From assembly GCA_903899015.1 (NCBI GenBank), contig CAIUHP010000100.1:1-64000 (forward strand): 64,000 nucleotides of DNA. Reading direction: 5' to 3'. The translations under genes and the position numbers were made by a program. The DNA is from an uncultured Armatimonadota bacterium. Its GTDB lineage: Bacteria > Armatimonadota > Fimbriimonadia > Fimbriimonadales > Fimbriimonadaceae. Of this stretch, positions 1-64,000 are shown in pieces. Below the pieces are notes generated by a model. It was not told the DNA's origin, searched no databases, and saw nothing but the letters and a program-made list of their open reading frames with translations. Within the stretch, counting starts at the first letter, position 1, and every line of letters begins with the position of its first letter.

Positions 1-53
1 ATGTAGCTTCTCTCGAGTGCTCGATACTTTGCTTCTATTCAATCGCTATGCAA

Positions 54-66
54 CTTTCAAAGAGCT
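54..66 (-). promoter_or_regulatory. boxA-like antitermination element
   Basis: The minus strand reads AGCTCTTTGAAAG, close to the boxA core TGCTCTTTGAAA known from bacterial rRNA leaders. It lies about 70 bases downstream of the promoter at 134-162 on the same strand. This spacing and order fit an rRNA leader whose 16S gene would begin left of base 1. Confidence 0.5.
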
Positions 67-133
67 TTCTTCGCTGGTCAACCACTACTTTCGACTTCGC
101 TTTCGCTTGTCTCTCAGCCGCTGACAGTCGTAT

Positions 134-162
134 ATGGTACCGCTTTGACTTTCGGAAGTCAA
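134..162 (-). promoter_or_regulatory. Strong sigma70-type promoter reading left
   Basis: On the minus strand a -35 TTGACT (157-162) is separated by exactly 17 bases from a -10 TACCAT (134-139). An AT-rich stretch upstream (about 173-205) could act as an UP element. It is the best two-box promoter I found in the window and no protein gene follows it on that strand, which fits a stable-RNA operon. Confidence 0.55.
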
Positions 163-491
163 CCGCTTAGGCTCAAATTGGCATTAAAAAGTGATTTCTC
201 TCGATTTTGACCTCGCGAGCGCCACATTAAGGCCCTAAGCGTCCCTTAACTGCATATGTGCAGACTAAATAGATAGTCCCCCACCCACTTAATATGGGGG
301 TAATGGAAAAGTTGGTTACAGGGAGTGAAAATCTCTCGAAGGTCACGGTTTTAAGCATCGGCCTTCTGATTCGGTTAGTCGTTCAAACCAGGGGCACTCT
401 CGATCCCTTCGCAGCTCAGCCATGTTCGGTGTTTGAGTAGTGGAAAGTACGTTAACAATACGGAGCGGTCTCACTCAATACGACTTACCAG

Positions 492-1538
492 CTAATCGTC
501 ATGGGGCTCGTCAACTGGCACCTGCGGCTCCATCGTTCCGGAAGGCGTCGCCATCATCATGGGTGGTGAAAGGGGATTGTCGCTGATCGACATCCGCTCA
601 ACCGCATTGGCCGCGCATGGCGTGCCGAACTTCGGCTGAGCATATTCGAGGTGAGTGTTTCCCCGCGCAAGAATGTGCTGGCCATTTCCCCCACCCCAAG
701 TCGTAAAACTCCTCGCATTACAGTAATGGTTGACGAAGCTGCGCCGAGTTCGGTCCTCCGTTCGATTCATCAATGATCGATGAAGAACATGACCACCAAA
801 GAACGCAACATCTCCCGGCTCCATAATCGCAGGAACTTCCCGGTCGGTATATCGAGCGGCAACCGGCTTTAAGCCATTCGACAGGTTCTCGTCGTCGTTT
901 GAGTGAGCACCGACATTAGCAACCGTGGGTAAGCCTTCCAAGCCCCAGTCGCCATAACCATAACCAGTTGTCGGAGGGTAGATCGGTTCACATTGACTTC
1001 CCGGAGACATCCACAGGCACCCATTCTCGGTATCAGCACGATCAAGTGCAATCCAAGCACCGATCAAAGTATCGGGAAATGTCGGTATGTAATAGGTGTC
1101 CTGATGAAAACCCTGGCCAAAGGCGCCCGGACCCTTTATGAACATCATCGTCTGCATCGCCAAAACATCGGGCCCCGTTAGAGCCTGAACGACGTCGAGC
1201 ACGCGCGGGTACAGAAGGTAATGCTCCCAAATTTCCAATTCGGTGTGCAGCATGTGAATCCGCAACAACCGAGTCTCAATCTCCTTCAACGTTGCTCCAA
1301 CCGGTAATGGGTCAGCCCCCGGCACCGTAATGCGATCATGCATCAAGTCCTCGGTGTGTTCGAGCAGGGCTTTCACATGGTCTGCCTGAACTAGGCCCCG
1401 AACGATTAAGTAGCCATCGCGACGGAACGTGCGATATTCATCCACGCTGACTTTATAAGGCTCGATTTCTAGCCAAGGATCGTTTTTAGCAACGCTGCTC
1501 ATCTCGAACTTAAATATAGCGCCTGCGTCTTCAGACAT
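492..1538 (-). CDS. Phytanoyl-CoA dioxygenase (PhyH) family protein
   Basis: This 348-residue protein is a predicted cytosolic Fe(II)/2-oxoglutarate-dependent oxygenase of the PhyH family. The iron-binding His-x-Asp is seen in GFHQDTYY near residue 143, and the distal histidine in GGHVLHRS near residue 250, with the usual length for the family. Family members hydroxylate acyl-CoAs, small metabolites or natural products; nothing nearby fixes the substrate. The ATG at 1536-1538 is preceded on the minus strand by GGAG seven bases upstream, which supports this start. The gene is divergent from tag, with start regions close together. Confidence 0.85.
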   Translation of the reverse strand: MSEDAGAIFKFEMSSVAKNDPWLEIEPYKVSVDEYRTFRRDGYLIVRGLVQADHVKALLEHTEDLMHDRITVPGADPLPVGATLKEIETRLLRIHMLHTELEIWEHYLLYPRVLDVVQALTGPDVLAMQTMMFIKGPGAFGQGFHQDTYYIPTFPDTLIGAWIALDRADTENGCLWMSPGSQCEPIYPPTTGYGYGDWGLEGLPTVANVGAHSNDDENLSNGLKPVAARYTDREVPAIMEPGDVAFFGGHVLHRSLMNRTEDRTRRSFVNHYCNARSFTTWGGGNGQHILARGNTHLEYAQPKFGTPCAANAVERMSISDNPLSPPMMMATPSGTMEPQVPVDEPHDD

Positions 1539-1600
1539 TGAGTGACTCCATGCCGGGTTTTGAAGGAATCGATTCGGTTATTCGTGGCATGATGCGTTTA

Positions 1601-2173
1601 ATGCTTGACGCACCTTTGAATCGATGTTGGTGGCCATCGAATGACCTTGCGATCGCCTACCACGACCAAGAATGGGGAGTGCCCATATTCGATGACAATC
1701 TTCTCTTCGAAATGCTCACTCTGGAGGGAGCACAAGCGGGATTAAGTTGGGACACCGTCTTGAAGAAGCGCGAAGGTTACCGAGAGGCGTTTGGCGGCTT
1801 TGATCCGCAAATTGTCGCCGACTTTGGGTCAGACGACGTAGATCGGTTGCTTCAGAATGCTGGAATCATTCGACATCGCGGCAAAATCGCATCCACGATC
1901 AACAATGCCGCCAAGGTCCTCGAGATTCAATCGAAACAGGGCTCTTTCAGCAATTACATTTGGGCATTCGTTGACGGAAAGCCCATTCAAAACGAATGGG
2001 TTGGCTCCGGGCAGATTCCTAGCTACACACCTCTCTCCACCTTGATCAGCAAAGATCTTTTGAAACAAGGATTTCGCTTTGTTGGTCCGACGACGGTCTA
2101 TGCATTCATGCAAGCCGCGGGGCTCGTGAATGACCACACAACCGATTGTTTCCGCTGGATGGAATTAAGGTGA
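1601..2173 (+). CDS. tag: DNA-3-methyladenine glycosylase I
   Basis: The enzyme removes 3-methyladenine from alkylated DNA as the first step of base excision repair. The protein shows the Tag hallmarks: an N-terminal RCWW, YHDQEWG with the conserved aromatic and acidic residues, and a C-terminal NDHTTDCFRW whose His and Cys complete the structural zinc site with the N-terminal Cys and His. The reading frame is open from 1538 with a TTG and has ATGs at 1550, 1589, 1592 and 1601. I chose 1601 because it gives 190 residues with the first zinc Cys at residue 9, close to E. coli Tag. No clear ribosome site supports any of the candidates, so the start is uncertain. Confidence 0.9.
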   Translation: MLDAPLNRCWWPSNDLAIAYHDQEWGVPIFDDNLLFEMLTLEGAQAGLSWDTVLKKREGYREAFGGFDPQIVADFGSDDVDRLLQNAGIIRHRGKIASTINNAAKVLEIQSKQGSFSNYIWAFVDGKPIQNEWVGSGQIPSYTPLSTLISKDLLKQGFRFVGPTTVYAFMQAAGLVNDHTTDCFRWMELR

Positions 2174-2233
2174 TTCAGTATTGACGCTTAAACTCGCCCA
2201 TTTTTGACTAAAATCGTTCAAACTTAAAGGGTT

Positions 2234-3676
2234 GTGGCAACTCCGACCTCTACCCAAGCTCCCGTCATCGGCTCGTATATCGCTGGAACCTTTGTCACCG
2301 AAGGAAATTCAACTCTAGACTCCATCAACCCGGCGAATCCGAGTGAGGTAGTGGCAAGCGCCATTCCCGCCTCCGTCGACGATGTCAATCGGGCAATCGA
2401 AGCGGCCGCTGACAGTCAAAAGAAGTGGAGCAATCTACCGGGCGCGGCTCGAGCGGAAGTTCTCAACAAGTGGGCTGACCAAATTACCGCTCGGTCCGCC
2501 GAGATGGCACTGGTCGTTGCTCGTGAAGTTGGTAAACCCATCGGCGAAGCAAAAGGCGAAGTCGGGCGTTGCGTTGCGATCCTAAGATACTACGCAGGTG
2601 AAGCGGTTCGAGAGAGCGGTCAAGTTATTCCCGGGCTCGCAGCAGGCTCACTTCAATACAGCTTAAGAGTGCCCGTCGGCGTGGTTGGACTGATTACTCC
2701 CTGGAACTTCCCGGTTGCCATCCCCCTTTGGAAGGCCGCTCCTGCCCTTGCAGTTGGAAATTCAGTTGTACTAAAGCCAGCCGAAACATCTTTGATGTGC
2801 GCCATCCTACTCGCCGAGACCGCGAAGGCTGCCGGCGTGCCCGAGGGAGTCTTCAATGTTCTCCTCGGTGATGGGGCAACGATCGGCAACGCGATGATGC
2901 AAAGCAATCTAATGAAAGCGATCAGTTTCACCGGATCAGCCCGGGTCGGCAGCATCGTGGCCGAGACTTGCGCCAAGCGCAATATCAAATTCCAAACCGA
3001 AATGGGTGGCAAGAACGCAGCAATCGTCATGCCAGATGCCGATTTGAAGCAAGCGGCTGTTCTAGTTGCCGGCGGCGCCATGCGATTTGCGGGTCAAAAA
3101 TGCACCGCAACTAGTCGAGCAATTGTCCACTCCGACGTTAAGGAAGCGTTCTTGAAGGAGCTTGTTGAAGCCGTAATTGCCCTCCGAACTTGTGATCCCC
3201 TGGAAGCCGACTGCGCTGTCGGCCCGGTCATCACCGGAATCAGCCAAGCCAAGATCGAGGCTGCCCTAGCGAACGCAGGAACACCTTACTATAAAGGAGC
3301 CAATCCTGCAACAGGATTTTTTGTTCCGCCGACCATTTTTGTCGATGTGGAGTCAAATTCTCAGCTTGGCCAAGAGGAATTGTTTGGTCCAGTGTTAGGA
3401 GTCATCGACGCATCAAGCCTCGACCATGCGATCGAAATTGCAAATGACGTCGAGTTTGGCCTTTCCGCTTCCCTCTTCACGAAGAATTTGCCTGCGGCTC
3501 TCCAGTACGCCAGTCGGATCGAAGCAGGCATGGTTCGAGTCAACGCTGACACGACAGGAGTGGATCCTCACGCACCGTTCGGCGGTGTCAAGGGCAGCAG
3601 TTCAGGAACACGAGAGCAAGGTCCGGCGGCAAAGGACTTTTACACCGAAATCAAAACGATTCAAATCAGCGCTTAA
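2234..3676 (+). CDS. NAD(P)-dependent aldehyde dehydrogenase, probably alpha-ketoglutaric semialdehyde dehydrogenase
   Basis: This 480-residue member of the aldehyde dehydrogenase superfamily has the cofactor-binding TPWNFPVAIP and FTGSARVG segments, the general base Glu in EMGGKNA, and the catalytic Cys in GQKCTATSR. It starts at a GTG after AAAGGG. The convergent neighbour is a 4-hydroxyproline epimerase; hydroxyproline breakdown ends in oxidation of alpha-ketoglutaric semialdehyde to 2-oxoglutarate, so that substrate is the most economical guess. The hydroxyproline oxidase and deaminase/dehydratase steps are not in this window. The stop codon lies in the loop of a 13-bp hairpin. Confidence 0.85.
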   Translation: MATPTSTQAPVIGSYIAGTFVTEGNSTLDSINPANPSEVVASAIPASVDDVNRAIEAAADSQKKWSNLPGAARAEVLNKWADQITARSAEMALVVAREVGKPIGEAKGEVGRCVAILRYYAGEAVRESGQVIPGLAAGSLQYSLRVPVGVVGLITPWNFPVAIPLWKAAPALAVGNSVVLKPAETSLMCAILLAETAKAAGVPEGVFNVLLGDGATIGNAMMQSNLMKAISFTGSARVGSIVAETCAKRNIKFQTEMGGKNAAIVMPDADLKQAAVLVAGGAMRFAGQKCTATSRAIVHSDVKEAFLKELVEAVIALRTCDPLEADCAVGPVITGISQAKIEAALANAGTPYYKGANPATGFFVPPTIFVDVESNSQLGQEELFGPVLGVIDASSLDHAIEIANDVEFGLSASLFTKNLPAALQYASRIEAGMVRVNADTTGVDPHAPFGGVKGSSSGTREQGPAAKDFYTEIKTIQISA

Positions 3677-3691
3677 AGGCGCTGATTTGAA
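3660..3691. terminator. Bidirectional hairpin between convergent genes
   Basis: A perfect 13-bp stem (3660-3672 with 3679-3691) has a six-base loop TTAAAG that contains the TAA stop of the aldehyde dehydrogenase. On the minus strand the stem is followed by a T-rich stretch, so it could end the epimerase transcript as well. Confidence 0.6.
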
Positions 3692-3706
3692 CTGCCCAAT
3701 GGCAAG

Positions 3707-4645
3707 TTAGAGCTGGATTCCGTTGCGTATCGGATCGCTCGGATCGAATATCAGCATATTGTCGCCCGTCACATATGCCTGACCGGTGATCGTAGGCAAG
3801 ATCGACGCGCCCGACCATTCAAACTTGCCTTCGAAGAGCGTTCCGATTATGCTCTCTTGTCGCCATACTTCCCCTTCAGAAAGTTTGCCTTGCGCAGCTA
3901 AGCAAGCTAATTTGGCACTGAGTCCCGTTCCGCAAGGCGACCGGTCGTAGGCACCACCGGGGCACAAAACATAGTTCTTGCTATTGGCATCGGCCCGCTC
4001 AGGAGCGCCAAAAATCTCAATATGATCAATCTCGGCTCCATCCTTCCCGGTGATGCCATGGGCTAATAGAGCAGACTTGATCGCTTTCGAATAGTGTCCC
4101 AAAGCTTCTAGATGGGAAGCCAATACTGGAACATGCGAATCTCCTACCAGAAAGAACCAATTTCCACCGTAGGCGATGTCGCCCGTAACTTGCCCATAGC
4201 CAGGTACCTCGACCGAAACGGATTCCTGATAGCGATAACTCGGAACGTTATGGATAGAAACTTTTCCATCGTCAGCAAGAATCGCGGAAACATCCCCCAC
4301 TGGCGTTTCAATAACGTGAGTGCCCGGGCCGATTTTGCCCATGTGAACCAAAGAGGCAACGAGTCCAATCGTTCCGTGTCCACACATTCCCAAAAATCCG
4401 ACGTTGTTGAAGTAAATCACTCCTGCGGCCGCCTTGTCTGAGACAGGTTTACAAAGCAAAGCTCCGACCACTGCCTCCGAACCTCGGGGCTCGTTGACCA
4501 CCGCGCTGCGAGTCGAATCAAATTTTTCTTTGAATGCGATCAAGCGATCCATCATCGAACCCGAACCCAGGTCTGGACCGTTCTCAATGATTAGCCGAGT
4601 CGGCTCTCCTTCGGTGTGAGAGTCAATGACCCTAATTCTTTCCAT
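3707..4645 (-). CDS. 4-hydroxyproline 2-epimerase (proline racemase family)
   Basis: This 312-residue cytosolic enzyme interconverts trans-4-hydroxy-L-proline and cis-4-hydroxy-D-proline without a cofactor. Both catalytic cysteines are present: MCGHGTIG near residue 88 and DRSPCGTG near residue 236. Family members with Thr at the first position are dehydratases instead, so the Cys/Cys pair argues for racemase or epimerase activity. Proline racemase remains possible, but the adjacent semialdehyde dehydrogenase favours hydroxyproline. The ATG at 4645 follows a -10-like TAAACT by six bases, which suggests a leaderless transcript. Confidence 0.85.
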   Translation of the reverse strand: MERIRVIDSHTEGEPTRLIIENGPDLGSGSMMDRLIAFKEKFDSTRSAVVNEPRGSEAVVGALLCKPVSDKAAAGVIYFNNVGFLGMCGHGTIGLVASLVHMGKIGPGTHVIETPVGDVSAILADDGKVSIHNVPSYRYQESVSVEVPGYGQVTGDIAYGGNWFFLVGDSHVPVLASHLEALGHYSKAIKSALLAHGITGKDGAEIDHIEIFGAPERADANSKNYVLCPGGAYDRSPCGTGLSAKLACLAAQGKLSEGEVWRQESIIGTLFEGKFEWSGASILPTITGQAYVTGDNMLIFDPSDPIRNGIQL

Positions 4646-4651
4646 AGTTAA

Positions 4652-4657
4652 AGTTTA
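4652..4657 (-). promoter_or_regulatory. -10 box of a leaderless promoter
   Basis: The minus strand reads TAAACT, then six bases, then the ATG of the epimerase gene. Transcription starting 6-7 bases after the -10 box would begin at the start codon. No good -35 is seen. Confidence 0.4.
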
Positions 4658-4883
4658 AATTACCTCGTCCCGGGACTTCACGACCTTAAGGTAGATCGCC
4701 TTATTGGTTCGCTAAATCGCCTAAAGGCTCATGTGCTTCGTAAGAACCTCCTAAGCAATTGTCCAAAATGGAATAGAAACGGACTTTGGGCCGTTTAATT
4801 TGGTGTAGGGGCTACCACCTAGTCGTCCAAAACTGATATGTTATTGAGGCTCCCCCAATGACGTGTGGGCCCTCGTGAAAGAT

Positions 4884-5291
4884 ATGACCCCCTCCTTGAA
4901 GCAAATCTCGTACATCTCCATCGTGTCTCTCGTGATGGTTTCGGCCGCCATGTTCGCACCCGCCCAGTCGGCAAAATCGAAGTCCAAAGCGAAGCCAGCT
5001 AAGACTGCTCCTGCCAACTACAAAGCAGTCCAGGCGATCTTCGACAAGAATTGCCTCCAGTGCCACAGTGCTCCTAAGCCAAAGGCAATGTTAAACCTCC
5101 AGAGCTATGAGGGAACGATGAAGGGTAACGACGATGGATCGGTTATCACTCCCGGCAAGCCAGATCAGAGCCTCTTGTTCCGCTTGATCAACCTAACCGG
5201 TCGCAAGCAAATGCCACCCAAGAAGAACCTCACCAAAGCTGAGATCGCTACCATCGGCGCTTGGATTAAAGCAGGCGCAACCAACAAATAG
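4884..5291 (+). CDS. Secreted c-type cytochrome domain protein (planctomycete PSCyt1-like)
   Basis: This small exported protein has an N-terminal hydrophobic signal segment (about residues 10-28), a Lys/Ala-rich linker, and one haem-binding CLQCH motif followed by the PPK-x-L-x(6)-I-x-x-W-I-x-x-G pattern of the cytochrome domain found next to planctomycete DUF1549/DUF1553 proteins. Here it stands alone, without those partners. An open frame extends to a GTG at 4863; I prefer the ATG at 4884, which puts the signal peptide at the N-terminus and gives 135 residues. Its electron-transfer partner is unknown. Confidence 0.75.
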   Translation: MTPSLKQISYISIVSLVMVSAAMFAPAQSAKSKSKAKPAKTAPANYKAVQAIFDKNCLQCHSAPKPKAMLNLQSYEGTMKGNDDGSVITPGKPDQSLLFRLINLTGRKQMPPKKNLTKAEIATIGAWIKAGATNK

Positions 5292-5307
5292 TCAAATCCA
5301 GTCATAT

Positions 5308-5347
5308 AAAAGGTCGCCTGCCGCTAACCGCGGGGGGAGACCTTTTT
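5308..5347 (+). terminator. Rho-independent terminator after the small cytochrome gene
   Basis: The stem AAAAGGTC (5308-5315) pairs with GACCTTTT (5339-5346), with GC-rich bases in between and a run of five T at 5343-5347. Confidence 0.7.
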
Positions 5348-5357
5348 CATGGGTAAA

Positions 5358-5936
5358 TCAGCTTGCTGGTGCAATTTCAGCAACCTTCGTTGCCAGTTCT
5401 TTCTCTGCCGTCAGAGCGCGAAGTTCTTCCTCCGAGATTCGGCAATCCTGATGCTTCATCAACTGAATAAGTAAGTCGGTGTTGTGCTCCAAGTTACGAA
5501 GAATGACCATCACCTCTTGCTCTGCTTTCTTGTTGATTTCAAAATCAAGCTCCGCACGAATCTCAGAGTGCCGCCCCTGCAGATTCTGGCCAACCATGAT
5601 CAGCGGCATAAGGAAAATCTGAATGACATTGCTAATCAAGAGGTAAGCCACAAAGGCTGGAAATGGATCAAACGCCGCCCAGTGCAGCCCCGGAAATTCC
5701 GTTGCCAGGATGTTATAGCTGCACCATAGGACTGTCCAGGTGAAAATGATGAGGAAGAACCCCATCGATCCAACTTTGTCGGTGATTTTGACCGCAAATT
5801 TATCTAGCGGTGACAGCTCACTCTCGTGCAGATCGTTTGCATTCTTTACTTCCGGAGCCTTTCTCTCGTAGCGAACCGGCCGAAGCTTGCTCCAAAGATC
5901 CGATATTTGATTGCTAGGTGATGTATTGTCTGCCAT
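5358..5936 (-). CDS. DUF1003 family inner-membrane protein
   Basis: This 192-residue protein has the DUF1003 layout: a charged N-terminal region, two closely spaced transmembrane helices (roughly residues 70-90 and 100-125) with the family's xNI-x(5)-GxxWAxFDPFPA loop between them, then a long soluble helix rich in Glu and Lys (INKKAEQE, DLLIQLMKHQD). The frame is open to 5972, but the ATG at 5936 has GGAGG about ten bases upstream and gives the typical N-terminus. The gene probably shares a transcript with cutC 48 bases upstream. The function of DUF1003 is not established. Confidence 0.85.
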   Translation of the reverse strand: MADNTSPSNQISDLWSKLRPVRYERKAPEVKNANDLHESELSPLDKFAVKITDKVGSMGFFLIIFTWTVLWCSYNILATEFPGLHWAAFDPFPAFVAYLLISNVIQIFLMPLIMVGQNLQGRHSEIRAELDFEINKKAEQEVMVILRNLEHNTDLLIQLMKHQDCRISEEELRALTAEKELATKVAEIAPAS

Positions 5937-5984
5937 GGTACAAAGCCTCCAGACGTTTACACATTCCACCAAGATGCGACTTAG

Positions 5985-6731
5985 CTATTGAGTGCGAGCT
6001 TCACTCACGATTGCCGCAACAATCGATGGGTCAACTGCGCCAAAGCTATCTTCAGGTGGCGCATTGGCGATGTTGAACCTAAGGGAAGGATTTACCTTCA
6101 TAGATGAATCTATCTTTGTCGTAGTTGCAGATAGGTGCACCATACGGCATCCCGTTTTTTGAACGATCTCGGCGACGTTATTGGGTCGAATTCCGCCTCC
6201 TGGAAGAATCTCAATCCGATCACTTGCTCTTTCTATCATCTCGCGAATCAACTTTGATCCTTCGATCGAAGTGGGTTTCTGACCACTCGTCAGTATGCGA
6301 GTCATCCCCAAATCAATGATGGTCTCCAATGCCTCAATCGGGTCAGGGGTGACATCAAAAGCCCGGTGAAACACGGTCGGCAGGCCTCGAACTCGGTCCA
6401 CAAGGCGTTTGGTTCGAACTCGATCGATCGTCCCATCGGCATTTAAGAAGCCGAAAACAAATCCATCTGCGCCGCTCTCAGATGCCATATCGACGTCTCG
6501 TTCCATCGCATCAAAATCAGCTTGCGAATAGTTAAATCCGCCCGACCTTGGGCGAACCATAAACATCACCGGCAATGTCGAGATTCGCTTGCATTCCAAG
6601 AGAGTGCCAATCGAAGGAGTTAGCCCGCCAAGTGCTAACGCAGAGCATAGTTCGACTCGTTGAGCGCCCCCTGTCTCCGCCGCAACTACATCGTCAACGG
6701 AACAAGCACAAATCTCGACGAGAACGCTCAT
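5985..6731 (-). CDS. cutC: CutC family protein
   Basis: This 248-residue TIM-barrel protein matches CutC from the N-terminal EICACSVDDV, through GGAQRVELCSAL and GGLTPS, to the conserved LPGGGIRPNN and the C-terminal MVHLSAT. The family was named for copper homeostasis in E. coli, but its biochemical role is unproven, so the copper link should be treated with caution. It lies first in a likely operon with the DUF1003 gene. Confidence 0.88.
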   Translation of the reverse strand: MSVLVEICACSVDDVVAAETGGAQRVELCSALALGGLTPSIGTLLECKRISTLPVMFMVRPRSGGFNYSQADFDAMERDVDMASESGADGFVFGFLNADGTIDRVRTKRLVDRVRGLPTVFHRAFDVTPDPIEALETIIDLGMTRILTSGQKPTSIEGSKLIREMIERASDRIEILPGGGIRPNNVAEIVQKTGCRMVHLSATTTKIDSSMKVNPSLRFNIANAPPEDSFGAVDPSIVAAIVSEARTQ

Positions 6732-6843
6732 GCCATCTATTTAGCACGGTTTGCTCCTGTAATTGCCAAGGCTGAAAGAAACTATTTCGACTGAAGGTCA
6801 CGCTTTAAAGGCAGGATTTAGAGTGATTCGGCCAAGATAAATT

Positions 6844-7821
6844 ATGCTTAGAATCGGATTGGTTGGATGTGGCTTCATGGGCCGAATGCACGCGAATGTT
6901 TACAAGACTCTCGACAACGCCAAGCTCGTCGGTGCTGCCGACAAGAACTCTGACGTTGCCTCCAAATATGCGAGTGAATTTGGGGCCAACGCTTATTCTT
7001 CGCTTGAAGAGATGCTTGCATCTGAAGAAATTGATGTTGTTGACATTTGTCTCCCCACATACCTCCACAGTGAATACACCATTAAAGCAGCTGAAGCCGG
7101 CAAGCACGTCTTCTGCGAAAAGCCGATGGCGCTCAGTCTTGACGAAGCCGATGCCATGATCGCAGCTTGTGAAGCCGCCGGAGTTCAACTCATGATCGGC
7201 CACTGCATTCGTTTCTGGCCGGAATACACCATCCTCAAAAAGATTACCGACGAAGCCACTCTCGGCAAATTGCTCTCGGTGAACTTAACCCGTTACGGAG
7301 CGTTCCCAGCTTGGTCAAGTGAAAACTGGCAAGCCGATGAAGCAAAGGCAGGTGGCGGCGTGTTGGACATGCACATTCACGATACCGACTTCATTCACTA
7401 TTTACTCGGCACACCCGATTCAGCTACTTCCTGGGGAACAGTCGACAGCAGGGGAGCAAGTCAAGTGTTCACAACCATGACGTATGGCAAAACCATCGCT
7501 CATCTCGAAGGAGGCTGGAATTTGCCAGGAAGTGCTCCATTTAAGCATGCCTTCCGAGCGATTTTCGAGGACGGAGCCGCAATTATGGATGCGGGTCCAC
7601 TTACGATTTACGAAGAAGGTAAGGACCCAGTGGTTCCAGAGATTCCTAAGATGGAAGCGGCCGGCGGCGGAAACATTTCCGACTTGGGAGGTTACTATCA
7701 CGAGCTTCGATACTTCGTTGATCGATTGGGCTCTGGCCAACCATTAGAGATCGTAACGCCCCAAACATCAAGAATCTCGTTAGCAACAACCCTCGAAGAA
7801 ATCCGCCAGATCAAGGCCTAG
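6844..7821 (+). CDS. Gfo/Idh/MocA family oxidoreductase
   Basis: This 325-residue NAD(P)-dependent sugar or inositol dehydrogenase-like protein has an N-terminal Rossmann fold with GLVGCGFMGRMHA at residues 6-18, the family hallmark CEKPMAL near residue 94, and a C-terminal substrate-binding domain with GGVLDMHIHDTD, where Asp and His are the usual catalytic residues. The substrate cannot be read from sequence. It is convergent with a second Gfo/Idh/MocA gene and separated from it by a strong terminator, so the two probably act independently. Confidence 0.85.
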   Translation: MLRIGLVGCGFMGRMHANVYKTLDNAKLVGAADKNSDVASKYASEFGANAYSSLEEMLASEEIDVVDICLPTYLHSEYTIKAAEAGKHVFCEKPMALSLDEADAMIAACEAAGVQLMIGHCIRFWPEYTILKKITDEATLGKLLSVNLTRYGAFPAWSSENWQADEAKAGGGVLDMHIHDTDFIHYLLGTPDSATSWGTVDSRGASQVFTTMTYGKTIAHLEGGWNLPGSAPFKHAFRAIFEDGAAIMDAGPLTIYEEGKDPVVPEIPKMEAAGGGNISDLGGYYHELRYFVDRLGSGQPLEIVTPQTSRISLATTLEEIRQIKA

Positions 7822-7834
7822 AAGCTGTCGGGAA

Positions 7835-7866
7835 CAAAAAAGGGGAGCGCGAGCTCCTCTTTTTTG
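7835..7866. terminator. Bidirectional rho-independent terminator
   Basis: A GC-rich stem (GGGGAGC paired with GCTCCTC, loop GCGA) is flanked by six A on the left and a T run on the right. It can therefore end transcription of both convergent oxidoreductase genes. Confidence 0.8.
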
Positions 7867-7881
7867 TTTAGCCACCGAATA

Positions 7882-9042
7882 TTATTTGAAATATTCAGTG
7901 AGGTCCGGTGCGACCGGTGGGACTTGTACGACTGCGCCGCCCGATCGAACCGATTGAGTCGCGGCAACTCCGGCTGCGACGCTTTGTCGAGCCGCGATTG
8001 GCGACGTAACGGAAGTGGTTCCACTGCGAAGGAAATCGAGGAACTCGCCAACGATCAACTCGTCTGCTCCGCCGTGGCCGCCGGTTGCGACTGGGACTTC
8101 ATATTCCAAATCGCCCTTTTCCACATAGCCTTGGTGGTTTTGATTCCACATACGCACCACGCTTTTGCCCGGTGAATCGCCAAAATTCTCAATCCGCCCT
8201 TCTGAACCGATAATCGTGTAGTTCCGCCAGGCATCAGGAGTGTAGTGGCACTGCTGATAAGATGCCAAAACACCATTATTCAGCTTCATCAGCATCATGT
8301 TGATGTCTTCAACATCAACGACTGAATTGAGCTTGTCGAGGCTGGATGGAGGCCAAACCTTGCGAAACTCGACTTTGATGGATTCATCTGGCTTGAGACG
8401 ATCTGTGATTTTCCCGTAGACGGAGAGGTCTCCTATGGCTGAAACAGTCTCGGAATATCCGCCGCAGAGCCAGTGTAAAACATCGATGTCATGAGCACCC
8501 TTTTGAAGGAGTAAGCCGGTGGACTTCGTTCTGTCTGCGTGCCAATCTCGGAAGTAAGCGTCACCGCCATAGCTGACAAAATGTCGGCACCAGCCGGCTT
8601 TAACCTCGCCAATCTTCCCTTCGTCAATCCATTGCTTAATCTTTTGAACCACTCCGAAGTGGCGCATGTTATGCCCGACAAATAATTTGGATCCGCTTGA
8701 TTTGGCGGTTTCTAGAATCCTATCACAACCTTCCGTTGTGATAGCCATCGGCTTTTCAAGGTAAATGTTCATGCCCGCGGCAAGCAAAGTGCACGCATGC
8801 TCTTCATGAAGCCAGTCCGGCGACATAACAAAAACCGCATCCAAGTTTTGATCGAGCAAATCCAAATAATTGGTGGTGACGTATTTGTCGTCCCCCATCC
8901 GTTCTTTGAACTTAGCGTGTGCGGCCGGGCTCAAGTCGGCCAGAGCCACTAGTTCCGCATCATCTTCTGGTCGGTTGGCAATGGCGGCTAATCCTCCGCG
9001 CAATCCCCATCCGATTGCTCCGATTCGCAAGGTCTTTCCCAT
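7882..9042 (-). CDS. Gfo/Idh/MocA family oxidoreductase, second copy
   Basis: This 386-residue paralogue has the nucleotide-binding GAIGWGLRGG at its N-terminus, LEKPMAI as the family signature, and a conserved GAHDIDVLHWL helix in the catalytic domain. The frame extends to a position 19 codons upstream, but the ATG at 9042 gives the family N-terminus MGKTLRIG and lies one base after the stop of the isomerase gene, so translation is probably coupled. Pairing with a xylose-isomerase-like TIM barrel suggests breakdown or epimerisation of a modified sugar, an inositol or a glycoside. The gene is unlike the 6.8-kb copy beyond family level. Confidence 0.85.
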   Translation of the reverse strand: MGKTLRIGAIGWGLRGGLAAIANRPEDDAELVALADLSPAAHAKFKERMGDDKYVTTNYLDLLDQNLDAVFVMSPDWLHEEHACTLLAAGMNIYLEKPMAITTEGCDRILETAKSSGSKLFVGHNMRHFGVVQKIKQWIDEGKIGEVKAGWCRHFVSYGGDAYFRDWHADRTKSTGLLLQKGAHDIDVLHWLCGGYSETVSAIGDLSVYGKITDRLKPDESIKVEFRKVWPPSSLDKLNSVVDVEDINMMLMKLNNGVLASYQQCHYTPDAWRNYTIIGSEGRIENFGDSPGKSVVRMWNQNHQGYVEKGDLEYEVPVATGGHGGADELIVGEFLDFLRSGTTSVTSPIAARQSVAAGVAATQSVRSGGAVVQVPPVAPDLTEYFK

Positions 9043-9043
9043 A

Positions 9044-9907
9044 TTAATTACGCCCCAAGATGGCGTCCATCGCTCGCGACGTGTTCGCAAGTCGAACATC
9101 TGGATGGTGCTTGTAATAGGGAATCATCTCTCCGACCACCGGTCCGTTGTATCCAATTTCTTCGATCGCCTTCATCAATTCGGGCCAGTTCACATCCCCT
9201 TCGAGCAAATCCACAAAGCCCTCAATCGTGCCTACTGCCTTGCGGAAGTCTTTGAAGTGAATGCCAACAATCTTGTCTCCAAGGATACGAAGCCACTGTT
9301 CTGGATATCCGAAAGGAAGGATGTTCGCGACGTCCAAATACGATCCAATGAATGGGCTGTTGAATTGATCGAGGAACGTCTTCATCTCGATCGGGCTCAT
9401 CAAGAATTTATTCCAGACATTTTCGATGCCCATCCGAACTCCAACTGCTTCCGCTGTTGGCAAAACTTGCTTCAAACCTTCGGTTGCGTACTTCCAAACG
9501 TGAGCGTAATCAACAATTTCTCGTTCTGGCAGGAAGAACACTTCGACCGCACCTGGAATAGTGAGGTGCGTTTTCGCTCCAAGCCAGCTCGAAATTTGGA
9601 GCATTTTCTTGAGATCTTCAACGGCTTGTGTGCGGGCTGACTCAGTGGAATCACCAAGGGCTCTGGCCCAGTAGAGTCCCGACGCCGTACTTGGAATGGT
9701 GAGTCCAAGTGAATTTGCTTCGGCAACGATCGCAGCACATTTCGCTTCGTCGGTATCAAGTCCGAATGCTCCCGATTCTCCGATGCACAGTTCAACTGCA
9801 TCGTATCCGTGGCGTTTGGCAGCATGTAGAAAAGCAGATACGTCGAGCGTGCCCTCTAGACCGCCAGGCATTGACCAATAATTAATCGATTTTAAAATCA
9901 TGTCCAT
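9044..9907 (-). CDS. Sugar phosphate isomerase/epimerase (xylose isomerase-like TIM barrel)
   Basis: This protein of about 287 residues has the TIM-barrel AP-endonuclease-2 fold. Likely metal-binding acids and histidines are seen in GIENVW, GSYLDVANI, GIHFKDF and GPVVGEMIPYY. The frame opens at a TTG at 9916; the ATG at 9907 (MDMILKSINYW) or 9901 is a more likely start. It is the first gene of a two-gene operon with the Gfo/Idh/MocA dehydrogenase. Such pairs usually act one after the other on the same sugar, but the substrate is unknown. Confidence 0.82.
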   Translation of the reverse strand: MDMILKSINYWSMPGGLEGTLDVSAFLHAAKRHGYDAVELCIGESGAFGLDTDEAKCAAIVAEANSLGLTIPSTASGLYWARALGDSTESARTQAVEDLKKMLQISSWLGAKTHLTIPGAVEVFFLPEREIVDYAHVWKYATEGLKQVLPTAEAVGVRMGIENVWNKFLMSPIEMKTFLDQFNSPFIGSYLDVANILPFGYPEQWLRILGDKIVGIHFKDFRKAVGTIEGFVDLLEGDVNWPELMKAIEEIGYNGPVVGEMIPYYKHHPDVRLANTSRAMDAILGRN

Positions 9908-10092
9908 TCGATTCAATCAGGGTTTTTGCCTCACTTTTGAGCGAGAAGGGGATTGCATTCTCGCCGCTCAAATTCAGAGCCACAAACCACAAGATTCGTC
10001 TTACCGTCTAATTTAGCCGAATGATGCTAAAGAACACCTAAAACACAACATCTCGCAAAAAACAGGCGAGTGTGTGACAATAACGACTCCTT

Positions 10093-10647
10093 ATGAGGCC
10101 GCTCACAATCATTCTTCTTACTCTCGCCTGCGCATCTTGGTCGGTCGCACAAGATAAGAGTGACACTGCGTCGAGCGTCAAACACACTATTGTTGCCTCA
10201 CCAGGAGACGTTGACTCGATCGATCACATCGTAGCCGCGCTTTATGCAGTGATCTCTGGTCCTGCTGGCGAAAAGCGTGATTGGAATCGGATGAGAAGTC
10301 TGTTCGTCGCCAACGCCAATATGGGAGCGGTTGTCGAAACTAAGGCTGGCAAGCCTCGGCAGATCGACTTTTCGTTAGAACGATATATCGAAACCTCGGG
10401 GCCTTACATGGAAAAAACCGGCTTCTTTGAGCGTGAAATATCTCGCACTACCGATGGTTTCGGACATATTGCCCACGTTTTTTCGACGTATGAGAGCCGA
10501 TATCACCCGAACGATAAACCATTTGAACGAGGCATTAACAGCCTCCAACTCTTTAATGATGGTGAGCGATGGTGGATCAGGACGATTCTCTGGGAAGGAG
10601 AATCCTCTACCTTAAAGCTTCCCAAAAAATATCTAGGGCACAGCTAA
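10093..10647 (+). CDS. Secreted NTF2/SnoaL-like protein of unknown function
   Basis: This 184-residue protein has a clear signal peptide (hydrophobic residues 5-18, cut after SVAQ). The rest resembles the NTF2-like cone fold: an early helix with DHIVAALYAVISG and DWNRMRSLF, then strands ending in FNDGERWWIRTILWE. No catalytic residues are recognisable. The regulator gene begins 26 bases downstream, so the two may be co-transcribed. It could bind a small ligand outside the cytoplasm; no function can be assigned. Confidence 0.6.
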   Translation: MRPLTIILLTLACASWSVAQDKSDTASSVKHTIVASPGDVDSIDHIVAALYAVISGPAGEKRDWNRMRSLFVANANMGAVVETKAGKPRQIDFSLERYIETSGPYMEKTGFFEREISRTTDGFGHIAHVFSTYESRYHPNDKPFERGINSLQLFNDGERWWIRTILWEGESSTLKLPKKYLGHS

Positions 10648-10673
10648 CCAAAACGAGCGAACCATAATAAGCC

Positions 10674-13646
10674 ATGTCTTTGCCGTGGCGAGTAGAAATG
10701 CTCGGTGGATTGCGAGTGGTTCAGTCCGACCGGACCATAACTCGTTTTCAAACTCAAAAGACCGGCGCCCTGCTGGGATACATCGCTTTGCATCGCACCA
10801 GTTCTCATTCTCGAGAAGTGCTTGCAGAGTTACTTTGGCCCGGCGGCGATCCGGTTGCCGTTCGCAATCGGCTCAATCAAGCGGTGTCTTCGCTGCGCCG
10901 ACAGTTGGAACCTGCTAGCGTCGTGTACGGAAGTGTCCTACTCACTGACCAACGGTCCATTCGCCTTCAACCCGATGCGGTTGTCACCGACGTTGAAGAA
11001 TTCGAACGCCTCATTTTAAAAGCAGAATCTGTCGAAGCAAAGACTGAGCAATGTGCCCTACTGAAGAAAGCGGTTGATCTCTACGGAGGCGAATTTCTGG
11101 CCGGCTACTATGCGGACTGGGTAGGAATGGAGCAGCTACGTATTTCCGACCTTTACACCAATGCGCTTTACGATCTATTGGATGTTGCACGGGGGATTGG
11201 AGATTCAGAAGTGGCCATCCGGGCTGCGAACTTGCTCCTCAAAGCAGATCCCGCCGACGAAGGCACTCATTGTGATTTGATGCGCCTCTACATTGACGCT
11301 GGTCGGCCCTCCGCAGCTAAGCGGCAATACGAAGAGTTAGCTCGAATTCTTGCGACTGAAGAAGCCACCCCGTCCCATGAAGCCTTCCAGCTTCACCAAG
11401 AAGCCTCCTCTCGGCGGAGTACAAACGCCTCCATGATGGAGCCTCCGGCGGTGTCCGAGACTAAAGAAGAGCCTATCACCGTTGAAGAGATCCCAACAAA
11501 TCTCCCCTCACCGACGAATCGGTTTGTTGGACGCGAATCCGAGATTGAAAAACTCACGACTCTCCTCTCCACCGATTCAACTCACCTGGTAACGATTGTC
11601 GGTCTCGGAGGTTGTGGCAAGACTCGCTTAGCGCTTCAAACCGCACTCGGGCTACTTCCCTCTTTTGCCGGCAACGTTTTTTACATTTCCTTCACGGACA
11701 CCCAGGACTGGCATCAAATCGAGGAATTGATCGCGAGTGCGATCGGGGTCCGTGGCCCCGAGAATATCCACCGAAAACTTTCCCGCAACGAAAAGACTCT
11801 GCTCGTTTTGGATAGCTTTGAGCACCTCGCCGACCTCGGGGCCAACTATCTCCAGACCCTCCTTGAGTCGGTAGCAAATCTGAAGATCCTCGTCACATCC
11901 AGGCAACCCCTTCGGATTGATGCCGAACGGATCTTCACCTTGAGTGCCTTGCCAACTCCGGGCGCATCCGACCATCCAGACGAGCTCATTCAAAATCCAT
12001 GCGTCGCACTTTTGGTCGATCGAGCTCAAGCAGTCCTGCCCGACTTTCAAATCACCCAGCGTAATGCCGACGTGATCCGCCAAATTTGCACACGCTTAGA
12101 AGGGATTCCGCTGGCCATCGAGTTGGTAGCGTCATGGGCGAAAACAGTTGCTCCGAGCCAGATGGTTGCGATGCTTTCGGACCGGTTCGCGTTACTTGAA
12201 AGCCGACGGCGGGATATCTCCACACGCCATCGAACGATGCGAGCTGTCATTGATTCCAGCGTCGATCTCCTTGATCCAGAGCTTCGAAGCATCTTCCATC
12301 GGCTTTCGGTCTTCCAAGGTGGCTGGTCACTTGAGGCGGCCGCTGAAGTTTGCCAGATTCCGAATGTTTTGTCGGCAATGAGCAGCCTAAGTGAACACTC
12401 ACTCATTCAATCGGAGAATACCGATGGTGAATGGATGCGTTTCCGAATGCTAGATACCCTTCGGGATTATGCGAGCGAGCATCTTCCTGCCGCAGCGCAA
12501 GCTGAATGCTCGAACCTACATGCCAGCTTCTATTCGCAACTTGCTCAAACAAGCGAGGAGCAGATCGTTGGAAATGAGCAGCGCTATTGGTGTGACCGGC
12601 TGGAATCCGAATACGCTAATTTGACGGCAGCTTTTCAATGGTATCTCGGCCATCACCTCATCGATTCGGCTCTTTCATTGGCGAATTCGCTTGCATTCTT
12701 CTGGGAGTTTCAAGGTCGAGCGAGTGAAGGCAAACACTGGCTGAAGCTTGCCCTTCAACGTCTAGATGCGGTTGAACCTCTCGAGCCTCAAATCTATGCG
12801 ACGGCCCTGAACAATCTTGCTCGGTTGACCTGGATTCATGGCGACTTCGCAGAGGCTGCCTTTATGCATGCGACCGCTCTCGAAGCTTGCCAAAAGATCG
12901 ATGACACGCGGGGCATTATCACTGCCCAATTCAATATTCAGATGGAGGCACATCGAACTCGAAACTATTCGAATTCCATCGCACTCCTCAAGGATAATTT
13001 GGCTCGTGCCGAGCAGATAGACGATAAGTACCTTCAGGCCCGGGCGTGGCTTTCCCTTGGAAACACGTTGGTCGAACTTCGAGAATTCGGAGAGGCGAAA
13101 GTGACTTACGAGAAGAGCCTGAAAACAGCCCGCGAGCTCAATAACAAATATCGCATCGCTACTTCGCTCAACAATCTAGGAAACCTCGCGACTCTCGAAG
13201 ACCAATTTGACCTCGCAAAGCATTATCTCTTGGAAGCAGTCGCGCTTTTCGAAGAAATTGGTGTGCGTCCATCGTTGACCGACGCGTATCTTCATTTGGC
13301 AAAGATGGAGCGCAAGCGGCAGGATATCCCCGCCGCTTTGAAATGGCAAGAGCGAGTGTGGAAGAATGCTCCGGAAGAGACTTATCATATTCAAGCCCTC
13401 TTTCTCGAACAAGCTTTTGCTGCTTCCGCAGTCCAGAACAGCACCCTAGCCGTGACGTTTCTCGGATTCGTTGAACAATTGCGAGAGGACTTAGGCGCCC
13501 TCAATTTTGACGTTGAAGCGAAGGATTACGACGACCTCGTGAATCGGTCAAAGCAAGCGCTGACTCCTCAAGCGTTTGAGACTGCTTGGCAAATGGGGAG
13601 GAACTTTGACCTGCCTCAAGCAGCAAGAAAGATGTTACGACCCTAA
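10674..13646 (+). CDS. SARP-type regulator with STAND NTPase and TPR repeats
   Basis: This 990-residue protein is a large signal-integrating transcription activator of the AfsR/SARP type. Residues 1-95 form the winged-helix-like trans_reg_C domain (REVLAELLWP and RNRLNQAVSSLRR are typical). Residues 100-250 form the bacterial transcriptional activation domain. An NB-ARC ATPase follows, with Walker A GLGGCGKTRL near 308 and Walker B LLVLDSF near 375. From about 640 to 900 there are helical TPR repeats (GDFAEAAF, GEAKVTYEKSL, FDLAKHYLLEA). The trigger is probably a ligand or protein bound by the TPRs. No obvious target cluster lies next to it. Confidence 0.85.
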   Translation: MSLPWRVEMLGGLRVVQSDRTITRFQTQKTGALLGYIALHRTSSHSREVLAELLWPGGDPVAVRNRLNQAVSSLRRQLEPASVVYGSVLLTDQRSIRLQPDAVVTDVEEFERLILKAESVEAKTEQCALLKKAVDLYGGEFLAGYYADWVGMEQLRISDLYTNALYDLLDVARGIGDSEVAIRAANLLLKADPADEGTHCDLMRLYIDAGRPSAAKRQYEELARILATEEATPSHEAFQLHQEASSRRSTNASMMEPPAVSETKEEPITVEEIPTNLPSPTNRFVGRESEIEKLTTLLSTDSTHLVTIVGLGGCGKTRLALQTALGLLPSFAGNVFYISFTDTQDWHQIEELIASAIGVRGPENIHRKLSRNEKTLLVLDSFEHLADLGANYLQTLLESVANLKILVTSRQPLRIDAERIFTLSALPTPGASDHPDELIQNPCVALLVDRAQAVLPDFQITQRNADVIRQICTRLEGIPLAIELVASWAKTVAPSQMVAMLSDRFALLESRRRDISTRHRTMRAVIDSSVDLLDPELRSIFHRLSVFQGGWSLEAAAEVCQIPNVLSAMSSLSEHSLIQSENTDGEWMRFRMLDTLRDYASEHLPAAAQAECSNLHASFYSQLAQTSEEQIVGNEQRYWCDRLESEYANLTAAFQWYLGHHLIDSALSLANSLAFFWEFQGRASEGKHWLKLALQRLDAVEPLEPQIYATALNNLARLTWIHGDFAEAAFMHATALEACQKIDDTRGIITAQFNIQMEAHRTRNYSNSIALLKDNLARAEQIDDKYLQARAWLSLGNTLVELREFGEAKVTYEKSLKTARELNNKYRIATSLNNLGNLATLEDQFDLAKHYLLEAVALFEEIGVRPSLTDAYLHLAKMERKRQDIPAALKWQERVWKNAPEETYHIQALFLEQAFAASAVQNSTLAVTFLGFVEQLREDLGALNFDVEAKDYDDLVNRSKQALTPQAFETAWQMGRNFDLPQAARKMLRP

Positions 13647-13686
13647 AAATCCGATCCGTATGTTAGCTTTAGGGTAATACGTCGGC

Positions 13687-14124
13687 ATGTTTAAGGAATT
13701 CAAAGAATTTGCCGTAAAAGGAAACGTAATTGACCTAGCCGTTGGCGTCGTTATTGGCGGTGCATTTGGATCCATTGTCACTTCACTCGTTAAGGACGTC
13801 ATCATGCCTCCGATCGGATTGATCTTAGGCAAAGTTGACTTCGCCGAGATGTTCCTGGTCATGAAAGAAGGAACGACGCCGGGTCCCTATTCGACCGTTG
13901 ATGCCGCTCACAAGGTCGGAGCCGTGACGCTCAATTACGGAACGTTTTTAAATAACATCATCAGTTTCTTAATCGTGGCTTTCTCGGTCTTTCTGATGGT
14001 TAAAGCGATCAACAAGCTGAAGCGAAAGCAAGAGGAAGTTGCCGCCGCAGACCCAGTTCCGACGAAGCAAGAAGAGCTTTTGACTGAAATTCGCGACGCT
14101 TTGCTTGCGCAAAAGAAAGGCTAA
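13687..14124 (+). CDS. mscL: Large-conductance mechanosensitive channel
   Basis: This 145-residue MscL subunit forms a homopentameric inner-membrane pore that opens on hypo-osmotic shock. The N-terminal amphipathic helix [13 protein letters not shown], the pore-lining TM1 with the small-residue pattern [13 protein letters not shown], the VMPP-like IMPPIG loop, a periplasmic loop and TM2 ([17 protein letters not shown]), and the charged C-terminal helical bundle are all present. Length and order are normal. The following gene starts eight bases downstream. Confidence 0.95.
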
Positions 14125-14131
14125 TCGTTCC

Positions 14132-14926
14132 ATGGCAAATCCTGTTCTGTTTTTCTCCGTTGACGGCATGCGTCCCGATGGTCTCCAAAAAGCTGATACA
14201 CCCTTCGTGGATCAGCTTATCGCAAACGGTTCGTCAACGCTGAAGGCCAGAACAGTGATGCCTTCGGTAACTTTGCCTTGCCACACATCGATGCATCGAG
14301 GCGTGGACGTTCCTCGTCACGGCATCACTTCCAATACCTTTCAGCCCCTGGCTCGACCGGTACCCAGCCTTTTTGACGTTGCAAAAGATCAGGGCCTAAA
14401 GACGGCCATCTTCTTCAACTGGGGCGAGCTTAGAGACTTGATGGAGCCAAGCAGTCCAGACTTCTCCTACCTATACAACGATCCCTCAACCGCCGCAAGC
14501 GATGAATGGATTGCGAAGATGGCTGCTCAACACATCCGTGATAACGATTTCGATTTGATATTTGTGTATTTGGGATACACAGATATTGCGGGGCACGATC
14601 ATGGCTGGATGTCGGCCCCTTATATCGATGCCATATCCCATGCGGACCGATGCATCGAGCGTGTCGTCAACGCTTTCGTCGATAAACCAGCCCAGCCAAA
14701 CATCTTGATTCTCAGCGACCATGGTGGTCATGAGCGATCTCACGGAACGGAGATGGACGAGGATATGACGATTCCTTGGATCCTGAATGGACCGAACATT
14801 AAGCGAGGATTCGAAATCACGGAGTCCGTTCGGATCTTTGATACCTGTACGACGTTAGCTTCCTTGGCCGGCCTCACTCCCGCAAAGCAGTGGGATGGCC
14901 GAATCGTTAACGAAGCGTTTCTTTAG
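14132..14926 (+). CDS. Alkaline phosphatase-like phosphodiesterase / nucleotide pyrophosphatase
   Basis: This 264-residue protein belongs to the alkaline phosphatase superfamily. The metal ligands and nucleophile are visible: SVDGMRPD near residue 9, the nucleophile Thr in VTLPCHTSMHRG near residue 49, the Asp/His pair in YTDIAGHDHGW, and the SDHGGH motif near residue 195. It is compact compared with eukaryotic NPPs, lacks a signal peptide, and is probably cytosolic. The frame opens at 14105 inside mscL; the ATG at 14132 has AAAGG upstream. The substrate is unknown; nucleotide pyrophosphate, phosphodiester or phosphonate cleavage are possible. Confidence 0.82.
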   Translation: MANPVLFFSVDGMRPDGLQKADTPFVDQLIANGSSTLKARTVMPSVTLPCHTSMHRGVDVPRHGITSNTFQPLARPVPSLFDVAKDQGLKTAIFFNWGELRDLMEPSSPDFSYLYNDPSTAASDEWIAKMAAQHIRDNDFDLIFVYLGYTDIAGHDHGWMSAPYIDAISHADRCIERVVNAFVDKPAQPNILILSDHGGHERSHGTEMDEDMTIPWILNGPNIKRGFEITESVRIFDTCTTLASLAGLTPAKQWDGRIVNEAFL

Positions 14927-15023
14927 CAAGAGATAAGAACGCATATTCTGGCGAAGAAGAGGTACAAACGAATGGCCCGTTATCTTTAACGGTTGACGCC
15001 CAGTAGTCGGGGAGCCATTCCTT

Positions 15024-16766
15024 ATGATCCGCAGAGCCTTTCCGTCTAAATACGCCTTGCCACGCAGTCCTATCGGTCCTGCCGATACGGCAATTCTGTT
15101 GGGGCTCTTCTTGTTGTTCTACACGATCGCGCGTGTAGGGTCCGGCTTTTTCGTCGCCTTCAAGCCGCCCAGCCTGTCGCCCAAGGTTTACCTCGACCCC
15201 GTAAATCTGCCCTATTACGCAGCTCGTTCGACTCTGAGAATGTTCATTGCTTTGGGTGGCTCGGTGTTATTCACGCTGGCATATGGCTATATCGCGGCGA
15301 AGAGTCAAAGAGCAGAAAAAGTGATGATTCCGTTGCTGGATATTCTCCAGTCGGTACCGGTTCTAGGCTTCCTTTCGGTCACGGTTACATTCTTCATTTC
15401 GATGTTTCCCGGTAGCATCCTCGGGCTCGGAATGGCGTCGCTGTTTGCGATTTTTACGGGACAGGTATGGAATATGACCTTCTCGTTTTATCACTCCCTC
15501 ATTACCTTGCCGAAGGAGTTGGACGAAGCCGCGACCGTTTTCCAGTTTTCAAAATGGCGTCGATTTGTATCGGTCGAGATTCCCGCCGCGATGATTGGCC
15601 TCGTCTGGAACGGCATGATGAGCTTTGGCGGCGGTTGGTTCTTTGTCGCCGTTACCGAAGCGATCACGGTCAACAACAATAGCTACACCCTTCCCGGAAT
15701 TGGTTCCTATGTCGCTAAGGCGATTCTTGAAAAGAATCTAAAGGCGCTCGGTTACGCAATCCTTACGATGGTCGTCTTGATCATCGCCATTGATCAGCTC
15801 TTCTGGCGACCGATTGTTGCCTGGGCTGAGAAATTCAGAATGGACAAGAGCACGGCCGCAACCCATGCATCGTCCTGGGTTCTCGATCTGCTCCGATCGT
15901 CCAAGCTCCCGCGAATATTCAGCCAGGAATGGAGAAAGGTTCGTCGCCGATTACCGGAGATTTCGTTCAAAAGGTTCCGACGTCCCACGATCAAACTCAC
16001 GTGGAAGAGAAAGAAATCCCGGATCAATGAAGACCTGGTTTTCGGCATCATCATCGGTACGATTGTTGTTGGCGCGATTACGGTCGGCATCCATATCATC
16101 ACCTCTGAAGTCCCAGCAAGGGAGATCTTCTCAGTGATCGGCTTAGGTTTCCTGACATTCCTACGAGTGGTGTGCCTCCTCCTTTTCGCTTCTGCGGTGT
16201 GGACTCCGATCGGAGTCGCCATTGGATTCAATCCCAAACTCTCACGGATTGCTCAACCGATTGTTCTGATTCTCGCTTCTTTCCCGGCGAACTTTCTGTT
16301 CCCTGCCGCAACCATTATTTTCATCCGTCTCGGGCTAGGTCTGAACTTCGGGAGCATCATCTTGATGATCCTAGGAGCTCAATGGTACGTGCTTTTCAAC
16401 TCCATCGCAGGCGCGATGGCGGTACCCAATGATCTTAGAGAGATGGCCGCTAACATGAGGTTGAGTGGCATCCCCCTTTGGCGTAAGCTCATCCTGCCAG
16501 CGATCTTCCCGGCCTGGGTAACCGGCGCAATTACCGCGTCGGGAGGCGCATGGAACGCGAGCATCGTATCCGAAGTCGTAACTTGGGGCAAGAGCACACT
16601 GACCGCCGACGGCGTTGGGGCCTATATTGCTAAAGCGACAACGACTGGAGACGCACCACGAATCGTCCTCGGTGTTTCCCTCATGTGCGTTTTCGTTGTT
16701 CTCTCCAATCGCCTTTTCTGGCGCAAACTCTACGCCCTTGCTGAAACCCGATACCGACTGGGTTAG
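15024..16766 (+). CDS. ABC transporter permease, two fused NitT/TauT-type domains
   Basis: This 580-residue inner-membrane protein contains two binding-protein-dependent transport permease domains in tandem (about 60-265 and 365-575), each with an EAA-like loop: LPKELDEAATVFQFSKWRRF in the first and VPNDLREMAANMRLSG in the second. A basic cytoplasmic linker (about 280-340) joins them. Most NitT/TauT systems use two copies of a single-domain permease, so one chain should make the whole pore. With the ATPase gene 53 bases downstream it forms a transporter; no substrate-binding protein gene is nearby, so the substrate cannot be assigned. Confidence 0.88.
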   Translation: MIRRAFPSKYALPRSPIGPADTAILLGLFLLFYTIARVGSGFFVAFKPPSLSPKVYLDPVNLPYYAARSTLRMFIALGGSVLFTLAYGYIAAKSQRAEKVMIPLLDILQSVPVLGFLSVTVTFFISMFPGSILGLGMASLFAIFTGQVWNMTFSFYHSLITLPKELDEAATVFQFSKWRRFVSVEIPAAMIGLVWNGMMSFGGGWFFVAVTEAITVNNNSYTLPGIGSYVAKAILEKNLKALGYAILTMVVLIIAIDQLFWRPIVAWAEKFRMDKSTAATHASSWVLDLLRSSKLPRIFSQEWRKVRRRLPEISFKRFRRPTIKLTWKRKKSRINEDLVFGIIIGTIVVGAITVGIHIITSEVPAREIFSVIGLGFLTFLRVVCLLLFASAVWTPIGVAIGFNPKLSRIAQPIVLILASFPANFLFPAATIIFIRLGLGLNFGSIILMILGAQWYVLFNSIAGAMAVPNDLREMAANMRLSGIPLWRKLILPAIFPAWVTGAITASGGAWNASIVSEVVTWGKSTLTADGVGAYIAKATTTGDAPRIVLGVSLMCVFVVLSNRLFWRKLYALAETRYRLG

Positions 16767-16819
16767 TTGGTAAAGAATAATAAGACGAAGACCCATCCAA
16801 ACCGCGAGACTTAACAAAA

Positions 16820-18124
16820 ATGGCCACTGTCACCCAACTTCAGCCGCTGCTTCGAATCGAAGGCGTTAGCAAGGTCTACCCGCGACCGGAATCGGGTGGC
16901 TCATTTACGGTGTTGGATGACATCAACTTGTCGGTCTATCCGGGGGAGATTGTCGCCCTATTAGGTCGGAGCGGTTCGGGCAAGAGCACCCTTCTAAGAA
17001 GCATTGCCGGACTCAGCAAGCCAAGTAAGGGGACTGTTTACAGTAATGGTGTTGCGGTCACAGGGCCTAATGCTGACGTTGCGATGGTCTTCCAAGGCTT
17101 CGCACTTCTTCCGTGGCTGACCGTTAACGAGAACGTCGAGATCGGACTCGAATCTAAGCGGCTACCTCAGAAAGAGGTTAAGAAGCGGTCTATGGATGCA
17201 CTTCGATTGGTTGGCTTGGAAGGATTCGAAAAGGCTTATCCTCGCGAGCTTTCAGGCGGTATGCAGCAGCGAGTCGGGTTCGCTCGCGCATTCGTGGTTC
17301 AACCGCGAGTTCTCATGCTCGACGAACCGTTTAGTGCCCTCGACGTACTGACCGCTGAGAACCTACGTGGTGAAATTGCGGACCTATGGGAAGAAGGAAA
17401 CTTCCCCGCTAAGAGCGTTGTCCTCGTGACCCACAACATTGAAGAGGCGATTATGCTTGCCGATCGCGTCGTGATCATGTCGAGTAACCCAGGCCGAATT
17501 CGAGGTGAAATTCGGGTCACCTTAAATCGACCGAGAGAAAGAAACTCCAACGCTTTCCGGTCAATGGCCGACCATATCTACACGATCATGACCAAGCCGG
17601 ACACCAAGATCACGCCGGTACTCCAAGAGAGCAGTTCGTTGCTTGATGTCACGCCTCTGCCACACGCTCGACCAGGCGCGATCAGCGGTCTACTTGAGTT
17701 GGTAGAAGAGTATGGCGGCCCAGAAGACGTTGCAGTCATCTCCGATCGACTCCGAATTGAAGCGGATGACCTTCTTCCAATTCTCGACGCGGCGGTGCTT
17801 CTCGGCTTTGCCTTGGTTCGAGACGGTGACGTCACGCTCACCGAGACGGGACGAACATTTGCCGACGCTGAGGTTGAGACGGCTCGAAATATCTTCCGAG
17901 ATCAAGCGCTCAAGTTTGCTCCGATGGTGACCACCATGCATGAGGTTCTTTTAGCTTCGCGTGGGAAGCCAATCCATGAGGATTTCTTCCTCGATCTACT
18001 GGATGAGCACTACAGTGACGAAGAGGCCCGAAACCAATTTGAAACCGCCCTCAACTGGGGTCGTTATGCCGGTCTTTTTGACTTTGATAGCGACGAAAAG
18101 CTCTTGTTGCTTCCCGAAGAATAG
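16820..18124 (+). CDS. ABC transporter ATPase with C-terminal AAA-associated domain
   Basis: This 434-residue protein is the nucleotide-binding subunit for the fused permease upstream. Walker A GRSGSGKSTL (near residue 50), Q-loop MVFQGFALLPWLTV, signature LSGGMQQR, Walker B VLMLDEPFSALD and the switch His in LVTHNIEEA are intact and resemble the nitrate/taurine importers. Residues from about 285 form an additional domain (ISGLLELVEEYGG and DDLLPILDAAVLLGFA) like the AAA-associated C-terminal domain, probably regulatory. The two genes should be one operon. Confidence 0.88.
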   Translation: MATVTQLQPLLRIEGVSKVYPRPESGGSFTVLDDINLSVYPGEIVALLGRSGSGKSTLLRSIAGLSKPSKGTVYSNGVAVTGPNADVAMVFQGFALLPWLTVNENVEIGLESKRLPQKEVKKRSMDALRLVGLEGFEKAYPRELSGGMQQRVGFARAFVVQPRVLMLDEPFSALDVLTAENLRGEIADLWEEGNFPAKSVVLVTHNIEEAIMLADRVVIMSSNPGRIRGEIRVTLNRPRERNSNAFRSMADHIYTIMTKPDTKITPVLQESSSLLDVTPLPHARPGAISGLLELVEEYGGPEDVAVISDRLRIEADDLLPILDAAVLLGFALVRDGDVTLTETGRTFADAEVETARNIFRDQALKFAPMVTTMHEVLLASRGKPIHEDFFLDLLDEHYSDEEARNQFETALNWGRYAGLFDFDSDEKLLLLPEE

Positions 18125-18141
18125 GCTGCAGACCTCAGATT

Positions 18142-19365
18142 TTAATTTTGTGATCGTTTAAGGCGCCAGATCTTGCCGCCCCAATCGTCCACGATCAAAA
18201 TCGATCCGTCTGGCAATTTCGCTAAGCCGGCGGGTCTTCCATAGATTTCCCGGTTGGAGCCCTTTGGTAGCCAACCCGTAATCAAGTTTTTTGGAGGACC
18301 TGATGGCTTGCCATTTGTACCAAACGGAATCAGAACGACTTTATAGCCATTTAGCTTGCTTCGATTCTGAGATCCGTGAAGGGTGACGATCGCTCCTTCG
18401 TCCACAAATACAGCATCGATCGGCGTCGAGTGAGCCTCAAACAATACTTCCGGGACAATCGCCGTGCGTTCTAGCTCAGGCTTGCGAGGCATTTTAGGGT
18501 CGTGATGGTTCCCAATGTATTCGTACGGCCAACCATAGAATCCATGTTCTCGCACGGAAGTGAAGTAATCAGGCACAAGGTGATCGCCTTCGTAATCACG
18601 CTCAGCAACATTCGCCCAGAGTGAATGAGTTCGTGGCTCAAAGGTCAGCCCGATTGGATTTCGCATCCCGCTCGCGAAGGTTTCTGCTTTGCCTGATATC
18701 AATCCGTCGTCCATAAGCTTATAGCGCTCAATCACTGCACGCCTCGATTCCTCTTGATCCAAGTTTTCGACCGACCCGATCGTCAAGAACAAGGATTTGG
18801 ACGTTGGGTCTATCAAGATATTGCGGGTCCAATGGTTTCGATAGCCTCGTTCAGGAATTCCAGCGAGCACAGTTTCAGGTTTTCCGTTCGCCGTCACTTG
18901 CCCCGGTCGATAGTTCCAGCGGACGATCGAGCCCGTGTTGGCCACGTACAAATGGTCGAACGCAAACTGGATGCCAAATGGATAGTAGAGTTCCATCGAC
19001 CAAACAGATCGGTGGGTAGGACCGTGGCTCTGGTTGTAGCCACTGAGAACGATGACTTCATGAGGCTGATTTTTAACTGGCCATTCTAGTCGAGTTTGTA
19101 CGACGAAGATATCGCCGTTAGGTGCCACCGCGATTTTCCTGGGCTGGCGTAGGCCGCCCGCGAAGAGTTCAATCTTATAGCCTTTAGCAGTTGTCAGAAA
19201 GGAGTCTGGTGCCTTGATTAGCTTCGGAACACGGATAACGCTCTTTCCTACAGGGGGCAGGTTTTGAGCAGAAAGTTGCGCGGTTAACAACAGGTAGGCA
19301 AGCACTAGAACCAAGATTAGTCTAAGTCTTCCCTCTCTCGCAAGTGTAAAAACCGATGGCGACAA
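18142..19365 (-). CDS. Secreted sorbosone/glucose dehydrogenase-like beta-propeller protein
   Basis: This exported protein of about 400 residues has a signal peptide (LILVLVLAYLLLTAQLSAQ) and a six-bladed propeller with PQQ-sugar-dehydrogenase-like motifs: KIAVAPNGDIFV, NTGSIVRW, RNPIGLTFEP, ADDWGGKIWRL-like LIVDDWGGKIW and PAGLAKLPDGS. L-sorbosone dehydrogenase is the usual label, but many members act on unknown sugars. The frame opens at a TTG at 19386, but that lies inside the hairpin ending the upstream gene. I prefer the TTG at 19365, which starts just before the signal peptide; this choice is uncertain. Confidence 0.72.
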   Translation of the reverse strand: MSPSVFTLAREGRLRLILVLVLAYLLLTAQLSAQNLPPVGKSVIRVPKLIKAPDSFLTTAKGYKIELFAGGLRQPRKIAVAPNGDIFVVQTRLEWPVKNQPHEVIVLSGYNQSHGPTHRSVWSMELYYPFGIQFAFDHLYVANTGSIVRWNYRPGQVTANGKPETVLAGIPERGYRNHWTRNILIDPTSKSLFLTIGSVENLDQEESRRAVIERYKLMDDGLISGKAETFASGMRNPIGLTFEPRTHSLWANVAERDYEGDHLVPDYFTSVREHGFYGWPYEYIGNHHDPKMPRKPELERTAIVPEVLFEAHSTPIDAVFVDEGAIVTLHGSQNRSKLNGYKVVLIPFGTNGKPSGPPKNLITGWLPKGSNREIYGRPAGLAKLPDGSILIVDDWGGKIWRLKRSQN

Positions 19366-19402
19366 AGGAAAATGTCCCGGGCCCAAAGAGAGTCCGGGAC
19401 AT
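19363..19402 (-). terminator. Terminator after the S9 peptidase gene
   Basis: On the minus strand ATGTCCCGG (19394-19402) pairs with CCGGGACAT (19372-19380), followed by TTTCCTTTG. It lies 10 bases after the peptidase stop codon. Confidence 0.6.
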
Positions 19403-19412
19403 GAAGTGGGTG

Positions 19413-21752
19413 TTAGTTTCCCGAGTTTCGTTCGGGTGGTTCCACGCCTAACAGGTTGTGCACGAAAAAGTCACGCCGCTTTCTTTCACCCATCGGACCA
19501 CCATCGGTATGGTCAAATCCGGGAAGCATTAAGAAGTCGAAATCCTTCTTCGCTTTCAAGAGTGCATCCACGAGCCGAAGTGTCGATTCCGGTGGAACAT
19601 TCGTGTCCATCTCGCCGACCATCAGCAGGAGCCGACCTTTCAAGTTGGCCGCGTTGGTAATGTTCGATTGCTCTGCGTAGTGTGGGCCGACGGGATAACC
19701 CATCCATTGCTCGTTCCACCACACCTTGTCCATTCGGTTGTCGTGGCATCCACAAGACGAAACGGCAACTTTGTAGAACTCTGGGTGGAATAGAACAGCG
19801 CCGGTCGAGTTCTGGCCACCTGCGGACGTTCCATAGACTCCCACCTTATCCAAATCGATGTACGGATACCGCAACGCCAAGGACTTCATCCACAAGATTC
19901 GATCAGGAAAACCCGCATCTGCAAGGTTTTTCCAGCACACGTCGTGAAAAGCTTTCGATCGGTTGCGCGTCCCCATGCCGTCCACCTGAATCACGATGAA
20001 TCCGAGTTCGGCGAGGGCTTGCATCCGGTAGAACGGGCTAAAGCTCTTGGGAACAAACGAATCCTGAGGCCCGGCATAGATGTTCTCGATGATCGGATAC
20101 TTCTTGTTCGGGTCCATGTGCATGGGCCGACAGACAAATCCGTATATGTCCGTTGTCCCATCTCGTCCCTTCGCGACAAATACCTCGGGATAATTCCAGC
20201 CCGTAGCTTTGAGTTCCGAGATATCGGCCTTTTCAAATGTCGAAATTAGTTTGCCGTCCGACACTCGCCGCAATTCGTGAATTGGCTCTTGATCCACCCG
20301 CGAATAGGTGTCAATAAGAAACTGGTTGGTCGGCGAATACTGAACGGTATGGTTTCCGTTTGACTCTGTTAATGCAGTCAGCCCGGTACCGTTGAAGTTA
20401 ACACGGTAGTAATGCATCAAATAAGGGTCTTGCCCCTCATTCTTGCCGCTTGCGTGAAACCAAATTTGTCGAGTTTTCTCGTCGATCTTATCGACGCCGC
20501 GTACAACCCAATTGCCTTTCGTTATCTGGTTTTCAAGCGTGCCCTTCTCACCGTCCGTGAGATAGAGATGCCCCCAACCATCTTGTTCCGACCTCCAAAT
20601 GATTTCGTCCGTCTCTTTGAGATAATGGACGTATTGGCTCGTGATGTCGATAAAGGTCTTGGCCTTGTCGTCGACGAGAGGTCGCGTCGAGCCTGTTAAG
20701 GCATCTACTACGATGACTCGGAATCGTCCGTGACCTCGGTCGGTCTTTTCGTAAGTGAAGTGGAGGTTATCTTTCTTCCAACGAATCTCAGGGGCATCGC
20801 CTGTATCAATAGGCTCCATATCCACCTTTGTTTCCGTGCCCTTCACGGGGTCGATGAGCACCATATCAAACGTATCAAGCTTGTCACCCGGCAAATCGTA
20901 AACTCGGGAGTGGAGTTTCGCGCGACCGCCTTCTTTTGGCGAAGATTCGATGAGATAAACCTCTTTACGATCCCCAGGAATGATTCGAACGCCAACCAAC
21001 TCTTTGCTGTCGGGTGACCAGCTGACACTCACATAGCCGTGGCCGACTGATCCTTCCTTGGTTGTGAACGTAGTCTTGGTTCCCTCTTTCGGTTGGATGC
21101 TTAAGTTCCCAGCGGTCAATTCGACAAGCCAATTTCCATCGGGAGAATTGAGTTCACGGTTCTGTCCCCGTCGGCGCTGAGATTCCTTAATCGGGTCGTA
21201 AAAGCTGGATTCAAGGTCGGCAGATTCGTCATTTGCTTCTACCGGTGGAGGTGGAGTTTCGGCCTTTGCGGTTCCAATTTGAACGCAGTTATAGGTCTTC
21301 AAGTCGCATTTCCAACGAGCATCTCCCACGTTGAAGAACACGGTTCCCAAATCGTCACTGAAGTCGATTGATGAAAACGGCAACTTGGTCGAGGCGTAGT
21401 TGACACTCGCTGCTTTCGATAGGGATTCGGCAAGTCGACCTTGGTCGAAAGCCGCCATTCTTCGGCCCTTCGTAGTTTCAACGACGATAAATTCTTTGGC
21501 ACCATCCTTAAGGTCGTTTCGGTACCAAAACCGACGATCCTTGTCGTACCAGTGAGGCGTGATTTTGAGCTTAAAAGCCTTCCCTTTCAAAAGGTCGGGA
21601 AGCTTGTCTGTGCGATCGTATGCCTGTCGAACTTCGTCGGGTGACGGGCTAAATCGGGTCAATGAAACGGAAGTTTCGTTTCGAACGGGTTGAAAAGAAT
21701 GAGACCCAAGGAACAGGCTCAAAACGGCTAGGCCAACTCTACCCACGAACAT
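19413..21752 (-). CDS. Dipeptidyl-peptidase IV-like S9 family peptidase
   Basis: This 779-residue exported prolyl-oligopeptidase-type serine peptidase has a signal peptide (VGLAVLSLFLG), an eight-bladed propeller over residues 60-500, and a C-terminal alpha/beta hydrolase. The triad is visible: Ser in YGTSAGGQN (near 645), Asp in GEMDTNVPPE (near 723) and His in PGFDHTDGG (near 757). DPP-IV-like enzymes remove dipeptides from peptides in the periplasm or at the surface. The ATG at 21752 follows a TAAAAT box by six bases, which suggests a leaderless mRNA. Confidence 0.88.
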   Translation of the reverse strand: MFVGRVGLAVLSLFLGSHSFQPVRNETSVSLTRFSPSPDEVRQAYDRTDKLPDLLKGKAFKLKITPHWYDKDRRFWYRNDLKDGAKEFIVVETTKGRRMAAFDQGRLAESLSKAASVNYASTKLPFSSIDFSDDLGTVFFNVGDARWKCDLKTYNCVQIGTAKAETPPPPVEANDESADLESSFYDPIKESQRRRGQNRELNSPDGNWLVELTAGNLSIQPKEGTKTTFTTKEGSVGHGYVSVSWSPDSKELVGVRIIPGDRKEVYLIESSPKEGGRAKLHSRVYDLPGDKLDTFDMVLIDPVKGTETKVDMEPIDTGDAPEIRWKKDNLHFTYEKTDRGHGRFRVIVVDALTGSTRPLVDDKAKTFIDITSQYVHYLKETDEIIWRSEQDGWGHLYLTDGEKGTLENQITKGNWVVRGVDKIDEKTRQIWFHASGKNEGQDPYLMHYYRVNFNGTGLTALTESNGNHTVQYSPTNQFLIDTYSRVDQEPIHELRRVSDGKLISTFEKADISELKATGWNYPEVFVAKGRDGTTDIYGFVCRPMHMDPNKKYPIIENIYAGPQDSFVPKSFSPFYRMQALAELGFIVIQVDGMGTRNRSKAFHDVCWKNLADAGFPDRILWMKSLALRYPYIDLDKVGVYGTSAGGQNSTGAVLFHPEFYKVAVSSCGCHDNRMDKVWWNEQWMGYPVGPHYAEQSNITNAANLKGRLLLMVGEMDTNVPPESTLRLVDALLKAKKDFDFLMLPGFDHTDGGPMGERKRRDFFVHNLLGVEPPERNSGN

Positions 21753-21758
21753 GCGCGA

Positions 21759-21764
21759 ATTTTA
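21759..21764 (-). promoter_or_regulatory. -10 box of a leaderless promoter
   Basis: The minus strand reads TAAAAT, six bases (TCGCGC), then the ATG of the S9 peptidase. No convincing -35 is seen. Confidence 0.4.
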
Positions 21765-21800
21765 CTTTGAATTTGAACGATTATTTGGTTAGAGCCGTTC

Positions 21801-22457
21801 TCAGGGAAGAGATTTCCGATTTAAGTAGGTTCGAAGCTCTGTTCGAAGGTTTCTTACGGTGGATTCTTCCGCCGCGGAAGGCCTTAGCACGAGATGCTCC
21901 GGGTCAAAATCGCCCATGACTTCTTGTCCGCTGGAATCGGATTCTAACGAATCATCCAGTCCCACAAAGTGTCCCAGTTCATGAGTCAGCACTGCACCAA
22001 TCGCGGTGTCGCTCAATAACTGACCTCGATCTCGATCGGATATTTCAACTTTGGCCTTCAGATGTCCGCTCGGTGAAGCGTCAATTTCTATTTGACCTTG
22101 TAGACGTGAGGCTTCTTGGATGTCAGCAAGCTTAGAGACATTGATCGATGCTTCTTCACCAGGGGAAGCTAGTCGGAATGGATGGTCTGAAATGCACTCG
22201 TTCCAAGCATGTATTGCCTGATTGAGTGACGCGACCGAAACACTTTGATCTTTTGAACCGACCGTGACTCCTTGCAGAAAGAGTTGCTCTTCAATAGCAT
22301 GCGTTGAACCAGAGGAAAGAGCCGACTGAGCTTCCTCAGAGATTCGGCAGGCGTGTCTTTGTGCGCTCAAAACTAATGGTTTCCAGCTCTCAAACTCCGA
22401 ATGAGTAAGAGTTGGAACCAGTATGGTCACAAGACTTAAAGCGAATAGGTAGCGCAT
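21801..22457 (-). CDS. Secreted zinc metalloprotease, matrixin/snapalysin-like
   Basis: This 218-residue exported protein has a signal peptide (YLFALSLVTILVPTLTHS) and one zinc-protease motif, THELGHFVGLDDS near residue 165: HExxHxxGxxD, with Asp where most metzincins have a third His. That form is typical of snapalysin (M7) and some matrixin-like (M10) proteins. Residues before the motif resemble the NECISDHPF and ATLxxEISD-like strands of the matrixin catalytic core. A Met-turn is not obvious. The gene lies 48 bases upstream of the S9 peptidase in the same direction, but that gene seems to have its own promoter. Confidence 0.7.
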   Translation of the reverse strand: MRYLFALSLVTILVPTLTHSEFESWKPLVLSAQRHACRISEEAQSALSSGSTHAIEEQLFLQGVTVGSKDQSVSVASLNQAIHAWNECISDHPFRLASPGEEASINVSKLADIQEASRLQGQIEIDASPSGHLKAKVEISDRDRGQLLSDTAIGAVLTHELGHFVGLDDSLESDSSGQEVMGDFDPEHLVLRPSAAEESTVRNLRTELRTYLNRKSLP

Positions 22458-22766
22458 GATCTCTCTTGCTAATAGATACTCCGCTTATTCTTGATTACAA
22501 ACGAATCAAGAAGATTTCTGGCGTTTTAGCTTATTTTTGAAAATTGAAAGACTCCATTTGATCGTAACGCCTAATTTTCAAAGGCGTAATTAACTGACCA
22601 AAACGCGATTTTGGTCATTTTTCGGGCAAACCTATAGGCCGATTCTCCAAAATAGCTCGTAGAAGTTTTGGTACGGTGTACTTCACACCGTTCGGAGCAC
22701 CCATTGGCAAGAGCAGGAAGCAGCACCGCACCATCTATTCAAGGACCCAAAAGCGCCGGACAAGTT
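22458..22766 (+). other. 309-base intergenic region with regulatory-looking hairpins
   Basis: No gene is seen. Three inverted repeats precede the efflux-pump gene: ACGCCT/AGGCGT near 22566-22586, the terminator-like hairpin at 22596-22622, and ACGGTGT-5-ACACCGT at 22673-22691. The frame of the pump stays open through the last of these to 22668, so a longer N-terminus cannot be excluded. Confidence 0.5.
22596..22622 (+). terminator. Terminator-like hairpin in the leader of the DHA2 pump gene
   Basis: GACCAAAA (22596-22603) pairs with TTTTGGTC (22609-22616) around CGCGA and is followed by ATTTTT. No plus-strand gene precedes it, since the neighbour on the left reads away. It may therefore attenuate the pump gene rather than end another transcript. 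Confidence 0.45.
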
Positions 22767-24344
22767 ATGTCTGGCTACACCAGCGAGGTCAGTAAATATC
22801 GCTGGTGGATCCTTTTAGGTCTCATCACGGCTGCAATCATGGAGGTGCTTGACACCACCATCGTTAACGTAGCGCTGCCTCAAATGGCAGGAAATCTTGG
22901 CGCAACAAACCAAGAAATCGGTTGGGTGTCGACGGGATACATTCTCTCCAATGTTGTTGTTCTTCCGATGACTGCATTCCTCGCAGGCAGGTTCGGGCGA
23001 AAACGATATCTTGGCTTTTCGATCCTGCTTTTCATGGCAGCATCGTTCTTCTGCGGCACATCTCACACACTCATCGAATTAGTGTTCTGGCGAATTCTCC
23101 AAGGCGCAGGAGGAGCTGCTCTTCTTTCGACTGCTCAGGCTACGCTTAGGCAAATATTCCCTACGGAACAGCAAGGCATCGTCCAAGCCATCTTCTTGAT
23201 GGGAGTGATCGTTGCGCCAACTTTAGGACCGACTTTAGGTGGCTGGATTACGGATAACTACACCTGGAACTGGTGTTTCTTCATCAACCTGCCTATCGGC
23301 GTCGCTTCCTTCTTCCTTGTGACATCGTTCCTGGAGGATTCCGTATCTGCCTCCAAAGATGGAACCGTCGACTGGCTAGGCATAGGTTTGCTTGCCGTAG
23401 GTCTCGGTTGTCTTCAATATGTTTTGGAAGAGGGCCAGCAGAACGACTGGTTCCAAGATGCAGTCATTCTCCGACTCGCGATTGTCTCGATTTGCTGCAT
23501 TGGAACTCTGCTGTGGTGGGAGATGTCCCCTCGCAATCCCAATCCGGTCGTCAATTTCAGAATCCTGAAGAACTCGGCGCTTTCTTCGTCGATCTTCCTA
23601 TTCGTCGCTCTAGGATTCGGTCTCTATGGTGGCGTCTATCTCTTTCCACTTTTTGCCCAGACCATCCTTGGTTTAACGCCAACGAAGACAGGCCTCGTCT
23701 TGCTTCCCGGAGGACTCGCAACTGCATGCAGTGCGCTCATCTGCGGCCGGCTTCTGAATGGAAAGAAGGCTCTTGTTGACCCAAGAATCCTGATCATGTT
23801 GGGTGTCGTCATCTTCATGATTTCCATGTGGGATCTTGGGCACCTCACCATTCTCAGCGGTGAACCGGACACAAGAATTGCGCTGCTTGTTCGAGGTTTT
23901 GGACTCGGATTCCTCTTCGCGCCGATCAATCAGGTTGCTTACGCCAGCATCCAAAGACATGAAGCGCAACAAGCTTCGGGACTGATCAATCTTGCTCGAC
24001 AGTTAGGAGGTTCGTTTGGAATCGCAATCCTCGGAACATATTTGAACACCCGAACCAAGATTCACTATGCGAATTTGGTGAGCTACACCTATCCAAGCAA
24101 CCACATTTTTACCGATCGGTTGAAGGCTCTAAGCGGCCACTTTCTGGCTGCTGGCCACGGCGTCCAACAGTCAAAAGATATGGCGCTGAGCGTCATTAGC
24201 CGTACGATTGGAGTTCAGGCGGCAACTATGAGCTACAACGACTCCTTTATATTGATCTTAATCATCTTTACCGTAACCGCGCCAGCAATCTTCATCTTAA
24301 AGAAGCCAAAAGCAGCGGCCCAAGCCCCGGTCGACGCGCACTAA
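22767..24344 (+). CDS. DHA2-family MFS multidrug efflux transporter (EmrB/QacA type)
   Basis: This 525-residue inner-membrane drug:H+ antiporter has 14 predicted membrane helices. DHA2 motifs are visible: LDTTIVNVALPQ in TM1 (motif D1), the loop LAGRFGRKRYL (motif A), and LGPTLGGWI in TM5 (motif C). The frame is open to 22668, but the ATG at 22767 gives the usual short N-terminus (MSGYTSEVSKYRWW). Hairpins in the leader suggest regulated expression. It is convergent with an ArsR-type repressor, overlapping it by four bases. Confidence 0.88.
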   Translation: MSGYTSEVSKYRWWILLGLITAAIMEVLDTTIVNVALPQMAGNLGATNQEIGWVSTGYILSNVVVLPMTAFLAGRFGRKRYLGFSILLFMAASFFCGTSHTLIELVFWRILQGAGGAALLSTAQATLRQIFPTEQQGIVQAIFLMGVIVAPTLGPTLGGWITDNYTWNWCFFINLPIGVASFFLVTSFLEDSVSASKDGTVDWLGIGLLAVGLGCLQYVLEEGQQNDWFQDAVILRLAIVSICCIGTLLWWEMSPRNPNPVVNFRILKNSALSSSIFLFVALGFGLYGGVYLFPLFAQTILGLTPTKTGLVLLPGGLATACSALICGRLLNGKKALVDPRILIMLGVVIFMISMWDLGHLTILSGEPDTRIALLVRGFGLGFLFAPINQVAYASIQRHEAQQASGLINLARQLGGSFGIAILGTYLNTRTKIHYANLVSYTYPSNHIFTDRLKALSGHFLAAGHGVQQSKDMALSVISRTIGVQAATMSYNDSFILILIIFTVTAPAIFILKKPKAAAQAPVDAH

Positions 24345-24637
24345 AGCTTGGTCTGAATCCGGCTTCGTGGCCAAACCAGCGCGAAGGCGGATTCGAGGGC
24401 GTCACGATCTAATCGGCAGAATTGTTTCTGTCCCCTCCTCTCGCGTTTCACGACTCCAGTGTCCGAGAGAATCTTCCAGTGGTGGCTTAAGAGTGCCAAG
24501 CTTATGCCAGCCCGGTGCGCAATCTGGGTACCGCACAGTTCTTCCTCCGAAGCAAGGATCTCCACCAGGCGTAAACGCGTCGGATCGGACAATGCGGAGA
24601 ACACACGGGCTCGATCTTCAAGACTCATTTCGGGCAT
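24341..24637 (-). CDS. ArsR-family winged-helix transcriptional repressor
   Basis: This 98-residue DNA-binding protein has the family opening FSALSDPTRLRLVEIL, a recognition helix with ISLALLSHHWKIL and a wing VKRERRGQKQFCRL. The metal-binding ELCVCDL motif is not present (the equivalent stretch is ELCGTQIA), so metal sensing of the ArsR type is unlikely; a single Cys remains. It is divergent from thioredoxin, and a near-perfect palindrome lies between the two genes, so it probably represses itself and trxA. Confidence 0.85.
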   Translation of the reverse strand: MPEMSLEDRARVFSALSDPTRLRLVEILASEEELCGTQIAHRAGISLALLSHHWKILSDTGVVKRERRGQKQFCRLDRDALESAFALVWPRSRIQTKL

Positions 24638-24653
24638 GTCTTAGAATACTTCA

Positions 24654-24677
24654 TCAAATAGTTAAACAACTACTTGA
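24654..24677. promoter_or_regulatory. Probable ArsR-type operator
   Basis: TCAAATAGTT (24654-24663), four bases, then AACTACTTGA (24668-24677): the two 10-base arms match as an inverted repeat in nine positions. It lies between the divergent arsR-like and trxA genes, and its size fits a dimeric winged-helix repressor. Confidence 0.6.
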
Positions 24678-24723
24678 CTATATGCCAAATCTGTGGAACA
24701 ATACATTCATCGGAGGATATGAA

Positions 24724-25047
24724 ATGAGCAAAGTATTAGAAGTCAGCACGTCAGAGTTTGAGCAGAAGGCCATTCAGGCAGAGGGACTGGTTTTAGTAGA
24801 TTTCTCGGCCACTTGGTGCGGACCGTGCAAGCGCATGCTTCCCGAACTTGAAGCAGCCGCAGAACAGTTCGCTGGCAAGGCGACATTCCTGAAAGTCGAT
24901 GTGGACCAATCTCCCGACATCGCCATTCAGTACGGAGTGCAAGGCATTCCCAACTTGACTTTCTTGAAAGATGGAAAGGTCGTGGATGTTGCGATCGGCC
25001 TCATGCCCAAGGCTGAGATCGTATCGAGAATTCAAAAGAATCTCTAA
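24724..25047 (+). CDS. trxA: Thioredoxin
   Basis: This 107-residue thioredoxin is a cytosolic disulfide reductant. It has the WCGPCK active site (Cys near residues 36 and 39), the buried Asp in LVLVDFSA, and the cis-proline in GIPNLTF. An open frame begins far upstream (24367), but that part is antisense to the arsR-like gene. The ATG at 24724 has a strong GGAGG about six bases before it. It is divergent from, and likely controlled by, the ArsR-type regulator. Confidence 0.93.
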   Translation: MSKVLEVSTSEFEQKAIQAEGLVLVDFSATWCGPCKRMLPELEAAAEQFAGKATFLKVDVDQSPDIAIQYGVQGIPNLTFLKDGKVVDVAIGLMPKAEIVSRIQKNL

Positions 25048-25073
25048 ACAGAGCCCAGCCCAAACTTAGCCTA

Positions 25074-25105
25074 ACTCGCCTCTCGGTCCTCGATCGGAGG
25101 CGAGT
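25074..25105 (+). terminator. Hairpin after trxA
   Basis: ACTCGCCTC (25074-25082) pairs perfectly with GAGGCGAGT (25097-25105). A long T run is missing, so termination strength is uncertain. Confidence 0.5.
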
Positions 25106-25126
25106 CATGGTTCTCTTAGGAGCCGG

Positions 25127-25132
25127 TATATT
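25127..25132 (+). promoter_or_regulatory. -10 box of a leaderless promoter for the GH16 gene
   Basis: TATATT is followed by six bases and the ATG at 25139. No ribosome-binding site fits in the gap. Confidence 0.4.
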
Positions 25133-25138
25133 CAGACC

Positions 25139-25942
25139 ATGCTCCCCGCATTGGTTGCTCTTGCGTTCCTAACATCTCACCCAACCGCCCATGAGTGGAA
25201 AATGGTCTGGCATGACGAATTCGACTCGCCAGGAGCACCAGACCCTAAGAACTGGGTGTTCGAAAAGGGCTTTGTCCGGAACAAGGAGCTTCAATGGTAT
25301 CAACCTGAAAATGCCCGAGTTGAGGACGGCAAACTCATCATCGAAGGACGTCGAGAGAATGTTACCAATCCAAGTTTTGATGCTTCGAGTCCTGATTGGC
25401 GGAAGAATCGCCCCGTAGCTCAATACACATCGGCCTGCCTAGAAACTCGCGGATTGCATTCGTTTCTATACGGACGATTTGAAATACGTGCGAAGATCGA
25501 TGCTCACCCTGGACTTTGGCCCGCAATTTGGAGCCTAGGCGTCAAGGGCAAGTGGCCGCTTAACGGCGAAATCGATCAGTTGGAGTACTACCACGACACG
25601 ATTCTCGCAAACACCGCTTGGGCGAACGGAACCTGGAACACTGTCAAAACTCCGTACTCTAAGTTCCTTGCCAAGGATCCCAATTGGGGAGACAAGTTCC
25701 ATGTCTGGCGCATGGATTGGGATGAAGCATTCATCAAGATCTACCTGGACGATGAACTGCTGAATTCGACTGACCTAAGCTTGACTCTAAATCCAGACGG
25801 AACAAACCCTTTTCATCAGCCAGAGTTCCTTCTTCTGAACCTTGCCATCGGATCAACCGGTGGAGATCCGAGCAAGACGACCTTCCCTGCTCGATTTGAA
25901 GTGGACTACGTTCGCGTTTATCAACGAACGCAGTCCAAGTGA
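25139..25942 (+). CDS. Secreted GH16 beta-glucanase
   Basis: This 267-residue extracellular glycoside hydrolase family 16 enzyme has a short signal peptide (LPALVALAFLTSHPT) and the jelly-roll core. The catalytic signature GEIDQLEYY (E-x-D-x-x-E, near residue 145) gives the nucleophile and acid/base Glu, and WPAIWSLG and VDYVRVYQ are typical of laminarinase-like members. Its likely substrate is a beta-1,3(4)-glucan; the exact linkage cannot be told from sequence. Its stop is four bases from that of the convergent helicase gene. Confidence 0.88.
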   Translation: MLPALVALAFLTSHPTAHEWKMVWHDEFDSPGAPDPKNWVFEKGFVRNKELQWYQPENARVEDGKLIIEGRRENVTNPSFDASSPDWRKNRPVAQYTSACLETRGLHSFLYGRFEIRAKIDAHPGLWPAIWSLGVKGKWPLNGEIDQLEYYHDTILANTAWANGTWNTVKTPYSKFLAKDPNWGDKFHVWRMDWDEAFIKIYLDDELLNSTDLSLTLNPDGTNPFHQPEFLLLNLAIGSTGGDPSKTTFPARFEVDYVRVYQRTQSK

Positions 25943-25946
25943 CACC

Positions 25947-28900
25947 CTAGTCTTTCGCTAAGACCCACTGCAGATCTTCTGCGGTGAGCGTTCGAATGAC
26001 GTCGCCATCATCGGTGAGAATGCTTTTTGCAAGGTCGCCCTTACGTGCCTGCATTTGGAGCATCTTCTCTTCGATCGTGCCCGCCGCGACGAGCCGATAG
26101 ACCATAACCGGTTTATCCTGCCCAATTCGGTGGGCCCGGTCGATTGCTTGGTTCTCGACCGCGGGATTCCACCATGGGTCATACAGGATGACGGTGTCCG
26201 CCGCAGTCAAGTTGAGTCCGGTTCCACCAGCTTTTAAGCTGATAAGGAATAGCGGTACTTCACCAGCTTGGAATTTCTCGACCGGTGTTTCGCGATCGGT
26301 TGTGTCGCCACTGATCCGCACCCACTTGGTACCCGCCTCTTTGAGGCGCTCTTCAATGAGGTTGAGCATGGAAGTGAACTGTGAAAACAGCAAAACCTTT
26401 CGGCCATCTTCAATGAGCACGCTCAACATATCCATTAAGCGATCCAGCTTGGCGGATTCCTTTACATCGTCTGCAGAAGGCAGTTTCACCAATCGTGGAT
26501 CGCAGCAGACTTGGCGCAACTTGAGCAACGCATCAAGGATCTGGATGCGACTGCGATCGAATCCCTGGGTCGCGATAAGCTGGCGAACCTGATTGTCCAT
26601 AGCCAATCGAATCGATTCATAAAAGTCGCGCTGCTTATCTTCGAACTCAACCGTTTCGATGATCTCCGTCTTAGCCGGCAACTCCTTGACGACCTTGTCC
26701 TTCGTTCGCCGTAGCATGAATGGACGAATCCTTCGTGCCAATCGATCGCGGGCTTCGGTGTCACCACCCTTCTCGATCGGTCCTCGGAATTTACGCTTGA
26801 ACTCGGCATCTGTTCCCAGGAATCCTGGCATTAGGAAGTGGAAGAGCGACCAAAGTTCACCCAAGTGGTTCTCCACCGGAGTACCACTCATGCAAATGCG
26901 ATGGTTCGCCTCAAGCTCTCGAGCCGCCCTTGCCGCAATTGTGATTGGATTCTTGACGTTCTGAGCTTCATCGAGAACAATCGCGTGATACTTCGATGCC
27001 TTCAGGTGATCTTTGTCGCGTGCCAATAGCGGATACGTCGTTAAAGCGATGTCGCAATCCGTTAACTCGGAGAAGCGCCCGTGTCGCCCAGTGCCTTGTA
27101 ACGTAACTACCTTAAGTTCAGGAGTAAACCGCTCGCACTCTCTGCGCCAGTTGGGCATCGTACTCGTTGGTGCGACGATGAGCACCGGTAGCGTCATGCG
27201 GCCCGCTTTCTTCTCTTGCTGGAGAAATGCCAAGACTTGGACCGTCTTGCCGAGCCCCATGTCATCGGCCAAAATTCCACCGAATCCAAATTCGCGCAGG
27301 AAGTCGAGCCAGGCGAGACCTTCCTTTTGGTATCCGCGAAGGTCTCCATTGAAGCCCTCCGGTTCGGCTAGCGGTGCAAGATGATCGAATTCTTCTAAGC
27401 GAGAAGAGAGTCCTTGAAGTTCGTCAGACGTGCGCCAAGGCATGTCGAAATCTTCGACGGTATCTTCCATGATCGACGCTTCTGAGAGCATCGACTTTGG
27501 CAAGCGCAAATCGTCGGGCCATTCTTGAACACCACCAAACAGTTCCACGAGTGGTCGCAGAATCGCGTTCAGCCTCTTACGAGAAAGTTTAACGGCCCGT
27601 CCTTGCGGATCAAAGACGAACATGTCGTCATTTTCTTCGGAAGTTCGTCCCCGACCGTATCGTCCGACTTGTCCCGACTGCTCCGAGAAGAGCGTCTTCA
27701 AAACCGCTTTCAAGTCAAATGGTTCGCCCTCGACCTTGATCCCAACTTGGAACTCAAACCAATCAATGCCAGAACCACTTTCTAATCCGAGATCCCATTC
27801 GATGTCTTCATCTGGGACGATTCTGAAAGTCTGATCCAGCTTAATCTTCCAACCCATGTCAGTCAGCCGTGGAAACAGAGACTCTTTGAATTGCTCAATT
27901 CGCTCAATGGGATATTGGAGTCGATAATCGTCTGGCGGAACGATGCACAAGGTCTTGCCTCGGGCCTTTGGAATCTCCCAACCGCAATATGTTGAGTCGA
28001 CCCACCCATTGGTTTCCAACCTTTCCATCGCCGACGCTTCGGCAATTGGGTTACGCCGCAATAGCACAATCTCGTCCGAAGTCTCGACTCGAATATCTCC
28101 CCCGTCTGCGGGAGCTGGCATGCCTTCATATTCAAATGTGAGACGAGCAAACGCGAGCGGAGCCGAAACTTTGGAGTCACCCCAGGAATAGGACGAGCGG
28201 AAGCAGGATTCAAACTGAATTTCAAGGCAAGGCACCGGCTTCGGCGTCCGAATAACCGTCTTGAATTTGGGCTTGGGCAACGCATCGCCCGCAATTCCCA
28301 TTTCTTCTAACCGCTGACGAACGGTGGGTAGAACTTCCGGTCGAATGGGACCTACACGAAGAAAGGTGCCTGCCACCTGAGGCGGAAGCTTGCATTCAAG
28401 TGGTCCGCACTCGTTCGTGGCAAGATCGATATACCAAGGAGGCGATACCGACAAAACGATGCCTTCCGAACCGAAGTCAATGGTTGGCTGTAACACGCCG
28501 TTCGGGCCGGCATCCTTCCATTTGAGAGTTCCTTTTCGTTTTGTGCCTAACTTCAGAGTCCGCTCGGGCGCTTCACCCCATGAGGCTCGCCCAGATCCGA
28601 CTGCTGCTTCTACTAGGCGAGCGCCGTGAGCGCCGTCCAATCGGAATTCGGCCCGGTTCCAGTCCAGTTTTACGGCGTTCTTGTCGATATCGACAACGAG
28701 TGCCCGATCGTACTTGTTGAGATATCGGGGCAGATTTCCCGACGCGACGGTTGCGACCTTGAACTCAACCGGAGATCCGAACTCGCCGTTTTTCAAGATT
28801 GATCGGCTGACCAGGACAACGGTCGGAACTTCAGATCCATTTGGAGCGGTCTTTTTGCTTAATTGGTAGAACAGTCGAGCCTTGGAATCTGGCTCAAAAT

Positions 28901-29327
28901 CATCAGAGTCAAGACGGGTAGCCTGAAGTCGGTCAAGCCATTCGGCGACTTCGTGGGGGACGGGCACCGCTAATGAGGGCGATTCGGTCGATTCGTCGCC
29001 TTTCTCAGTTTCTGTATCGGTTGCTCCATTTTTTAGTATTGGCATAGGGTGATCTAAGGCATGCAAGGCAAGCGCCGCCGCATGCTTACACTGGTCGGCG
29101 GTCGGGCAGGAGCAGGTTGACTTGAGGGAAAAGCGCAAGCCTCGCTTTATCACTTCGATGGATACATGATAGGATTCGGATCCCGAGCCCCTAACTTCGC
29201 CACAAACAAGCCCACTGGAGGTTATCCATGATCGGGTAACCATCTTTCTGCGGAGATAATCTCTGCCTCGGGCCAAAAGGGTTGGCGTGAAATTGCGCTC
29301 GATATCGCTAAGTGCGAAAAGTATCAC
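25947..29327 (-). CDS. SWI2/SNF2-family ATPase with N-terminal SWIM zinc finger
   Basis: This 1126-residue DNA-dependent ATPase is of the bacterial HepA/SNF2 group. A SWIM zinc finger CSCPTADQCKH (near residue 76, CxC-x(n)-CxH) is followed by a long alpha/beta region. The SNF2 N-terminal lobe starts near 665 with ADDMGLGKTVQ (Walker A) and LDEAQNVKNP (motif II, DEAQ), then the helicase C lobe has LLFSQFTSML, SLKAGGTGLNLT and RAHRIGQDKP (motifs IV-VI). A remodelling or repair role is expected. The start is a GTG preceded by GGAA; the protein is full length. Confidence 0.9.
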   Translation of the reverse strand: MILFALSDIERNFTPTLLARGRDYLRRKMVTRSWITSSGLVCGEVRGSGSESYHVSIEVIKRGLRFSLKSTCSCPTADQCKHAAALALHALDHPMPILKNGATDTETEKGDESTESPSLAVPVPHEVAEWLDRLQATRLDSDDFEPDSKARLFYQLSKKTAPNGSEVPTVVLVSRSILKNGEFGSPVEFKVATVASGNLPRYLNKYDRALVVDIDKNAVKLDWNRAEFRLDGAHGARLVEAAVGSGRASWGEAPERTLKLGTKRKGTLKWKDAGPNGVLQPTIDFGSEGIVLSVSPPWYIDLATNECGPLECKLPPQVAGTFLRVGPIRPEVLPTVRQRLEEMGIAGDALPKPKFKTVIRTPKPVPCLEIQFESCFRSSYSWGDSKVSAPLAFARLTFEYEGMPAPADGGDIRVETSDEIVLLRRNPIAEASAMERLETNGWVDSTYCGWEIPKARGKTLCIVPPDDYRLQYPIERIEQFKESLFPRLTDMGWKIKLDQTFRIVPDEDIEWDLGLESGSGIDWFEFQVGIKVEGEPFDLKAVLKTLFSEQSGQVGRYGRGRTSEENDDMFVFDPQGRAVKLSRKRLNAILRPLVELFGGVQEWPDDLRLPKSMLSEASIMEDTVEDFDMPWRTSDELQGLSSRLEEFDHLAPLAEPEGFNGDLRGYQKEGLAWLDFLREFGFGGILADDMGLGKTVQVLAFLQQEKKAGRMTLPVLIVAPTSTMPNWRRECERFTPELKVVTLQGTGRHGRFSELTDCDIALTTYPLLARDKDHLKASKYHAIVLDEAQNVKNPITIAARAARELEANHRICMSGTPVENHLGELWSLFHFLMPGFLGTDAEFKRKFRGPIEKGGDTEARDRLARRIRPFMLRRTKDKVVKELPAKTEIIETVEFEDKQRDFYESIRLAMDNQVRQLIATQGFDRSRIQILDALLKLRQVCCDPRLVKLPSADDVKESAKLDRLMDMLSVLIEDGRKVLLFSQFTSMLNLIEERLKEAGTKWVRISGDTTDRETPVEKFQAGEVPLFLISLKAGGTGLNLTAADTVILYDPWWNPAVENQAIDRAHRIGQDKPVMVYRLVAAGTIEEKMLQMQARKGDLAKSILTDDGDVIRTLTAEDLQWVLAKD

Positions 29328-29504
29328 GGGTTCCGTTGATTATGGAGCCTTGAGACCCTCAAAGGCGACGAGTAGTGAACCTTTTCGTTCGGAACTGGCC
29401 TAACGTCAGTTTATTGTTCAAGACCGACCCGTAAATGGCGTCGCTTACCTAGATTTGAACCGTTGTGATCTCCAATTTCCCGAGAAATCCCGCATACTAG
29501 AATC
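29328..29504. other. Intergenic region without a recognisable gene
   Basis: I see no gene, terminator or repeat here. It contains the promoter region of the helicase gene (minus) and whatever drives the small ORF at 29505 (plus). Confidence 0.4.
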
Positions 29505-29645
29505 GTGAAGATCACCCGACTTTGGATGTTGCTTGTCGTAGCACCATTCGCCTTGAAGCTCGCATTAGCGCTTCTTGTACTATTTGTCGTGGGAACTCTC
29601 GCCCGAGCGGCCTATCTCAAGGCGACCCTCGAACCGGTTTCGTAA
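29505..29645 (+). CDS. Possible 46-residue single-pass membrane protein
   Basis: A GTG-started frame encodes a short basic N-terminus (KITRLWML) followed by about 24 hydrophobic residues and a short polar tail ending PVS. It is below the usual length cut-off for gene finders. Membrane-like composition and position just upstream of rplA make it plausible, but there is no ribosome-binding site and no family match that I recognise. Confidence 0.3.
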   Translation: MKITRLWMLLVVAPFALKLALALLVLFVVGTLARAAYLKATLEPVS

Positions 29646-29683
29646 CGGGTCGATTCGAACCTGACAGCGGGCTCTTTGCTTCC

Positions 29684-29694
29684 TGCGGTATACT
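29684..29694 (+). promoter_or_regulatory. Extended -10 promoter of rplA
   Basis: TGCGGTATACT combines a TG extension with TATACT (29689-29694), close to the consensus TATAAT. It lies about 59 bases before the rplA start. A partial -35 (CTGACA at 29661-29666) is too far away (22 bases), which fits an extended -10 promoter. Confidence 0.45.
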
Positions 29695-29752
29695 CTCCTT
29701 TCCAAATCCGTGGGAGGACGACATCGTCCGCCTGCACCACAGGTGAAATGCA

Positions 29753-30472
29753 TTGAGAACAAACGTTAGAAAGAATCCCCATTCGCCCCGCTACACCGCC
29801 ATTGCAAAGACCGTCGATCAAGACGTTGCACACGACATCGTAGCTGCTCTCGCACTCGTGAAGCAAACTGCCAACGCTAAGTTCGTTGAGAGCGTTGACC
29901 TTGCGGTCAACCTCGGTATCGACCCACGAAAGGGCGACCAAAACGTTCGTGGTATCACCAACCTTCCTCACGGCACCGGTAAGGTCCGAAAGGTTGCGGT
30001 CCTTGCGAAGGGTGACCTTGCTGCTCAGGCCGAAGCTGCTGGAGCCGACACAGTTGGCGGAGACGAGCTCATTGCTCAGATTCAGGGTGGTTTCCGAGAT
30101 TTCGACGTCCTTCTCGCAACGGAAGATATGGCACCCCAGATCGGCAAAATCGGCCGAATGCTCGGACCACGAACTCCCAACAAGAGAAACGGCACCGTCA
30201 CGAACAACATCGGAACTGCAGTTAAAGAAATTAAGGGTGCAACCCGTGTTGAGTACCGAGCAGACAAAGCCGGTATCGTTCACCTCGCGATTGGCAAGGT
30301 GAGCTTCACCGACGAGCAGCTTCTTGAGAATTTCAAAGCAGGTCTCGGCGCGCTCATTAAGGCGAAGCCTGCAACTGCCAAAGGCAAGTACATCAAAGCC
30401 ATCACCGTAAGCGCAACGATGGGACCTGGCATCGTAGTTGACGCAACAACCGCTGCCAAGCTCGCTGCCTAA
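29753..30472 (+). CDS. rplA: 50S ribosomal protein L1
   Basis: This 239-residue L1 protein of the large-subunit stalk binds 23S rRNA. KFVESVDLAVNLGIDPRKGDQNVRG and LPHGTGK near the start and KGKYIKAITVSATMGPG at the end are strongly conserved. The universally conserved loop (normally GLMPNP after LGPR) is shortened to LGPRTPNKRNGTVT, a two-residue deletion. The start is a TTG with AGGTGA six bases upstream; no ATG is in frame nearby. It stands alone between its own promoter and terminator, without rplK before or rplJL after it. Confidence 0.92.
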   Translation: MRTNVRKNPHSPRYTAIAKTVDQDVAHDIVAALALVKQTANAKFVESVDLAVNLGIDPRKGDQNVRGITNLPHGTGKVRKVAVLAKGDLAAQAEAAGADTVGGDELIAQIQGGFRDFDVLLATEDMAPQIGKIGRMLGPRTPNKRNGTVTNNIGTAVKEIKGATRVEYRADKAGIVHLAIGKVSFTDEQLLENFKAGLGALIKAKPATAKGKYIKAITVSATMGPGIVVDATTAAKLAA

Positions 30473-30492
30473 GAACCTCCTCACGAGAACCC

Positions 30493-30529
30493 GTCCCGAG
30501 TGATGTCATCCATCGCTCGGGACTTTTTT
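30493..30529 (+). terminator. Strong rho-independent terminator of rplA
   Basis: A 13-base arm (30493-30505) pairs with 30511-30523 with at most one mismatch around loop TCATC, followed by six T. Confidence 0.85.
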
Positions 30530-30715
30530 GTTTTAGAACGACTTCCGGTCACTGGTCTGGCCGCTTTCGTGTACCGCTCACTCACTTCAAAATCGGCATT
30601 CTGAGCCTAGCAGGCGCTCGGCTAGACGGGACTATTGACCGGTTCCCCTGACAAGTGGCCCATTGATTGACTTCTCTTAACAATCGCAAGGGTAACTTGA
30701 CTGTCAGGAAGTCAC
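30530..30715. other. Intergenic region
   Basis: Nothing beyond a TTGACT (30667-30672) that may be part of the promoter of the downstream small ORF and a CTAGC/GCTAG inverted repeat near 30607-30625. Confidence 0.3.
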
Positions 30716-30859
30716 ATGAGATTATCAGTTAGGCTAATAGCTCCAATCTGCATCCTAGCGACCGCCCTTTACCTTGCCTATTTCGCGCGCCATGGGGCTG
30801 AGCCTCGCCAGGACCGAGATTTATCGGTCAACACGGTAACGTTCAATAACGCGCGATAA
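30716..30859 (+). CDS. Probable 47-residue membrane-anchored small protein
   Basis: The ATG is preceded by AGGAAG at a usable distance. The product has a basic start (MRLSVRL), about 17 hydrophobic residues ([16 protein letters not shown]) and a charged tail ([14 protein letters not shown]), the layout of a single-pass or exported small protein. It was too short for routine ORF lists. It lies 49 bases upstream of msrB in the same direction and may be co-transcribed. No family is recognised. Confidence 0.45.
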
Positions 30860-30908
30860 AATTCAAACCCTGGAAGACAATTCCCACAATTCATCCGTAG
30901 TAAATTTC

Positions 30909-31403
30909 ATGAAGCCATGGATGTCAGGTTTGGCGATCGTTGTGTTCGTAGCTTTGACCGGTTGCACCGCAGAAATAGCGAATGCTCAGAAGCCAAAGAC
31001 CAAGTATGCGGTTACACACGCGGCCGCTGAATGGAAGAAGCTCCTTTCTCCGATGGCATATCAAGTGTTACGCGAATCGGGCACCGAGCGAGCTTTCACC
31101 GGCAAGCTTCTAGACGTCCACGATCGTGGCACCTTCGTCTGTGCTGGTTGCGGGCAAGAACTATTTAGCTCGGACACCAAGTTTGATTCTGGAACCGGCT
31201 GGCCAAGCTTCTTCAAGCCCCTCACCAAAAAGTCAGTTGAAGAGGTTGTCGATAGAAGCGACGGAATGGTTCGAACCGAAGTTAAGTGCGCCCGCTGTGG
31301 TGGACACTTGGGCCACGTGTTCGACGACGGTCCCCAACCAACCGGCTTGCGCTACTGCATGAACTCAGTCGCTATGGCGTTCGTTCCGGCGAAGAAAAAG
31401 TAG
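30909..31403 (+). CDS. msrB: Peptide-methionine (R)-S-oxide reductase, lipoprotein form
   Basis: The enzyme reduces methionine-R-sulfoxide in proteins. It has the MsrB zinc site (CAGCGQELF and [10 protein letters not shown]), the conserved GTGWPSFF, and the catalytic Cys in RYCMNSV near residue 151. Residues 5-19 form a signal segment ending in LTGC, a good lipobox, so the enzyme is probably anchored to the membrane outside the cytoplasm and protects exported proteins. Its 3' end overlaps the convergent phosphatase gene by 32 bases. Confidence 0.92.
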
Positions 31404-31881
31404 CCGCGAACGATTCCACCCATAACTTCTGAGATAGGGTGTCAGGAACTTGAATACCTCTTGCTTGGGTGATCAGCTCGAATGCATCAGAAGGTTCAAT
31501 TCCTCGTAGAGCCATCACGCAAGCCGCCATCACTGAAGCACGTCCAATCCCCATGCGGCAATGAACTACTACGTTTTGTCCCGTTGTAAGCCGGTCACCG
31601 ATCAGCATAGCAACCCGATAAATATTGGACGCCGTTTCCGGAATCGAACGATCAATGATCGGTGCCTGAATAAACTCGAGTCCGACCTTCGCGCAAACGA
31701 CCGGCTCCTCTTTTAATCCCAGATATTCCGATTCTTCACGCCCGAGCATCGAAACCAACACGTCTACCCCATTGGACCGAAGCTTCTTGAGATCCGTTTC
31801 AAGGGAGTCGTGCCCCGCAGGATGCGGCGATATCGCGAGCTTTCCCGACGATTCGATTTCTATCCAGCGGAAGTTTGGCAC
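31372..31881 (-). CDS. Dual-specificity/tyrosine protein phosphatase
   Basis: This 169-residue protein has the Cys-based phosphatase signature [12 protein letters not shown] (near residues 106-117, C-x5-R) and a probable general acid Asp in APIIDRSIP near residue 75. Length and fold resemble small bacterial dual-specificity phosphatases. The start is a GTG; AAAGGA touches it and is too close for a ribosome site, but TAAGCT lies six bases upstream, suggesting a leaderless mRNA. It overlaps msrB tail to tail. Confidence 0.85.
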
Positions 31882-31942
31882 TCCTTTAGCTTATCGGAGG
31901 TTTCTGAGATCCGGTACTTAAATCTAACCTTTATATGGAATG

Positions 31943-32160
31943 TGCCCCTATCGATGGCCTCCTTCTTCCAACTGCCAGGGCCCCAGTAGCCGGAGGTGGT
32001 TCGTGCCTCCGCCTACGTATTTGGATGCGTTTCCGACAAGGAATTCTGATAAAAACTCTACGCTGAATACCTGTTTGCAAGGACCTCCTAGTTTGCTCGG
32101 AGGCACAAACCACCTCCGCCTACAGTGGCTCCCGTTAACGTTAAAGGCAGACCATCGGCG
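31943..32160 (-). repeat. Nested-palindrome repeat, copy A1
   Basis: A unit of about 218 bp. Outer ends are inverted repeats (CTATCGATGG on the left, CCATCGGCG on the right). Inside are two longer arms, CGGAGGTGGTTCGTGCCTCCG and its near-complement, each itself able to fold through CGGAGG/CCTCCG. The core between the arms is about 85 bp. Strand is given so that the GTTAAC-bearing end comes first. The neighbouring copy A2 is nearly identical. Confidence 0.85.
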
Positions 32161-32221
32161 AAGAAGCATAGATGCCAGCACTCAAAAGTGCTCCAACGAC
32201 AACCCATTTCATCGATCCCAT
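32141..32221 (-). pseudogene. Remnant signal-peptide ORF cut by repeat A1
   Basis: Between the two repeat copies the minus strand encodes a start resembling a signal peptide (MGSMKWVVVGALLSAGIYASS), which then runs into the end of repeat A1 and stops after six more residues. No continuation is found on the far side of A1, where the phosphatase gene begins. It may be the 5' end of a gene destroyed by the repeat, or a chance ORF. No ribosome site is seen. Confidence 0.35.
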
Positions 32222-32252
32222 AATACGCGGCAGTTCAAGGCGAAAGAATCGT

Positions 32253-32469
32253 GCCCCTATCGATGGCATGCTACTTCCAACAGCCAGGGCCCCTGTTGCC
32301 GGAGGTGGTTCGTGCCTCCGCCTACGTATTTGGATGCGTTTCCGACAAGGAATTCTGATAAAAACTCTACGCCGAATACCGGGTTGCAAACACCTCCTAG
32401 TTTGCTCGGAGGCACAAACCACCTCCGCCTACAGTGGCTCCCGTAAACGTTAATGGGAGACCAACGGCG
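32253..32469 (-). repeat. Nested-palindrome repeat, copy A2
   Basis: Direct repeat of A1 about 310 bp further on, same orientation, differing at scattered positions. It has the same outer ends, the same CGGAGG-type arms and the same core beginning CCTACGTATTTGGATGCG. It ends about 45 bp before the promoter of the SLH-like gene. Confidence 0.85.
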
Positions 32470-32514
32470 AAGGTTCAACAGAGCACATATCGTCAGGGTT
32501 GTCGATTTCCGCCA

Positions 32515-32520
32515 TATAAT
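32515..32520 (+). promoter_or_regulatory. -10 box of a leaderless promoter
   Basis: A perfect TATAAT is followed by six bases and a GTG at 32527 that opens a signal-peptide-like sequence. No -35 is evident. Confidence 0.5.
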
Positions 32521-32526
32521 GAACCC

Positions 32527-33150
32527 GTGCTCCTGATTCCCCAGATTGCCTGTAGCGTCCTATTGAGCTTTGCCTGCCAACACGGATCGTCTATGTTGCC
32601 CAACGATCACTGGGTATTCAATTCGTTCAAGGAGTTGAAAAAAGTCAGACTGCTCCGGGGTATGGATGAAGACTTAGCTGAAGGTCACGAGCCGTATCTA
32701 GGGCGAGGAGGACCTTCGCCGGCAACGAGATATTCCGTTGCGGACGGATCATACACGACAACTTCCCTCCTTCGAGACAAGGCCAACGACCTTGAGCGAG
32801 ATTGCAAACTTCCCAGTCTGCTACCTCCCGGACAAAGCGCTACTGAGGCATTCAACAAAGCTACAGCCGAGCTCAAATCTCGCAACGGATATGTCTACGG
32901 GGGGCAAGTCGTCATACCGATCATCGACTTCAGCTCCAAACAACTAAAGGAGTTAGGAGGAGATTCAATCGAGATGAAAACTACCGTTCGCATCGCAGTT
33001 GCCAAACTCCAACGAGCTCAAGTCACCCAGCCCGGATCCGCGCTGGTCCAGTTCCGTGATGTCCGCAAAGACCACTGGGCCGCATCCGCCATCCTCGAAC
33101 TGAGAAGTAAAGGCCTCCTCAACGGCTACCCTGAATGTCGATCTTGGTAG
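32527..33150 (+). CDS. SLH-like secreted protein, apparently truncated
   Basis: This 207-residue protein starts with a lipoprotein-like signal (LLIPQIACSVLLSFAC). It carries SLH-like segments at both ends: PNDHWVFNSFKELKKVRLLRG near residue 25, and FRDVRKDHWAASAILELRSKGLLNGYP near the C-terminus, about two thirds of an SLH motif. SLH domains attach proteins to cell-wall polymers. The last motif breaks off after GYPECRSW, with no continuation in another frame, so the 3' end looks lost or rewritten. The frame is open to 32434, but that part lies in repeat A2, and the -10 box supports the GTG at 32527. Confidence 0.6.
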   Translation: MLLIPQIACSVLLSFACQHGSSMLPNDHWVFNSFKELKKVRLLRGMDEDLAEGHEPYLGRGGPSPATRYSVADGSYTTTSLLRDKANDLERDCKLPSLLPPGQSATEAFNKATAELKSRNGYVYGGQVVIPIIDFSSKQLKELGGDSIEMKTTVRIAVAKLQRAQVTQPGSALVQFRDVRKDHWAASAILELRSKGLLNGYPECRSW

Positions 33151-33371
33151 TGTCGAAACCTTGTAGCGACGGGTCTCAAACTAAGTGAATGAGACTTGCT
33201 TTCGGTGACTGGTCAATTCCTAGTGGAAGTACTGAGTCCCGGGCTTTGAACACAAACAACAATTCAGAATGGCTGAGTGATTTTTCTCGCAAGTCATACG
33301 CTTCTGTGACCGCCAAAGTTAGTGATTAGATGTAGGCTTAAATACAATTTCCTGTTTTTTACGTAAGTCCT
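33151..33371. other. Intergenic region
   Basis: No gene, terminator or repeat is recognisable. It separates the truncated SLH-like gene from a block of two secreted proteins of unknown function. Confidence 0.4.
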
Positions 33372-33400
33372 TTGGCGTTTTCAGGTTTTAGTGTTAACAT
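33372..33400 (+). promoter_or_regulatory. Two-box leaderless promoter
   Basis: TTGGCG (33372-33377), 17 bases, TAACAT (33395-33400), six bases, ATG at 33407. This is one of the few cases in the window where a -35-like box goes with the start-proximal -10 box. Confidence 0.5.
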
Positions 33401-33406
33401 TCCCAT

Positions 33407-34036
33407 ATGAAGACTTTGATCTTAACGCTCGCCATTTGCCTCGGTGTCACAGCAATTGGCCGATCACAAACTACTTTCGGAGTACAGTACCAACTTAGTG
33501 GGGCATGGATCGGAACAGGAACTGGTGTTACTCAGCCGTTTTTTACTTCGGTAAAAGGACCGAATTCAGGCACTAATAGCTACTCGGATTCTGTTCCTTA
33601 TCAATTTATTTGTACGTTTCATTCGACGAATAGCACAAAGACACCGGTTGCCACAGGCTCGGTGACTATAAACCTCACAGCTGAAGCTGACACGGGAGCG
33701 TTAATAGTTGGAGCGACTGGTACCGCAACCGCAACTGCGGCCTGCTCCTCTGTAAATGCATCTTCTTCTCAAACGGGTGCTGGTTCGGATCCTCACACAA
33801 ATGGGCCAACAGCACTTCCTACTTATGTAATTTCTGGATCAGTTTTGACATGGTCTTACGATGCTGCAAACGTGCAATGGGTGGGTATAGCTTCTATTGT
33901 GACAATTTCATCCACCGGGAGCGTTAGCTATACAAAAGCTGGACTCGGCGACACTCGCGACCAGGCAAGCGCAAACTCAACGGTTGGAACAGGCACTAAT
34001 CTCATCACAAGTAATACTATGGTGGTTACTCAATGA
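33407..34036 (+). CDS. Secreted Ser/Thr-rich protein of unknown function
   Basis: This 209-residue protein has a signal peptide (MKTLILTLAICLGVTAIGRS) and a mature part rich in Thr, Ser, Gly and Ala with short beta-like stretches (GTATATAACSSVNASS, VGIASIVTISSTGSVSY). Two Cys may form a disulfide. Composition suggests a surface or extracellular beta-sandwich. I recognise no family. The next gene, also predicted to be exported, starts 70 bases downstream in the same direction, so both may be expressed together. Confidence 0.5.
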   Translation: MKTLILTLAICLGVTAIGRSQTTFGVQYQLSGAWIGTGTGVTQPFFTSVKGPNSGTNSYSDSVPYQFICTFHSTNSTKTPVATGSVTINLTAEADTGALIVGATGTATATAACSSVNASSSQTGAGSDPHTNGPTALPTYVISGSVLTWSYDAANVQWVGIASIVTISSTGSVSYTKAGLGDTRDQASANSTVGTGTNLITSNTMVVTQ

Positions 34037-34106
34037 TTGATTCAACTGCTAACTAAGTTCATGATTTGAATATGAAATGTGAAACAACTAACATCCGATT
34101 CCTACC

Positions 34107-36212
34107 ATGCTGATTGCTTTTCTTTTAGCTTCTCAAATATCGAGCCCGCATCAAGTCCTATCCGCAGGGACTGAGGCGGCCCTTCTATCTGTAGGTCGGG
34201 TCCGGCCTGTTGTAGTCGATAAGCGTATTCGACAGGATTTGGTCTATATCTCTCCAAATGGAGCTTCAATCGAAACTCAGATTTCCGCGTTAACTTGTGC
34301 TCTCGACGCAAGTCAGCTAGAAACCGAATCGGGAACAATGATCATTCGCACAAAGGCTGACCAACTGCGTATACGTCAGCGACGTTCCGATGCACGCTTG
34401 GCTTGGATAGAGAAATACCTCAAGGACGTAAACACCTATCGAAAGCGTGCATTGACTGGACGGAGCATTGGAGAAGCATTGGTCAACTCAGTTGGTGAGA
34501 GGACAAGGTTGATCAGTGCAATCCAGGCCGGTAAAGCCTCACCAGAATCTCTTGGACTGTTGTACAGCGGTCTCATTCAACAATCAGAACCGTTTGCGGA
34601 GAAATTAATTCGCAGGATCGGATTGAGAAAGATTGCTGATTTACCGATCGACTCGGCTGCTACGGTGTGGGAAGATCAACCGGCATACAAAACAAAGCCG
34701 CTCCCCGACCATCAAGATCTTGATTCTGAATACTTGGACCAGCGGGCAAAATTGTCGTTGCCTACACTAACTTCTGAGCAAAGGCAACAATTCGTTTCCG
34801 CAGGTATTTCTCCCGAAATGCTCTCATCCAATGCACTGGAGCCGATTGCGAAGACAAGACTCTCTGTGTTTTCGTTCGTCAGTTCGATATCGATAAATGT
34901 AGAATCCTTCGACCGTAACGGACAAAGACTTTTCGATATCCGGCTGTCACCGTGCCCGTCAGGTGAGGTCTTTAGTGACAAGGCTATTTCTGCCAGTCAC
35001 CCGGCATACCGTTCGAAATTGAGCTCGCCAATTCGAAGTGAATCATTGGCTGCTGCCGCCTATCCGAGAAACACATCGGATCTAGCGCCTGATTGGCTAC
35101 TCCACCCGGATCGGTCTGAACCTCTGAATTTATTTGTGCGAGATGCCGTCGAAGCACTTGCGAGAGACCAAACAACCGGATGCTTTGCAATTTGGGTCTC
35201 TGACGGTCTTTGGAACCTCGTCAAACCGTGTATTGTAGGGAATTCGGTGAATCTGGACGCACTTCGCGCAAATCTAAATTCTCAGGAACCTTACGAAATC
35301 GTGACTATACCGAGCGGAGTCGCAATGCGACCGGTCGATGCTGAAGTAGCCGAACAGTGCCAAGTCTCTAGGAAGGTGCTTGCCAACTTTGCTCAAGAAA
35401 TGCATCGCCAGCCAGACGTAAGGCTAATCGCAAAACTTTACCGAGACATTGATTCTACTCAGGCTTGGCTCGCTCCCCAATGGGTTTTTGGCATACAAAA
35501 CACCGGTGAAAGGCCACTTGGATTCGATGCAGCGAAGGATTTCTATAGGCTTGTTGGATCAATATCGGATGTCAACTGGTCTGAACTAATTAGGCGTGGG
35601 CGAATGACATTGGGTCAACTGGGAATTACTGATGCGTTTTATGACTACATTTTGAGCGACGGATTTTCTGGCTTACAATCAACTACCCCTCTTCCTGAAG
35701 TTCTAAAATTCGCACCCGACGTTACCCCAGCTGGGGTCCGGGATGATTCTGTTATTGAACTAAAAGTTACGGTTAAGCGGCAGGTAAAGGTTTATACGAT
35801 AGGAACCCCGTTACCCAAGGGTTGGGATGATTTCCGAAGCTTGGGCGAGTTTCTATGTGAACCTGCACGAATTGTGAAACAAGAGGATGGCACTTATATT
35901 TACGCAACCCCACGAGACGATGTCGAACGCCGGATCGATCCAAAGCTATTCCAACTCGGTACAGGTACAGACTTTAATATCACCATCTATCTCGACCCAA
36001 GGATAGAGGTAACGCAGTCAATCCACGGTGGCGACGCTCCAGAAGGGATTCCGTTCCGCTTTCGCGACTTGTCTCAAGCCGAGCGAGACACAGCATGGAT
36101 AAATGGGCAGAAAGAGGCAATTCAACAACGAATCGATAATTCTGCCGTGAATCTTCATGATCCCAGGAGAAAAACGCAGATTGGCGGAATCAAGCCGCCA
36201 TTGCCTCTTTAG
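34107..36212 (+). CDS. Large protein of unknown function, probably exported
   Basis: This 701-residue protein has a weak hydrophobic N-terminus (MLIAFLLASQISS) that could be a signal peptide. The remainder is a mix of helical, charged segments (KADQLRIRQRRSDARLAWIEKYLKD) and strand-rich parts; the last 100 residues contain many Arg and Asp and end in GGIKPPLPL. No catalytic motif, repeat or known domain is recognisable. It follows the Ser/Thr-rich protein and is followed by a hairpin. Function unknown. Confidence 0.55.
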   Translation: MLIAFLLASQISSPHQVLSAGTEAALLSVGRVRPVVVDKRIRQDLVYISPNGASIETQISALTCALDASQLETESGTMIIRTKADQLRIRQRRSDARLAWIEKYLKDVNTYRKRALTGRSIGEALVNSVGERTRLISAIQAGKASPESLGLLYSGLIQQSEPFAEKLIRRIGLRKIADLPIDSAATVWEDQPAYKTKPLPDHQDLDSEYLDQRAKLSLPTLTSEQRQQFVSAGISPEMLSSNALEPIAKTRLSVFSFVSSISINVESFDRNGQRLFDIRLSPCPSGEVFSDKAISASHPAYRSKLSSPIRSESLAAAAYPRNTSDLAPDWLLHPDRSEPLNLFVRDAVEALARDQTTGCFAIWVSDGLWNLVKPCIVGNSVNLDALRANLNSQEPYEIVTIPSGVAMRPVDAEVAEQCQVSRKVLANFAQEMHRQPDVRLIAKLYRDIDSTQAWLAPQWVFGIQNTGERPLGFDAAKDFYRLVGSISDVNWSELIRRGRMTLGQLGITDAFYDYILSDGFSGLQSTTPLPEVLKFAPDVTPAGVRDDSVIELKVTVKRQVKVYTIGTPLPKGWDDFRSLGEFLCEPARIVKQEDGTYIYATPRDDVERRIDPKLFQLGTGTDFNITIYLDPRIEVTQSIHGGDAPEGIPFRFRDLSQAERDTAWINGQKEAIQQRIDNSAVNLHDPRRKTQIGGIKPPLPL

Positions 36213-36245
36213 ACTTAGTGAACAGGTGCCTTAGCCAAAGGACAT

Positions 36246-36275
36246 GGGGGCAACTCAAAGAACGCCCCCCTTATA
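36246..36275 (+). terminator. Hairpin between convergent genes
   Basis: GGGGGC (36246-36251) pairs with GCCCCC (36264-36269), followed by CTTAT. The T run is weak; it could serve either flanking gene. Confidence 0.4.
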
Positions 36276-36295
36276 TCACAGCTCAAACCACGCGC

Positions 36296-37708
36296 CTATT
36301 TGTGGATCGCGTGGCCTTGAGCGTCTTCGAACGCTTCGAGGACGGCTTCGGACATGGTTGGGTGGGCGTGGATCGTGTCCACCATATACTCAACCGTCGC
36401 TTCCAGTTTCAGGGCGACTACGGCTTCGTGAATCATGTCGGTGACGTGAGCACCGATCATGTGGACGCCGAGGACTTCGCCGTACTTCTTATCGACCACG
36501 ACTTTCACAAATCCATCCTGCTCGGTGGTAGCCATTGCCTTGCCAAGTGGTCGGAAATTGAACTTGCCGATGGAGACGTCATATCCCTTAGCTTCTGCTT
36601 CCTTCTGCGTGAGACCCACACCAGAGACTTCCGGCGAGGTGTAAACGCAGTTGGGAACGGCCTTGTAATCCATCATCTTGTTGGAACCAGTAATCGCATT
36701 CGTTACGGCAACGATGCCTTCTGCCGATGCCACGTGAGCCAACTGGAACTCACCCGTTATATCGCCGATCGCGTAGATATGAGGAACGTGAGTTCGCATC
36801 GTGTTATCAACGAGAGTCACACCGCGCTTGTGGAGTTGCACGCCGATCTTTTCCAGATTCATATTTGCAGTGTTCGCCTTTCGTCCGACGCCTAACAGAA
36901 CGACGTCTACTTCAAGCACTTCCACCTCGGCACCCTTCTTGATGGTGACCTTCCAGCCTTCGCCGTTGCGCTCGCATTTCTCGATTGTCGCATCGGTCTT
37001 GATCTTGATGCCTTGTCGACCCAACAACTTCCCGAGTTCGACACCCAAGTCGCTATCCATGATCGGAAGCAAGTGTGGTTGCATTTCAACGATCGTCACT
37101 TCTGCGCCGAGACCGTTGTAAACATAGCCGAATTCGACGCCGACCGCTCCGCCCCCGAGAATCACCATCTTCTTAGGAACGAAGGTCGGGTTCACTGCTT
37201 CATCTGAAGTCCAAACATTGTTTTCTCGGCCACCTTCGAGGCCAGGAACTGGAATGTGGATGACGGAGGAGCCCATCGCGAGGACAAAGTTCTTCGCTTT
37301 TATCGTTTCTTTCTTGCCGTCCTTTTCAACCTGAATCGTATGAGCGTCGACAAAGGAAGCAAAGCCTTCTACGTGCTTAATGCCGTTCTTTTTGAACAAC
37401 ATACCGACGCCACCGCGCTGGGTTTGAACGATCTTGTCCTTTCGAGCTACGATCGCGTCAAAATCATAGGACACTTCGCCAGCAACTTTTATGCCGAGTT
37501 TGTCGGCATGCTTCACGCTTTGCAGCTTCTCAACACTGGCGATGAGCGCCTTGCTAGGGATGCAACCCCAATTCAAACACGTTCCGCCCAAAAACTCTTT
37601 CTCGACGACAATAACCTTGGCTCCGAGCTGAGCGGCGCGAATGGCACCCACATATCCACCCGGTCCCGCACCAATTACCACGAGGTCTGCGTCGAAATTT
37701 TCGTTAGC
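36296..37708 (-). CDS. lpdA: Dihydrolipoyl dehydrogenase
   Basis: The E3 flavoprotein reoxidises lipoamide in 2-oxo-acid dehydrogenase complexes or the glycine cleavage system, using FAD and NAD+. It shows the FAD fold GAGPGGYVGAIRAA, the redox disulfide GGTCLNWGCIPSKA, the NAD fold GGGAVGVEFGYV, and the C-terminal His-Glu in HAHPTMSEAV. The frame is open to 37834, but the ATG at 37708 (MANENFDADLVV) has AGGAG upstream and gives 470 residues, the normal length. The upstream 42 residues resemble no known lipoyl domain. E1 and E2 genes are absent. Confidence 0.9.
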   Translation of the reverse strand, partial: ANENFDADLVVIGAGPGGYVGAIRAAQLGAKVIVVEKEFLGGTCLNWGCIPSKALIASVEKLQSVKHADKLGIKVAGEVSYDFDAIVARKDKIVQTQRGGVGMLFKKNGIKHVEGFASFVDAHTIQVEKDGKKETIKAKNFVLAMGSSVIHIPVPGLEGGRENNVWTSDEAVNPTFVPKKMVILGGGAVGVEFGYVYNGLGAEVTIVEMQPHLLPIMDSDLGVELGKLLGRQGIKIKTDATIEKCERNGEGWKVTIKKGAEVEVLEVDVVLLGVGRKANTANMNLEKIGVQLHKRGVTLVDNTMRTHVPHIYAIGDITGEFQLAHVASAEGIVAVTNAITGSNKMMDYKAVPNCVYTSPEVSGVGLTQKEAEAKGYDVSIGKFNFRPLGKAMATTEQDGFVKVVVDKKYGEVLGVHMIGAHVTDMIHEAVVALKLEATVEYMVDTIHAHPTMSEAVLEAFEDAQGHAIHK

Positions 37709-38040
37709 CATTAACTGTTCTTGCTCCTGTAACACGGGAATGCTGGCAATGTCTCTGATGAGAGATTCGATCGGAGAAGCAACCGCCGCAGGTCCGTTCG
37801 TGGGCGTACTCAATTTGGGTCCTTGCTTTCTCATTCACATTCCTAACGTCTTTCACGTAAGTTTACCGTCTACGGGAACGCTTGATTTTCTTGAATGGCA
37901 AAGCTCGCGTGCACCCTTCTCATCTAAGTTACGCGCTCACACAGTTACTACGAAGTTGACGAAGACGAAATTTGCCTTCAACCCGGTTGAGCAGATAGCG
38001 AAGACTTTTGTCCGTCTGGGGAACCTATCCAAACCCTCGT

Positions 38041-39513
38041 CTAGGTTCCCTTCCCCATTCTCGCGCCATCCTTCCCTTTCGCAATCGCGGAAAGAACCTG
38101 ATCGGCAAGTGCCTGATCTTCCGGGTCAGTAAAGACGACTTTCATCCGTCGAATCTGCTGAATCAGCATAGGGCGTTGGTAGATCGTGTTTGTTTTCTTG
38201 AGTTCTGCCAACTCAAGATACAAATTCATCCGGAATGAGTTCTTGGCAAAATTCTCGAAAAGCTGCCGATGTTCAGGATCCGTTGGAAGCATAGTATTGA
38301 ATCCATTGTCATCCGTAAAGGTGCTGTAATAGATCTTTAAATGCTGCGGAACTTGAACCGTCCAAGCGCTTGGAACAAAGGACTCCTCGACGATCTTTCG
38401 AGTAATCATGAATGCCGAGTGCATTGGGTACGGACCGTCGGTAGTGAGATAGCGGCTGAAATAATCTCCTCGGATGGATTCTCCTAAACCGGAAATGCGT
38501 TCAAGACTTGGGTCAAACATCCAACCGAGCCAATACCATGGCAATCGTAGGTCATGGAGCTGGTCGAAATAACTCGGTCCTGCTTTCTTCTTGGCCGCCA
38601 CGTCATCCGGAAGTCCTAGACGGTCCATGCTTAGGTGGCCATCGAGACGAGCGCGCTCCCCAAGGTCCCACATGGGGTTCAACCGTGCTGGCTGTATGTC
38701 TAATTTCTTACCCGTCAATTTCATGCGCATGACGTGCTGGAAGTAAAGCAGAGACCGCTTCTTGTTCAAGCCAATCGCTTGAGCAGGACTACTTGGCCGA
38801 TTGTCGGGATTGGTAAGGAAACTCTCGATCGCTTGATAGTTCTTCGCACTAGGGTCGGCGATATAAACGTCCTCCAGTTCGTGCGGTACGTCGCGTTCTA
38901 ACTTAACGTCACTGATCCAAGTTGCAATAGATGCGTGCTCGGAACCGTGAGCCACGTCCTCACTCAGCCGATTAAACGGAATTCCGATCTTGAGTTGGGT
39001 CAAGTTGATGCCTAAGACTTCATCTCTCGCTTTTGCAGCCTCATCAAGCGACCGAATTGGCGGGCCAAATAAGGTTGGAAGCTGATCTCGAAGGTTCTCA
39101 GAGAATCGCTTATCTCGAACCATCGGAGTTGCTCCATCAAGCACCTCTCCACCAGGCTGGAGCGGTCGATCCTTCATCGGATCAAGTTCCGCTTCGATGT
39201 GAAAAGCCTTACGCAACTCATGAATCTGGACAAGAATCTGCTCGGCATCTGCGTCGGGCAGGTGATTTTGGGCTCGTCGCAAAATATCGCTGTCGGAAAA
39301 ATTGTATACGGCAAGTTCCAGGCCATCAGGACTATGGCACGAGGAACATGCCTGTCCCTTGGTATCCAGTTTCCGCCACGCGTTAAGTGAAATAGCCGTC
39401 GTAACCTGCTTTCCACTCGACTTGTCCGGGATGGGAGCCTCGAACCCAACCAAAGGCAAGATAAGCAACGCAAACCCCAGATGTTTCCAACATCGGTTCA
39501 TCCATTCCATCAT
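38041..39513 (-). CDS. Exported mono-haem cytochrome-like protein of unknown function
   Basis: This 490-residue protein has a signal peptide (LGFALLILPLVGFEAP) and one haem-binding motif, ACSSCHSPDGLEL, near residue 57. The long remainder is mainly helical and contains no second CxxCH. Several Trp/Tyr-rich stretches (LPWYWLGWMFDPSLE) may form a catalytic or binding domain. It could be a multidomain oxidoreductase in the periplasm. I recognise no family beyond the cytochrome-type segment. It stands alone. Confidence 0.6.
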   Translation of the reverse strand: MMEWMNRCWKHLGFALLILPLVGFEAPIPDKSSGKQVTTAISLNAWRKLDTKGQACSSCHSPDGLELAVYNFSDSDILRRAQNHLPDADAEQILVQIHELRKAFHIEAELDPMKDRPLQPGGEVLDGATPMVRDKRFSENLRDQLPTLFGPPIRSLDEAAKARDEVLGINLTQLKIGIPFNRLSEDVAHGSEHASIATWISDVKLERDVPHELEDVYIADPSAKNYQAIESFLTNPDNRPSSPAQAIGLNKKRSLLYFQHVMRMKLTGKKLDIQPARLNPMWDLGERARLDGHLSMDRLGLPDDVAAKKKAGPSYFDQLHDLRLPWYWLGWMFDPSLERISGLGESIRGDYFSRYLTTDGPYPMHSAFMITRKIVEESFVPSAWTVQVPQHLKIYYSTFTDDNGFNTMLPTDPEHRQLFENFAKNSFRMNLYLELAELKKTNTIYQRPMLIQQIRRMKVVFTDPEDQALADQVLSAIAKGKDGARMGKGT

Positions 39514-39634
39514 ACGTCACTGGCACATACCCTTCGAGAACCTCTCAAATTCTTTGAGGAAAACCGTCAATCTATGCTTATGGGTCATCCTTTCGACAGC
39601 AGACAGACGTAACTATCCATAATTGGATTGGAAG

Positions 39635-40414
39635 ATGGGTGATTTTAAGGATTGGGTTAGGAATCAAAGAGCAACAGCAACAACGGCGATCTTAACATCG
39701 TTCGTTTTGGCGGTTGTGTACGTGGGATTCACGCATCCCACGGGCCTGATTTCGCTGCGGATCACGAATTTTTCCTTTCAAACACCCTGGACTTTTCTCA
39801 CTTACCCCTGGGAATGGAACATCTTTGGGAGTGGAATGGCCCTCTTGGCAGGCATCTTCTTGCTCGTATGGTTCTACCAAATCGGTTCCATCATCGAACG
39901 AGAAATGGGTTCCTTGCGATTCGCTTCCTTTTTCGGAGCGAGCATCCTCATTGCCAGTGCGTCTCTGTGGACCGTCGCGAAATCAATGGGAAGTCCAATC
40001 GCGATTTCGGGACCGTATCTGCCAATTGCTGCCACCAGCGTAGCCTGGGCAGTCCGCAACCGCAGTGCGGTCATCATGCTCTATGGCGTGATCCCGCTGA
40101 ACGGAATCTTTATTGGTTGGTCTTTCGGAGTCCTTACCTTGCTCATGTTCGGTTTCCAATATCCCGCTCTGGGATTGGCGGCTTGCATTCCATTGTTTCT
40201 GGCCTTCCTCTTTGCTTCCGATAAAATTCCGGGACTGCCATTTGTTCCTAATGGTGTTGTTATCCCTCTGCGTCGGCGAATCGACCCGAAGAAAAAGGAA
40301 GCTACAACGCGCGGAAACGTGCAATACGATCAAAGCTACTTCGATGAAGTAAAGCGTCGGGAGCAGGAGCGTCTCGAGAAAGAACGACTCCGCAAGCTGT
40401 TGGGCGAAGACTAA
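39635..40414 (+). CDS. Rhomboid-like membrane protein lacking catalytic residues
   Basis: This 259-residue protein has six or so membrane helices and rhomboid-like landmarks: TPWTFLTYPW after TM1 and GSIIEREMGSLRF after TM2, in place of the usual E-x-x-x-G-x-x-x-F/L. The GxSG serine is absent (GPYLPIAATS stands there) and no His follows in the last helix, so it should not be a protease. A charged C-terminal tail (EVKRREQERLEKERLRKL) is cytoplasmic. The frame starts at a TTG at 39623; I chose the ATG at 39635. Its stop is 35 bases before the next gene. Confidence 0.7.
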   Translation: MGDFKDWVRNQRATATTAILTSFVLAVVYVGFTHPTGLISLRITNFSFQTPWTFLTYPWEWNIFGSGMALLAGIFLLVWFYQIGSIIEREMGSLRFASFFGASILIASASLWTVAKSMGSPIAISGPYLPIAATSVAWAVRNRSAVIMLYGVIPLNGIFIGWSFGVLTLLMFGFQYPALGLAACIPLFLAFLFASDKIPGLPFVPNGVVIPLRRRIDPKKKEATTRGNVQYDQSYFDEVKRREQERLEKERLRKLLGED

Positions 40415-40437
40415 CTCTTACCGAGCCTCGTTCGTAC

Positions 40438-40443
40438 TAAAAT
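40438..40443 (+). promoter_or_regulatory. -10 box of a leaderless promoter
   Basis: TAAAAT is followed by five bases and the GTG at 40449 that starts the NanE-ROK fusion gene. Confidence 0.4.
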
Positions 40444-40448
40444 GTTTC

Positions 40449-41879
40449 GTGACTTTGACTTCTCTGATTGATCTACTCGCACAGAGTCCGCTGATCGCGT
40501 CTGTTCAAGCGACAGAAGGTTCAGCATCCGATGATCCCTACGTTCTCACAAAATTAGCCCTCGCGAGCATTCAAGAAGGAGTTCAGGTTTTGCGCCTACA
40601 AGGCGTCGAGAACATTCGATCCGTTCGAGCAGCAACGAACGTTCCCATTATCGGACTGATTAAGCGCACCTACCCAGATTCCCGAGTCTACATCACACCA
40701 ACTGAGCTTGAAATTCGCGAACTGATTGATTGCGGAGTCAATGTCATCGCGACGGATGCCACCTCGCGAGTCCGCCCGCACCAAGAGAATTTGAGACAGT
40801 TGATCGCCTTGGCTCATGAAAATGGACTTCCTGTTCTTGCCGATATCGATTCACTGGAAAGCGCCGAGTTTGCACTTGCATGTGGAGCCGATTGCCTAAG
40901 TACAACCCTAGCCGGTTACACGGCTGAGTCCCCTTCGACAGTCGGCCCCGATTTGGACTTGCTTCGAAAAATTGTCCAAATAACTAAGGTGCCCGTATTT
41001 GCGGAAGGAAGATATAGCCAGAAGTGGCAAGTAAATGCCGCGCTTCGCATTGGAGCGGAGGGCGTCATCGTCGGCGGTGCCCTCAACGATCCCATAAAAA
41101 CCACTCGGTCTCTTATGCCAAGTCGAAGGGCGAACGGAAATGTTGGAGCGGTTGATATCGGCGGAACTTGGATGAGGTTCGGAATCTTCTCACCTGAATG
41201 GGAATTGCTCAAAGTCGAACGCATGCCCGTTCTTGAAGCACGCCAAGACCGAATTGATTGGATTCGATCCCAAATTGAGTCCTCCGGAGTCACCGCGGTC
41301 GGAGTCAGTTCAGGCGGTACCGTCGATCCTTCCACGGGCGAACTCTGGGAAGCGAAAGCCCTCATTCCGGATCACGTAGGAACGGTTTTTAGTGAAGCGA
41401 CGCTCGGAGTCCCAACCGTCGCCCTGAATGACGGCCTTGCGAGCGCGTGGGGGCATGCATGCCTATCGCAATATGCAGGGAAAAGGGTGGCTACGCTCGC
41501 TCTTGGAACTGGCGTCGGGTGTGGCTTTGTGGCGGACGGCAAGATTCAAATGGGTTCCCGAGGAGAGTATCCTCGCCTCAACGACTTGCCTGGGCCTGGC
41601 GGGCAGACTTTTGAAGACATGCTCGGCGGAGCCGCTCTGAGCCCGACGCCTTCCGGAAGCCAGAAGGCCACCGCCCTGCAAGCCTTTCTTCAAGCAGGAA
41701 TCGTGCTTCAAGAGATGTACTTCCCTGATCAGATTGTTGTTTGCGGTGCGGTCGGGTTAAGCGACTGGCTCAAGCTCTATCTTCAATCTCCGGGTCTGAG
41801 CGCTTCTCCATTCGGGTTCGATGCTGGCATTTTCGGAGCGGCCGCATTGGTGCTTTATCCTCCTGAACGAGTCTGGTAA
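40449..41879 (+). CDS. Bifunctional ManNAc-6-phosphate epimerase / ROK-family kinase fusion
   Basis: This 476-residue protein joins two enzymes that are usually separate. Residues 1-225 resemble NanE (N-acetylmannosamine-6-phosphate 2-epimerase), with SVQATEGSA, the catalytic Lys in GLIKRTYPDS, VYITPT, ATDATSR and FAEGRY. Residues 228-476 are a ROK sugar kinase, with the phosphate-binding VDIGGTWMRFG and ALGTGVGCGF. The Cys-rich ROK zinc motif is not visible. Together they would phosphorylate ManNAc and epimerise it to GlcNAc-6-phosphate. The beta-mannosidase gene follows 91 bases later. Confidence 0.8.
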   Translation: MTLTSLIDLLAQSPLIASVQATEGSASDDPYVLTKLALASIQEGVQVLRLQGVENIRSVRAATNVPIIGLIKRTYPDSRVYITPTELEIRELIDCGVNVIATDATSRVRPHQENLRQLIALAHENGLPVLADIDSLESAEFALACGADCLSTTLAGYTAESPSTVGPDLDLLRKIVQITKVPVFAEGRYSQKWQVNAALRIGAEGVIVGGALNDPIKTTRSLMPSRRANGNVGAVDIGGTWMRFGIFSPEWELLKVERMPVLEARQDRIDWIRSQIESSGVTAVGVSSGGTVDPSTGELWEAKALIPDHVGTVFSEATLGVPTVALNDGLASAWGHACLSQYAGKRVATLALGTGVGCGFVADGKIQMGSRGEYPRLNDLPGPGGQTFEDMLGGAALSPTPSGSQKATALQAFLQAGIVLQEMYFPDQIVVCGAVGLSDWLKLYLQSPGLSASPFGFDAGIFGAAALVLYPPERVW

Positions 41880-41970
41880 CAAGCGTTGCTCCGAGTTCGG
41901 ATGACCAAGCTCGAGCAAAACCTTAAAACTCCTCCATTTACGCCTCACCGTCCAAGTAGACTTTCGGGCG

Positions 41971-44478
41971 ATGCTTCAGACGACCTATTTGCACTCTGAT
42001 TGGGAATTCGCAGAGAAATCTTGGCCCGGCGGCAAGGTTGCGACGGTGGAAACGGGTTGGTTGCCTGCAACCGTGCCTGGCCACGTACACCTTGATTTGA
42101 TTGAAAACGGAATCATCGCTCACCCGTTTGAGCGAATGAACGAATTAGGTTGTCAGTGGGTTGACCTCAAGGATTGGAGCTATCGAACCACTTTCGAATG
42201 GCGATCGACTGATAGATTGCCAAACCGAGTGTTGAAGTTTGAAGGTCTCGATACCGTATGCACGATCTACCTGAATGATGAAAAGATCGGTGAGCACGAC
42301 AACATGTTTGTGGGACTCGAGATTGACGTCACCAGCAAATTGAAGCTTGGCGAAAATACCCTCCGCATCGACTTTCAGTCCGCAGTGAATGTTGGAAACG
42401 CTCGGCGCGACGCCTACTTTGCGAAGGAAGGCATTGCTGCCGATGTCTTGAACTTTGACGAGCGAGCATTTGTTCGTAAAGCCCAATACATGTTTGGTTG
42501 GGATTGGGGTCCCCGACTCGTGTCGTGCGGCATTTGGCGCCCTGTTTCCCTCATTGAGTTTTCTGCTCGCATTCTCGATACCCACGTTCAGCAAACTCAC
42601 CGTCCCGATGGCTCGGTGGAAGTTCTCTGTTCTGTCGAACATCAAGGCGAAGCGGATGGATGGATGGTGCACGTTTTTGATCCGGATGGCGAATCGATAG
42701 ACGAGTTCATGATGGCTGGCCCCGGTCAACCCGTCGTTATTGAGACTCCTGCGCTTTGGGATCCCCGAAATCCGGTTACCTATGAATTTGCGTTTACGCT
42801 TGCGAGTGCTCGGGAGCCCCAAGAAGTTGTTTTTGGATTAGATGACCAAGAACCCATCGATATCCACGATATCGTGTATGCGACGATCGGACTGACGAAT
42901 ATCAAACTTCTCCGTGAACCAGACGAATTTGGCGAGTCGTTCGAGTTCGAAGTTAATGGAAACAAGATTTGGGCTCGTGGCGCCAACTGGATTCCCGATC
43001 ATTCGTTCCCGTCCGTCGTCAACCGAGATCAGTACCGGGATCGACTGGAGAAAGCCGTCGATATGGGATTCAACATGCTCCGCGTTTGGGGCGGCGGTCT
43101 TTACGAGACAGATGAGTTCTATGAGCTTTGTGACGAGTTAGGCATCCTCGTTTGGCAAGATTTCCCATTTGCCTGCGCTTACTATCCAGATGACGAAGCA
43201 TGGCAAAACGTCATAAAAGTCGAAGCTACTGAGAACATCAAGCGCCTTCGAAATCATCCATCTCTCGCACTCTGGTGCGGAAACAACGAAAACCTTGAGA
43301 TGCACATCAATACTTGGGGTGGCAAAGAACGACACCCAAGTCGCTATTACGGTGTGAATCATTACGACAAGGTGCTTCCGCAACTTGTTTCAGAACTCAA
43401 CCCGACCATTCCCTACATCTCGACTTCCCCGATTGGCGATAACCCCAATAACGATGGAAAGTCAGAAAAGCAGACTGGCCCGAACTCTGGCGGCTACGGC
43501 GACCAGCATTGTTGGGACGTCTGGCATGGTCGAGGAGATTGGAAGTACTATGCCGATTCAACTGGCCGCTTCTCGAGCGAGTACGGCTTTGCCTCTTCGT
43601 GTAGCACCGCTCTTTGGTCGAAGACCCTTGACGACACTGACTGGGATCCTCATTCCAAAGTCGTTCAGTGGCACGATCGGACCGGAAAGGGGCACGAAAC
43701 CTTCCACGGCTACGTTAAGCTCCACTACCCGGAACCAGTGACCCTAGAGGACTGGGTCTATTACAGTCAGCTCAATCAGCGTGATGCTTTACGATGTGGG
43801 GTCGAGCATTATCGGCGGTCCGTCTTCTGCCGTGGATCGCTTATATGGCAACTTAACGATTGTTGGCCAGTTCAAAGCTGGTCCATCATGGACAGTGACG
43901 GTGATTACAAGGCGCTTGGCTACCAATTGCGTCGGCTGTATGGTGACCGTCTTCTCAGTATTGTTCGGGACAACGATAAGCTCACGCTGTGGGCGATGAA
44001 CGATGGTGAAGAGCCTTGGTTTGCTCCCGTGATCTTGTCCGCGATCCACCTAAGAACTGGCGAAGTCCTGGAAGTGTGGGAAGCAGAAATTGAGCTCGAA
44101 CCCAATTCTCGAGGCCCACTTTTGGAAGCGTCTATTCATGGAATGTCCGTACCTGATACGATCATTGTCGCGGTCGATGGCTTTGGCGAAGTTGACGCGT
44201 GGCAGCTGCTTGCCGAACCTAAATCTGCTCGATTCCCATCGGCTGAACCATTGGTTGTCTCAACCTTTGAGGAGGGCGTACTCACGATCAAAACAACCAC
44301 GCCATTGGTCGATCTGATGCTCACCGAAGACGGAGCCCCTTCGAAGTTCATTGATAACTTCATCACGGTCTCCCAACCCGGTACGTTCAGTGTCCGCGTA
44401 AATGCCCTACCTGTTTCCTTAGAAGCAAGGTCGCTGGCTGGAATCCACCCTGTAAAAGTAACCCGTTCCCCGCTCTAG
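41971..44478 (+). CDS. GH2 beta-mannosidase
   Basis: This 835-residue enzyme is a beta-mannosidase of glycoside hydrolase family 2. The order is sugar-binding domain, immunoglobulin-like domain, TIM barrel. The acid/base Glu is in WCGNNENLEMH (near residue 435), the nucleophile Glu in FSSEYGFASS (near 535), and VWGGGLYETDEFY and ILVWQDFPFACA are typical of mannosidases rather than galactosidases. No signal peptide is seen, so it probably splits imported manno-oligosaccharides. With GH26 mannanase elsewhere in the window it completes beta-mannan use. A TAGACT box lies eight bases before the ATG. Confidence 0.88.
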   Translation: MLQTTYLHSDWEFAEKSWPGGKVATVETGWLPATVPGHVHLDLIENGIIAHPFERMNELGCQWVDLKDWSYRTTFEWRSTDRLPNRVLKFEGLDTVCTIYLNDEKIGEHDNMFVGLEIDVTSKLKLGENTLRIDFQSAVNVGNARRDAYFAKEGIAADVLNFDERAFVRKAQYMFGWDWGPRLVSCGIWRPVSLIEFSARILDTHVQQTHRPDGSVEVLCSVEHQGEADGWMVHVFDPDGESIDEFMMAGPGQPVVIETPALWDPRNPVTYEFAFTLASAREPQEVVFGLDDQEPIDIHDIVYATIGLTNIKLLREPDEFGESFEFEVNGNKIWARGANWIPDHSFPSVVNRDQYRDRLEKAVDMGFNMLRVWGGGLYETDEFYELCDELGILVWQDFPFACAYYPDDEAWQNVIKVEATENIKRLRNHPSLALWCGNNENLEMHINTWGGKERHPSRYYGVNHYDKVLPQLVSELNPTIPYISTSPIGDNPNNDGKSEKQTGPNSGGYGDQHCWDVWHGRGDWKYYADSTGRFSSEYGFASSCSTALWSKTLDDTDWDPHSKVVQWHDRTGKGHETFHGYVKLHYPEPVTLEDWVYYSQLNQRDALRCGVEHYRRSVFCRGSLIWQLNDCWPVQSWSIMDSDGDYKALGYQLRRLYGDRLLSIVRDNDKLTLWAMNDGEEPWFAPVILSAIHLRTGEVLEVWEAEIELEPNSRGPLLEASIHGMSVPDTIIVAVDGFGEVDAWQLLAEPKSARFPSAEPLVVSTFEEGVLTIKTTTPLVDLMLTEDGAPSKFIDNFITVSQPGTFSVRVNALPVSLEARSLAGIHPVKVTRSPL

Positions 44479-44490
44479 CGGGGAACGGGT
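44461..44490. terminator. Hairpin over the stop codon of the beta-mannosidase gene
   Basis: A perfect 14-base stem (44461-44474 with 44477-44490) carries the TAG stop codon (44476-44478) at its tip. No T run follows on the plus strand; on the minus strand TACTTTTA follows. It separates two convergent genes. Confidence 0.6.
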
Positions 44491-44500
44491 TGGGAGCTTG

Positions 44501-45025
44501 CTACAATCCACCCAAACCAATCGGATCATCGAAATCCAACGGGCGGTTGATACACAGGTCCGCTCCAAGCTTGTAGCCAAGGTACACCTCTGTGTCCGAG
44601 CCATTCGTGATGAATATCACCGGTAGGTCGTACCCACCTTCCATGCTTCGAATCAACAGAATGTTTCTCTCCTGATCTAGAATCGCCAAACCTGGCTTCC
44701 AAAACCGAAACGTTTCTACGAAACTTCTCTTGGTTGTTGAAATGATCTGATGTTTCGTTCGCGAACGAAGATTGAGCATCACAACCGTCTGCTCCAAAGG
44801 GTCCCGCAAACAAACCAAGATCCGCAGCCGGCGCTCCTCGAATCCCCCACCCACATCAATTGATGAAGGAGGTACCCGCCAAAGATCAACTGCAGTCTGA
44901 AACACCATCTCTCCCGCCATTTTATTGACGGCATGATTACTCACGATGGTTCGCTGTGCCAAAGCCACACGAATGTCTCGTATCTGTCCGACGGGTTCGT
45001 ACAGATGTTTTACATTCCTCATCAC
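44501..45025 (-). CDS. Stand-alone receiver-like (pseudo-receiver) protein
   Basis: From about residue 64 of a 174-residue frame the sequence follows a response-regulator receiver: RLRILVCLRDP (one acidic residue where two or three are usual), the phospho-acceptor position in LAILDQERN, VIFITNGSD with the conserved Thr, and CINRPLDF with Arg in place of the nearly invariant Lys. Activation by phosphorylation is therefore doubtful. No output domain follows. ATGs at 44920 and 44908 would give about 139 residues, closer to a single receiver; the true start is unclear. Confidence 0.55.
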   Translation of the reverse strand: MMRNVKHLYEPVGQIRDIRVALAQRTIVSNHAVNKMAGEMVFQTAVDLWRVPPSSIDVGGGFEERRLRILVCLRDPLEQTVVMLNLRSRTKHQIISTTKRSFVETFRFWKPGLAILDQERNILLIRSMEGGYDLPVIFITNGSDTEVYLGYKLGADLCINRPLDFDDPIGLGGL

Positions 45026-45045
45026 CGCCCATCTACTAACGAACC

Positions 45046-45262
45046 AACGCCGATGGTCTCCTTTCCCCCGTTAACAGAAGCCCTTGTAGCCGGAGGTGGT
45101 TCGTGCCTCCGAGCCTATTCGGAGATGCTACACAACCCGGAATTCAACACTGACTTGGTCATTGATTTCGGAGATGTAAACGTTTGGGAATGGGTATGCG
45201 GAGGCACGAACCACCTCCGTCTACAGGGGCTCTGGTGGTAGAAAGGAGGTGGCCATCGATAA
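45046..45262 (+). repeat. Nested-palindrome repeat, copy B1
   Basis: The same family as A1/A2 in opposite orientation. It starts CGCCGATGG, has GTTAAC, the arms CCGGAGGTGGTTCGTGCC and CGGAGGCACGAACCACCTCC, and ends GAAAGGAGGTGGCCATCGAT. The core (AGCCTATTCGGAGATG onwards) aligns with the reverse complement of the A core at about 60 percent by eye. A reading frame through the right arm gives GGTNHLRLQG. Confidence 0.85.
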
Positions 45263-45296
45263 GGTCACGATCGTATCGTTTTCCATGTCGGACCTT

Positions 45297-45510
45297 TGCC
45301 GATGGCCTCCTTTCCCCGTTAACATAAGCCCCTGTAGCCGGAGGTGGTTCGTGCCTCCGACCAGTCCCCTAGGCATCATGAGCCTCGGAAATCAACACGG
45401 ACTTGGTCATTGATTTCGGAGGTGTAAACGTTTGGGAATGGGTATGCGGAGGCACGAACCACCTCCGTCTACAGGGGCTCTGGTGGTAGAAAGGAGGTGG
45501 CCATCGATAA
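45297..45510 (+). repeat. Nested-palindrome repeat, copy B2
   Basis: Tandem copy about 250 bp after B1. Both ends and the downstream spacer (GGTCACGATCGTATCGTTT) are shared with B1, so the duplication unit includes the spacer. The left half of the core differs from B1 (CCAGTCCCCTAGGCATC). Confidence 0.85.
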
Positions 45511-45544
45511 GGTCACGATCGTATCGTTTCCGAATCGTGACATA

Positions 45545-45838
45545 TGCCGATGGCCTCCTTTCCCCGTTAACATAAGCCCCCGTAGCCGGAGGTGGTTCGT
45601 GCCTCCGTGCCTATTCGGAGATGCTACACAACCCGGAATTCAACACTGACTTGGTCGTTGATTTCGGAGATGTAAACGTTTGGGAATGGGTATGCGGATG
45701 CATCATGAGATTCGGAATTCAACACGAATTGGGTCGTTGATTTCCGAGATGTAAACGATTGGGAATCGGTATGCGGAGGCACAACCACCTCTGGCTACAG
45801 GGGCCCTGATGAACGGCTTGGAGAGACTATCGATAGGG
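45545..45838 (+). repeat. Nested-palindrome repeat, copy B3, with duplicated core
   Basis: Third tandem copy. The left half is like B1, but the core is present twice (TTCGGAATTCAACAC repeated about 80 bp later), and the right arm is shortened (GGAGGCACAACCACCTCTGG). The right outer end is decayed to GACTATCGATAGG. This copy appears to be the degenerate end of the array. Confidence 0.8.
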
Positions 45839-45882
45839 CCCGCAGACCAGGTTCCGAAGGCATTTGTCCGCCAAATCCCCCC

Positions 45883-45914
45883 AAAAGAACGGATTGCTGA
45901 TTGGCAATCCGTTC
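45883..45914 (-). terminator. Rho-independent terminator of the reaction-centre-type cytochrome gene
   Basis: GAACGGATTGC (45887-45897) pairs with GCAATCCGTTC (45904-45914), an 11-bp perfect stem. On the minus strand TTTT follows. Confidence 0.75.
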
Positions 45915-45939
45915 CCTAACTTACCGTGCCTCCGTAATC

Positions 45940-46968
45940 TTACGACTTTGGAGGGTCGAAGCTGATTGGGTCGATCTTGTTATCCACTTTTACGGACTTG
46001 TACTCGATCGTCGTGTCGCCTTCAGAAGCATGGTTCACGATCTTCATCGGGAGCGGAACACCATTGACCTTCTTGTAATTGGTGTAATCGTTGATCTGAG
46101 TCATGCTTCCCAGGATGGTTGGGTAGCTGAAAGACGATCTTGATAACAGGCCCGTTGTCTTGTCGAAATATAGGCTTACGCGAGTGCGATCCGGTCCCGT
46201 ACCGGTAACGACAACATTGTCCTTGCCTTCAATCTTCGCAGTACCGCCCGAGGTGTTTGTGAGCTTCGGAAGTGAATCGAGACCTACGAATAGGGTCTTC
46301 TCATTTACATAGTGGACAGCATATTGAAGCGGAACAGCTTGAATACCCTTTTCGGTTGTGAACCAAGCCATCGTGCCGTTAAAGCCCATCTTGTTATCGG
46401 CTTTGGCTCCCTTCGTGGTGAAGGTGAATTTCGATCCCGAATAAGTAGCTTCGACTTTGGATTTGACGGCTCCAGACTCGCTCATTCCTTCAAGATGAAG
46501 TCCAGCAACCTTCGATGCGGCGTCTGCACCCATCGCTTTGCCATAGTTGGCAAGAACATCGTCAGCAACGACCGTTGCTGCTCGGCGGGCTCGAACTTCT
46601 AGACCCGTGATCGGCGGAACGCCGACGGGGCGAATCTTGCCACCGTGGCATGTTGCGCAAGTAATTTGGTTTCGGCCATTGAAGTGAGTCTTATTGATCT
46701 CACGTTGCATGGCGATCATCTCTCGTGCCGCCCGTTTTGGCTCTAGGTCATCGCTCGCTCGGTCAGCGGTGTGACAGTAGTCGCAATCAACTTTGAGCGA
46801 CGCGCTCATGAACTGCATGGCAGGAATGACATCGCTGGCCTTGTCGCCCTTGAACGACTTAATGTTCTTGAACTGCTGTTCGGCGAGAGGAGCTTGTTGG
46901 CCAGTCACTGCGACCGCACCACCCAAGCCCGAAAACGAAAGAATGAGAATTCCGTAAGCTAACCGCAT
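45940..46968 (-). CDS. Di-haem cytochrome with photosynthetic reaction-centre cytochrome c-like domain
   Basis: This 342-residue exported protein has a signal peptide (YGILILSFSGLGGAVAV). Residues 30-130 resemble half of the reaction-centre cytochrome subunit: QQFKNIKSFKG, MQFMSASLKVDCDYCHTA with the first haem site, and ITCATCHGGKIRP with the second. The C-terminal 200 residues are beta-rich (an outer-membrane lipoprotein-sorting-like fold). Such proteins occur in non-phototrophs such as Acidobacteria, where the partner is unknown. The ATG follows TAACCT by seven bases. nuoG lies 53 bases upstream. Confidence 0.8.
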   Translation of the reverse strand: MRLAYGILILSFSGLGGAVAVTGQQAPLAEQQFKNIKSFKGDKASDVIPAMQFMSASLKVDCDYCHTADRASDDLEPKRAAREMIAMQREINKTHFNGRNQITCATCHGGKIRPVGVPPITGLEVRARRAATVVADDVLANYGKAMGADAASKVAGLHLEGMSESGAVKSKVEATYSGSKFTFTTKGAKADNKMGFNGTMAWFTTEKGIQAVPLQYAVHYVNEKTLFVGLDSLPKLTNTSGGTAKIEGKDNVVVTGTGPDRTRVSLYFDKTTGLLSRSSFSYPTILGSMTQINDYTNYKKVNGVPLPMKIVNHASEGDTTIEYKSVKVDNKIDPISFDPPKS

Positions 46969-47021
46969 GGGTCGTAGGTTAGCACTCTCACTGCTTTCGT
47001 TGCGAGGTTCTTAACCCAGCC

Positions 47022-49109
47022 TTATGCGAGAACTTGCCCATCCGAAGGCAATGTCGAGTAACTGATCTCTGCAAATGCAGGCACTTCGGTCGCTAACTTT
47101 GCCATGACTTCCGACGGATTAAACAGCGGAGCTGCTGGCTTTAACCGAAGAGATAGCTCGGCGAAAACTCTCCAAGCTGGCTTTGAATCTCCATGGCTCG
47201 GGAGAACTTGCTTCATGATCTGGACACGGCGTTCCAAATTCGTGAACGTTCCTTCAGATTCGCTCGGTGCGCTCATGGGGAGCGCCACGCTAGCAAAAGG
47301 CAACGTGTTCGACTCGAATAGTTCTTGAACAACCAGGAACTCCACGTTCTCAAGAGCTGCTTCAACCAAATTCTTGTCGAAGTAGCTGGCGAATGGATCG
47401 ACGCCTACGAGCCACAGGAATTTGACTTGTCCGGTGACACAACCTTCAAGAATGGCTCGCGTATTCAGCCCCTCATTGCCAGGCAGGATTCCGATCTCCT
47501 CTGCGCCTTGCTCATTCGCGTCGAGCGCATAAAGATTAAAGGCAGAACCGTTATTAGCGGCAAATCCAGCGAGAGCTTCAACTGTTTCTTGACCGTTAGC
47601 CAAGTTGTACATCGATCGGGTTGTCACAACCGGAGCAGAGTTATCTCGAAGCAATTCCGCCGCAGCTACAATCTTCTCTGCTGAGACGCCTGTAATGGAC
47701 TCAACGTGCTCAGGAGTCATCCGAGCATCGGCACCTTTCAATCCCGCAGCTGTAGCGAGACCCGCAGCAAGAGTGGCCTCGGTTCCCGTCTTGTACCGCA
47801 GAATGAGGTGAGCGAAGCTATCGACTTCGGTCGCAGCGTCACTCGCAACCACAACCTTGGTTCCATTGTTAAACCATGCTTTTCGAATGCGCAAGTAAAG
47901 AATCGGTTCTTCATCCGCAAGCGACGTCCCGAATACAAGAACAGCCTTTTGCTTTTCAAAGCTCGCTATCGACGACTTTGATTTCGGTAAGCCAAGTTGG
48001 GACTCAATGGTTTGACTTGGTAATACTCGAGAGAGGCGGAAATCCAAATTCTGACTACCGAGTTGCACGTTCACCAGATTCTTCAGGGCAAACAGGTCTT
48101 CATTTGAATTCTTGCCTCCACCAATAAATGCGATCTGGCTGCCCGAAAGGCCACTTAATGCACTCAAAATTTGTTCGTAGGCAGTTGACCAGTCGGATTC
48201 GATCAGTCGATTGTTACCTCGAACTCTCGGGGCAGAAAGTCGATTGGACGCGTTGTAATTGTCGTGTCCAAACTTTCCTCGGTCGCAGGTCCACTCTTCG
48301 TTGACCATCTCATTCGTACGACCATTGATTCGGACGATTTGGTTAACGCGATAGTCAACATGGACATTGCAGCCGTTACTGCAAAGGGTACAGATTCCAG
48401 GGCGAGTTTGGAGGTCCCAAGGCCTCGCACGGAAACGATATTTCGAGCTAGTGAGTGCTCCTACTGGGCAAATCTCGATGACGTTTCCGCTGAACTTCGA
48501 ATCAAAATCGCGCATTTCGAAGGTCGATGGCTGCATGTTCGCCCCTCGGAATCGGAATCCAAGCTGGCTATCTCCAGAAATCTCTTCCGTAAACCTTACG
48601 CATCGACCGCACTGGATACATCGCTCTAAATCGAGAGTGACGTACTTGCTAAGAGGAAATGCTTTTGGAGCATGCCGTTTGAGTTCAACATAGCGGCTCG
48701 TCGATGGTCCGTAGTGAAGGGTGTTGTTCTGTAGAGGACACTCTCCACCCCGATCACAGATTGGGCAGTCGAGTGGGTGGTTGATCAGTAAGAATTCGAG
48801 AACACCCTTGCGATCCTTGTGCAGCGCTTCGGTGTCGGTGTACACCATAAGGCCCTCTGTCGAAGGGAGGGTGCAAGCGGCCTGGGGCTTTGGCATTTTC
48901 CGAACGCTGCCGTCTGGCATCTTGTATGCACACTCAACCAAGCACATGCGGCACATGCCGACCGGCTTTAAGCGAGGGTGGTAGCAAAAGATCGGGATCT
49001 CAAGGCCAATTCTTTTGACCGATTCGACGACCATCTCTCCCTTGGGAACCTGGAGAGGAATATCGTTGATGGAGATGTTGACTGTCTGGACGTCCGCAAC
49101 GGCTGCCAT
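47022..49109 (-). CDS. nuoG: NADH-quinone oxidoreductase subunit G
   Basis: This 695-residue peripheral subunit of respiratory complex I carries iron-sulfur clusters. Order: a 2Fe-2S ferredoxin domain with CYHPRLKPVGMCRMC and CTLPSTEG, the His/Cys-ligated 4Fe-4S site (HPLDCPICDRGGECPLQ), two clusters in the CIQCGRC and CPVG stretches, then the molybdopterin-oxidoreductase-like part starting CTLCSNGCN. No other nuo gene is adjacent, which is unusual for complex I. AAGGT lies before the ATG. Confidence 0.9.
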   Translation of the reverse strand: MAAVADVQTVNISINDIPLQVPKGEMVVESVKRIGLEIPIFCYHPRLKPVGMCRMCLVECAYKMPDGSVRKMPKPQAACTLPSTEGLMVYTDTEALHKDRKGVLEFLLINHPLDCPICDRGGECPLQNNTLHYGPSTSRYVELKRHAPKAFPLSKYVTLDLERCIQCGRCVRFTEEISGDSQLGFRFRGANMQPSTFEMRDFDSKFSGNVIEICPVGALTSSKYRFRARPWDLQTRPGICTLCSNGCNVHVDYRVNQIVRINGRTNEMVNEEWTCDRGKFGHDNYNASNRLSAPRVRGNNRLIESDWSTAYEQILSALSGLSGSQIAFIGGGKNSNEDLFALKNLVNVQLGSQNLDFRLSRVLPSQTIESQLGLPKSKSSIASFEKQKAVLVFGTSLADEEPILYLRIRKAWFNNGTKVVVASDAATEVDSFAHLILRYKTGTEATLAAGLATAAGLKGADARMTPEHVESITGVSAEKIVAAAELLRDNSAPVVTTRSMYNLANGQETVEALAGFAANNGSAFNLYALDANEQGAEEIGILPGNEGLNTRAILEGCVTGQVKFLWLVGVDPFASYFDKNLVEAALENVEFLVVQELFESNTLPFASVALPMSAPSESEGTFTNLERRVQIMKQVLPSHGDSKPAWRVFAELSLRLKPAAPLFNPSEVMAKLATEVPAFAEISYSTLPSDGQVLA

Positions 49110-49303
49110 GCTTTTACCTTCAAATCGACGCTCAGGGGGCCGTCGACATGAATCACGAGTCTACCTTTCGTCGAACCTAAAATTTGCGTTCACCCTCAGT
49201 CAGTGCAGAAGCATTCGACGATACCGACTCCAGTTTCGTCAAAACCCGGTAGTTACCTTCACATTGAGCACAATCGAACGACAATCAAACAAAAACGTTC
49301 AGA

Positions 49304-49915
49304 ATGAAACTAAGCATGACGAGCAAGAGCCGGATTCGTGGAATTGGCAAGATGGAATGGTTACTGGCCGTACTTGTCGTGATCATTGCGCTCGTGATAC
49401 TCTTGCCCATATCACTCCGAAACAAGAGGGGGAACCTCTTGCTCGATGAGTCTGGACGCATGCGAAAGGTCTACATTTCGTTGTCATTGTACGAAGAGCA
49501 GTACGACACGCTTCCTGCACCCAATCTGTTGGCCGCCGCTACGTACGATCCGGTTCACGAAGATTTCCTGTCTGGACTGGACCCATACGCACACACCCAA
49601 GCGACGTCATTTCCAAGCGATCCTGGACTCGAAAAGAGTGCCCCCTCTCCCTTTCGAATCAGCTTCTCGTACATCCAAAACTTCCTCCAAGAGGGCAAGC
49701 TGAAAGTGAAACCGTGGGCAGTTGCCCGAACCGACCCGACGCTGGGGGTCTTGGGAAATGAGTGGTACGGCTCCGTTACACCTACCGACAACTTTCAAGC
49801 TCAAGTCAGCGGGCGATTGATGCGCATCAATACCGACGGTTCGGTGTATGTGTTAGAAGATCGAGGCGGTCCCAAATCATTGGGAGACGCACAGGATCTC
49901 TTTATTAAACGCTAG
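49304..49915 (+). CDS. Pseudopilin-like membrane-anchored protein
   Basis: This 203-residue protein has a basic start (MTSKSRIRGIGK) and one long hydrophobic helix (MEWLLAVLVVIIALVILLP), followed by RMRKVYISLSLYEEQYDTLP, a layout like type II secretion or type IV pilus pseudopilins in which the helix is followed by residues that sense an order of fibres. The classical GFTLxE prepilin motif is missing, so processing by the prepilin peptidase is doubtful. No other pilus gene is near. It is convergent with the PRPP synthetase gene (three bases apart). Confidence 0.55.
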   Translation: MKLSMTSKSRIRGIGKMEWLLAVLVVIIALVILLPISLRNKRGNLLLDESGRMRKVYISLSLYEEQYDTLPAPNLLAAATYDPVHEDFLSGLDPYAHTQATSFPSDPGLEKSAPSPFRISFSYIQNFLQEGKLKVKPWAVARTDPTLGVLGNEWYGSVTPTDNFQAQVSGRLMRINTDGSVYVLEDRGGPKSLGDAQDLFIKR

Positions 49916-49918
49916 TGA

Positions 49919-50959
49919 CTATTCGCCGATCCGATGAAGTTCGCTAAGCGATTCACCAAGGATCAATCGCTTGCAAGCCTCACCTAACAGCGGCGCAATT
50001 GGAATAATCTTCAGCTTGCCTTGTGAGTGCTCAACTTTGTCCATGATCGGAATCGAGTCCGTCACGACAAATTCATCTACCGGCGAGTCGACAAGTTTGT
50101 CCATCAACTCTTTAGTCGTGAGCTTTTGATCTGACAAAACGCCGTGAACGGCGAGCATGCGAACCGTTGCAGCGCCTTCTCTTTTCAGAATGGCCGCGTC
50201 TTTCAGCACCGTGTTTCCAGTGAGAATCTCGTCGTCAACTAGGAAACAGTGCTTACCTTTCACGTTGCCCATGACAACCTTAACCGTGGGTGACTCAGAA
50301 TGGTCCACCCGCGACTTATAGATGTACGCCGGTTCGATACCGAGCGACGAGGGAACTTCTTCAAACCGTTTTGCGGCGCTCGAATCGGCGAACACGACCA
50401 CGCAATCTTCCGGCTTGTGGTTGGAGATGTATTCCTTTCGTAAATACTCGACCAACATCGGCAAGCCAGGGACCTCATCTGCGGTCGGGACGAAGTACTG
50501 CTTAATGTGGGGATCGTGAGGCTCAAGCAAGAGCACTCGTCGAACATTCAAAACCTTGTTCAGGATCTCAGGCAGTCGCTGACCCATAACCGAAATTCGG
50601 GGACGATTTTTACGATCCGACCGGCTATAGGGCATGTAAGGGAAAACAACAAAAGTCTGCCGTGGGTGAGCGTTATTGATCGCGTCCAAGAGGGCAAGCA
50701 ACTCAACAATGTGGTCGCTTACAGGGGGCGTCTGAGTGTGAAGCACTACAACGATGTGGTCGCGAACGTTGTCAACCTGGACCTCCATATTCTGGTTGGA
50801 GAAGGTACTAACGCTGTGCTTGCCCGATTCTACGGTGTAGTAATGAGCTTCACTAGCCAACCGCTCACGTAACTCGACCTCAACCTGTTCGCGCATGCTT
50901 TCCATGCCGGTTGTGGCAAATACTTTGACGATCGCTCGGCCATTCGACTTTGAACTCAC
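49919..50959 (-). CDS. prs: Ribose-phosphate pyrophosphokinase
   Basis: The enzyme makes PRPP from ribose-5-phosphate and ATP for nucleotide and amino-acid synthesis. The 346-residue protein has the two-domain PRT fold: FVVFPYMPYSRSDRKNRP (catalytic flap region), VLLLEPHDPHIKQYF and VVVFADSSAAKR. The PRPP-binding loop reads VDDEILTGNT where most enzymes have VDD-x-x-D/S-TGGT, a divergent form. The frame is open to 50989; a GTG at 50959 lies seven bases after TACAAT and I chose it. Confidence 0.85.
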   Translation of the reverse strand: MSSKSNGRAIVKVFATTGMESMREQVEVELRERLASEAHYYTVESGKHSVSTFSNQNMEVQVDNVRDHIVVVLHTQTPPVSDHIVELLALLDAINNAHPRQTFVVFPYMPYSRSDRKNRPRISVMGQRLPEILNKVLNVRRVLLLEPHDPHIKQYFVPTADEVPGLPMLVEYLRKEYISNHKPEDCVVVFADSSAAKRFEEVPSSLGIEPAYIYKSRVDHSESPTVKVVMGNVKGKHCFLVDDEILTGNTVLKDAAILKREGAATVRMLAVHGVLSDQKLTTKELMDKLVDSPVDEFVVTDSIPIMDKVEHSQGKLKIIPIAPLLGEACKRLILGESLSELHRIGE

Positions 50960-50966
50960 TCGGAAG

Positions 50967-50972
50967 ATTGTA
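50967..50972 (-). promoter_or_regulatory. -10 box of a leaderless promoter
   Basis: The minus strand reads TACAAT, seven bases (CTTCCGA), then the GTG start of prs. The box helped decide the start. Confidence 0.4.
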
Positions 50973-51116
50973 CAGTCGAATGGACCCAATTTGCCGGGGA
51001 GTTAGCGGGTAATGCTATGTAAAGAGAAGATTAAAGGAATTTCCTCCAAGAACTTCTCTTCACATCGATGGACGCCGGGCAATTCGCAACCAAATTTAGT
51101 TTACGTAACTGACCAG

Positions 51117-53303
51117 TTAATGCTTGGGATCGCCGTATAGGACACCTCGCCCATTCATTCCGATGTAAACCCGACCGTAAATGCGTGGGTCTCCAATAAT
51201 GTGGTCCATCGTTCCAAAACCGTGTGCTGCATCCGTAATGCAAATCCATGATTTGCCCTCGTCATCAGAACGAAAGGCCCCTTCTACTCCGTTCACCCCT
51301 CCAATGAGGAAAATCGAAGGATAGTTACGTCCTGGTGCGGCCTTTCCAAACCCAAAAGTGCTTACTAACGAGGTTGTCGCAAGCGCGTTGGGTGCCTCTG
51401 GACCCACTTTCATGCCGTCGAATCGAAACAGGTGGTTACTAACCGCAAGCCAGCACGCCCCATTCATTCCTGGGACTGTGCGAAGCACGGCCGTTCCTGC
51501 CGGCAACGCGACTTCCACTTTTTCGAAAGACTTTCCGCCATTGGTGCTTCGATAAAAACTCCCCTCGTTGCCAAGGTGACCGAATCCAAAGAACAAGTTC
51601 GGATCAACCCGATCGGCGACCACCATCAGTTCCTGGGGACCTCCCTCGCAAAGAGTCCAAGTCGAGCCAAAATCTCTTGAGTAGTACGCACGCTGCCGAG
51701 ATGGCGTCCATACGATTGTTCTCCCTTCGGCAGAAATTGCAACGTGTCCACTTCCCCGATTGGCGGGTGGCTCCGATTCAAAAGGTTGCCAGGTCTTTCC
51801 ACCGTCGGTCGAGAATCCTCCGTGACGAATTCCGTTTCCGGCGCGTCCTACCCGGACCATCACGTCAGGATTTAGTTCGGCGAAATCAACGCTGTCCGTG
51901 TTATTGAAGAGTGGGTTAGACTGCATCCCCTCTCTCGGAGCGACTTTGAAATTATCGTGACGAAAGCCTCCGATGTCTCCAAGCGCACTGTAAATATGCG
52001 CACCTTTCGGTGGCGACATAAGATCGATCACCGCCGTTTCTTCAAGCCCTTGTGCTCGTACCGTCCAATGAGTCGGCTTTCCTGACAGGCCAGGCGTGGC
52101 ATCGTCGGTTCCCCAAATAGTGGCTCCAGTGCCAAAGAGAATGCGACTTGGTTGAAACGGATCGATTTGCACTGTTCCCATCCACCAGCCAAACTTAGGC
52201 GCTTTTTGGCCCCAGTTCAAAAAGGGAGATCCCGAGCTATCCATTTGGGCAGTGGATTTTAGCGATGTCCAGGCTGTGCCGTTATCTCGTGTGAGGAACA
52301 CATCGTCCCCATCTGCCCAGCGATCCAAGGTGGTCACCGCAAGCACGTTTGGCTGCTGGGGAACATTTGAAAGCCCGGCGTAACCAAAACCTTTCGAAGC
52401 AGTCGGCCGAACCGGGGTTATGTCAATCCATAGGGACTGCTTCGTATCGAACTTCCAGACCGCTCCATTCGAGACTCCGTTGGGGCCAGGTCCATTGCTG
52501 TACGTTAAGACAAGTTCGCCAGTAGGAGTCATGAGACCGTGGTGGGGGTAAACACCGGTAGGTTGGCCCGGAACGGTTTGCCAAGTGTCGCCACCATCTT
52601 TGCTCACGACTAAGCCGGCTCGGGTTGATGCAACTGCGGCATAGATGGTTGTCGATCCCTTCCCTTTGGTCCCAGTCGAAGGATCGAACACTTCGAAACT
52701 AACTCCGATTCGGTTGTTGACGCCTTCCGTGGAGAGTCCGTCGACTTTATTCCAAGTGGCTCCATAATCGCCGCTACGCCAGAGACCATCGGTCCTCGAT
52801 CCATAGAGAAGGTGACTACCATTATTAGGATCGACAGCGATGCGCTCTCCGATCGAGCGGCCGTCTTCGTTTCCGCCCATTTTGAAGGGCATATCCGTCC
52901 GCTTAAAAGTTCGTCCCTGATCGGTCGAACGAAGGATTGCTCCGTTACTTGCGAAACTTCCTAGGTAAGTCCCACAAGCTAGGTAGAGCCGCTTGGGATC
53001 GCCTGGATCTAGCCCAATGCTCTCGACTCCGTACAGGTTCCAATCGGGTCGTTGAATCCAATCCATCAACGGGATCCAATGGTGGTTGTGGGGGTTCCAC
53101 CGGTATGCCCCGCCAATGTCCGTACGGGCGTAGACCAAATCCTTCTCAGCAGGATGATAAAGGATTCCACTGACGAAGCCACCGCCAACGATTGTGACGT
53201 TGTCCCATTGATACGACTGATGCTCTACTTGAGCTTGGACAGAAACACCCCCAAGCATCAAACCGGTCAATCCTAGAAAAGTCGCCGTAACAATGATCTT
53301 CAA
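51117..53303 (-). CDS. Secreted GH74 xyloglucanase
   Basis: This 728-residue extracellular enzyme is built from two seven-bladed beta-propellers. The N-terminal GGGFVSGILYHPAEKDL, VYARTDIGGAYRWN (with a conserved Asp of the GH74 active site) and NLYGVESIGLDPGDPKRLY are close to family 74 xyloglucan-specific endo-glucanases and oligoxyloglucan hydrolases. BNR-like Asp-box repeats (SxDxGxTW) recur throughout. A signal peptide (IIVTATFLGLTGLMLGGVSVQA) follows a TTG start with GGAGGAG seven bases upstream. It is divergent from a GH13 gene. Confidence 0.9.
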   Translation of the reverse strand: MKIIVTATFLGLTGLMLGGVSVQAQVEHQSYQWDNVTIVGGGFVSGILYHPAEKDLVYARTDIGGAYRWNPHNHHWIPLMDWIQRPDWNLYGVESIGLDPGDPKRLYLACGTYLGSFASNGAILRSTDQGRTFKRTDMPFKMGGNEDGRSIGERIAVDPNNGSHLLYGSRTDGLWRSGDYGATWNKVDGLSTEGVNNRIGVSFEVFDPSTGTKGKGSTTIYAAVASTRAGLVVSKDGGDTWQTVPGQPTGVYPHHGLMTPTGELVLTYSNGPGPNGVSNGAVWKFDTKQSLWIDITPVRPTASKGFGYAGLSNVPQQPNVLAVTTLDRWADGDDVFLTRDNGTAWTSLKSTAQMDSSGSPFLNWGQKAPKFGWWMGTVQIDPFQPSRILFGTGATIWGTDDATPGLSGKPTHWTVRAQGLEETAVIDLMSPPKGAHIYSALGDIGGFRHDNFKVAPREGMQSNPLFNNTDSVDFAELNPDVMVRVGRAGNGIRHGGFSTDGGKTWQPFESEPPANRGSGHVAISAEGRTIVWTPSRQRAYYSRDFGSTWTLCEGGPQELMVVADRVDPNLFFGFGHLGNEGSFYRSTNGGKSFEKVEVALPAGTAVLRTVPGMNGACWLAVSNHLFRFDGMKVGPEAPNALATTSLVSTFGFGKAAPGRNYPSIFLIGGVNGVEGAFRSDDEGKSWICITDAAHGFGTMDHIIGDPRIYGRVYIGMNGRGVLYGDPKH

Positions 53304-53450
53304 CAGTTAGCTCCTCCGTGAACTTCGCCATCCCAAACAAACGGTGTTTAAGATGATGATTTACCGATATTATCTGCTGAAAACGCACGTTATCATCCAA
53401 TTCGGGACTATTGAGGCTTCAATTGCATGCGGTAAACCTCAAATTCGACG
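53304..53450. promoter_or_regulatory. Divergent promoter region of GH74 and GH13 genes
   Basis: The 147-bp space contains TGATTTACCGATATTATC (53357-53374), which resembles the palindrome in front of the GH31 alpha-xylosidase gene: 12 of the first 14 positions agree. It may be a binding site of a shared regulator; this is suggestive only. Confidence 0.35.
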
Positions 53451-54974
53451 ATGCTTACCCGCTTGCTTTGCCTAACCTCGGTCGCATTGGCCTCTGTTGC
53501 TTGTGCGGCATCAACTACTCAGGCTCACCCTCTGGAAAGTGAAATCGTCTACCAAATCTTTCCCCGAAGCTATCGCGATAGCAACGGAGACCGTAACGGG
53601 GATTTCAACGGAATCATTAAGAAATTGCCCTATCTCAAACGGATGGGCATCACATCCATACTGATCAATCCCATATTTAAGGCCCGGGAGTACCACAACT
53701 ATTTCGCGGACAATTTTTTCAATGTCGACCCGGCATTCGGCTCAAACTCGGACTTCTTCCGCTTCATTCAAACCGCGCATAGCCTAAGGCTAAAGGTCAT
53801 CCTCGACATGGAAATTCAATATGTCGCAGACAAGCACCCGTGGCTGGCGGCCACATTGAAAGATCCTCAATCTTCCCTTGCAAGAAATCTTTGGACCAAA
53901 GGGTCGGCCTTCTACGATTTGAATCTTAATTGGTGGGGTGGCGCGAAAATCAAAGTCGCCGCCATCAACCCCGACTCGCCAGCAGTTCTCGAGTGGGCCA
54001 AAAGCATTTTTCGTTTTTGGGCTGCGCCAAACGGACATCCTCAACACGGAGTCGATGGCTTCCGAATCGATCACATGATGGACGACTTGGACAATCTTCA
54101 TGTCAAAACTCGTATGCTGTCCAAGTTTTGGCTCCCCATCGAGCAAGAAATCCGGGGCATCAAACCGACTGTTTTTTTCTTGGCCGAACAATCAGATTGG
54201 GGGACTGGATCAGATCATTTCAAGAAAGCGAACGTCGACGCTGTCTATGGATTTCCGCTCTACTTCGCCATCAAATCACTCCAAAAAGAAAAGATTACTC
54301 GGGTGATCGAAACCTCAGTAAAGGTTTGGGAGCCGAGGACAACTCAATTCAACTTCATCGAAAACCATGATGTTTCGCGATTCGCAAGTATCGTGAAGAA
54401 CGACTCCCGATTGCTTCGGCTAGGAGCGGTCTTGAATTTGACGCTCAAAGGTACGCCACTCATCTATTACGGTCAAGAGCTAGGCATGAAGGGTGTCCAA
54501 GGTAAATGGAATAGCGACGCCAATGACATTCCCGTCCGATTGGCATACCGCTGGAACCGGAAGATAAATGCCCCGGGAACGGCCAATTTTTATCGTGGCA
54601 CGGGTCCATGGGACAACCGCGAATTTGAAAGCGACAACGACGGCATTTCGGTAGAAGAGGAAGATAATCGTCCTGATTCGCTCCTCAATTTCTACCGCCG
54701 CCTTATTAAGCTTCGCCAAAGAAGTCCCGCATTGGCAATCGGAACGGAAGAGGTGGTGCCGACCACCAATTCTTCCATTCTCATCATCAAGCGGGCTTGG
54801 GGCAAGTTCCAGACATTGATCATCGTCAACCTATCCGCCCAATCTCAAACGGTTTCCATTCCTACCCGCCACTTCACGCGAAACTTGATGACCGGGCATG
54901 CTCTCAAAACCAAAATGCTTCGCCTCTCGAGCTATGGATTCAAACTTTTAGGAGTCACAACTCCTGACCGATAG
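53451..54974 (+). CDS. Secreted GH13 alpha-amylase family enzyme
   Basis: This 507-residue exported enzyme has a lipoprotein-like signal (LTSVALASVACA). It has the GH13 TIM barrel with YQIFPRSYRDSNGD, the nucleophile Asp in GFRIDHMMDD (near 200), the acid/base Glu in FFLAEQSDW (near 245) and FIENHDVSRF with the transition-state Asp. The first conserved region, normally DxVxNH, reads DMEIQY and lacks the His. It should act on starch-like alpha-glucans, as hydrolase or transglycosylase. It shares its promoter region with GH74. Confidence 0.87.
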   Translation: MLTRLLCLTSVALASVACAASTTQAHPLESEIVYQIFPRSYRDSNGDRNGDFNGIIKKLPYLKRMGITSILINPIFKAREYHNYFADNFFNVDPAFGSNSDFFRFIQTAHSLRLKVILDMEIQYVADKHPWLAATLKDPQSSLARNLWTKGSAFYDLNLNWWGGAKIKVAAINPDSPAVLEWAKSIFRFWAAPNGHPQHGVDGFRIDHMMDDLDNLHVKTRMLSKFWLPIEQEIRGIKPTVFFLAEQSDWGTGSDHFKKANVDAVYGFPLYFAIKSLQKEKITRVIETSVKVWEPRTTQFNFIENHDVSRFASIVKNDSRLLRLGAVLNLTLKGTPLIYYGQELGMKGVQGKWNSDANDIPVRLAYRWNRKINAPGTANFYRGTGPWDNREFESDNDGISVEEEDNRPDSLLNFYRRLIKLRQRSPALAIGTEEVVPTTNSSILIIKRAWGKFQTLIIVNLSAQSQTVSIPTRHFTRNLMTGHALKTKMLRLSSYGFKLLGVTTPDR

Positions 54975-55021
54975 CTCAGGTGTGCGATCCCAATCCCGAC
55001 TTCGTTAGGGGATCGTAACGA

Positions 55022-55183
55022 TTACCAGCGCTGTCGCTTGAGCCATAGCGTGCAGACGCTCTCTTCGGTCTCCGTCGTACAGACCAGTTCCCAGCCTTCG
55101 GCTCCTAAACCGTTGAGCGTCGCCTCGATATCCTCATACTCTTCGCCGGCAACGTCCATCACACGATATTCCCACTTCGTCAT
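55022..55183 (-). CDS. DUF4177-like 53-residue protein
   Basis: A complete small frame encodes MTKWEYRVMDV at the start and GLGAEGWELV in the middle, ending TLWLKRQRW. The WEY and EGWELV patterns are the hallmark of DUF4177, a short family of unknown function. It is too short for routine ORF lists, and starts at an ATG at 55183. It lies in the gap between the amylase gene and the envelope operon. Confidence 0.75.
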   Translation of the reverse strand: MTKWEYRVMDVAGEEYEDIEATLNGLGAEGWELVCTTETEESVCTLWLKRQRW

Positions 55184-55283
55184 GCCTTATAATGGCCTCA
55201 ATGGCTGATTCATTGGGATGTCATCAATGCAGTTTTTGTAGCGAAAATCATCCCAGGTGCGTAATCCATTGACGAGAATCCGA

Positions 55284-55832
55284 ATGAGCAGTAACGAAGT
55301 TCAGGCAGCCCATGAGGCAATTGATCGAGGCGACATTGATGGTGCACTCCACCACATAAACAATCTCTCGATTGCTGGCCACGCACGAGAAGTCGATGAA
55401 CTTCAGCGTAGAATCTGGCAACTCAATCAGAGGGCTCGCCAGAGAAACCTCAACCTTCAAGTTTACGCATTTGCGACCGGCGTGCTTGGATATGCGTTGC
55501 TCTCAACTCAATCTCCCGCTGCCTGGGGACCTGCGGTTTGGGGAGTGATTGCCCTTGTCGCCATACCGGTTATGGTTGGCATCTTTGCCGGAAACAGCCT
55601 CATTGGAATCGAGAAATCCAAACGGTTTTGGAGGTCATTCTTCATTGCCGGTGGCTGCATCGGTCTTTACACATTGATCGGCATGGCGCTTTCAAGGTCG
55701 AAGATGGAGTCAGCCGATAAGTCGATGGACGTTGTCATTTTCCTTGCCGTGATGTTGGTTCACAGCTTGGTAGCAGGTGTAGTTGCCGGATTCACTGGCA
55801 CCTTGATCCAGATTAAGGCGAGAGCAATTTGA
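55284..55832 (+). CDS. Multi-pass membrane protein of unknown function
   Basis: This 182-residue protein has a soluble N-terminal helical part (AAHEAIDRGDIDGALHHINNL) and four predicted membrane helices (about 58-74, 84-108, 112-138 and 150-178). I see no catalytic motif. The frame opens at 55257, but the ATG at 55284 is more likely. The stop overlaps the start of the next gene by four bases (55829-55832), so the two are translationally coupled. It probably forms a membrane complex with the downstream fusion protein. Confidence 0.7.
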   Translation: MSSNEVQAAHEAIDRGDIDGALHHINNLSIAGHAREVDELQRRIWQLNQRARQRNLNLQVYAFATGVLGYALLSTQSPAAWGPAVWGVIALVAIPVMVGIFAGNSLIGIEKSKRFWRSFFIAGGCIGLYTLIGMALSRSKMESADKSMDVVIFLAVMLVHSLVAGVVAGFTGTLIQIKARAI

Positions 55833-58144
55833 ATATTTATTGGCACAAAGTTGGCGATGATGCCAAAGTACTGTACATCGACGGAAATCTTCAATTTGAT
55901 TCACGCGACGAAGCCGTCTACCACGAGAGCCTTGCATTACCCGCTCTCTGTTTAGCGGACAAACCTCAGTCGGTATTAATTTGCGGCGGTGGAGATGGGC
56001 TCGCCCTTCGAGAAGTTCTCCGGTTCCCTGGCATCACGGATGTCACGCTTATCGATTGCTCCCCCGAAGTTCTTGATCTGGCAAGATCGGAATTCGCCGA
56101 ACTGAATGCCCATTCACTAGAAGATTCACGGGTTAAAGTGGTGGTCGCGGATGCCCTTGAATATCCGTTTGAGTCGTCACGATTTGACGCGATCATCTGC
56201 GACTTTACATTTCCAACAACCCAGGAGAGTGCCCAAGGTTTCACCGTCGAATGGTATCAAAAACTGAAGCATGCCCTTCGTCCCGGTGGCATGATCGCCA
56301 TTAACTCGGTTTCCCCTCAGAACACTCCCGCAGCATTTGCTTGCATTGTGGCCACCGTCAAGGCTTCTGGCCTCTTTACTCTGCCCTACCGAGTGTGTAT
56401 TCCCTCCTTCCGAGATCATGGCTTTGGAGCCTGGGGATTCATATTGGCGTCTCAGTCTCAACTCACGATCAAGCGATTGCAAGCGATCCAATGCCCTGTT
56501 CCGACGCGGCAAGTCGCTCTTGGTAGTCTCGAAAAGGGAGCCCATTTCTCAGATAAGGACCGGGCTGGTTTTCACTTTGCGCCGGTCAATCGAAGAGAGA
56601 ATCCGGTGCTTCAAAGGCTCCTTCTCGACCCAGAAATTCCCGGTCGAGATGCCAAGGTGATTCCTCCTCCCGAGTTTCCCCACCTCATCGATCATCTTGA
56701 GGTCAACCACCCTTACCACTCTCGCGCGATGATTGAGACGCTTGCGGAACAAATTGCCGGCTCACTCAAGCATATTGATCTGCACAAGCTAGTGGTCGAA
56801 TTATCCAAGCGAGCCAAGCTCCTACCTCAACGCATTCTTGAGGAGTTGGAAATCCTACGGTCCTACTTGGCGAGCACGGTGCTTGATTTGGAAATCTGGG
56901 GCAAATGGGCTGCACGGTTGTTTGCGACGGTACTGATCGTCATGACCATCGCAAATTCGATTTCACCGGATCCAGCTTTTGCTAAGGGGCATGCTGGGTT
57001 AGGACATTCCAGTTTCTCTCGGGGATTCTCTGAGCATGAATCGTTTGGAGGTGGCGTGTCCACTCGAGTTTCTGCTCCAATTTCAAGTCAAGGATTTCGA
57101 TCCACTTATGGCTATGATCCTGTTGATATTTACGGATATCACTACACACCGCGCGTTTATATCTATAACGATTACAGCGGCTATGGTGGGGGCGGCGGAT
57201 ATAGTGGGGCCGGGGGAAGCCGAGGAACTCAGCCAACCAATGGCCACCAACCGCACCAAACTATGGGCCACAAGCCTTTGTTTGTCCTTGATGACGATTT
57301 AGTGGCGATGGATAACGGGGACTTTGTCGTCTCCCTTTCCGAAAATGCGATCCTAGTAGTGAGCCAAGGCGCCGTGAACCTCGTGGATGTTAAGACCGGA
57401 AAGAACCTCGTTCCCGTCTTTGCCGAGCCCAAGCTTTTCAGTGAAATCAGAGCCGAAGTGTCGAGTCAAGCGGGTGACTTAGATCACGAAGTTGCCGTTC
57501 GACGAGATTGGCTATCTTGGGCTGGTTGGACTTCGGAATTCTTCGGCACTGTGAAAGCGGACAACGCGGAATATCTCAACTTACAAGACCTAAAACGCCG
57601 ACTAGGAGGAGCAGTCAAAAAGTTAGGCACGAGTTCAGAATCAAATGTCATCAACCTGGAAGATGGAGCAATAGAACTTTTCGTCGGATGTCATATCCTG
57701 TCTGACAACCGAATCGCTCTTTACGGTCCAGGCGGAAAGGTAAGTACAAGCGACGGTACCTCCATGGTGCTGCCGTCAGGTCACAAGATTTCAATTGATC
57801 CCGATCTCAAAGCGGCTCTGGTCTCTGTGATGAAGAAGATGATTAAGGAATCAGATCAAGACATCGCATCTGACCAAACGGACCTTCAATCTCTTCAAGC
57901 TGAACAGTCGTCAACCGAGAATGACCTTCGCGAATACCAAAACATTCAAGTGCAGAATAGCTATGATCCAGGTTATGAAGTTGACTACGGAACTGACTCA
58001 ATTCCTGTAGAACAAGCGATTCAACAAACTCAAGCCGATCTCGCGTCGATCATCCAAGAGCAACGGCAACTTCAGCAAAGCATTGCAGCGAACCAGGAGC
58101 ATCGCTCCCGTTTTGCGTCCGCACTTGAATCCTGGAGTAGCTAG
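55829..58144 (+). CDS. Spermidine-synthase-like enzyme fused to membrane anchor, Gly-rich region and coiled coil
   Basis: This 771-residue protein is an unusual fusion. Residues 1-240 are a polyamine-aminopropyltransferase-like domain: AKVLYIDGNLQ, EAVYHESLALPAL, ICGGGDGLALRE (nucleotide-binding), VVADALEYPF and DAIICDFTFP where the catalytic Asp is expected, though the usual D-x-x-D/SDP loop is altered. After a helical linker, residues 357-377 form a membrane helix ending in AFA, then a low-complexity Gly/Tyr/Ser region (452-465 nearly all Gly), a folded part (480-670), and a Gln-rich coiled coil (671-771). The start is a TTG overlapping the upstream stop. Confidence 0.8.
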   Translation: MNIYWHKVGDDAKVLYIDGNLQFDSRDEAVYHESLALPALCLADKPQSVLICGGGDGLALREVLRFPGITDVTLIDCSPEVLDLARSEFAELNAHSLEDSRVKVVVADALEYPFESSRFDAIICDFTFPTTQESAQGFTVEWYQKLKHALRPGGMIAINSVSPQNTPAAFACIVATVKASGLFTLPYRVCIPSFRDHGFGAWGFILASQSQLTIKRLQAIQCPVPTRQVALGSLEKGAHFSDKDRAGFHFAPVNRRENPVLQRLLLDPEIPGRDAKVIPPPEFPHLIDHLEVNHPYHSRAMIETLAEQIAGSLKHIDLHKLVVELSKRAKLLPQRILEELEILRSYLASTVLDLEIWGKWAARLFATVLIVMTIANSISPDPAFAKGHAGLGHSSFSRGFSEHESFGGGVSTRVSAPISSQGFRSTYGYDPVDIYGYHYTPRVYIYNDYSGYGGGGGYSGAGGSRGTQPTNGHQPHQTMGHKPLFVLDDDLVAMDNGDFVVSLSENAILVVSQGAVNLVDVKTGKNLVPVFAEPKLFSEIRAEVSSQAGDLDHEVAVRRDWLSWAGWTSEFFGTVKADNAEYLNLQDLKRRLGGAVKKLGTSSESNVINLEDGAIELFVGCHILSDNRIALYGPGGKVSTSDGTSMVLPSGHKISIDPDLKAALVSVMKKMIKESDQDIASDQTDLQSLQAEQSSTENDLREYQNIQVQNSYDPGYEVDYGTDSIPVEQAIQQTQADLASIIQEQRQLQQSIAANQEHRSRFASALESWSS

Positions 58145-58145
58145 A

Positions 58146-59153
58146 TTGAACGTCGCTTGGCGACCCGAAAGGATTGGCGAGGTCGAGGAGTCTGATCTTC
58201 TTGCTGGACTTAATTCAGCTTCGGGATTCATGCAGTCCTCATTCTGGTCCGAATTCAAACGGCGAGAAGGGCATGAAGTTGAAAGGGTCGTCTGTGAAAA
58301 AGGCGATAGCCGAGTTGGATCAGCCGTCTTGTTGAGCTACCCACAGTCAGCTGGCGCAAGCTTTGTCCTTTGTCCGGAGGGGCCAGTCTTGCCCTGGCAC
58401 GATCAACAAATGTGCCGCACTGCATTGAGAAGCCTCGTGACTCACGTAAACGCTAAACCGAACGTACTTGGCCTTCGGATAGAGCCTCACCTCCCCACCC
58501 CTTTACCGAGCCTCCTTCGAAATTGGTCCAACGCTCCCACGGACCTTACTCCTGCTGACACGTTAATCTTGGATTTGACGCTAACGGACGAGCAAATCCT
58601 AACTCAATCTCATCCCAAGTGCCGGTACAACCTCAAGGTCGCGGAGCGCCACGGTGTCGTCGTGACTCGCCATACCGGGATGGAATTGGCTCACGCATTT
58701 TACGGTTTGCTGCTGGAAACGTCGAACCGAACGGGGTTTTTCGTCGAACCATTCGGTTTCTTCTTAAATCTGCTCTCAACCCTGCTCGAACGGCAGGCTG
58801 GAGAGCTTTACGTCTCTCGCCATGACGGCGAAATTCTGGCCGCAATTCTTGTCGTTCGTTTTGGTCGACGCGCGACCTACCTGTACGGTGGGTCCAGTTC
58901 AAAGAATCGCCATGTGATGCCGGTCTACCCCCTTCATCTTGCGGCAATCCAAGGTAGCCGCGAACATGGTTGTGTTGAATACGATTTCTATGGCATCGAC
59001 GCAACCGAGCGGCGCGACCACCTTTATGCGGGAATCACTCGATTCAAGAAGCAATGGGGAGGTCAAGTTCAGCGTCGCATTGGTGCGCGCGATTATGTCT
59101 TTTACGACCGTCTAGCCGACCTTGTAGTTGAGAGACTAGGGGACTTCCCATAG
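58146..59153 (+). CDS. FemAB-like aminoacyl transferase (GNAT fold)
   Basis: This 335-residue cytosolic protein resembles the FemA/FemB/FmhX family, which attaches amino acids from aminoacyl-tRNA to peptidoglycan precursors. FMQSSFWSEFKRREG near residue 30, PKCRYNLKVAERHGV (the family's core basic helix), YLYGGSSSKNR and YDFYGIDATERRDHLYAGITRFKKQWGG are typical. The frame opens at 58083 inside the previous gene; I chose the TTG at 58146, one base after its stop. It completes a three-gene operon with the membrane protein and the spermidine-synthase fusion. Confidence 0.8.
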   Translation: MNVAWRPERIGEVEESDLLAGLNSASGFMQSSFWSEFKRREGHEVERVVCEKGDSRVGSAVLLSYPQSAGASFVLCPEGPVLPWHDQQMCRTALRSLVTHVNAKPNVLGLRIEPHLPTPLPSLLRNWSNAPTDLTPADTLILDLTLTDEQILTQSHPKCRYNLKVAERHGVVVTRHTGMELAHAFYGLLLETSNRTGFFVEPFGFFLNLLSTLLERQAGELYVSRHDGEILAAILVVRFGRRATYLYGGSSSKNRHVMPVYPLHLAAIQGSREHGCVEYDFYGIDATERRDHLYAGITRFKKQWGGQVQRRIGARDYVFYDRLADLVVERLGDFP

Positions 59154-59336
59154 ACAACTATTTCTATCCACCCGTCGGAATATCAACGAACTTGAGACAT
59201 TCTAGTCGCTTGCGTAGGGTTAGTCCTTCGGTATTGAAGTTCAATCATTGAGCCATTGTGCTCCTCAACTCCTCGCGCTTCAGCAAGGGATGGTCCTTTA
59301 GCGAGTTTTCCCGCCTCTACAACCACCCCCTAAAGA
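59154..59336. other. Intergenic region
   Basis: No gene or signal is recognised. An antisense frame that begins here runs into the M13 peptidase gene and is not supported. Confidence 0.4.
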
Positions 59337-61352
59337 TCACCAGATTGGATGCATCCCAACCGGATTGGGAACATGAAACGCTTTCCAAAACTCAGGCACG
59401 TTTTGCAAAGCCCCTTTCACCCGATATTCCGGTGGTGAATGAGGATCGTGCTCCAGACCGAGTTGCATCTGCTCGGGACGAATCTTGCTTCGATGTATCT
59501 GGCCAAACGCGACAAAGAAACGCTGTTCTGGGGTCAGGCCCGCAATAGTTGAAGAGGGATGCATCGATTCCTGATGCTGAAAAGCCTTATAGGCAAGTTG
59601 AAGCCCACCTAGGTCAGCAATATTCTCCGCCAATGTTCTCAAGCCACTTATATGCTGTCTGGGTGTCGCTTGATAGCCGTCGAATTGGCTTACCATGCTC
59701 CCTTCGAATTGTCTAAACCGCTTTTCATCGGTCGGAGACCACCAGTCGTTTTGGTTCCCTTCGGCATCGATTTTCCGTCCTTCATCATCGAATGCATGCA
59801 TGAATTCATGCCCGACAACAGCGCCAAGAGAACCGTAGTTCGATGCTTGATCGCCTTCCACCGTGAAATAGGGTGGCTGCAAAATGCCTGCCGGAAGAAT
59901 CAGATGATTCAAACTCGCACTATAAAATGCGTCGACTCGATAGGGACTACAGTTCCACTCTGTGCGATCAACCGGATTCGCCAAGGCATTGAGGGACCTC
60001 TGAAACTCAAACTCCCGAGTCCGAAATGCATTGGACCAAAACGAATCGGACTTCATCACGAGTCCCTCCGTTTTGCGCCACCGATCAGGATAGCCCACAC
60101 TCACATGAATCTGGTTCAGCTTGTCAAGAGCTTTTGACTTCGCATCCGGACTTAACCAAGCCGCATCTGAAATCGAAGATCGAAGTGCTTCTCGAATCCT
60201 GCTTACCATCGCCAGGGCAGGCTCTTGAGAGGAAACACCGTATTGAGTTCGGATCAATAGCTGTCCAAGCTCGGGGCTGAGACAAACATCAGTCTGAGAT
60301 AAAACAAACTGCTCGCGACTCTCGATCTCGGACTGGCCATTAAGAGTCCTCTGCAAATCAAAGAGGCATTCTCGAAATGGACGAGACAAATAGGGGGTCG
60401 ATGCCGAAATGAGCGTCCATCGAAGATAGTTCTTCAGGTCCGAAATGGTCGCACTTTGAAGGATATCCCCGAAGGTCGCCAGGTAACTTGGATTATCCAC
60501 GGTTACCGACTTAGGTAGCGGAAGCCCCAAGTGATCGAAGTAGATCCACCAATCCACTTTGGGAACCGCCGCACCCAGCTGCCACATCTTCATCTTGCCA
60601 ACCGGCTCGCTGAGAGGTTTAGCCCCTCCGACAATTCCAATTGCTCGCGCGAGTTTGGATTCAATGGAGACGACGCTTGCAGCAGAACTCGCGAGAGTGT
60701 CCGCGGAGTCCCCAAGCAGTCGGAACATCTGTTCCACAGTCCTTCTCAAATGTGACTGATATTCGAGTCCCTTTGGCCCACTAGCGGCATACCACTCGGG
60801 TCGGGTCAAACTGAGGTTTCCCGTGCCCAAACAAATTAAGCGGTGGGTAGCGTCGCTCGGATCCATTTGGAAACGAGCTGAGAATCCCGCGAATACGGAC
60901 CACCGGTGTAACTTGCCAAGTTCAGCCATCACATCGCGCCGGGTCTCAATCGCCTGGATTCTCGCTAGTTCAGGTTCCACTGGCCTCGCGCCCAATTGTT
61001 CCGCAAGGTTGCGATCCATTCCTACCCGGTAGAAAGTGCCGACGATCTGTTCGATCGAACCCATCTCAACGTTTGGATTCAAGGATGTTGAGCAAATAAT
61101 CTGCTGCATGATCCCCGCATTTTTCTGTCTCGCTTGACTCGATGCTGACGTCTGAGATTCGGAGGGAGCGATCTGGATATTGTCGAGCCACGTGCCATTG
61201 GCAAATCGGTAGAAATTGACCGTCGGCTGCACTGTTCGGTCGAGAAACAATGGACTCATACCATGTGGTTCATTGATCTCAACCAATGGGCGAGCAGTCT
61301 GTGTGAATGCCAATGCCAGACATGCAAGCGGGCCGATGGGGCAAAGGGGCAC
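59337..61352 (-). CDS. M13-family zinc metallopeptidase (neprilysin/PepO-like)
   Basis: This 671-residue exported endopeptidase has an N-terminal signal segment, VNAFYSPS-like VDAFYSASLNHLILPAG, the zinc motif VVGHEFMHAFDDEGR (HExxH, near residue 517), the third ligand in ENIADLGGLQLAY (near 575), and a C-terminal ending of the family. These enzymes hydrolyse short peptides outside the cytoplasm. Met replaces the more usual Ile/Thr within the zinc helix. The start is a GTG five bases after TAGAAT, another likely leaderless gene. Confidence 0.9.
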   Translation of the reverse strand: MPLCPIGPLACLALAFTQTARPLVEINEPHGMSPLFLDRTVQPTVNFYRFANGTWLDNIQIAPSESQTSASSQARQKNAGIMQQIICSTSLNPNVEMGSIEQIVGTFYRVGMDRNLAEQLGARPVEPELARIQAIETRRDVMAELGKLHRWSVFAGFSARFQMDPSDATHRLICLGTGNLSLTRPEWYAASGPKGLEYQSHLRRTVEQMFRLLGDSADTLASSAASVVSIESKLARAIGIVGGAKPLSEPVGKMKMWQLGAAVPKVDWWIYFDHLGLPLPKSVTVDNPSYLATFGDILQSATISDLKNYLRWTLISASTPYLSRPFRECLFDLQRTLNGQSEIESREQFVLSQTDVCLSPELGQLLIRTQYGVSSQEPALAMVSRIREALRSSISDAAWLSPDAKSKALDKLNQIHVSVGYPDRWRKTEGLVMKSDSFWSNAFRTREFEFQRSLNALANPVDRTEWNCSPYRVDAFYSASLNHLILPAGILQPPYFTVEGDQASNYGSLGAVVGHEFMHAFDDEGRKIDAEGNQNDWWSPTDEKRFRQFEGSMVSQFDGYQATPRQHISGLRTLAENIADLGGLQLAYKAFQHQESMHPSSTIAGLTPEQRFFVAFGQIHRSKIRPEQMQLGLEHDPHSPPEYRVKGALQNVPEFWKAFHVPNPVGMHPIW

Positions 61353-61357
61353 GCGAA

Positions 61358-61363
61358 ATTCTA
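61358..61363 (-). promoter_or_regulatory. -10 box of a leaderless promoter
   Basis: The minus strand reads TAGAAT, five bases, then the GTG start of the M13 peptidase gene. Confidence 0.4.
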
Positions 61364-61438
61364 CCGATCAATTCGGTTCTATATTTGAATCTCAATTCGA
61401 AATAGCCCAATTGAATCCAACTCCCGCAAGAATCCCAT

Positions 61439-61444
61439 TAGACT
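61439..61444 (+). promoter_or_regulatory. -10 box of a leaderless promoter for the GH26 gene
   Basis: TAGACT is followed by six bases (GTCGCT) and the ATG at 61451. No ribosome-binding site fits. Confidence 0.4.
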
Positions 61445-61450
61445 GTCGCT

Positions 61451-62845
61451 ATGTCTGCCCTGTTATTTCTCTTGAGTAGTCACCTTCTTTTTGCTGGTCA
61501 ATCCAGACTGCCAATTAAGTTGGAGGCAGAAGATGCTGAACTTATGGGACCAACCATTTCCAAAACAAGAACTGGTTACTCTGGTTCGGGATACATTACC
61601 GGCTTTACGAAAGAGGGCGATGCTGCGACGCTCCGCACCAAGGCGACTGGCGGAATCTATGAAGTAAAGATCCGCTACTGCGCTCCAGGTGGCCCTAAAG
61701 GTTTCGGCCTCAGAGTAAATGGTTCCGAGATATCGGGAATGTTCCCAGCAACCGGAGACAAGTTCAATACCATCATCGCTGGGAAAATTGAGTTAAAGAG
61801 CGGGTCCAATATCATTGAGATCGAAAAAGGATGGGGCTATTTCGACGTCGACTTCATCGAACTCGTTCCAACTCAGATTCAGCAAGACTTATGCAAAGTG
61901 CCCCAAGCCCTGGTGGATAGTCAGTCAACTCAGGCGACTAAGAATCTATTCAAGCGTCTTTCTGCCAGTTATGGACAAAGGACTCTAAGCGGGCAATACG
62001 ACATCAATGACACCTCGTACATTGAGCAGACGGCAGGTGTGACGCCCGCTATATTTGGAAGCGATTTCATGGACTACTCTCCTTCACGAGTTGAACATGG
62101 ATCAAACACTAAGGACATAACGGAAAGAGTCATCAAACGGGCCAAGTTAGGTCAAATCATTACGATGTCGTGGCACTGGAATGCTCCAACCGATCTCATT
62201 GACAAGAAGATCAAGGATGCAGCCGGAAAGGAGATTGATGCCTCGTGGTACAAAGGCTTCTACACCAACGCGACCACGTTTGATCTAGCTCAAGCACTTG
62301 CTGACCCGAAGACCGAACGGTACAAGTTGCTTATTCGAGATATCGACGCAATCGCGATCCAGTTAAAGAAATTCTCAGATGCGGGAGTACCCGTCTTATG
62401 GCGCCCTCTTCACGAAGCAGAGGGAGGCTGGTTCTGGTGGGGGGCTAAAGGGCCTCAACCGTTCGTTCAGCTCTGGCACATTCTCTACGATCGCCTAACG
62501 AAACATCACCAACTCCACAACCTCATCTGGGTGTTTACGGTTGGCTCAAACCCGGCGTGGTATCCCGGTGACAATTATGTGGACGTGCTCGGCGTCGATG
62601 CCTACCCGAGTGACCACTCGGACCCATTGAGCGGAATATGGGAAGACCTCAAGCGCCAGTTCAACGGAAAGAAATTACTCTCCCTTACCGAATTTGGCGG
62701 CGTGCCGGATGCTCCTAAAATGCATCGATTCGGTGTTGATTGGTCTTATTTCGTTTCTTGGCCCGGGCAAGTCAAGGCACCAAGCACTTCCGTTTCAACA
62801 CTCAAGCGAATCTATCAAGACAAGTCCGTCATCAACAAACGTTGA
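61451..62845 (+). CDS. Secreted GH26 beta-mannanase with N-terminal CBM35
   Basis: This 464-residue extracellular enzyme has a signal peptide (LLFLLSSHLLFAG) and a CBM35-type carbohydrate-binding module over residues 20-140, with AEDAEL, GYSGSGYITGF and YFDVDFIELVP. The GH26 barrel then runs from about 150 to 460. The acid/base Glu is in LWRPLHEAEGGWFWWG and the nucleophile Glu in LSLTEFGGVP. The substrate should be beta-mannan or galactomannan. GH2 beta-mannosidase at 42 kb would finish the products. The gene precedes the GH31 alpha-xylosidase by 107 bases. Confidence 0.9.
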   Translation: MSALLFLLSSHLLFAGQSRLPIKLEAEDAELMGPTISKTRTGYSGSGYITGFTKEGDAATLRTKATGGIYEVKIRYCAPGGPKGFGLRVNGSEISGMFPATGDKFNTIIAGKIELKSGSNIIEIEKGWGYFDVDFIELVPTQIQQDLCKVPQALVDSQSTQATKNLFKRLSASYGQRTLSGQYDINDTSYIEQTAGVTPAIFGSDFMDYSPSRVEHGSNTKDITERVIKRAKLGQIITMSWHWNAPTDLIDKKIKDAAGKEIDASWYKGFYTNATTFDLAQALADPKTERYKLLIRDIDAIAIQLKKFSDAGVPVLWRPLHEAEGGWFWWGAKGPQPFVQLWHILYDRLTKHHQLHNLIWVFTVGSNPAWYPGDNYVDVLGVDAYPSDHSDPLSGIWEDLKRQFNGKKLLSLTEFGGVPDAPKMHRFGVDWSYFVSWPGQVKAPSTSVSTLKRIYQDKSVINKR

Positions 62846-62880
62846 AAGGGAGAAGATCGCTTAGCCGAGACCAAAAACTC

Positions 62881-62900
62881 GTGATATACCGACATATCAC
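62881..62900. promoter_or_regulatory. Operator-like palindrome before the alpha-xylosidase gene
   Basis: GTGATAT, six bases (ACCGAC), ATATCAC: a perfect 7-bp inverted repeat between GH26 and GH31 genes, 52 bases before the GH31 start. The first part resembles a sequence upstream of the GH74 xyloglucanase gene. Confidence 0.45.
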
Positions 62901-62952
62901 TAGCATCTTGAGCCTGCCATTACGCATAGTTGAGCTGATCGAGGTTGGATGA

Positions 62953-64000
62953 ATGAAGTTTACGGACGGGAATTGGATGATGCAGAAGGGCGTTCGCGCT
63001 CACTATGCGGCTGAAGCTTACGATATTGAATCTGGAGAAGGAACCCTTCGGATCTACGCTCCGACTCGGCCCATTCGCCATCGAGGGGACACTCTGGAAG
63101 GTCCACTTCTCACCGTGGATCTCAGTAGCCCGTGCGAAGGAATCATCCGGGTTCGTATCACGCATTTTCAAGGAGTTCAAGATTCTAGCCCGCACTTCCC
63201 GCTCTTTCAAGAGCATCAGGCTGCTCGGTCGGAACTCACAGTAGATGGAGCAGAACTTCACAGCGGGGCTCTGACCGCACGCATCTCTAAAAAAGAGTGG
63301 GGAATCGAATTTCTTGCGCACGGCAAACCGCTCACGAGTAGCCCTGGTCGAGGAATCGGCTACATGGACGTCGACGGTAAAGGGCCGTTCCTTCAAGATC
63401 AACTCACACTTGGCGTTGGAGAATGCGTTTATGGTCTCGGCGAACGCTTCACGAGCTTTGTCAAGAACGGTCAGGTGGTTGACACATGGAACAAAGATGG
63501 CGGCACTGGAAGCGATCAGGCGTATAAAAATGTCCCGTTCTATCTCACGAATCGTGGCTACGGGGTTTTCGTCAATGATTCGGGCGAGGTGAGTTTTGAA
63601 GTGGCCTCGGAGAAGGTATCTCGAGTTCAATTCTCGGTTCCAGGTCAATCCCTTGAATACTTCATCATCCAAGGGGACACACCCGCCGAGATCCTTAAGC
63701 GATACACCGACCTCACCGGCAAACCGGCATTGCCTCCGGCTTGGACTTTCGGGCTCTGGCTCACAACCTCATTCACGACAAATTACAACGAAGAAACCTG
63801 TACCGAATTTATTCAGGGAATGGCAGATCGCGATTTGCCGTTAAGCGTTTTCCATTTCGATTGCTTCTGGATGCGCGAATTCAATTGGTGTGACTTCCAA
63901 TGGGATCCGCGAACCTTCCCAGATCCTGTCGGGATGCTTAAGCGACTGAAGGATCGCGGGCTGAGGATTTGTGTTTGGATCAATTCCTATATTGGACAGC
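62953..64000 (+). CDS. yicI: GH31 alpha-xylosidase, 5' part (cut by window end)
   Basis: The first 349 residues of a YicI-like cytosolic enzyme that removes alpha-1,6-xylose from xyloglucan oligosaccharides. MKFTDGNWMMQKG, LGVGECVYGLGERFT, DTWNKDGGTGSDQAYKN, PFYLTNRGYGVFVN, WTFGLWLTTSFTTNY and FHFDCFWMREF follow the family closely; the nucleophile Asp lies beyond the window. GAGGT lies eight bases before the ATG. With GH74 it forms a xyloglucan route: GH74 cuts the backbone outside, and GH31 trims the side chains inside the cell. Confidence 0.9.
   Translation, partial: MKFTDGNWMMQKGVRAHYAAEAYDIESGEGTLRIYAPTRPIRHRGDTLEGPLLTVDLSSPCEGIIRVRITHFQGVQDSSPHFPLFQEHQAARSELTVDGAELHSGALTARISKKEWGIEFLAHGKPLTSSPGRGIGYMDVDGKGPFLQDQLTLGVGECVYGLGERFTSFVKNGQVVDTWNKDGGTGSDQAYKNVPFYLTNRGYGVFVNDSGEVSFEVASEKVSRVQFSVPGQSLEYFIIQGDTPAEILKRYTDLTGKPALPPAWTFGLWLTTSFTTNYNEETCTEFIQGMADRDLPLSVFHFDCFWMREFNWCDFQWDPRTFPDPVGMLKRLKDRGLRICVWINSYIGQ

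Follow-up and report, generated by a model that had tools for sequence, protein, structure and literature searches.

A membrane-anchored aminopropyltransferase fusion paired with a FemX-like transferase in an operon that probably makes an amine-bearing envelope compound

Three tightly coupled genes in a 64,000-nucleotide stretch of DNA from an uncultured Armatimonadota bacterium (the window) encode a membrane protein, a fusion protein with a spermidine-synthase-like (SpeE) domain and a FemX-like aminoacyl transferase. The pairing of the last two is conserved over at least six bacterial phyla, and the product of the operon is probably an amine-bearing cell-envelope compound. The best explanation that we can offer, and one to which we give an even chance, is that the operon encodes a two-enzyme station making such a compound.

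Structure of the operon

The genes and the features referred to below are as follows.

55284..55832, + strand: gene 1, 182-residue membrane protein, ATG start; homologues sought in Armatimonadota genomes
55829..58144, + strand: gene 2, 771-residue SpeE fusion ('C-tail' SpeE), TTG start at 55829; Pfam and AlphaFold model
55829..56614, + strand: SpeE (aminopropyltransferase-fold) domain of gene 2, residues 1-262, presumed cytoplasmic; PF01564, PRK03612, 1uir_B
56201..56215, + strand: DFTFP motif, D125-P129, aligned to DLTDP of Thermus thermophilus SpeE
56888..56962, + strand: membrane helix, residues 354-378; homologue hydropathy and AlphaFold model
56966..56989, + strand: PDPAFAKG, residues 380-387; clade signature PDxx[FY][AG]KG
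56990..57259, + strand: low-complexity Ser/Gly/Tyr-rich region, residues 388-477, predicted disordered; pLDDT below 50 over most of it
57260..58141, + strand: folded tail, residues 478-771, presumed extracytoplasmic; pLDDT mostly 80-94
58146..59153, + strand: gene 3, 335-residue FemX-like aminoacyl transferase, TTG start at 58146; PF02388
58746..58751, + strand: E201-P202 of gene 3, in the place of the pentapeptide-binding R211 of Weissella viridescens FemX
59043..59048, + strand: F300-K301 of gene 3, equivalent to the catalytic F304-K305 of FemX and aligned to the FK of 6snr

The coordinates and close spacing given in the initial annotation are correct: genes 1 and 2 overlap by four bases (TTGA) and a single base separates genes 2 and 3, although a GTG at 55257, further upstream, is also a possible start for gene 1. 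The 4-base overlap recurs in loci L054, L055, L059 and L063, and in L058 genes 1 and 2 are two bases apart; the spacing between genes 2 and 3 is at most 22 bases in the window, L054, L055, L058 and L063. Promoter and terminator sites are no more numerous than in shuffled sequences.

A homologue of gene 1 is present in all ten Armatimonadota genomes that carry gene 2, and adjoins it in nine. The protein has a helical N-terminal stretch of 60 residues and three to four hydrophobic segments; by hydropathy there are three clear segments in the window copy and between two and four in the homologues, so that the annotated membrane protein stands but its four helices are best described as plausible. 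No Pfam family matched gene 1. A hidden DUF350 domain found no support (no Pfam match; hhalign below 1%, against a DUF350 set of four sequences only), and the four-TM protein of Herpetosiphon gave no match.

HMMs and structure prediction recovered every part of gene 2 that had been described from its sequence: the SpeE domain, a membrane helix, a Gly/Tyr-rich disordered stretch (disorder in the AlphaFold model spans residues 369-477) and a folded tail ending in a coiled coil. No N-terminal transmembrane segment was found in C-tail SpeE proteins. Model confidence is low at residues 351-364, where the membrane helix begins. The signature that follows this helix is present in all 20 C-tail sequences tested, and in the window copy its residues would be compatible with a signal-peptidase-I site after AFA. 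The folded tail is modelled as a beta part, helical hairpins and the C-terminal coiled coil; phmmer found no PDB relative of residues 478-771, and the fold search was run with the whole gene 2 chain, its matches all being taken up by the SpeE domain.

Conservation of the SpeE-FemAB pairing

The 22 members of the C-tail SpeE family form one clade (SH-aLRT 100, in a tree built without L117 and L001), and a FemAB gene adjoins the SpeE gene in 20 of the 21 loci where this could be decided: all 12 outside the Armatimonadota and eight of nine within. Loci with the pair occur in Armatimonadota, Chloroflexota, Cyanobacteriota, Geomonas, Elusimicrobiota and Methylomirabilota. The one exception, in genome G107, has no FemAB within the 382 bases downstream of gene 2, and its gene 1 lies on another contig. 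This coupling is conserved, and no homologue of the C-terminal part found in Armatimonadota lacks the synthase domain; the outcome named beforehand as counting against the proposal therefore did not arise, and the functional link between synthase and FemAB that had been proposed from the window alone is supported.

The sister family of C-tail SpeE, the N-7TM fusions, forms a separate clade without a FemAB neighbour, and this FemAB was seen at none of the 60-odd N-7TM or plain SpeE loci. One candidate, L103, was rejected as a 7TM SpeE with FemAB, its FemAB-like gene being distant (5.5e-6) and about 4 kb off. The distribution of the operon is patchy: of 20 genomes from the same genus as the window, two have gene 2; spread by plasmids was considered and rejected, as plasmid matches are confined to the SpeE part of other proteins and none covers 80%. 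The literature searched contained no link between SpeE and FemAB. Even so, the initial annotation, which treated this fusion with FemAB as unfamiliar, undersold the pairing: it recurs, and is akin to the SpeE/DUF350/DUF4178/DUF2617 membrane operons (PMC11237479).

The FemX-like partner and its acceptor

Gene 3 is of the FemAB type, as had been assigned from motifs; it matches the full-length Pfam FemAB profile (PF02388) at E 1.2e-38. If the acceptor were a peptidoglycan precursor, a special case of the two-enzyme station, the stem peptide would receive an amino acid from FemAB and be aminopropylated by SpeE. Consistent with this, the closest solved relative of gene 3 is the FemX of Staphylococcus aureus (6snr; profile match 1.9e-40), and the equivalent of K36 is Lys in 13 of 14 FemAB partners and Arg in the remaining one. 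In FemX of W. viridescens, F304-K305 are catalytic and R211 binds UDP-MurNAc-pentapeptide (PMC4964394). The former pair is invariant in the 14 partners, but the R211 position is Glu in every one and that of Y215 is Phe or His, these two being residues of the W. viridescens enzyme rather than family-wide features. The Glu argues against a plain copy of the FemX reaction on peptidoglycan precursors, and there is no linked peptidoglycan gene in any locus read. We regard peptidoglycan, the target in the narrow form of the initial idea, as an unlikely acceptor.

A second special case, with an amine-bearing membrane lipid as acceptor and an MprF-like aminoacyl-lipid that receives an additional aminopropyl group, seems to us neither better nor worse placed. 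The enzyme is predicted to be membrane-held and has DUF350 or gene 1 membrane proteins alongside, and MprF likewise employs a double-GNAT aminoacyl-tRNA transferase; against it, the FemX-type enzymes known to date act on peptides. The broader two-enzyme explanation accommodates either substrate, and we consider that the SpeE domain and FemAB probably share a non-standard envelope acceptor.

The SpeE domain

The synthase-like domain matches Spermine_synth (PF01564) over residues 28-210 (E 2.5e-29), and its model superposes on 1uir_B with Z 33.4 over 264 residues (rmsd 2.2). Across 13 aligned sequences the donor site is invariant (GGGDG at G53-G57, D76, D108 and D125). The DFTFP motif retains the catalytic Asp, but has Phe where the acceptor motif DxxD has its second Asp; this position is V, F, Y, C or H, and neither Asp nor Asn, in all 22 C-tail members. 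Of 87 other SpeE sequences, 86 have Asp or Asn there, a count that takes in the Asn seen in Armatimonadota paralogues.

Loss of the second Asp could also mean that catalysis has been lost, and methyltransferase Pfam models also match gene 2, as would be expected if the domain were a sensor or a methyltransferase without an aminopropyl product. We regard this as improbable: the best matches by sequence and by fold are aminopropyltransferases, the catalytic Asp never varies, and either an AdoMet decarboxylase (SpeD) or DUF2617 is found alongside in all ten Armatimonadota genomes with the operon. Ordinary polyamine synthesis, with spermidine made at the membrane beside an incidental FemAB, would suit the SpeE fold, the donor motifs and the SpeD in the genome, but is very unlikely given a FemAB neighbour in nearly every locus over several phyla, the altered acceptor position, two further SpeE genes in the window genome, and related N-7TM fusions that reportedly fail to complement a speE deletion.

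Supply of the aminopropyl donor

SpeD of the window genome lies outside the operon, on contig C45, and in one relative it heads the operon. In seven of the ten Armatimonadota genomes DUF2617 precedes gene 1, and these are exactly the ones without an AdoMet decarboxylase; none of the ten has both. Elsewhere, SpeD was detected in nine of 12 genomes with the pair, and sits inside the locus in L071, L072, L073, L076, L077 and L081; it was undetected in three cyanobacterial genomes, where it may have been missed because cyanobacterial SpeD is divergent and low-scoring.

We suggest that DUF2617 is probably a diverged and overlooked AdoMet decarboxylase. The best match of its AlphaFold model is human AdoMet decarboxylase (1msv_B, Z 10.0, 144 residues, rmsd 3.4; 1jl0_A, Z 9.8), with the first unrelated entry at Z 4.7; Foldseek alone ranked AdoMet decarboxylase 48th (E 0.12). 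S48 and C66 are present in 17 of 18 members and H149 in all 18, at the expected strands, their correspondence to S68, C82 and H243 being drawn from motif and strand order rather than from residue-level structure alignment. The one genome with both an AdoMet decarboxylase and DUF2617 has a DUF2617 that has lost the Ser and the Cys. Kinship at the sequence level was considered and rejected, the AdoMet_dc profile matching none of the 18 members and HMMER and hhalign (6%) yielding no more than a short HTYP/HTWP match, and so the assignment is argued from fold, motif pattern and distribution.

Proposed mechanism

In the two-enzyme station that we propose, the SpeE domain would be held at the inner surface of the cytoplasmic membrane by its own single helix and by the gene 1 protein. 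There it would move an aminopropyl group from decarboxylated AdoMet onto an acceptor bound to the membrane, and not onto a free diamine. SpeD, or DUF2617 in the seven relatives, would supply the donor. Either before or after this aminopropyl step, the FemX-like enzyme would use aminoacyl-tRNA to attach an amino acid to an amine on that acceptor. The finished amine-rich molecule would end up on the outer side of the membrane, and the presumably secreted tail of gene 2 may bind, sense or organise it there.

Membrane-linked relatives of spermidine synthase are widespread, and the FemX-like partnership bears on what their substrate might be. The two proteins go together almost without exception, and each has kept its donor site while its acceptor site has changed; the search can thereby be narrowed to an envelope molecule that bears both an amino acid and an aminopropyl moiety. 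To our knowledge, actinobacteria, haloarchaea and others possess spermidine-synthase-like enzymes with no known AdoMet decarboxylase, a gap that DUF2617 would close if it has this activity. The combined proposition is advanced tentatively and with somewhat more doubt than belief: a hitherto unrecognised envelope pathway in several phyla that joins aminopropylation from decarboxylated AdoMet and aminoacylation from aminoacyl-tRNA on one acceptor, together with a DUF2617 that takes the place of SpeD in some of these operons and is the AdoMet decarboxylase so far missing from Actinomycetota (mycobacteria and corynebacteria among them), haloarchaea and Chthonomonadia.

Comparison with known systems

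The nearest described analogues are the N-7TM polyamine aminopropyltransferases (NF002956/PRK03612), whose operons include DUF350, DUF4178, DUF2617 and DUF4247 (PMC11237479). PRK03612 is the closest NCBIfam model to gene 2, at 220 bits over the SpeE half only (profile 265-510), and both systems combine a membrane-attached SpeE domain with SpeD or DUF2617 alongside; C-tail loci in cyanobacteria, Geomonas and Elusimicrobia also carry DUF350/DUF4178. C-tail SpeE differs in having no N-terminal transmembrane segments but one C-terminal segment, the FAKG motif and a predicted secreted tail, in its changed DxxD motif, and in the FemAB that nearly always adjoins it, no FemAB being mentioned for the 7TM operons (PMC11237479).

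Gene 2 resembles the soluble triamine/agmatine aminopropyltransferase of T. thermophilus (1uir/3anx) in fold (Z 33 over 264 residues) and donor-binding motifs, but replaces the second Asp of DLTDP and adds the membrane helix and tail. Gene 3 shares the double-GNAT family and the catalytic Phe-Lys with FemX of S. aureus (6snr) and W. viridescens, and departs from them in its acceptor site (Arg to Glu, Tyr to Phe or His) and in its linkage to SpeE. Finally, 144 of the 170 residues of DUF2617 are predicted to fold like the class 2 AdoMet decarboxylase of humans (1msv/1jl0). Judged by motif and strand order, DUF2617 probably also shares with it a Ser that starts strand 4, a Cys after strand 5 and a His before Pro near the C-terminal end, but it is half the length, has largely lost the helices and has no Pfam or PDB sequence match.

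Organisation and occurrence of the operon

Re-reading of the window bore out the initial annotation's three tightly packed open reading frames (55284-59153, + strand). Pfam searches returned a Spermine_synth domain for gene 2 (residues 28-210 of 771, 2.5e-29), FemAB for gene 3 (1.2e-38) and no family for gene 1. An AlphaFold model of gene 2, built from 13 homologues, comprises a confident SpeE (spermidine-synthase family) domain at 1-262, a low-confidence membrane helix at about 354-378, a disordered Ser/Gly/Tyr-rich stretch, and a tail of beta structure and coiled coil at 478-770, where confidence is mostly good; the N-terminal part matches the aminopropyltransferase 1uir_B over 264 residues (Z 33.4). 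The genes on either side (51120-54971 and 59340-62842) are of secreted or catabolic type and encode a BNR/sortilin-like repeat protein, an alpha-amylase, an M13 peptidase and a CBM35-bearing GH26 hydrolase. Two further SpeE genes are present in this genome (L002, on contig C45 of G000, and L146), with SpeD, the AdoMet decarboxylase gene, 2 kb from one of them; Armatimonadota paralogues of this type have DLPNP, with Asn replacing the second acceptor Asp.

The region of gene 2 beyond the SpeE domain occurs in 10 of 291 Armatimonadota genomes, and gene 1 homologues in the same ten, plus two additional weak matches. Just 2 of the 20 genomes in the window's own genus have the operon, so it has been gained or lost often. 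Both the domain fusion and the FemAB pairing described initially hold among these relatives: the C-terminal part is joined to a SpeE domain in 10/10, and FemAB follows gene 2 in 8/10 (the window, L054, L055, L058 and L060-L063). The L059 contig stops within gene 2, and in genome G107 (L056) the 382 bases past gene 2 contain no FemAB. The G107 operon spans two contigs (L056, L057), with DUF2617 and gene 1 on one and gene 2 on the other. Four-base overlaps or few-base gaps recur among the Armatimonadota loci, favouring co-translation.

A C-tail family of SpeE proteins

Outside Armatimonadota, scanning 84,980 species with alignment A1 found full-length or shortened relatives in Herpetosiphon (Chloroflexota), cyanobacteria, Geomonas, Elusimicrobia and Methylomirabilota and, further out, many SpeE proteins with seven N-terminal transmembrane helices (TMs). 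Neighbourhood profiles tell the two kinds apart. The first, which we name the C-tail family, has no N-terminal TM and one C-terminal TM, and FemAB adjoins SpeE in 12/12 loci (L071-L081, L084), commonly in the order DUF4178 - SpeE - FemAB - DUF350 and with SpeD inside the locus or close to it; Pfam confirmed DUF4178, DUF350, AdoMet_dc and FemAB on representative loci. This order is seen in L072, L073, L076, L077, L079 and L084, often with SpeD, from cyanobacteria and others. None of the profiles of seven-TM loci contains FemAB of the C-tail type; one candidate, L103, was rejected, its FemAB-like gene being weak and distant. In a tree of 109 SpeE domains, a branch with SH-aLRT 100 separates the 22 C-tail members from the rest.

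Immediately past the TM, all 20 C-tail sequences checked have PDxx[FY][AG]KG; the residues preceding KG look like a site for signal peptidase I, and release of the tail is therefore possible. Cyanobacterial members have short tails with a second hydrophobic stretch at the end. Between FemAB and SpeD, Herpetosiphon encodes a four-TM protein of about 280 residues (L071:9169-10008, L081:9181-10017), perhaps the counterpart of gene 1, to which it has no detectable similarity.

DUF2617 as a candidate AdoMet decarboxylase

In seven of the ten operon-bearing Armatimonadota genomes, a DUF2617 (PF10936) gene is linked to gene 1, upstream. Members include:

L055, 3378-3938: DUF2617
L058, 1043-1552: DUF2617
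L061, 11238-11771: DUF2617
L063, 10920-11453: DUF2617
L151 and L158-L171: further DUF2617 members

Those seven genomes lack AdoMet_dc; the remaining three have it and lack DUF2617, and in one genome (G216) SpeD sits in the operon position held elsewhere by DUF2617. Across the phylum, DUF2617 occurs in 9 genomes and SpeD in 125, with an overlap of 0/9 (Fisher 0.012). Among 50 SpeE genomes of the species scan, 13 have DUF2617 without SpeD, 1 both, 32 SpeD only and 4 neither (Fisher 8e-8). In a control set of 14 genomes, SpeE and DUF2617 occur without SpeD in C. glutamicum and H. volcanii, and DUF2617 is absent wherever SpeD is present. Kinship confounds these counts, as 12 of the 13 scan genomes with DUF2617 alone are actinobacteria, but the pattern recurs in actinobacteria, haloarchaea, Armatimonadota and one Binatia genome, and this complementarity suggested, ahead of any structure comparison, that DUF2617 replaces AdoMet decarboxylase. 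Neither AdoMet_dc nor DUF2617 was detected in three genomes with the SpeE-FemAB pair (L075, L078 and L079; two Pseudanabaena, one cyanobacterial MAG), which may have a divergent SpeD or some third enzyme.

The earlier account of DUF2617 (PMC11237479) goes no further than predicting a beta-sandwich enzyme in which His, Asp and Glu are conserved. Against the PDB, its AlphaFold model (pLDDT 91) matches human AdoMet decarboxylase first (1msv_B, Z 10.0, 144/170 residues, rmsd 3.4; 1jl0_A, Z 9.8) and the T. brucei enzyme third (6.6), the first unrelated structure scoring 4.7; the match is good but remote, since Foldseek alone places it 48th. DUF2617 conserves S48 (where strand 4 starts), C66 (past strand 5), T133 and H149 (ahead of Pro), consistent in turn with the pyruvoyl Ser, the proton-donor Cys, the activation Ser and the processing His of AdoMet decarboxylase (PMC1282579, PMC3975893). 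In the one DUF2617 that shares its genome with SpeD (L171:1480-2028, Gemmatales), S48, C66 and T133 are Gly, Ala and Ala, while the other conserved residues, H49, E62, P124, H149 and P152, are retained, exactly as expected of a copy freed from catalysis. Distribution, operon place, fold (Z 10) and Ser/Cys/His pattern together indicate that DUF2617 is probably a compact AdoMet decarboxylase.

Active sites and a proposed pathway

The donor residues and catalytic Asp do not vary among C-tail members. The position of the second Asp of DxxD, set by alignment to DLTDP in the Thermus enzyme, holds V, F, Y, C or H in all 22; of the other 87 SpeE sequences, 62 have Asp there, 24 Asn and one Gly. The FemAB partners invariably keep the Phe-Lys pair essential in FemX (PMC4964394), but have Glu in 14/14 where R211 of FemX binds the peptidoglycan precursor. 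By these residues the donor side is kept and the acceptor side changed in both enzymes and, as the two travel together, a shared, unusual acceptor would be the simplest reading.

In the best-supported mechanism, SpeD or DUF2617 would supply decarboxylated AdoMet, membrane-held SpeE would aminopropylate an envelope-bound acceptor, and the FemX-like enzyme would attach an amino acid to the molecule that SpeE modifies; the product would be surface-exposed, and the secreted tail would act there. We infer the enzyme activities, the acceptor, the order of steps and the role of the tail alike.

Comparison with known systems

The seven-TM SpeE family was reportedly proposed by Li et al. in 2019 to work outside polyamine synthesis. 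Such a role fits the reported lack of polyamines in M. smegmatis (PMC8503589). Comparative genomics has already described membrane operons of the SpeE type that include DUF350, DUF4178 and DUF2617, in an account from which FemAB is absent (PMC11237479), and full-text searches of freely accessible literature found no paper treating spermidine synthase and FemAB together. The operon is therefore new as a variant of those known operons; the DUF2617 assignment, if confirmed, would be the more consequential result.
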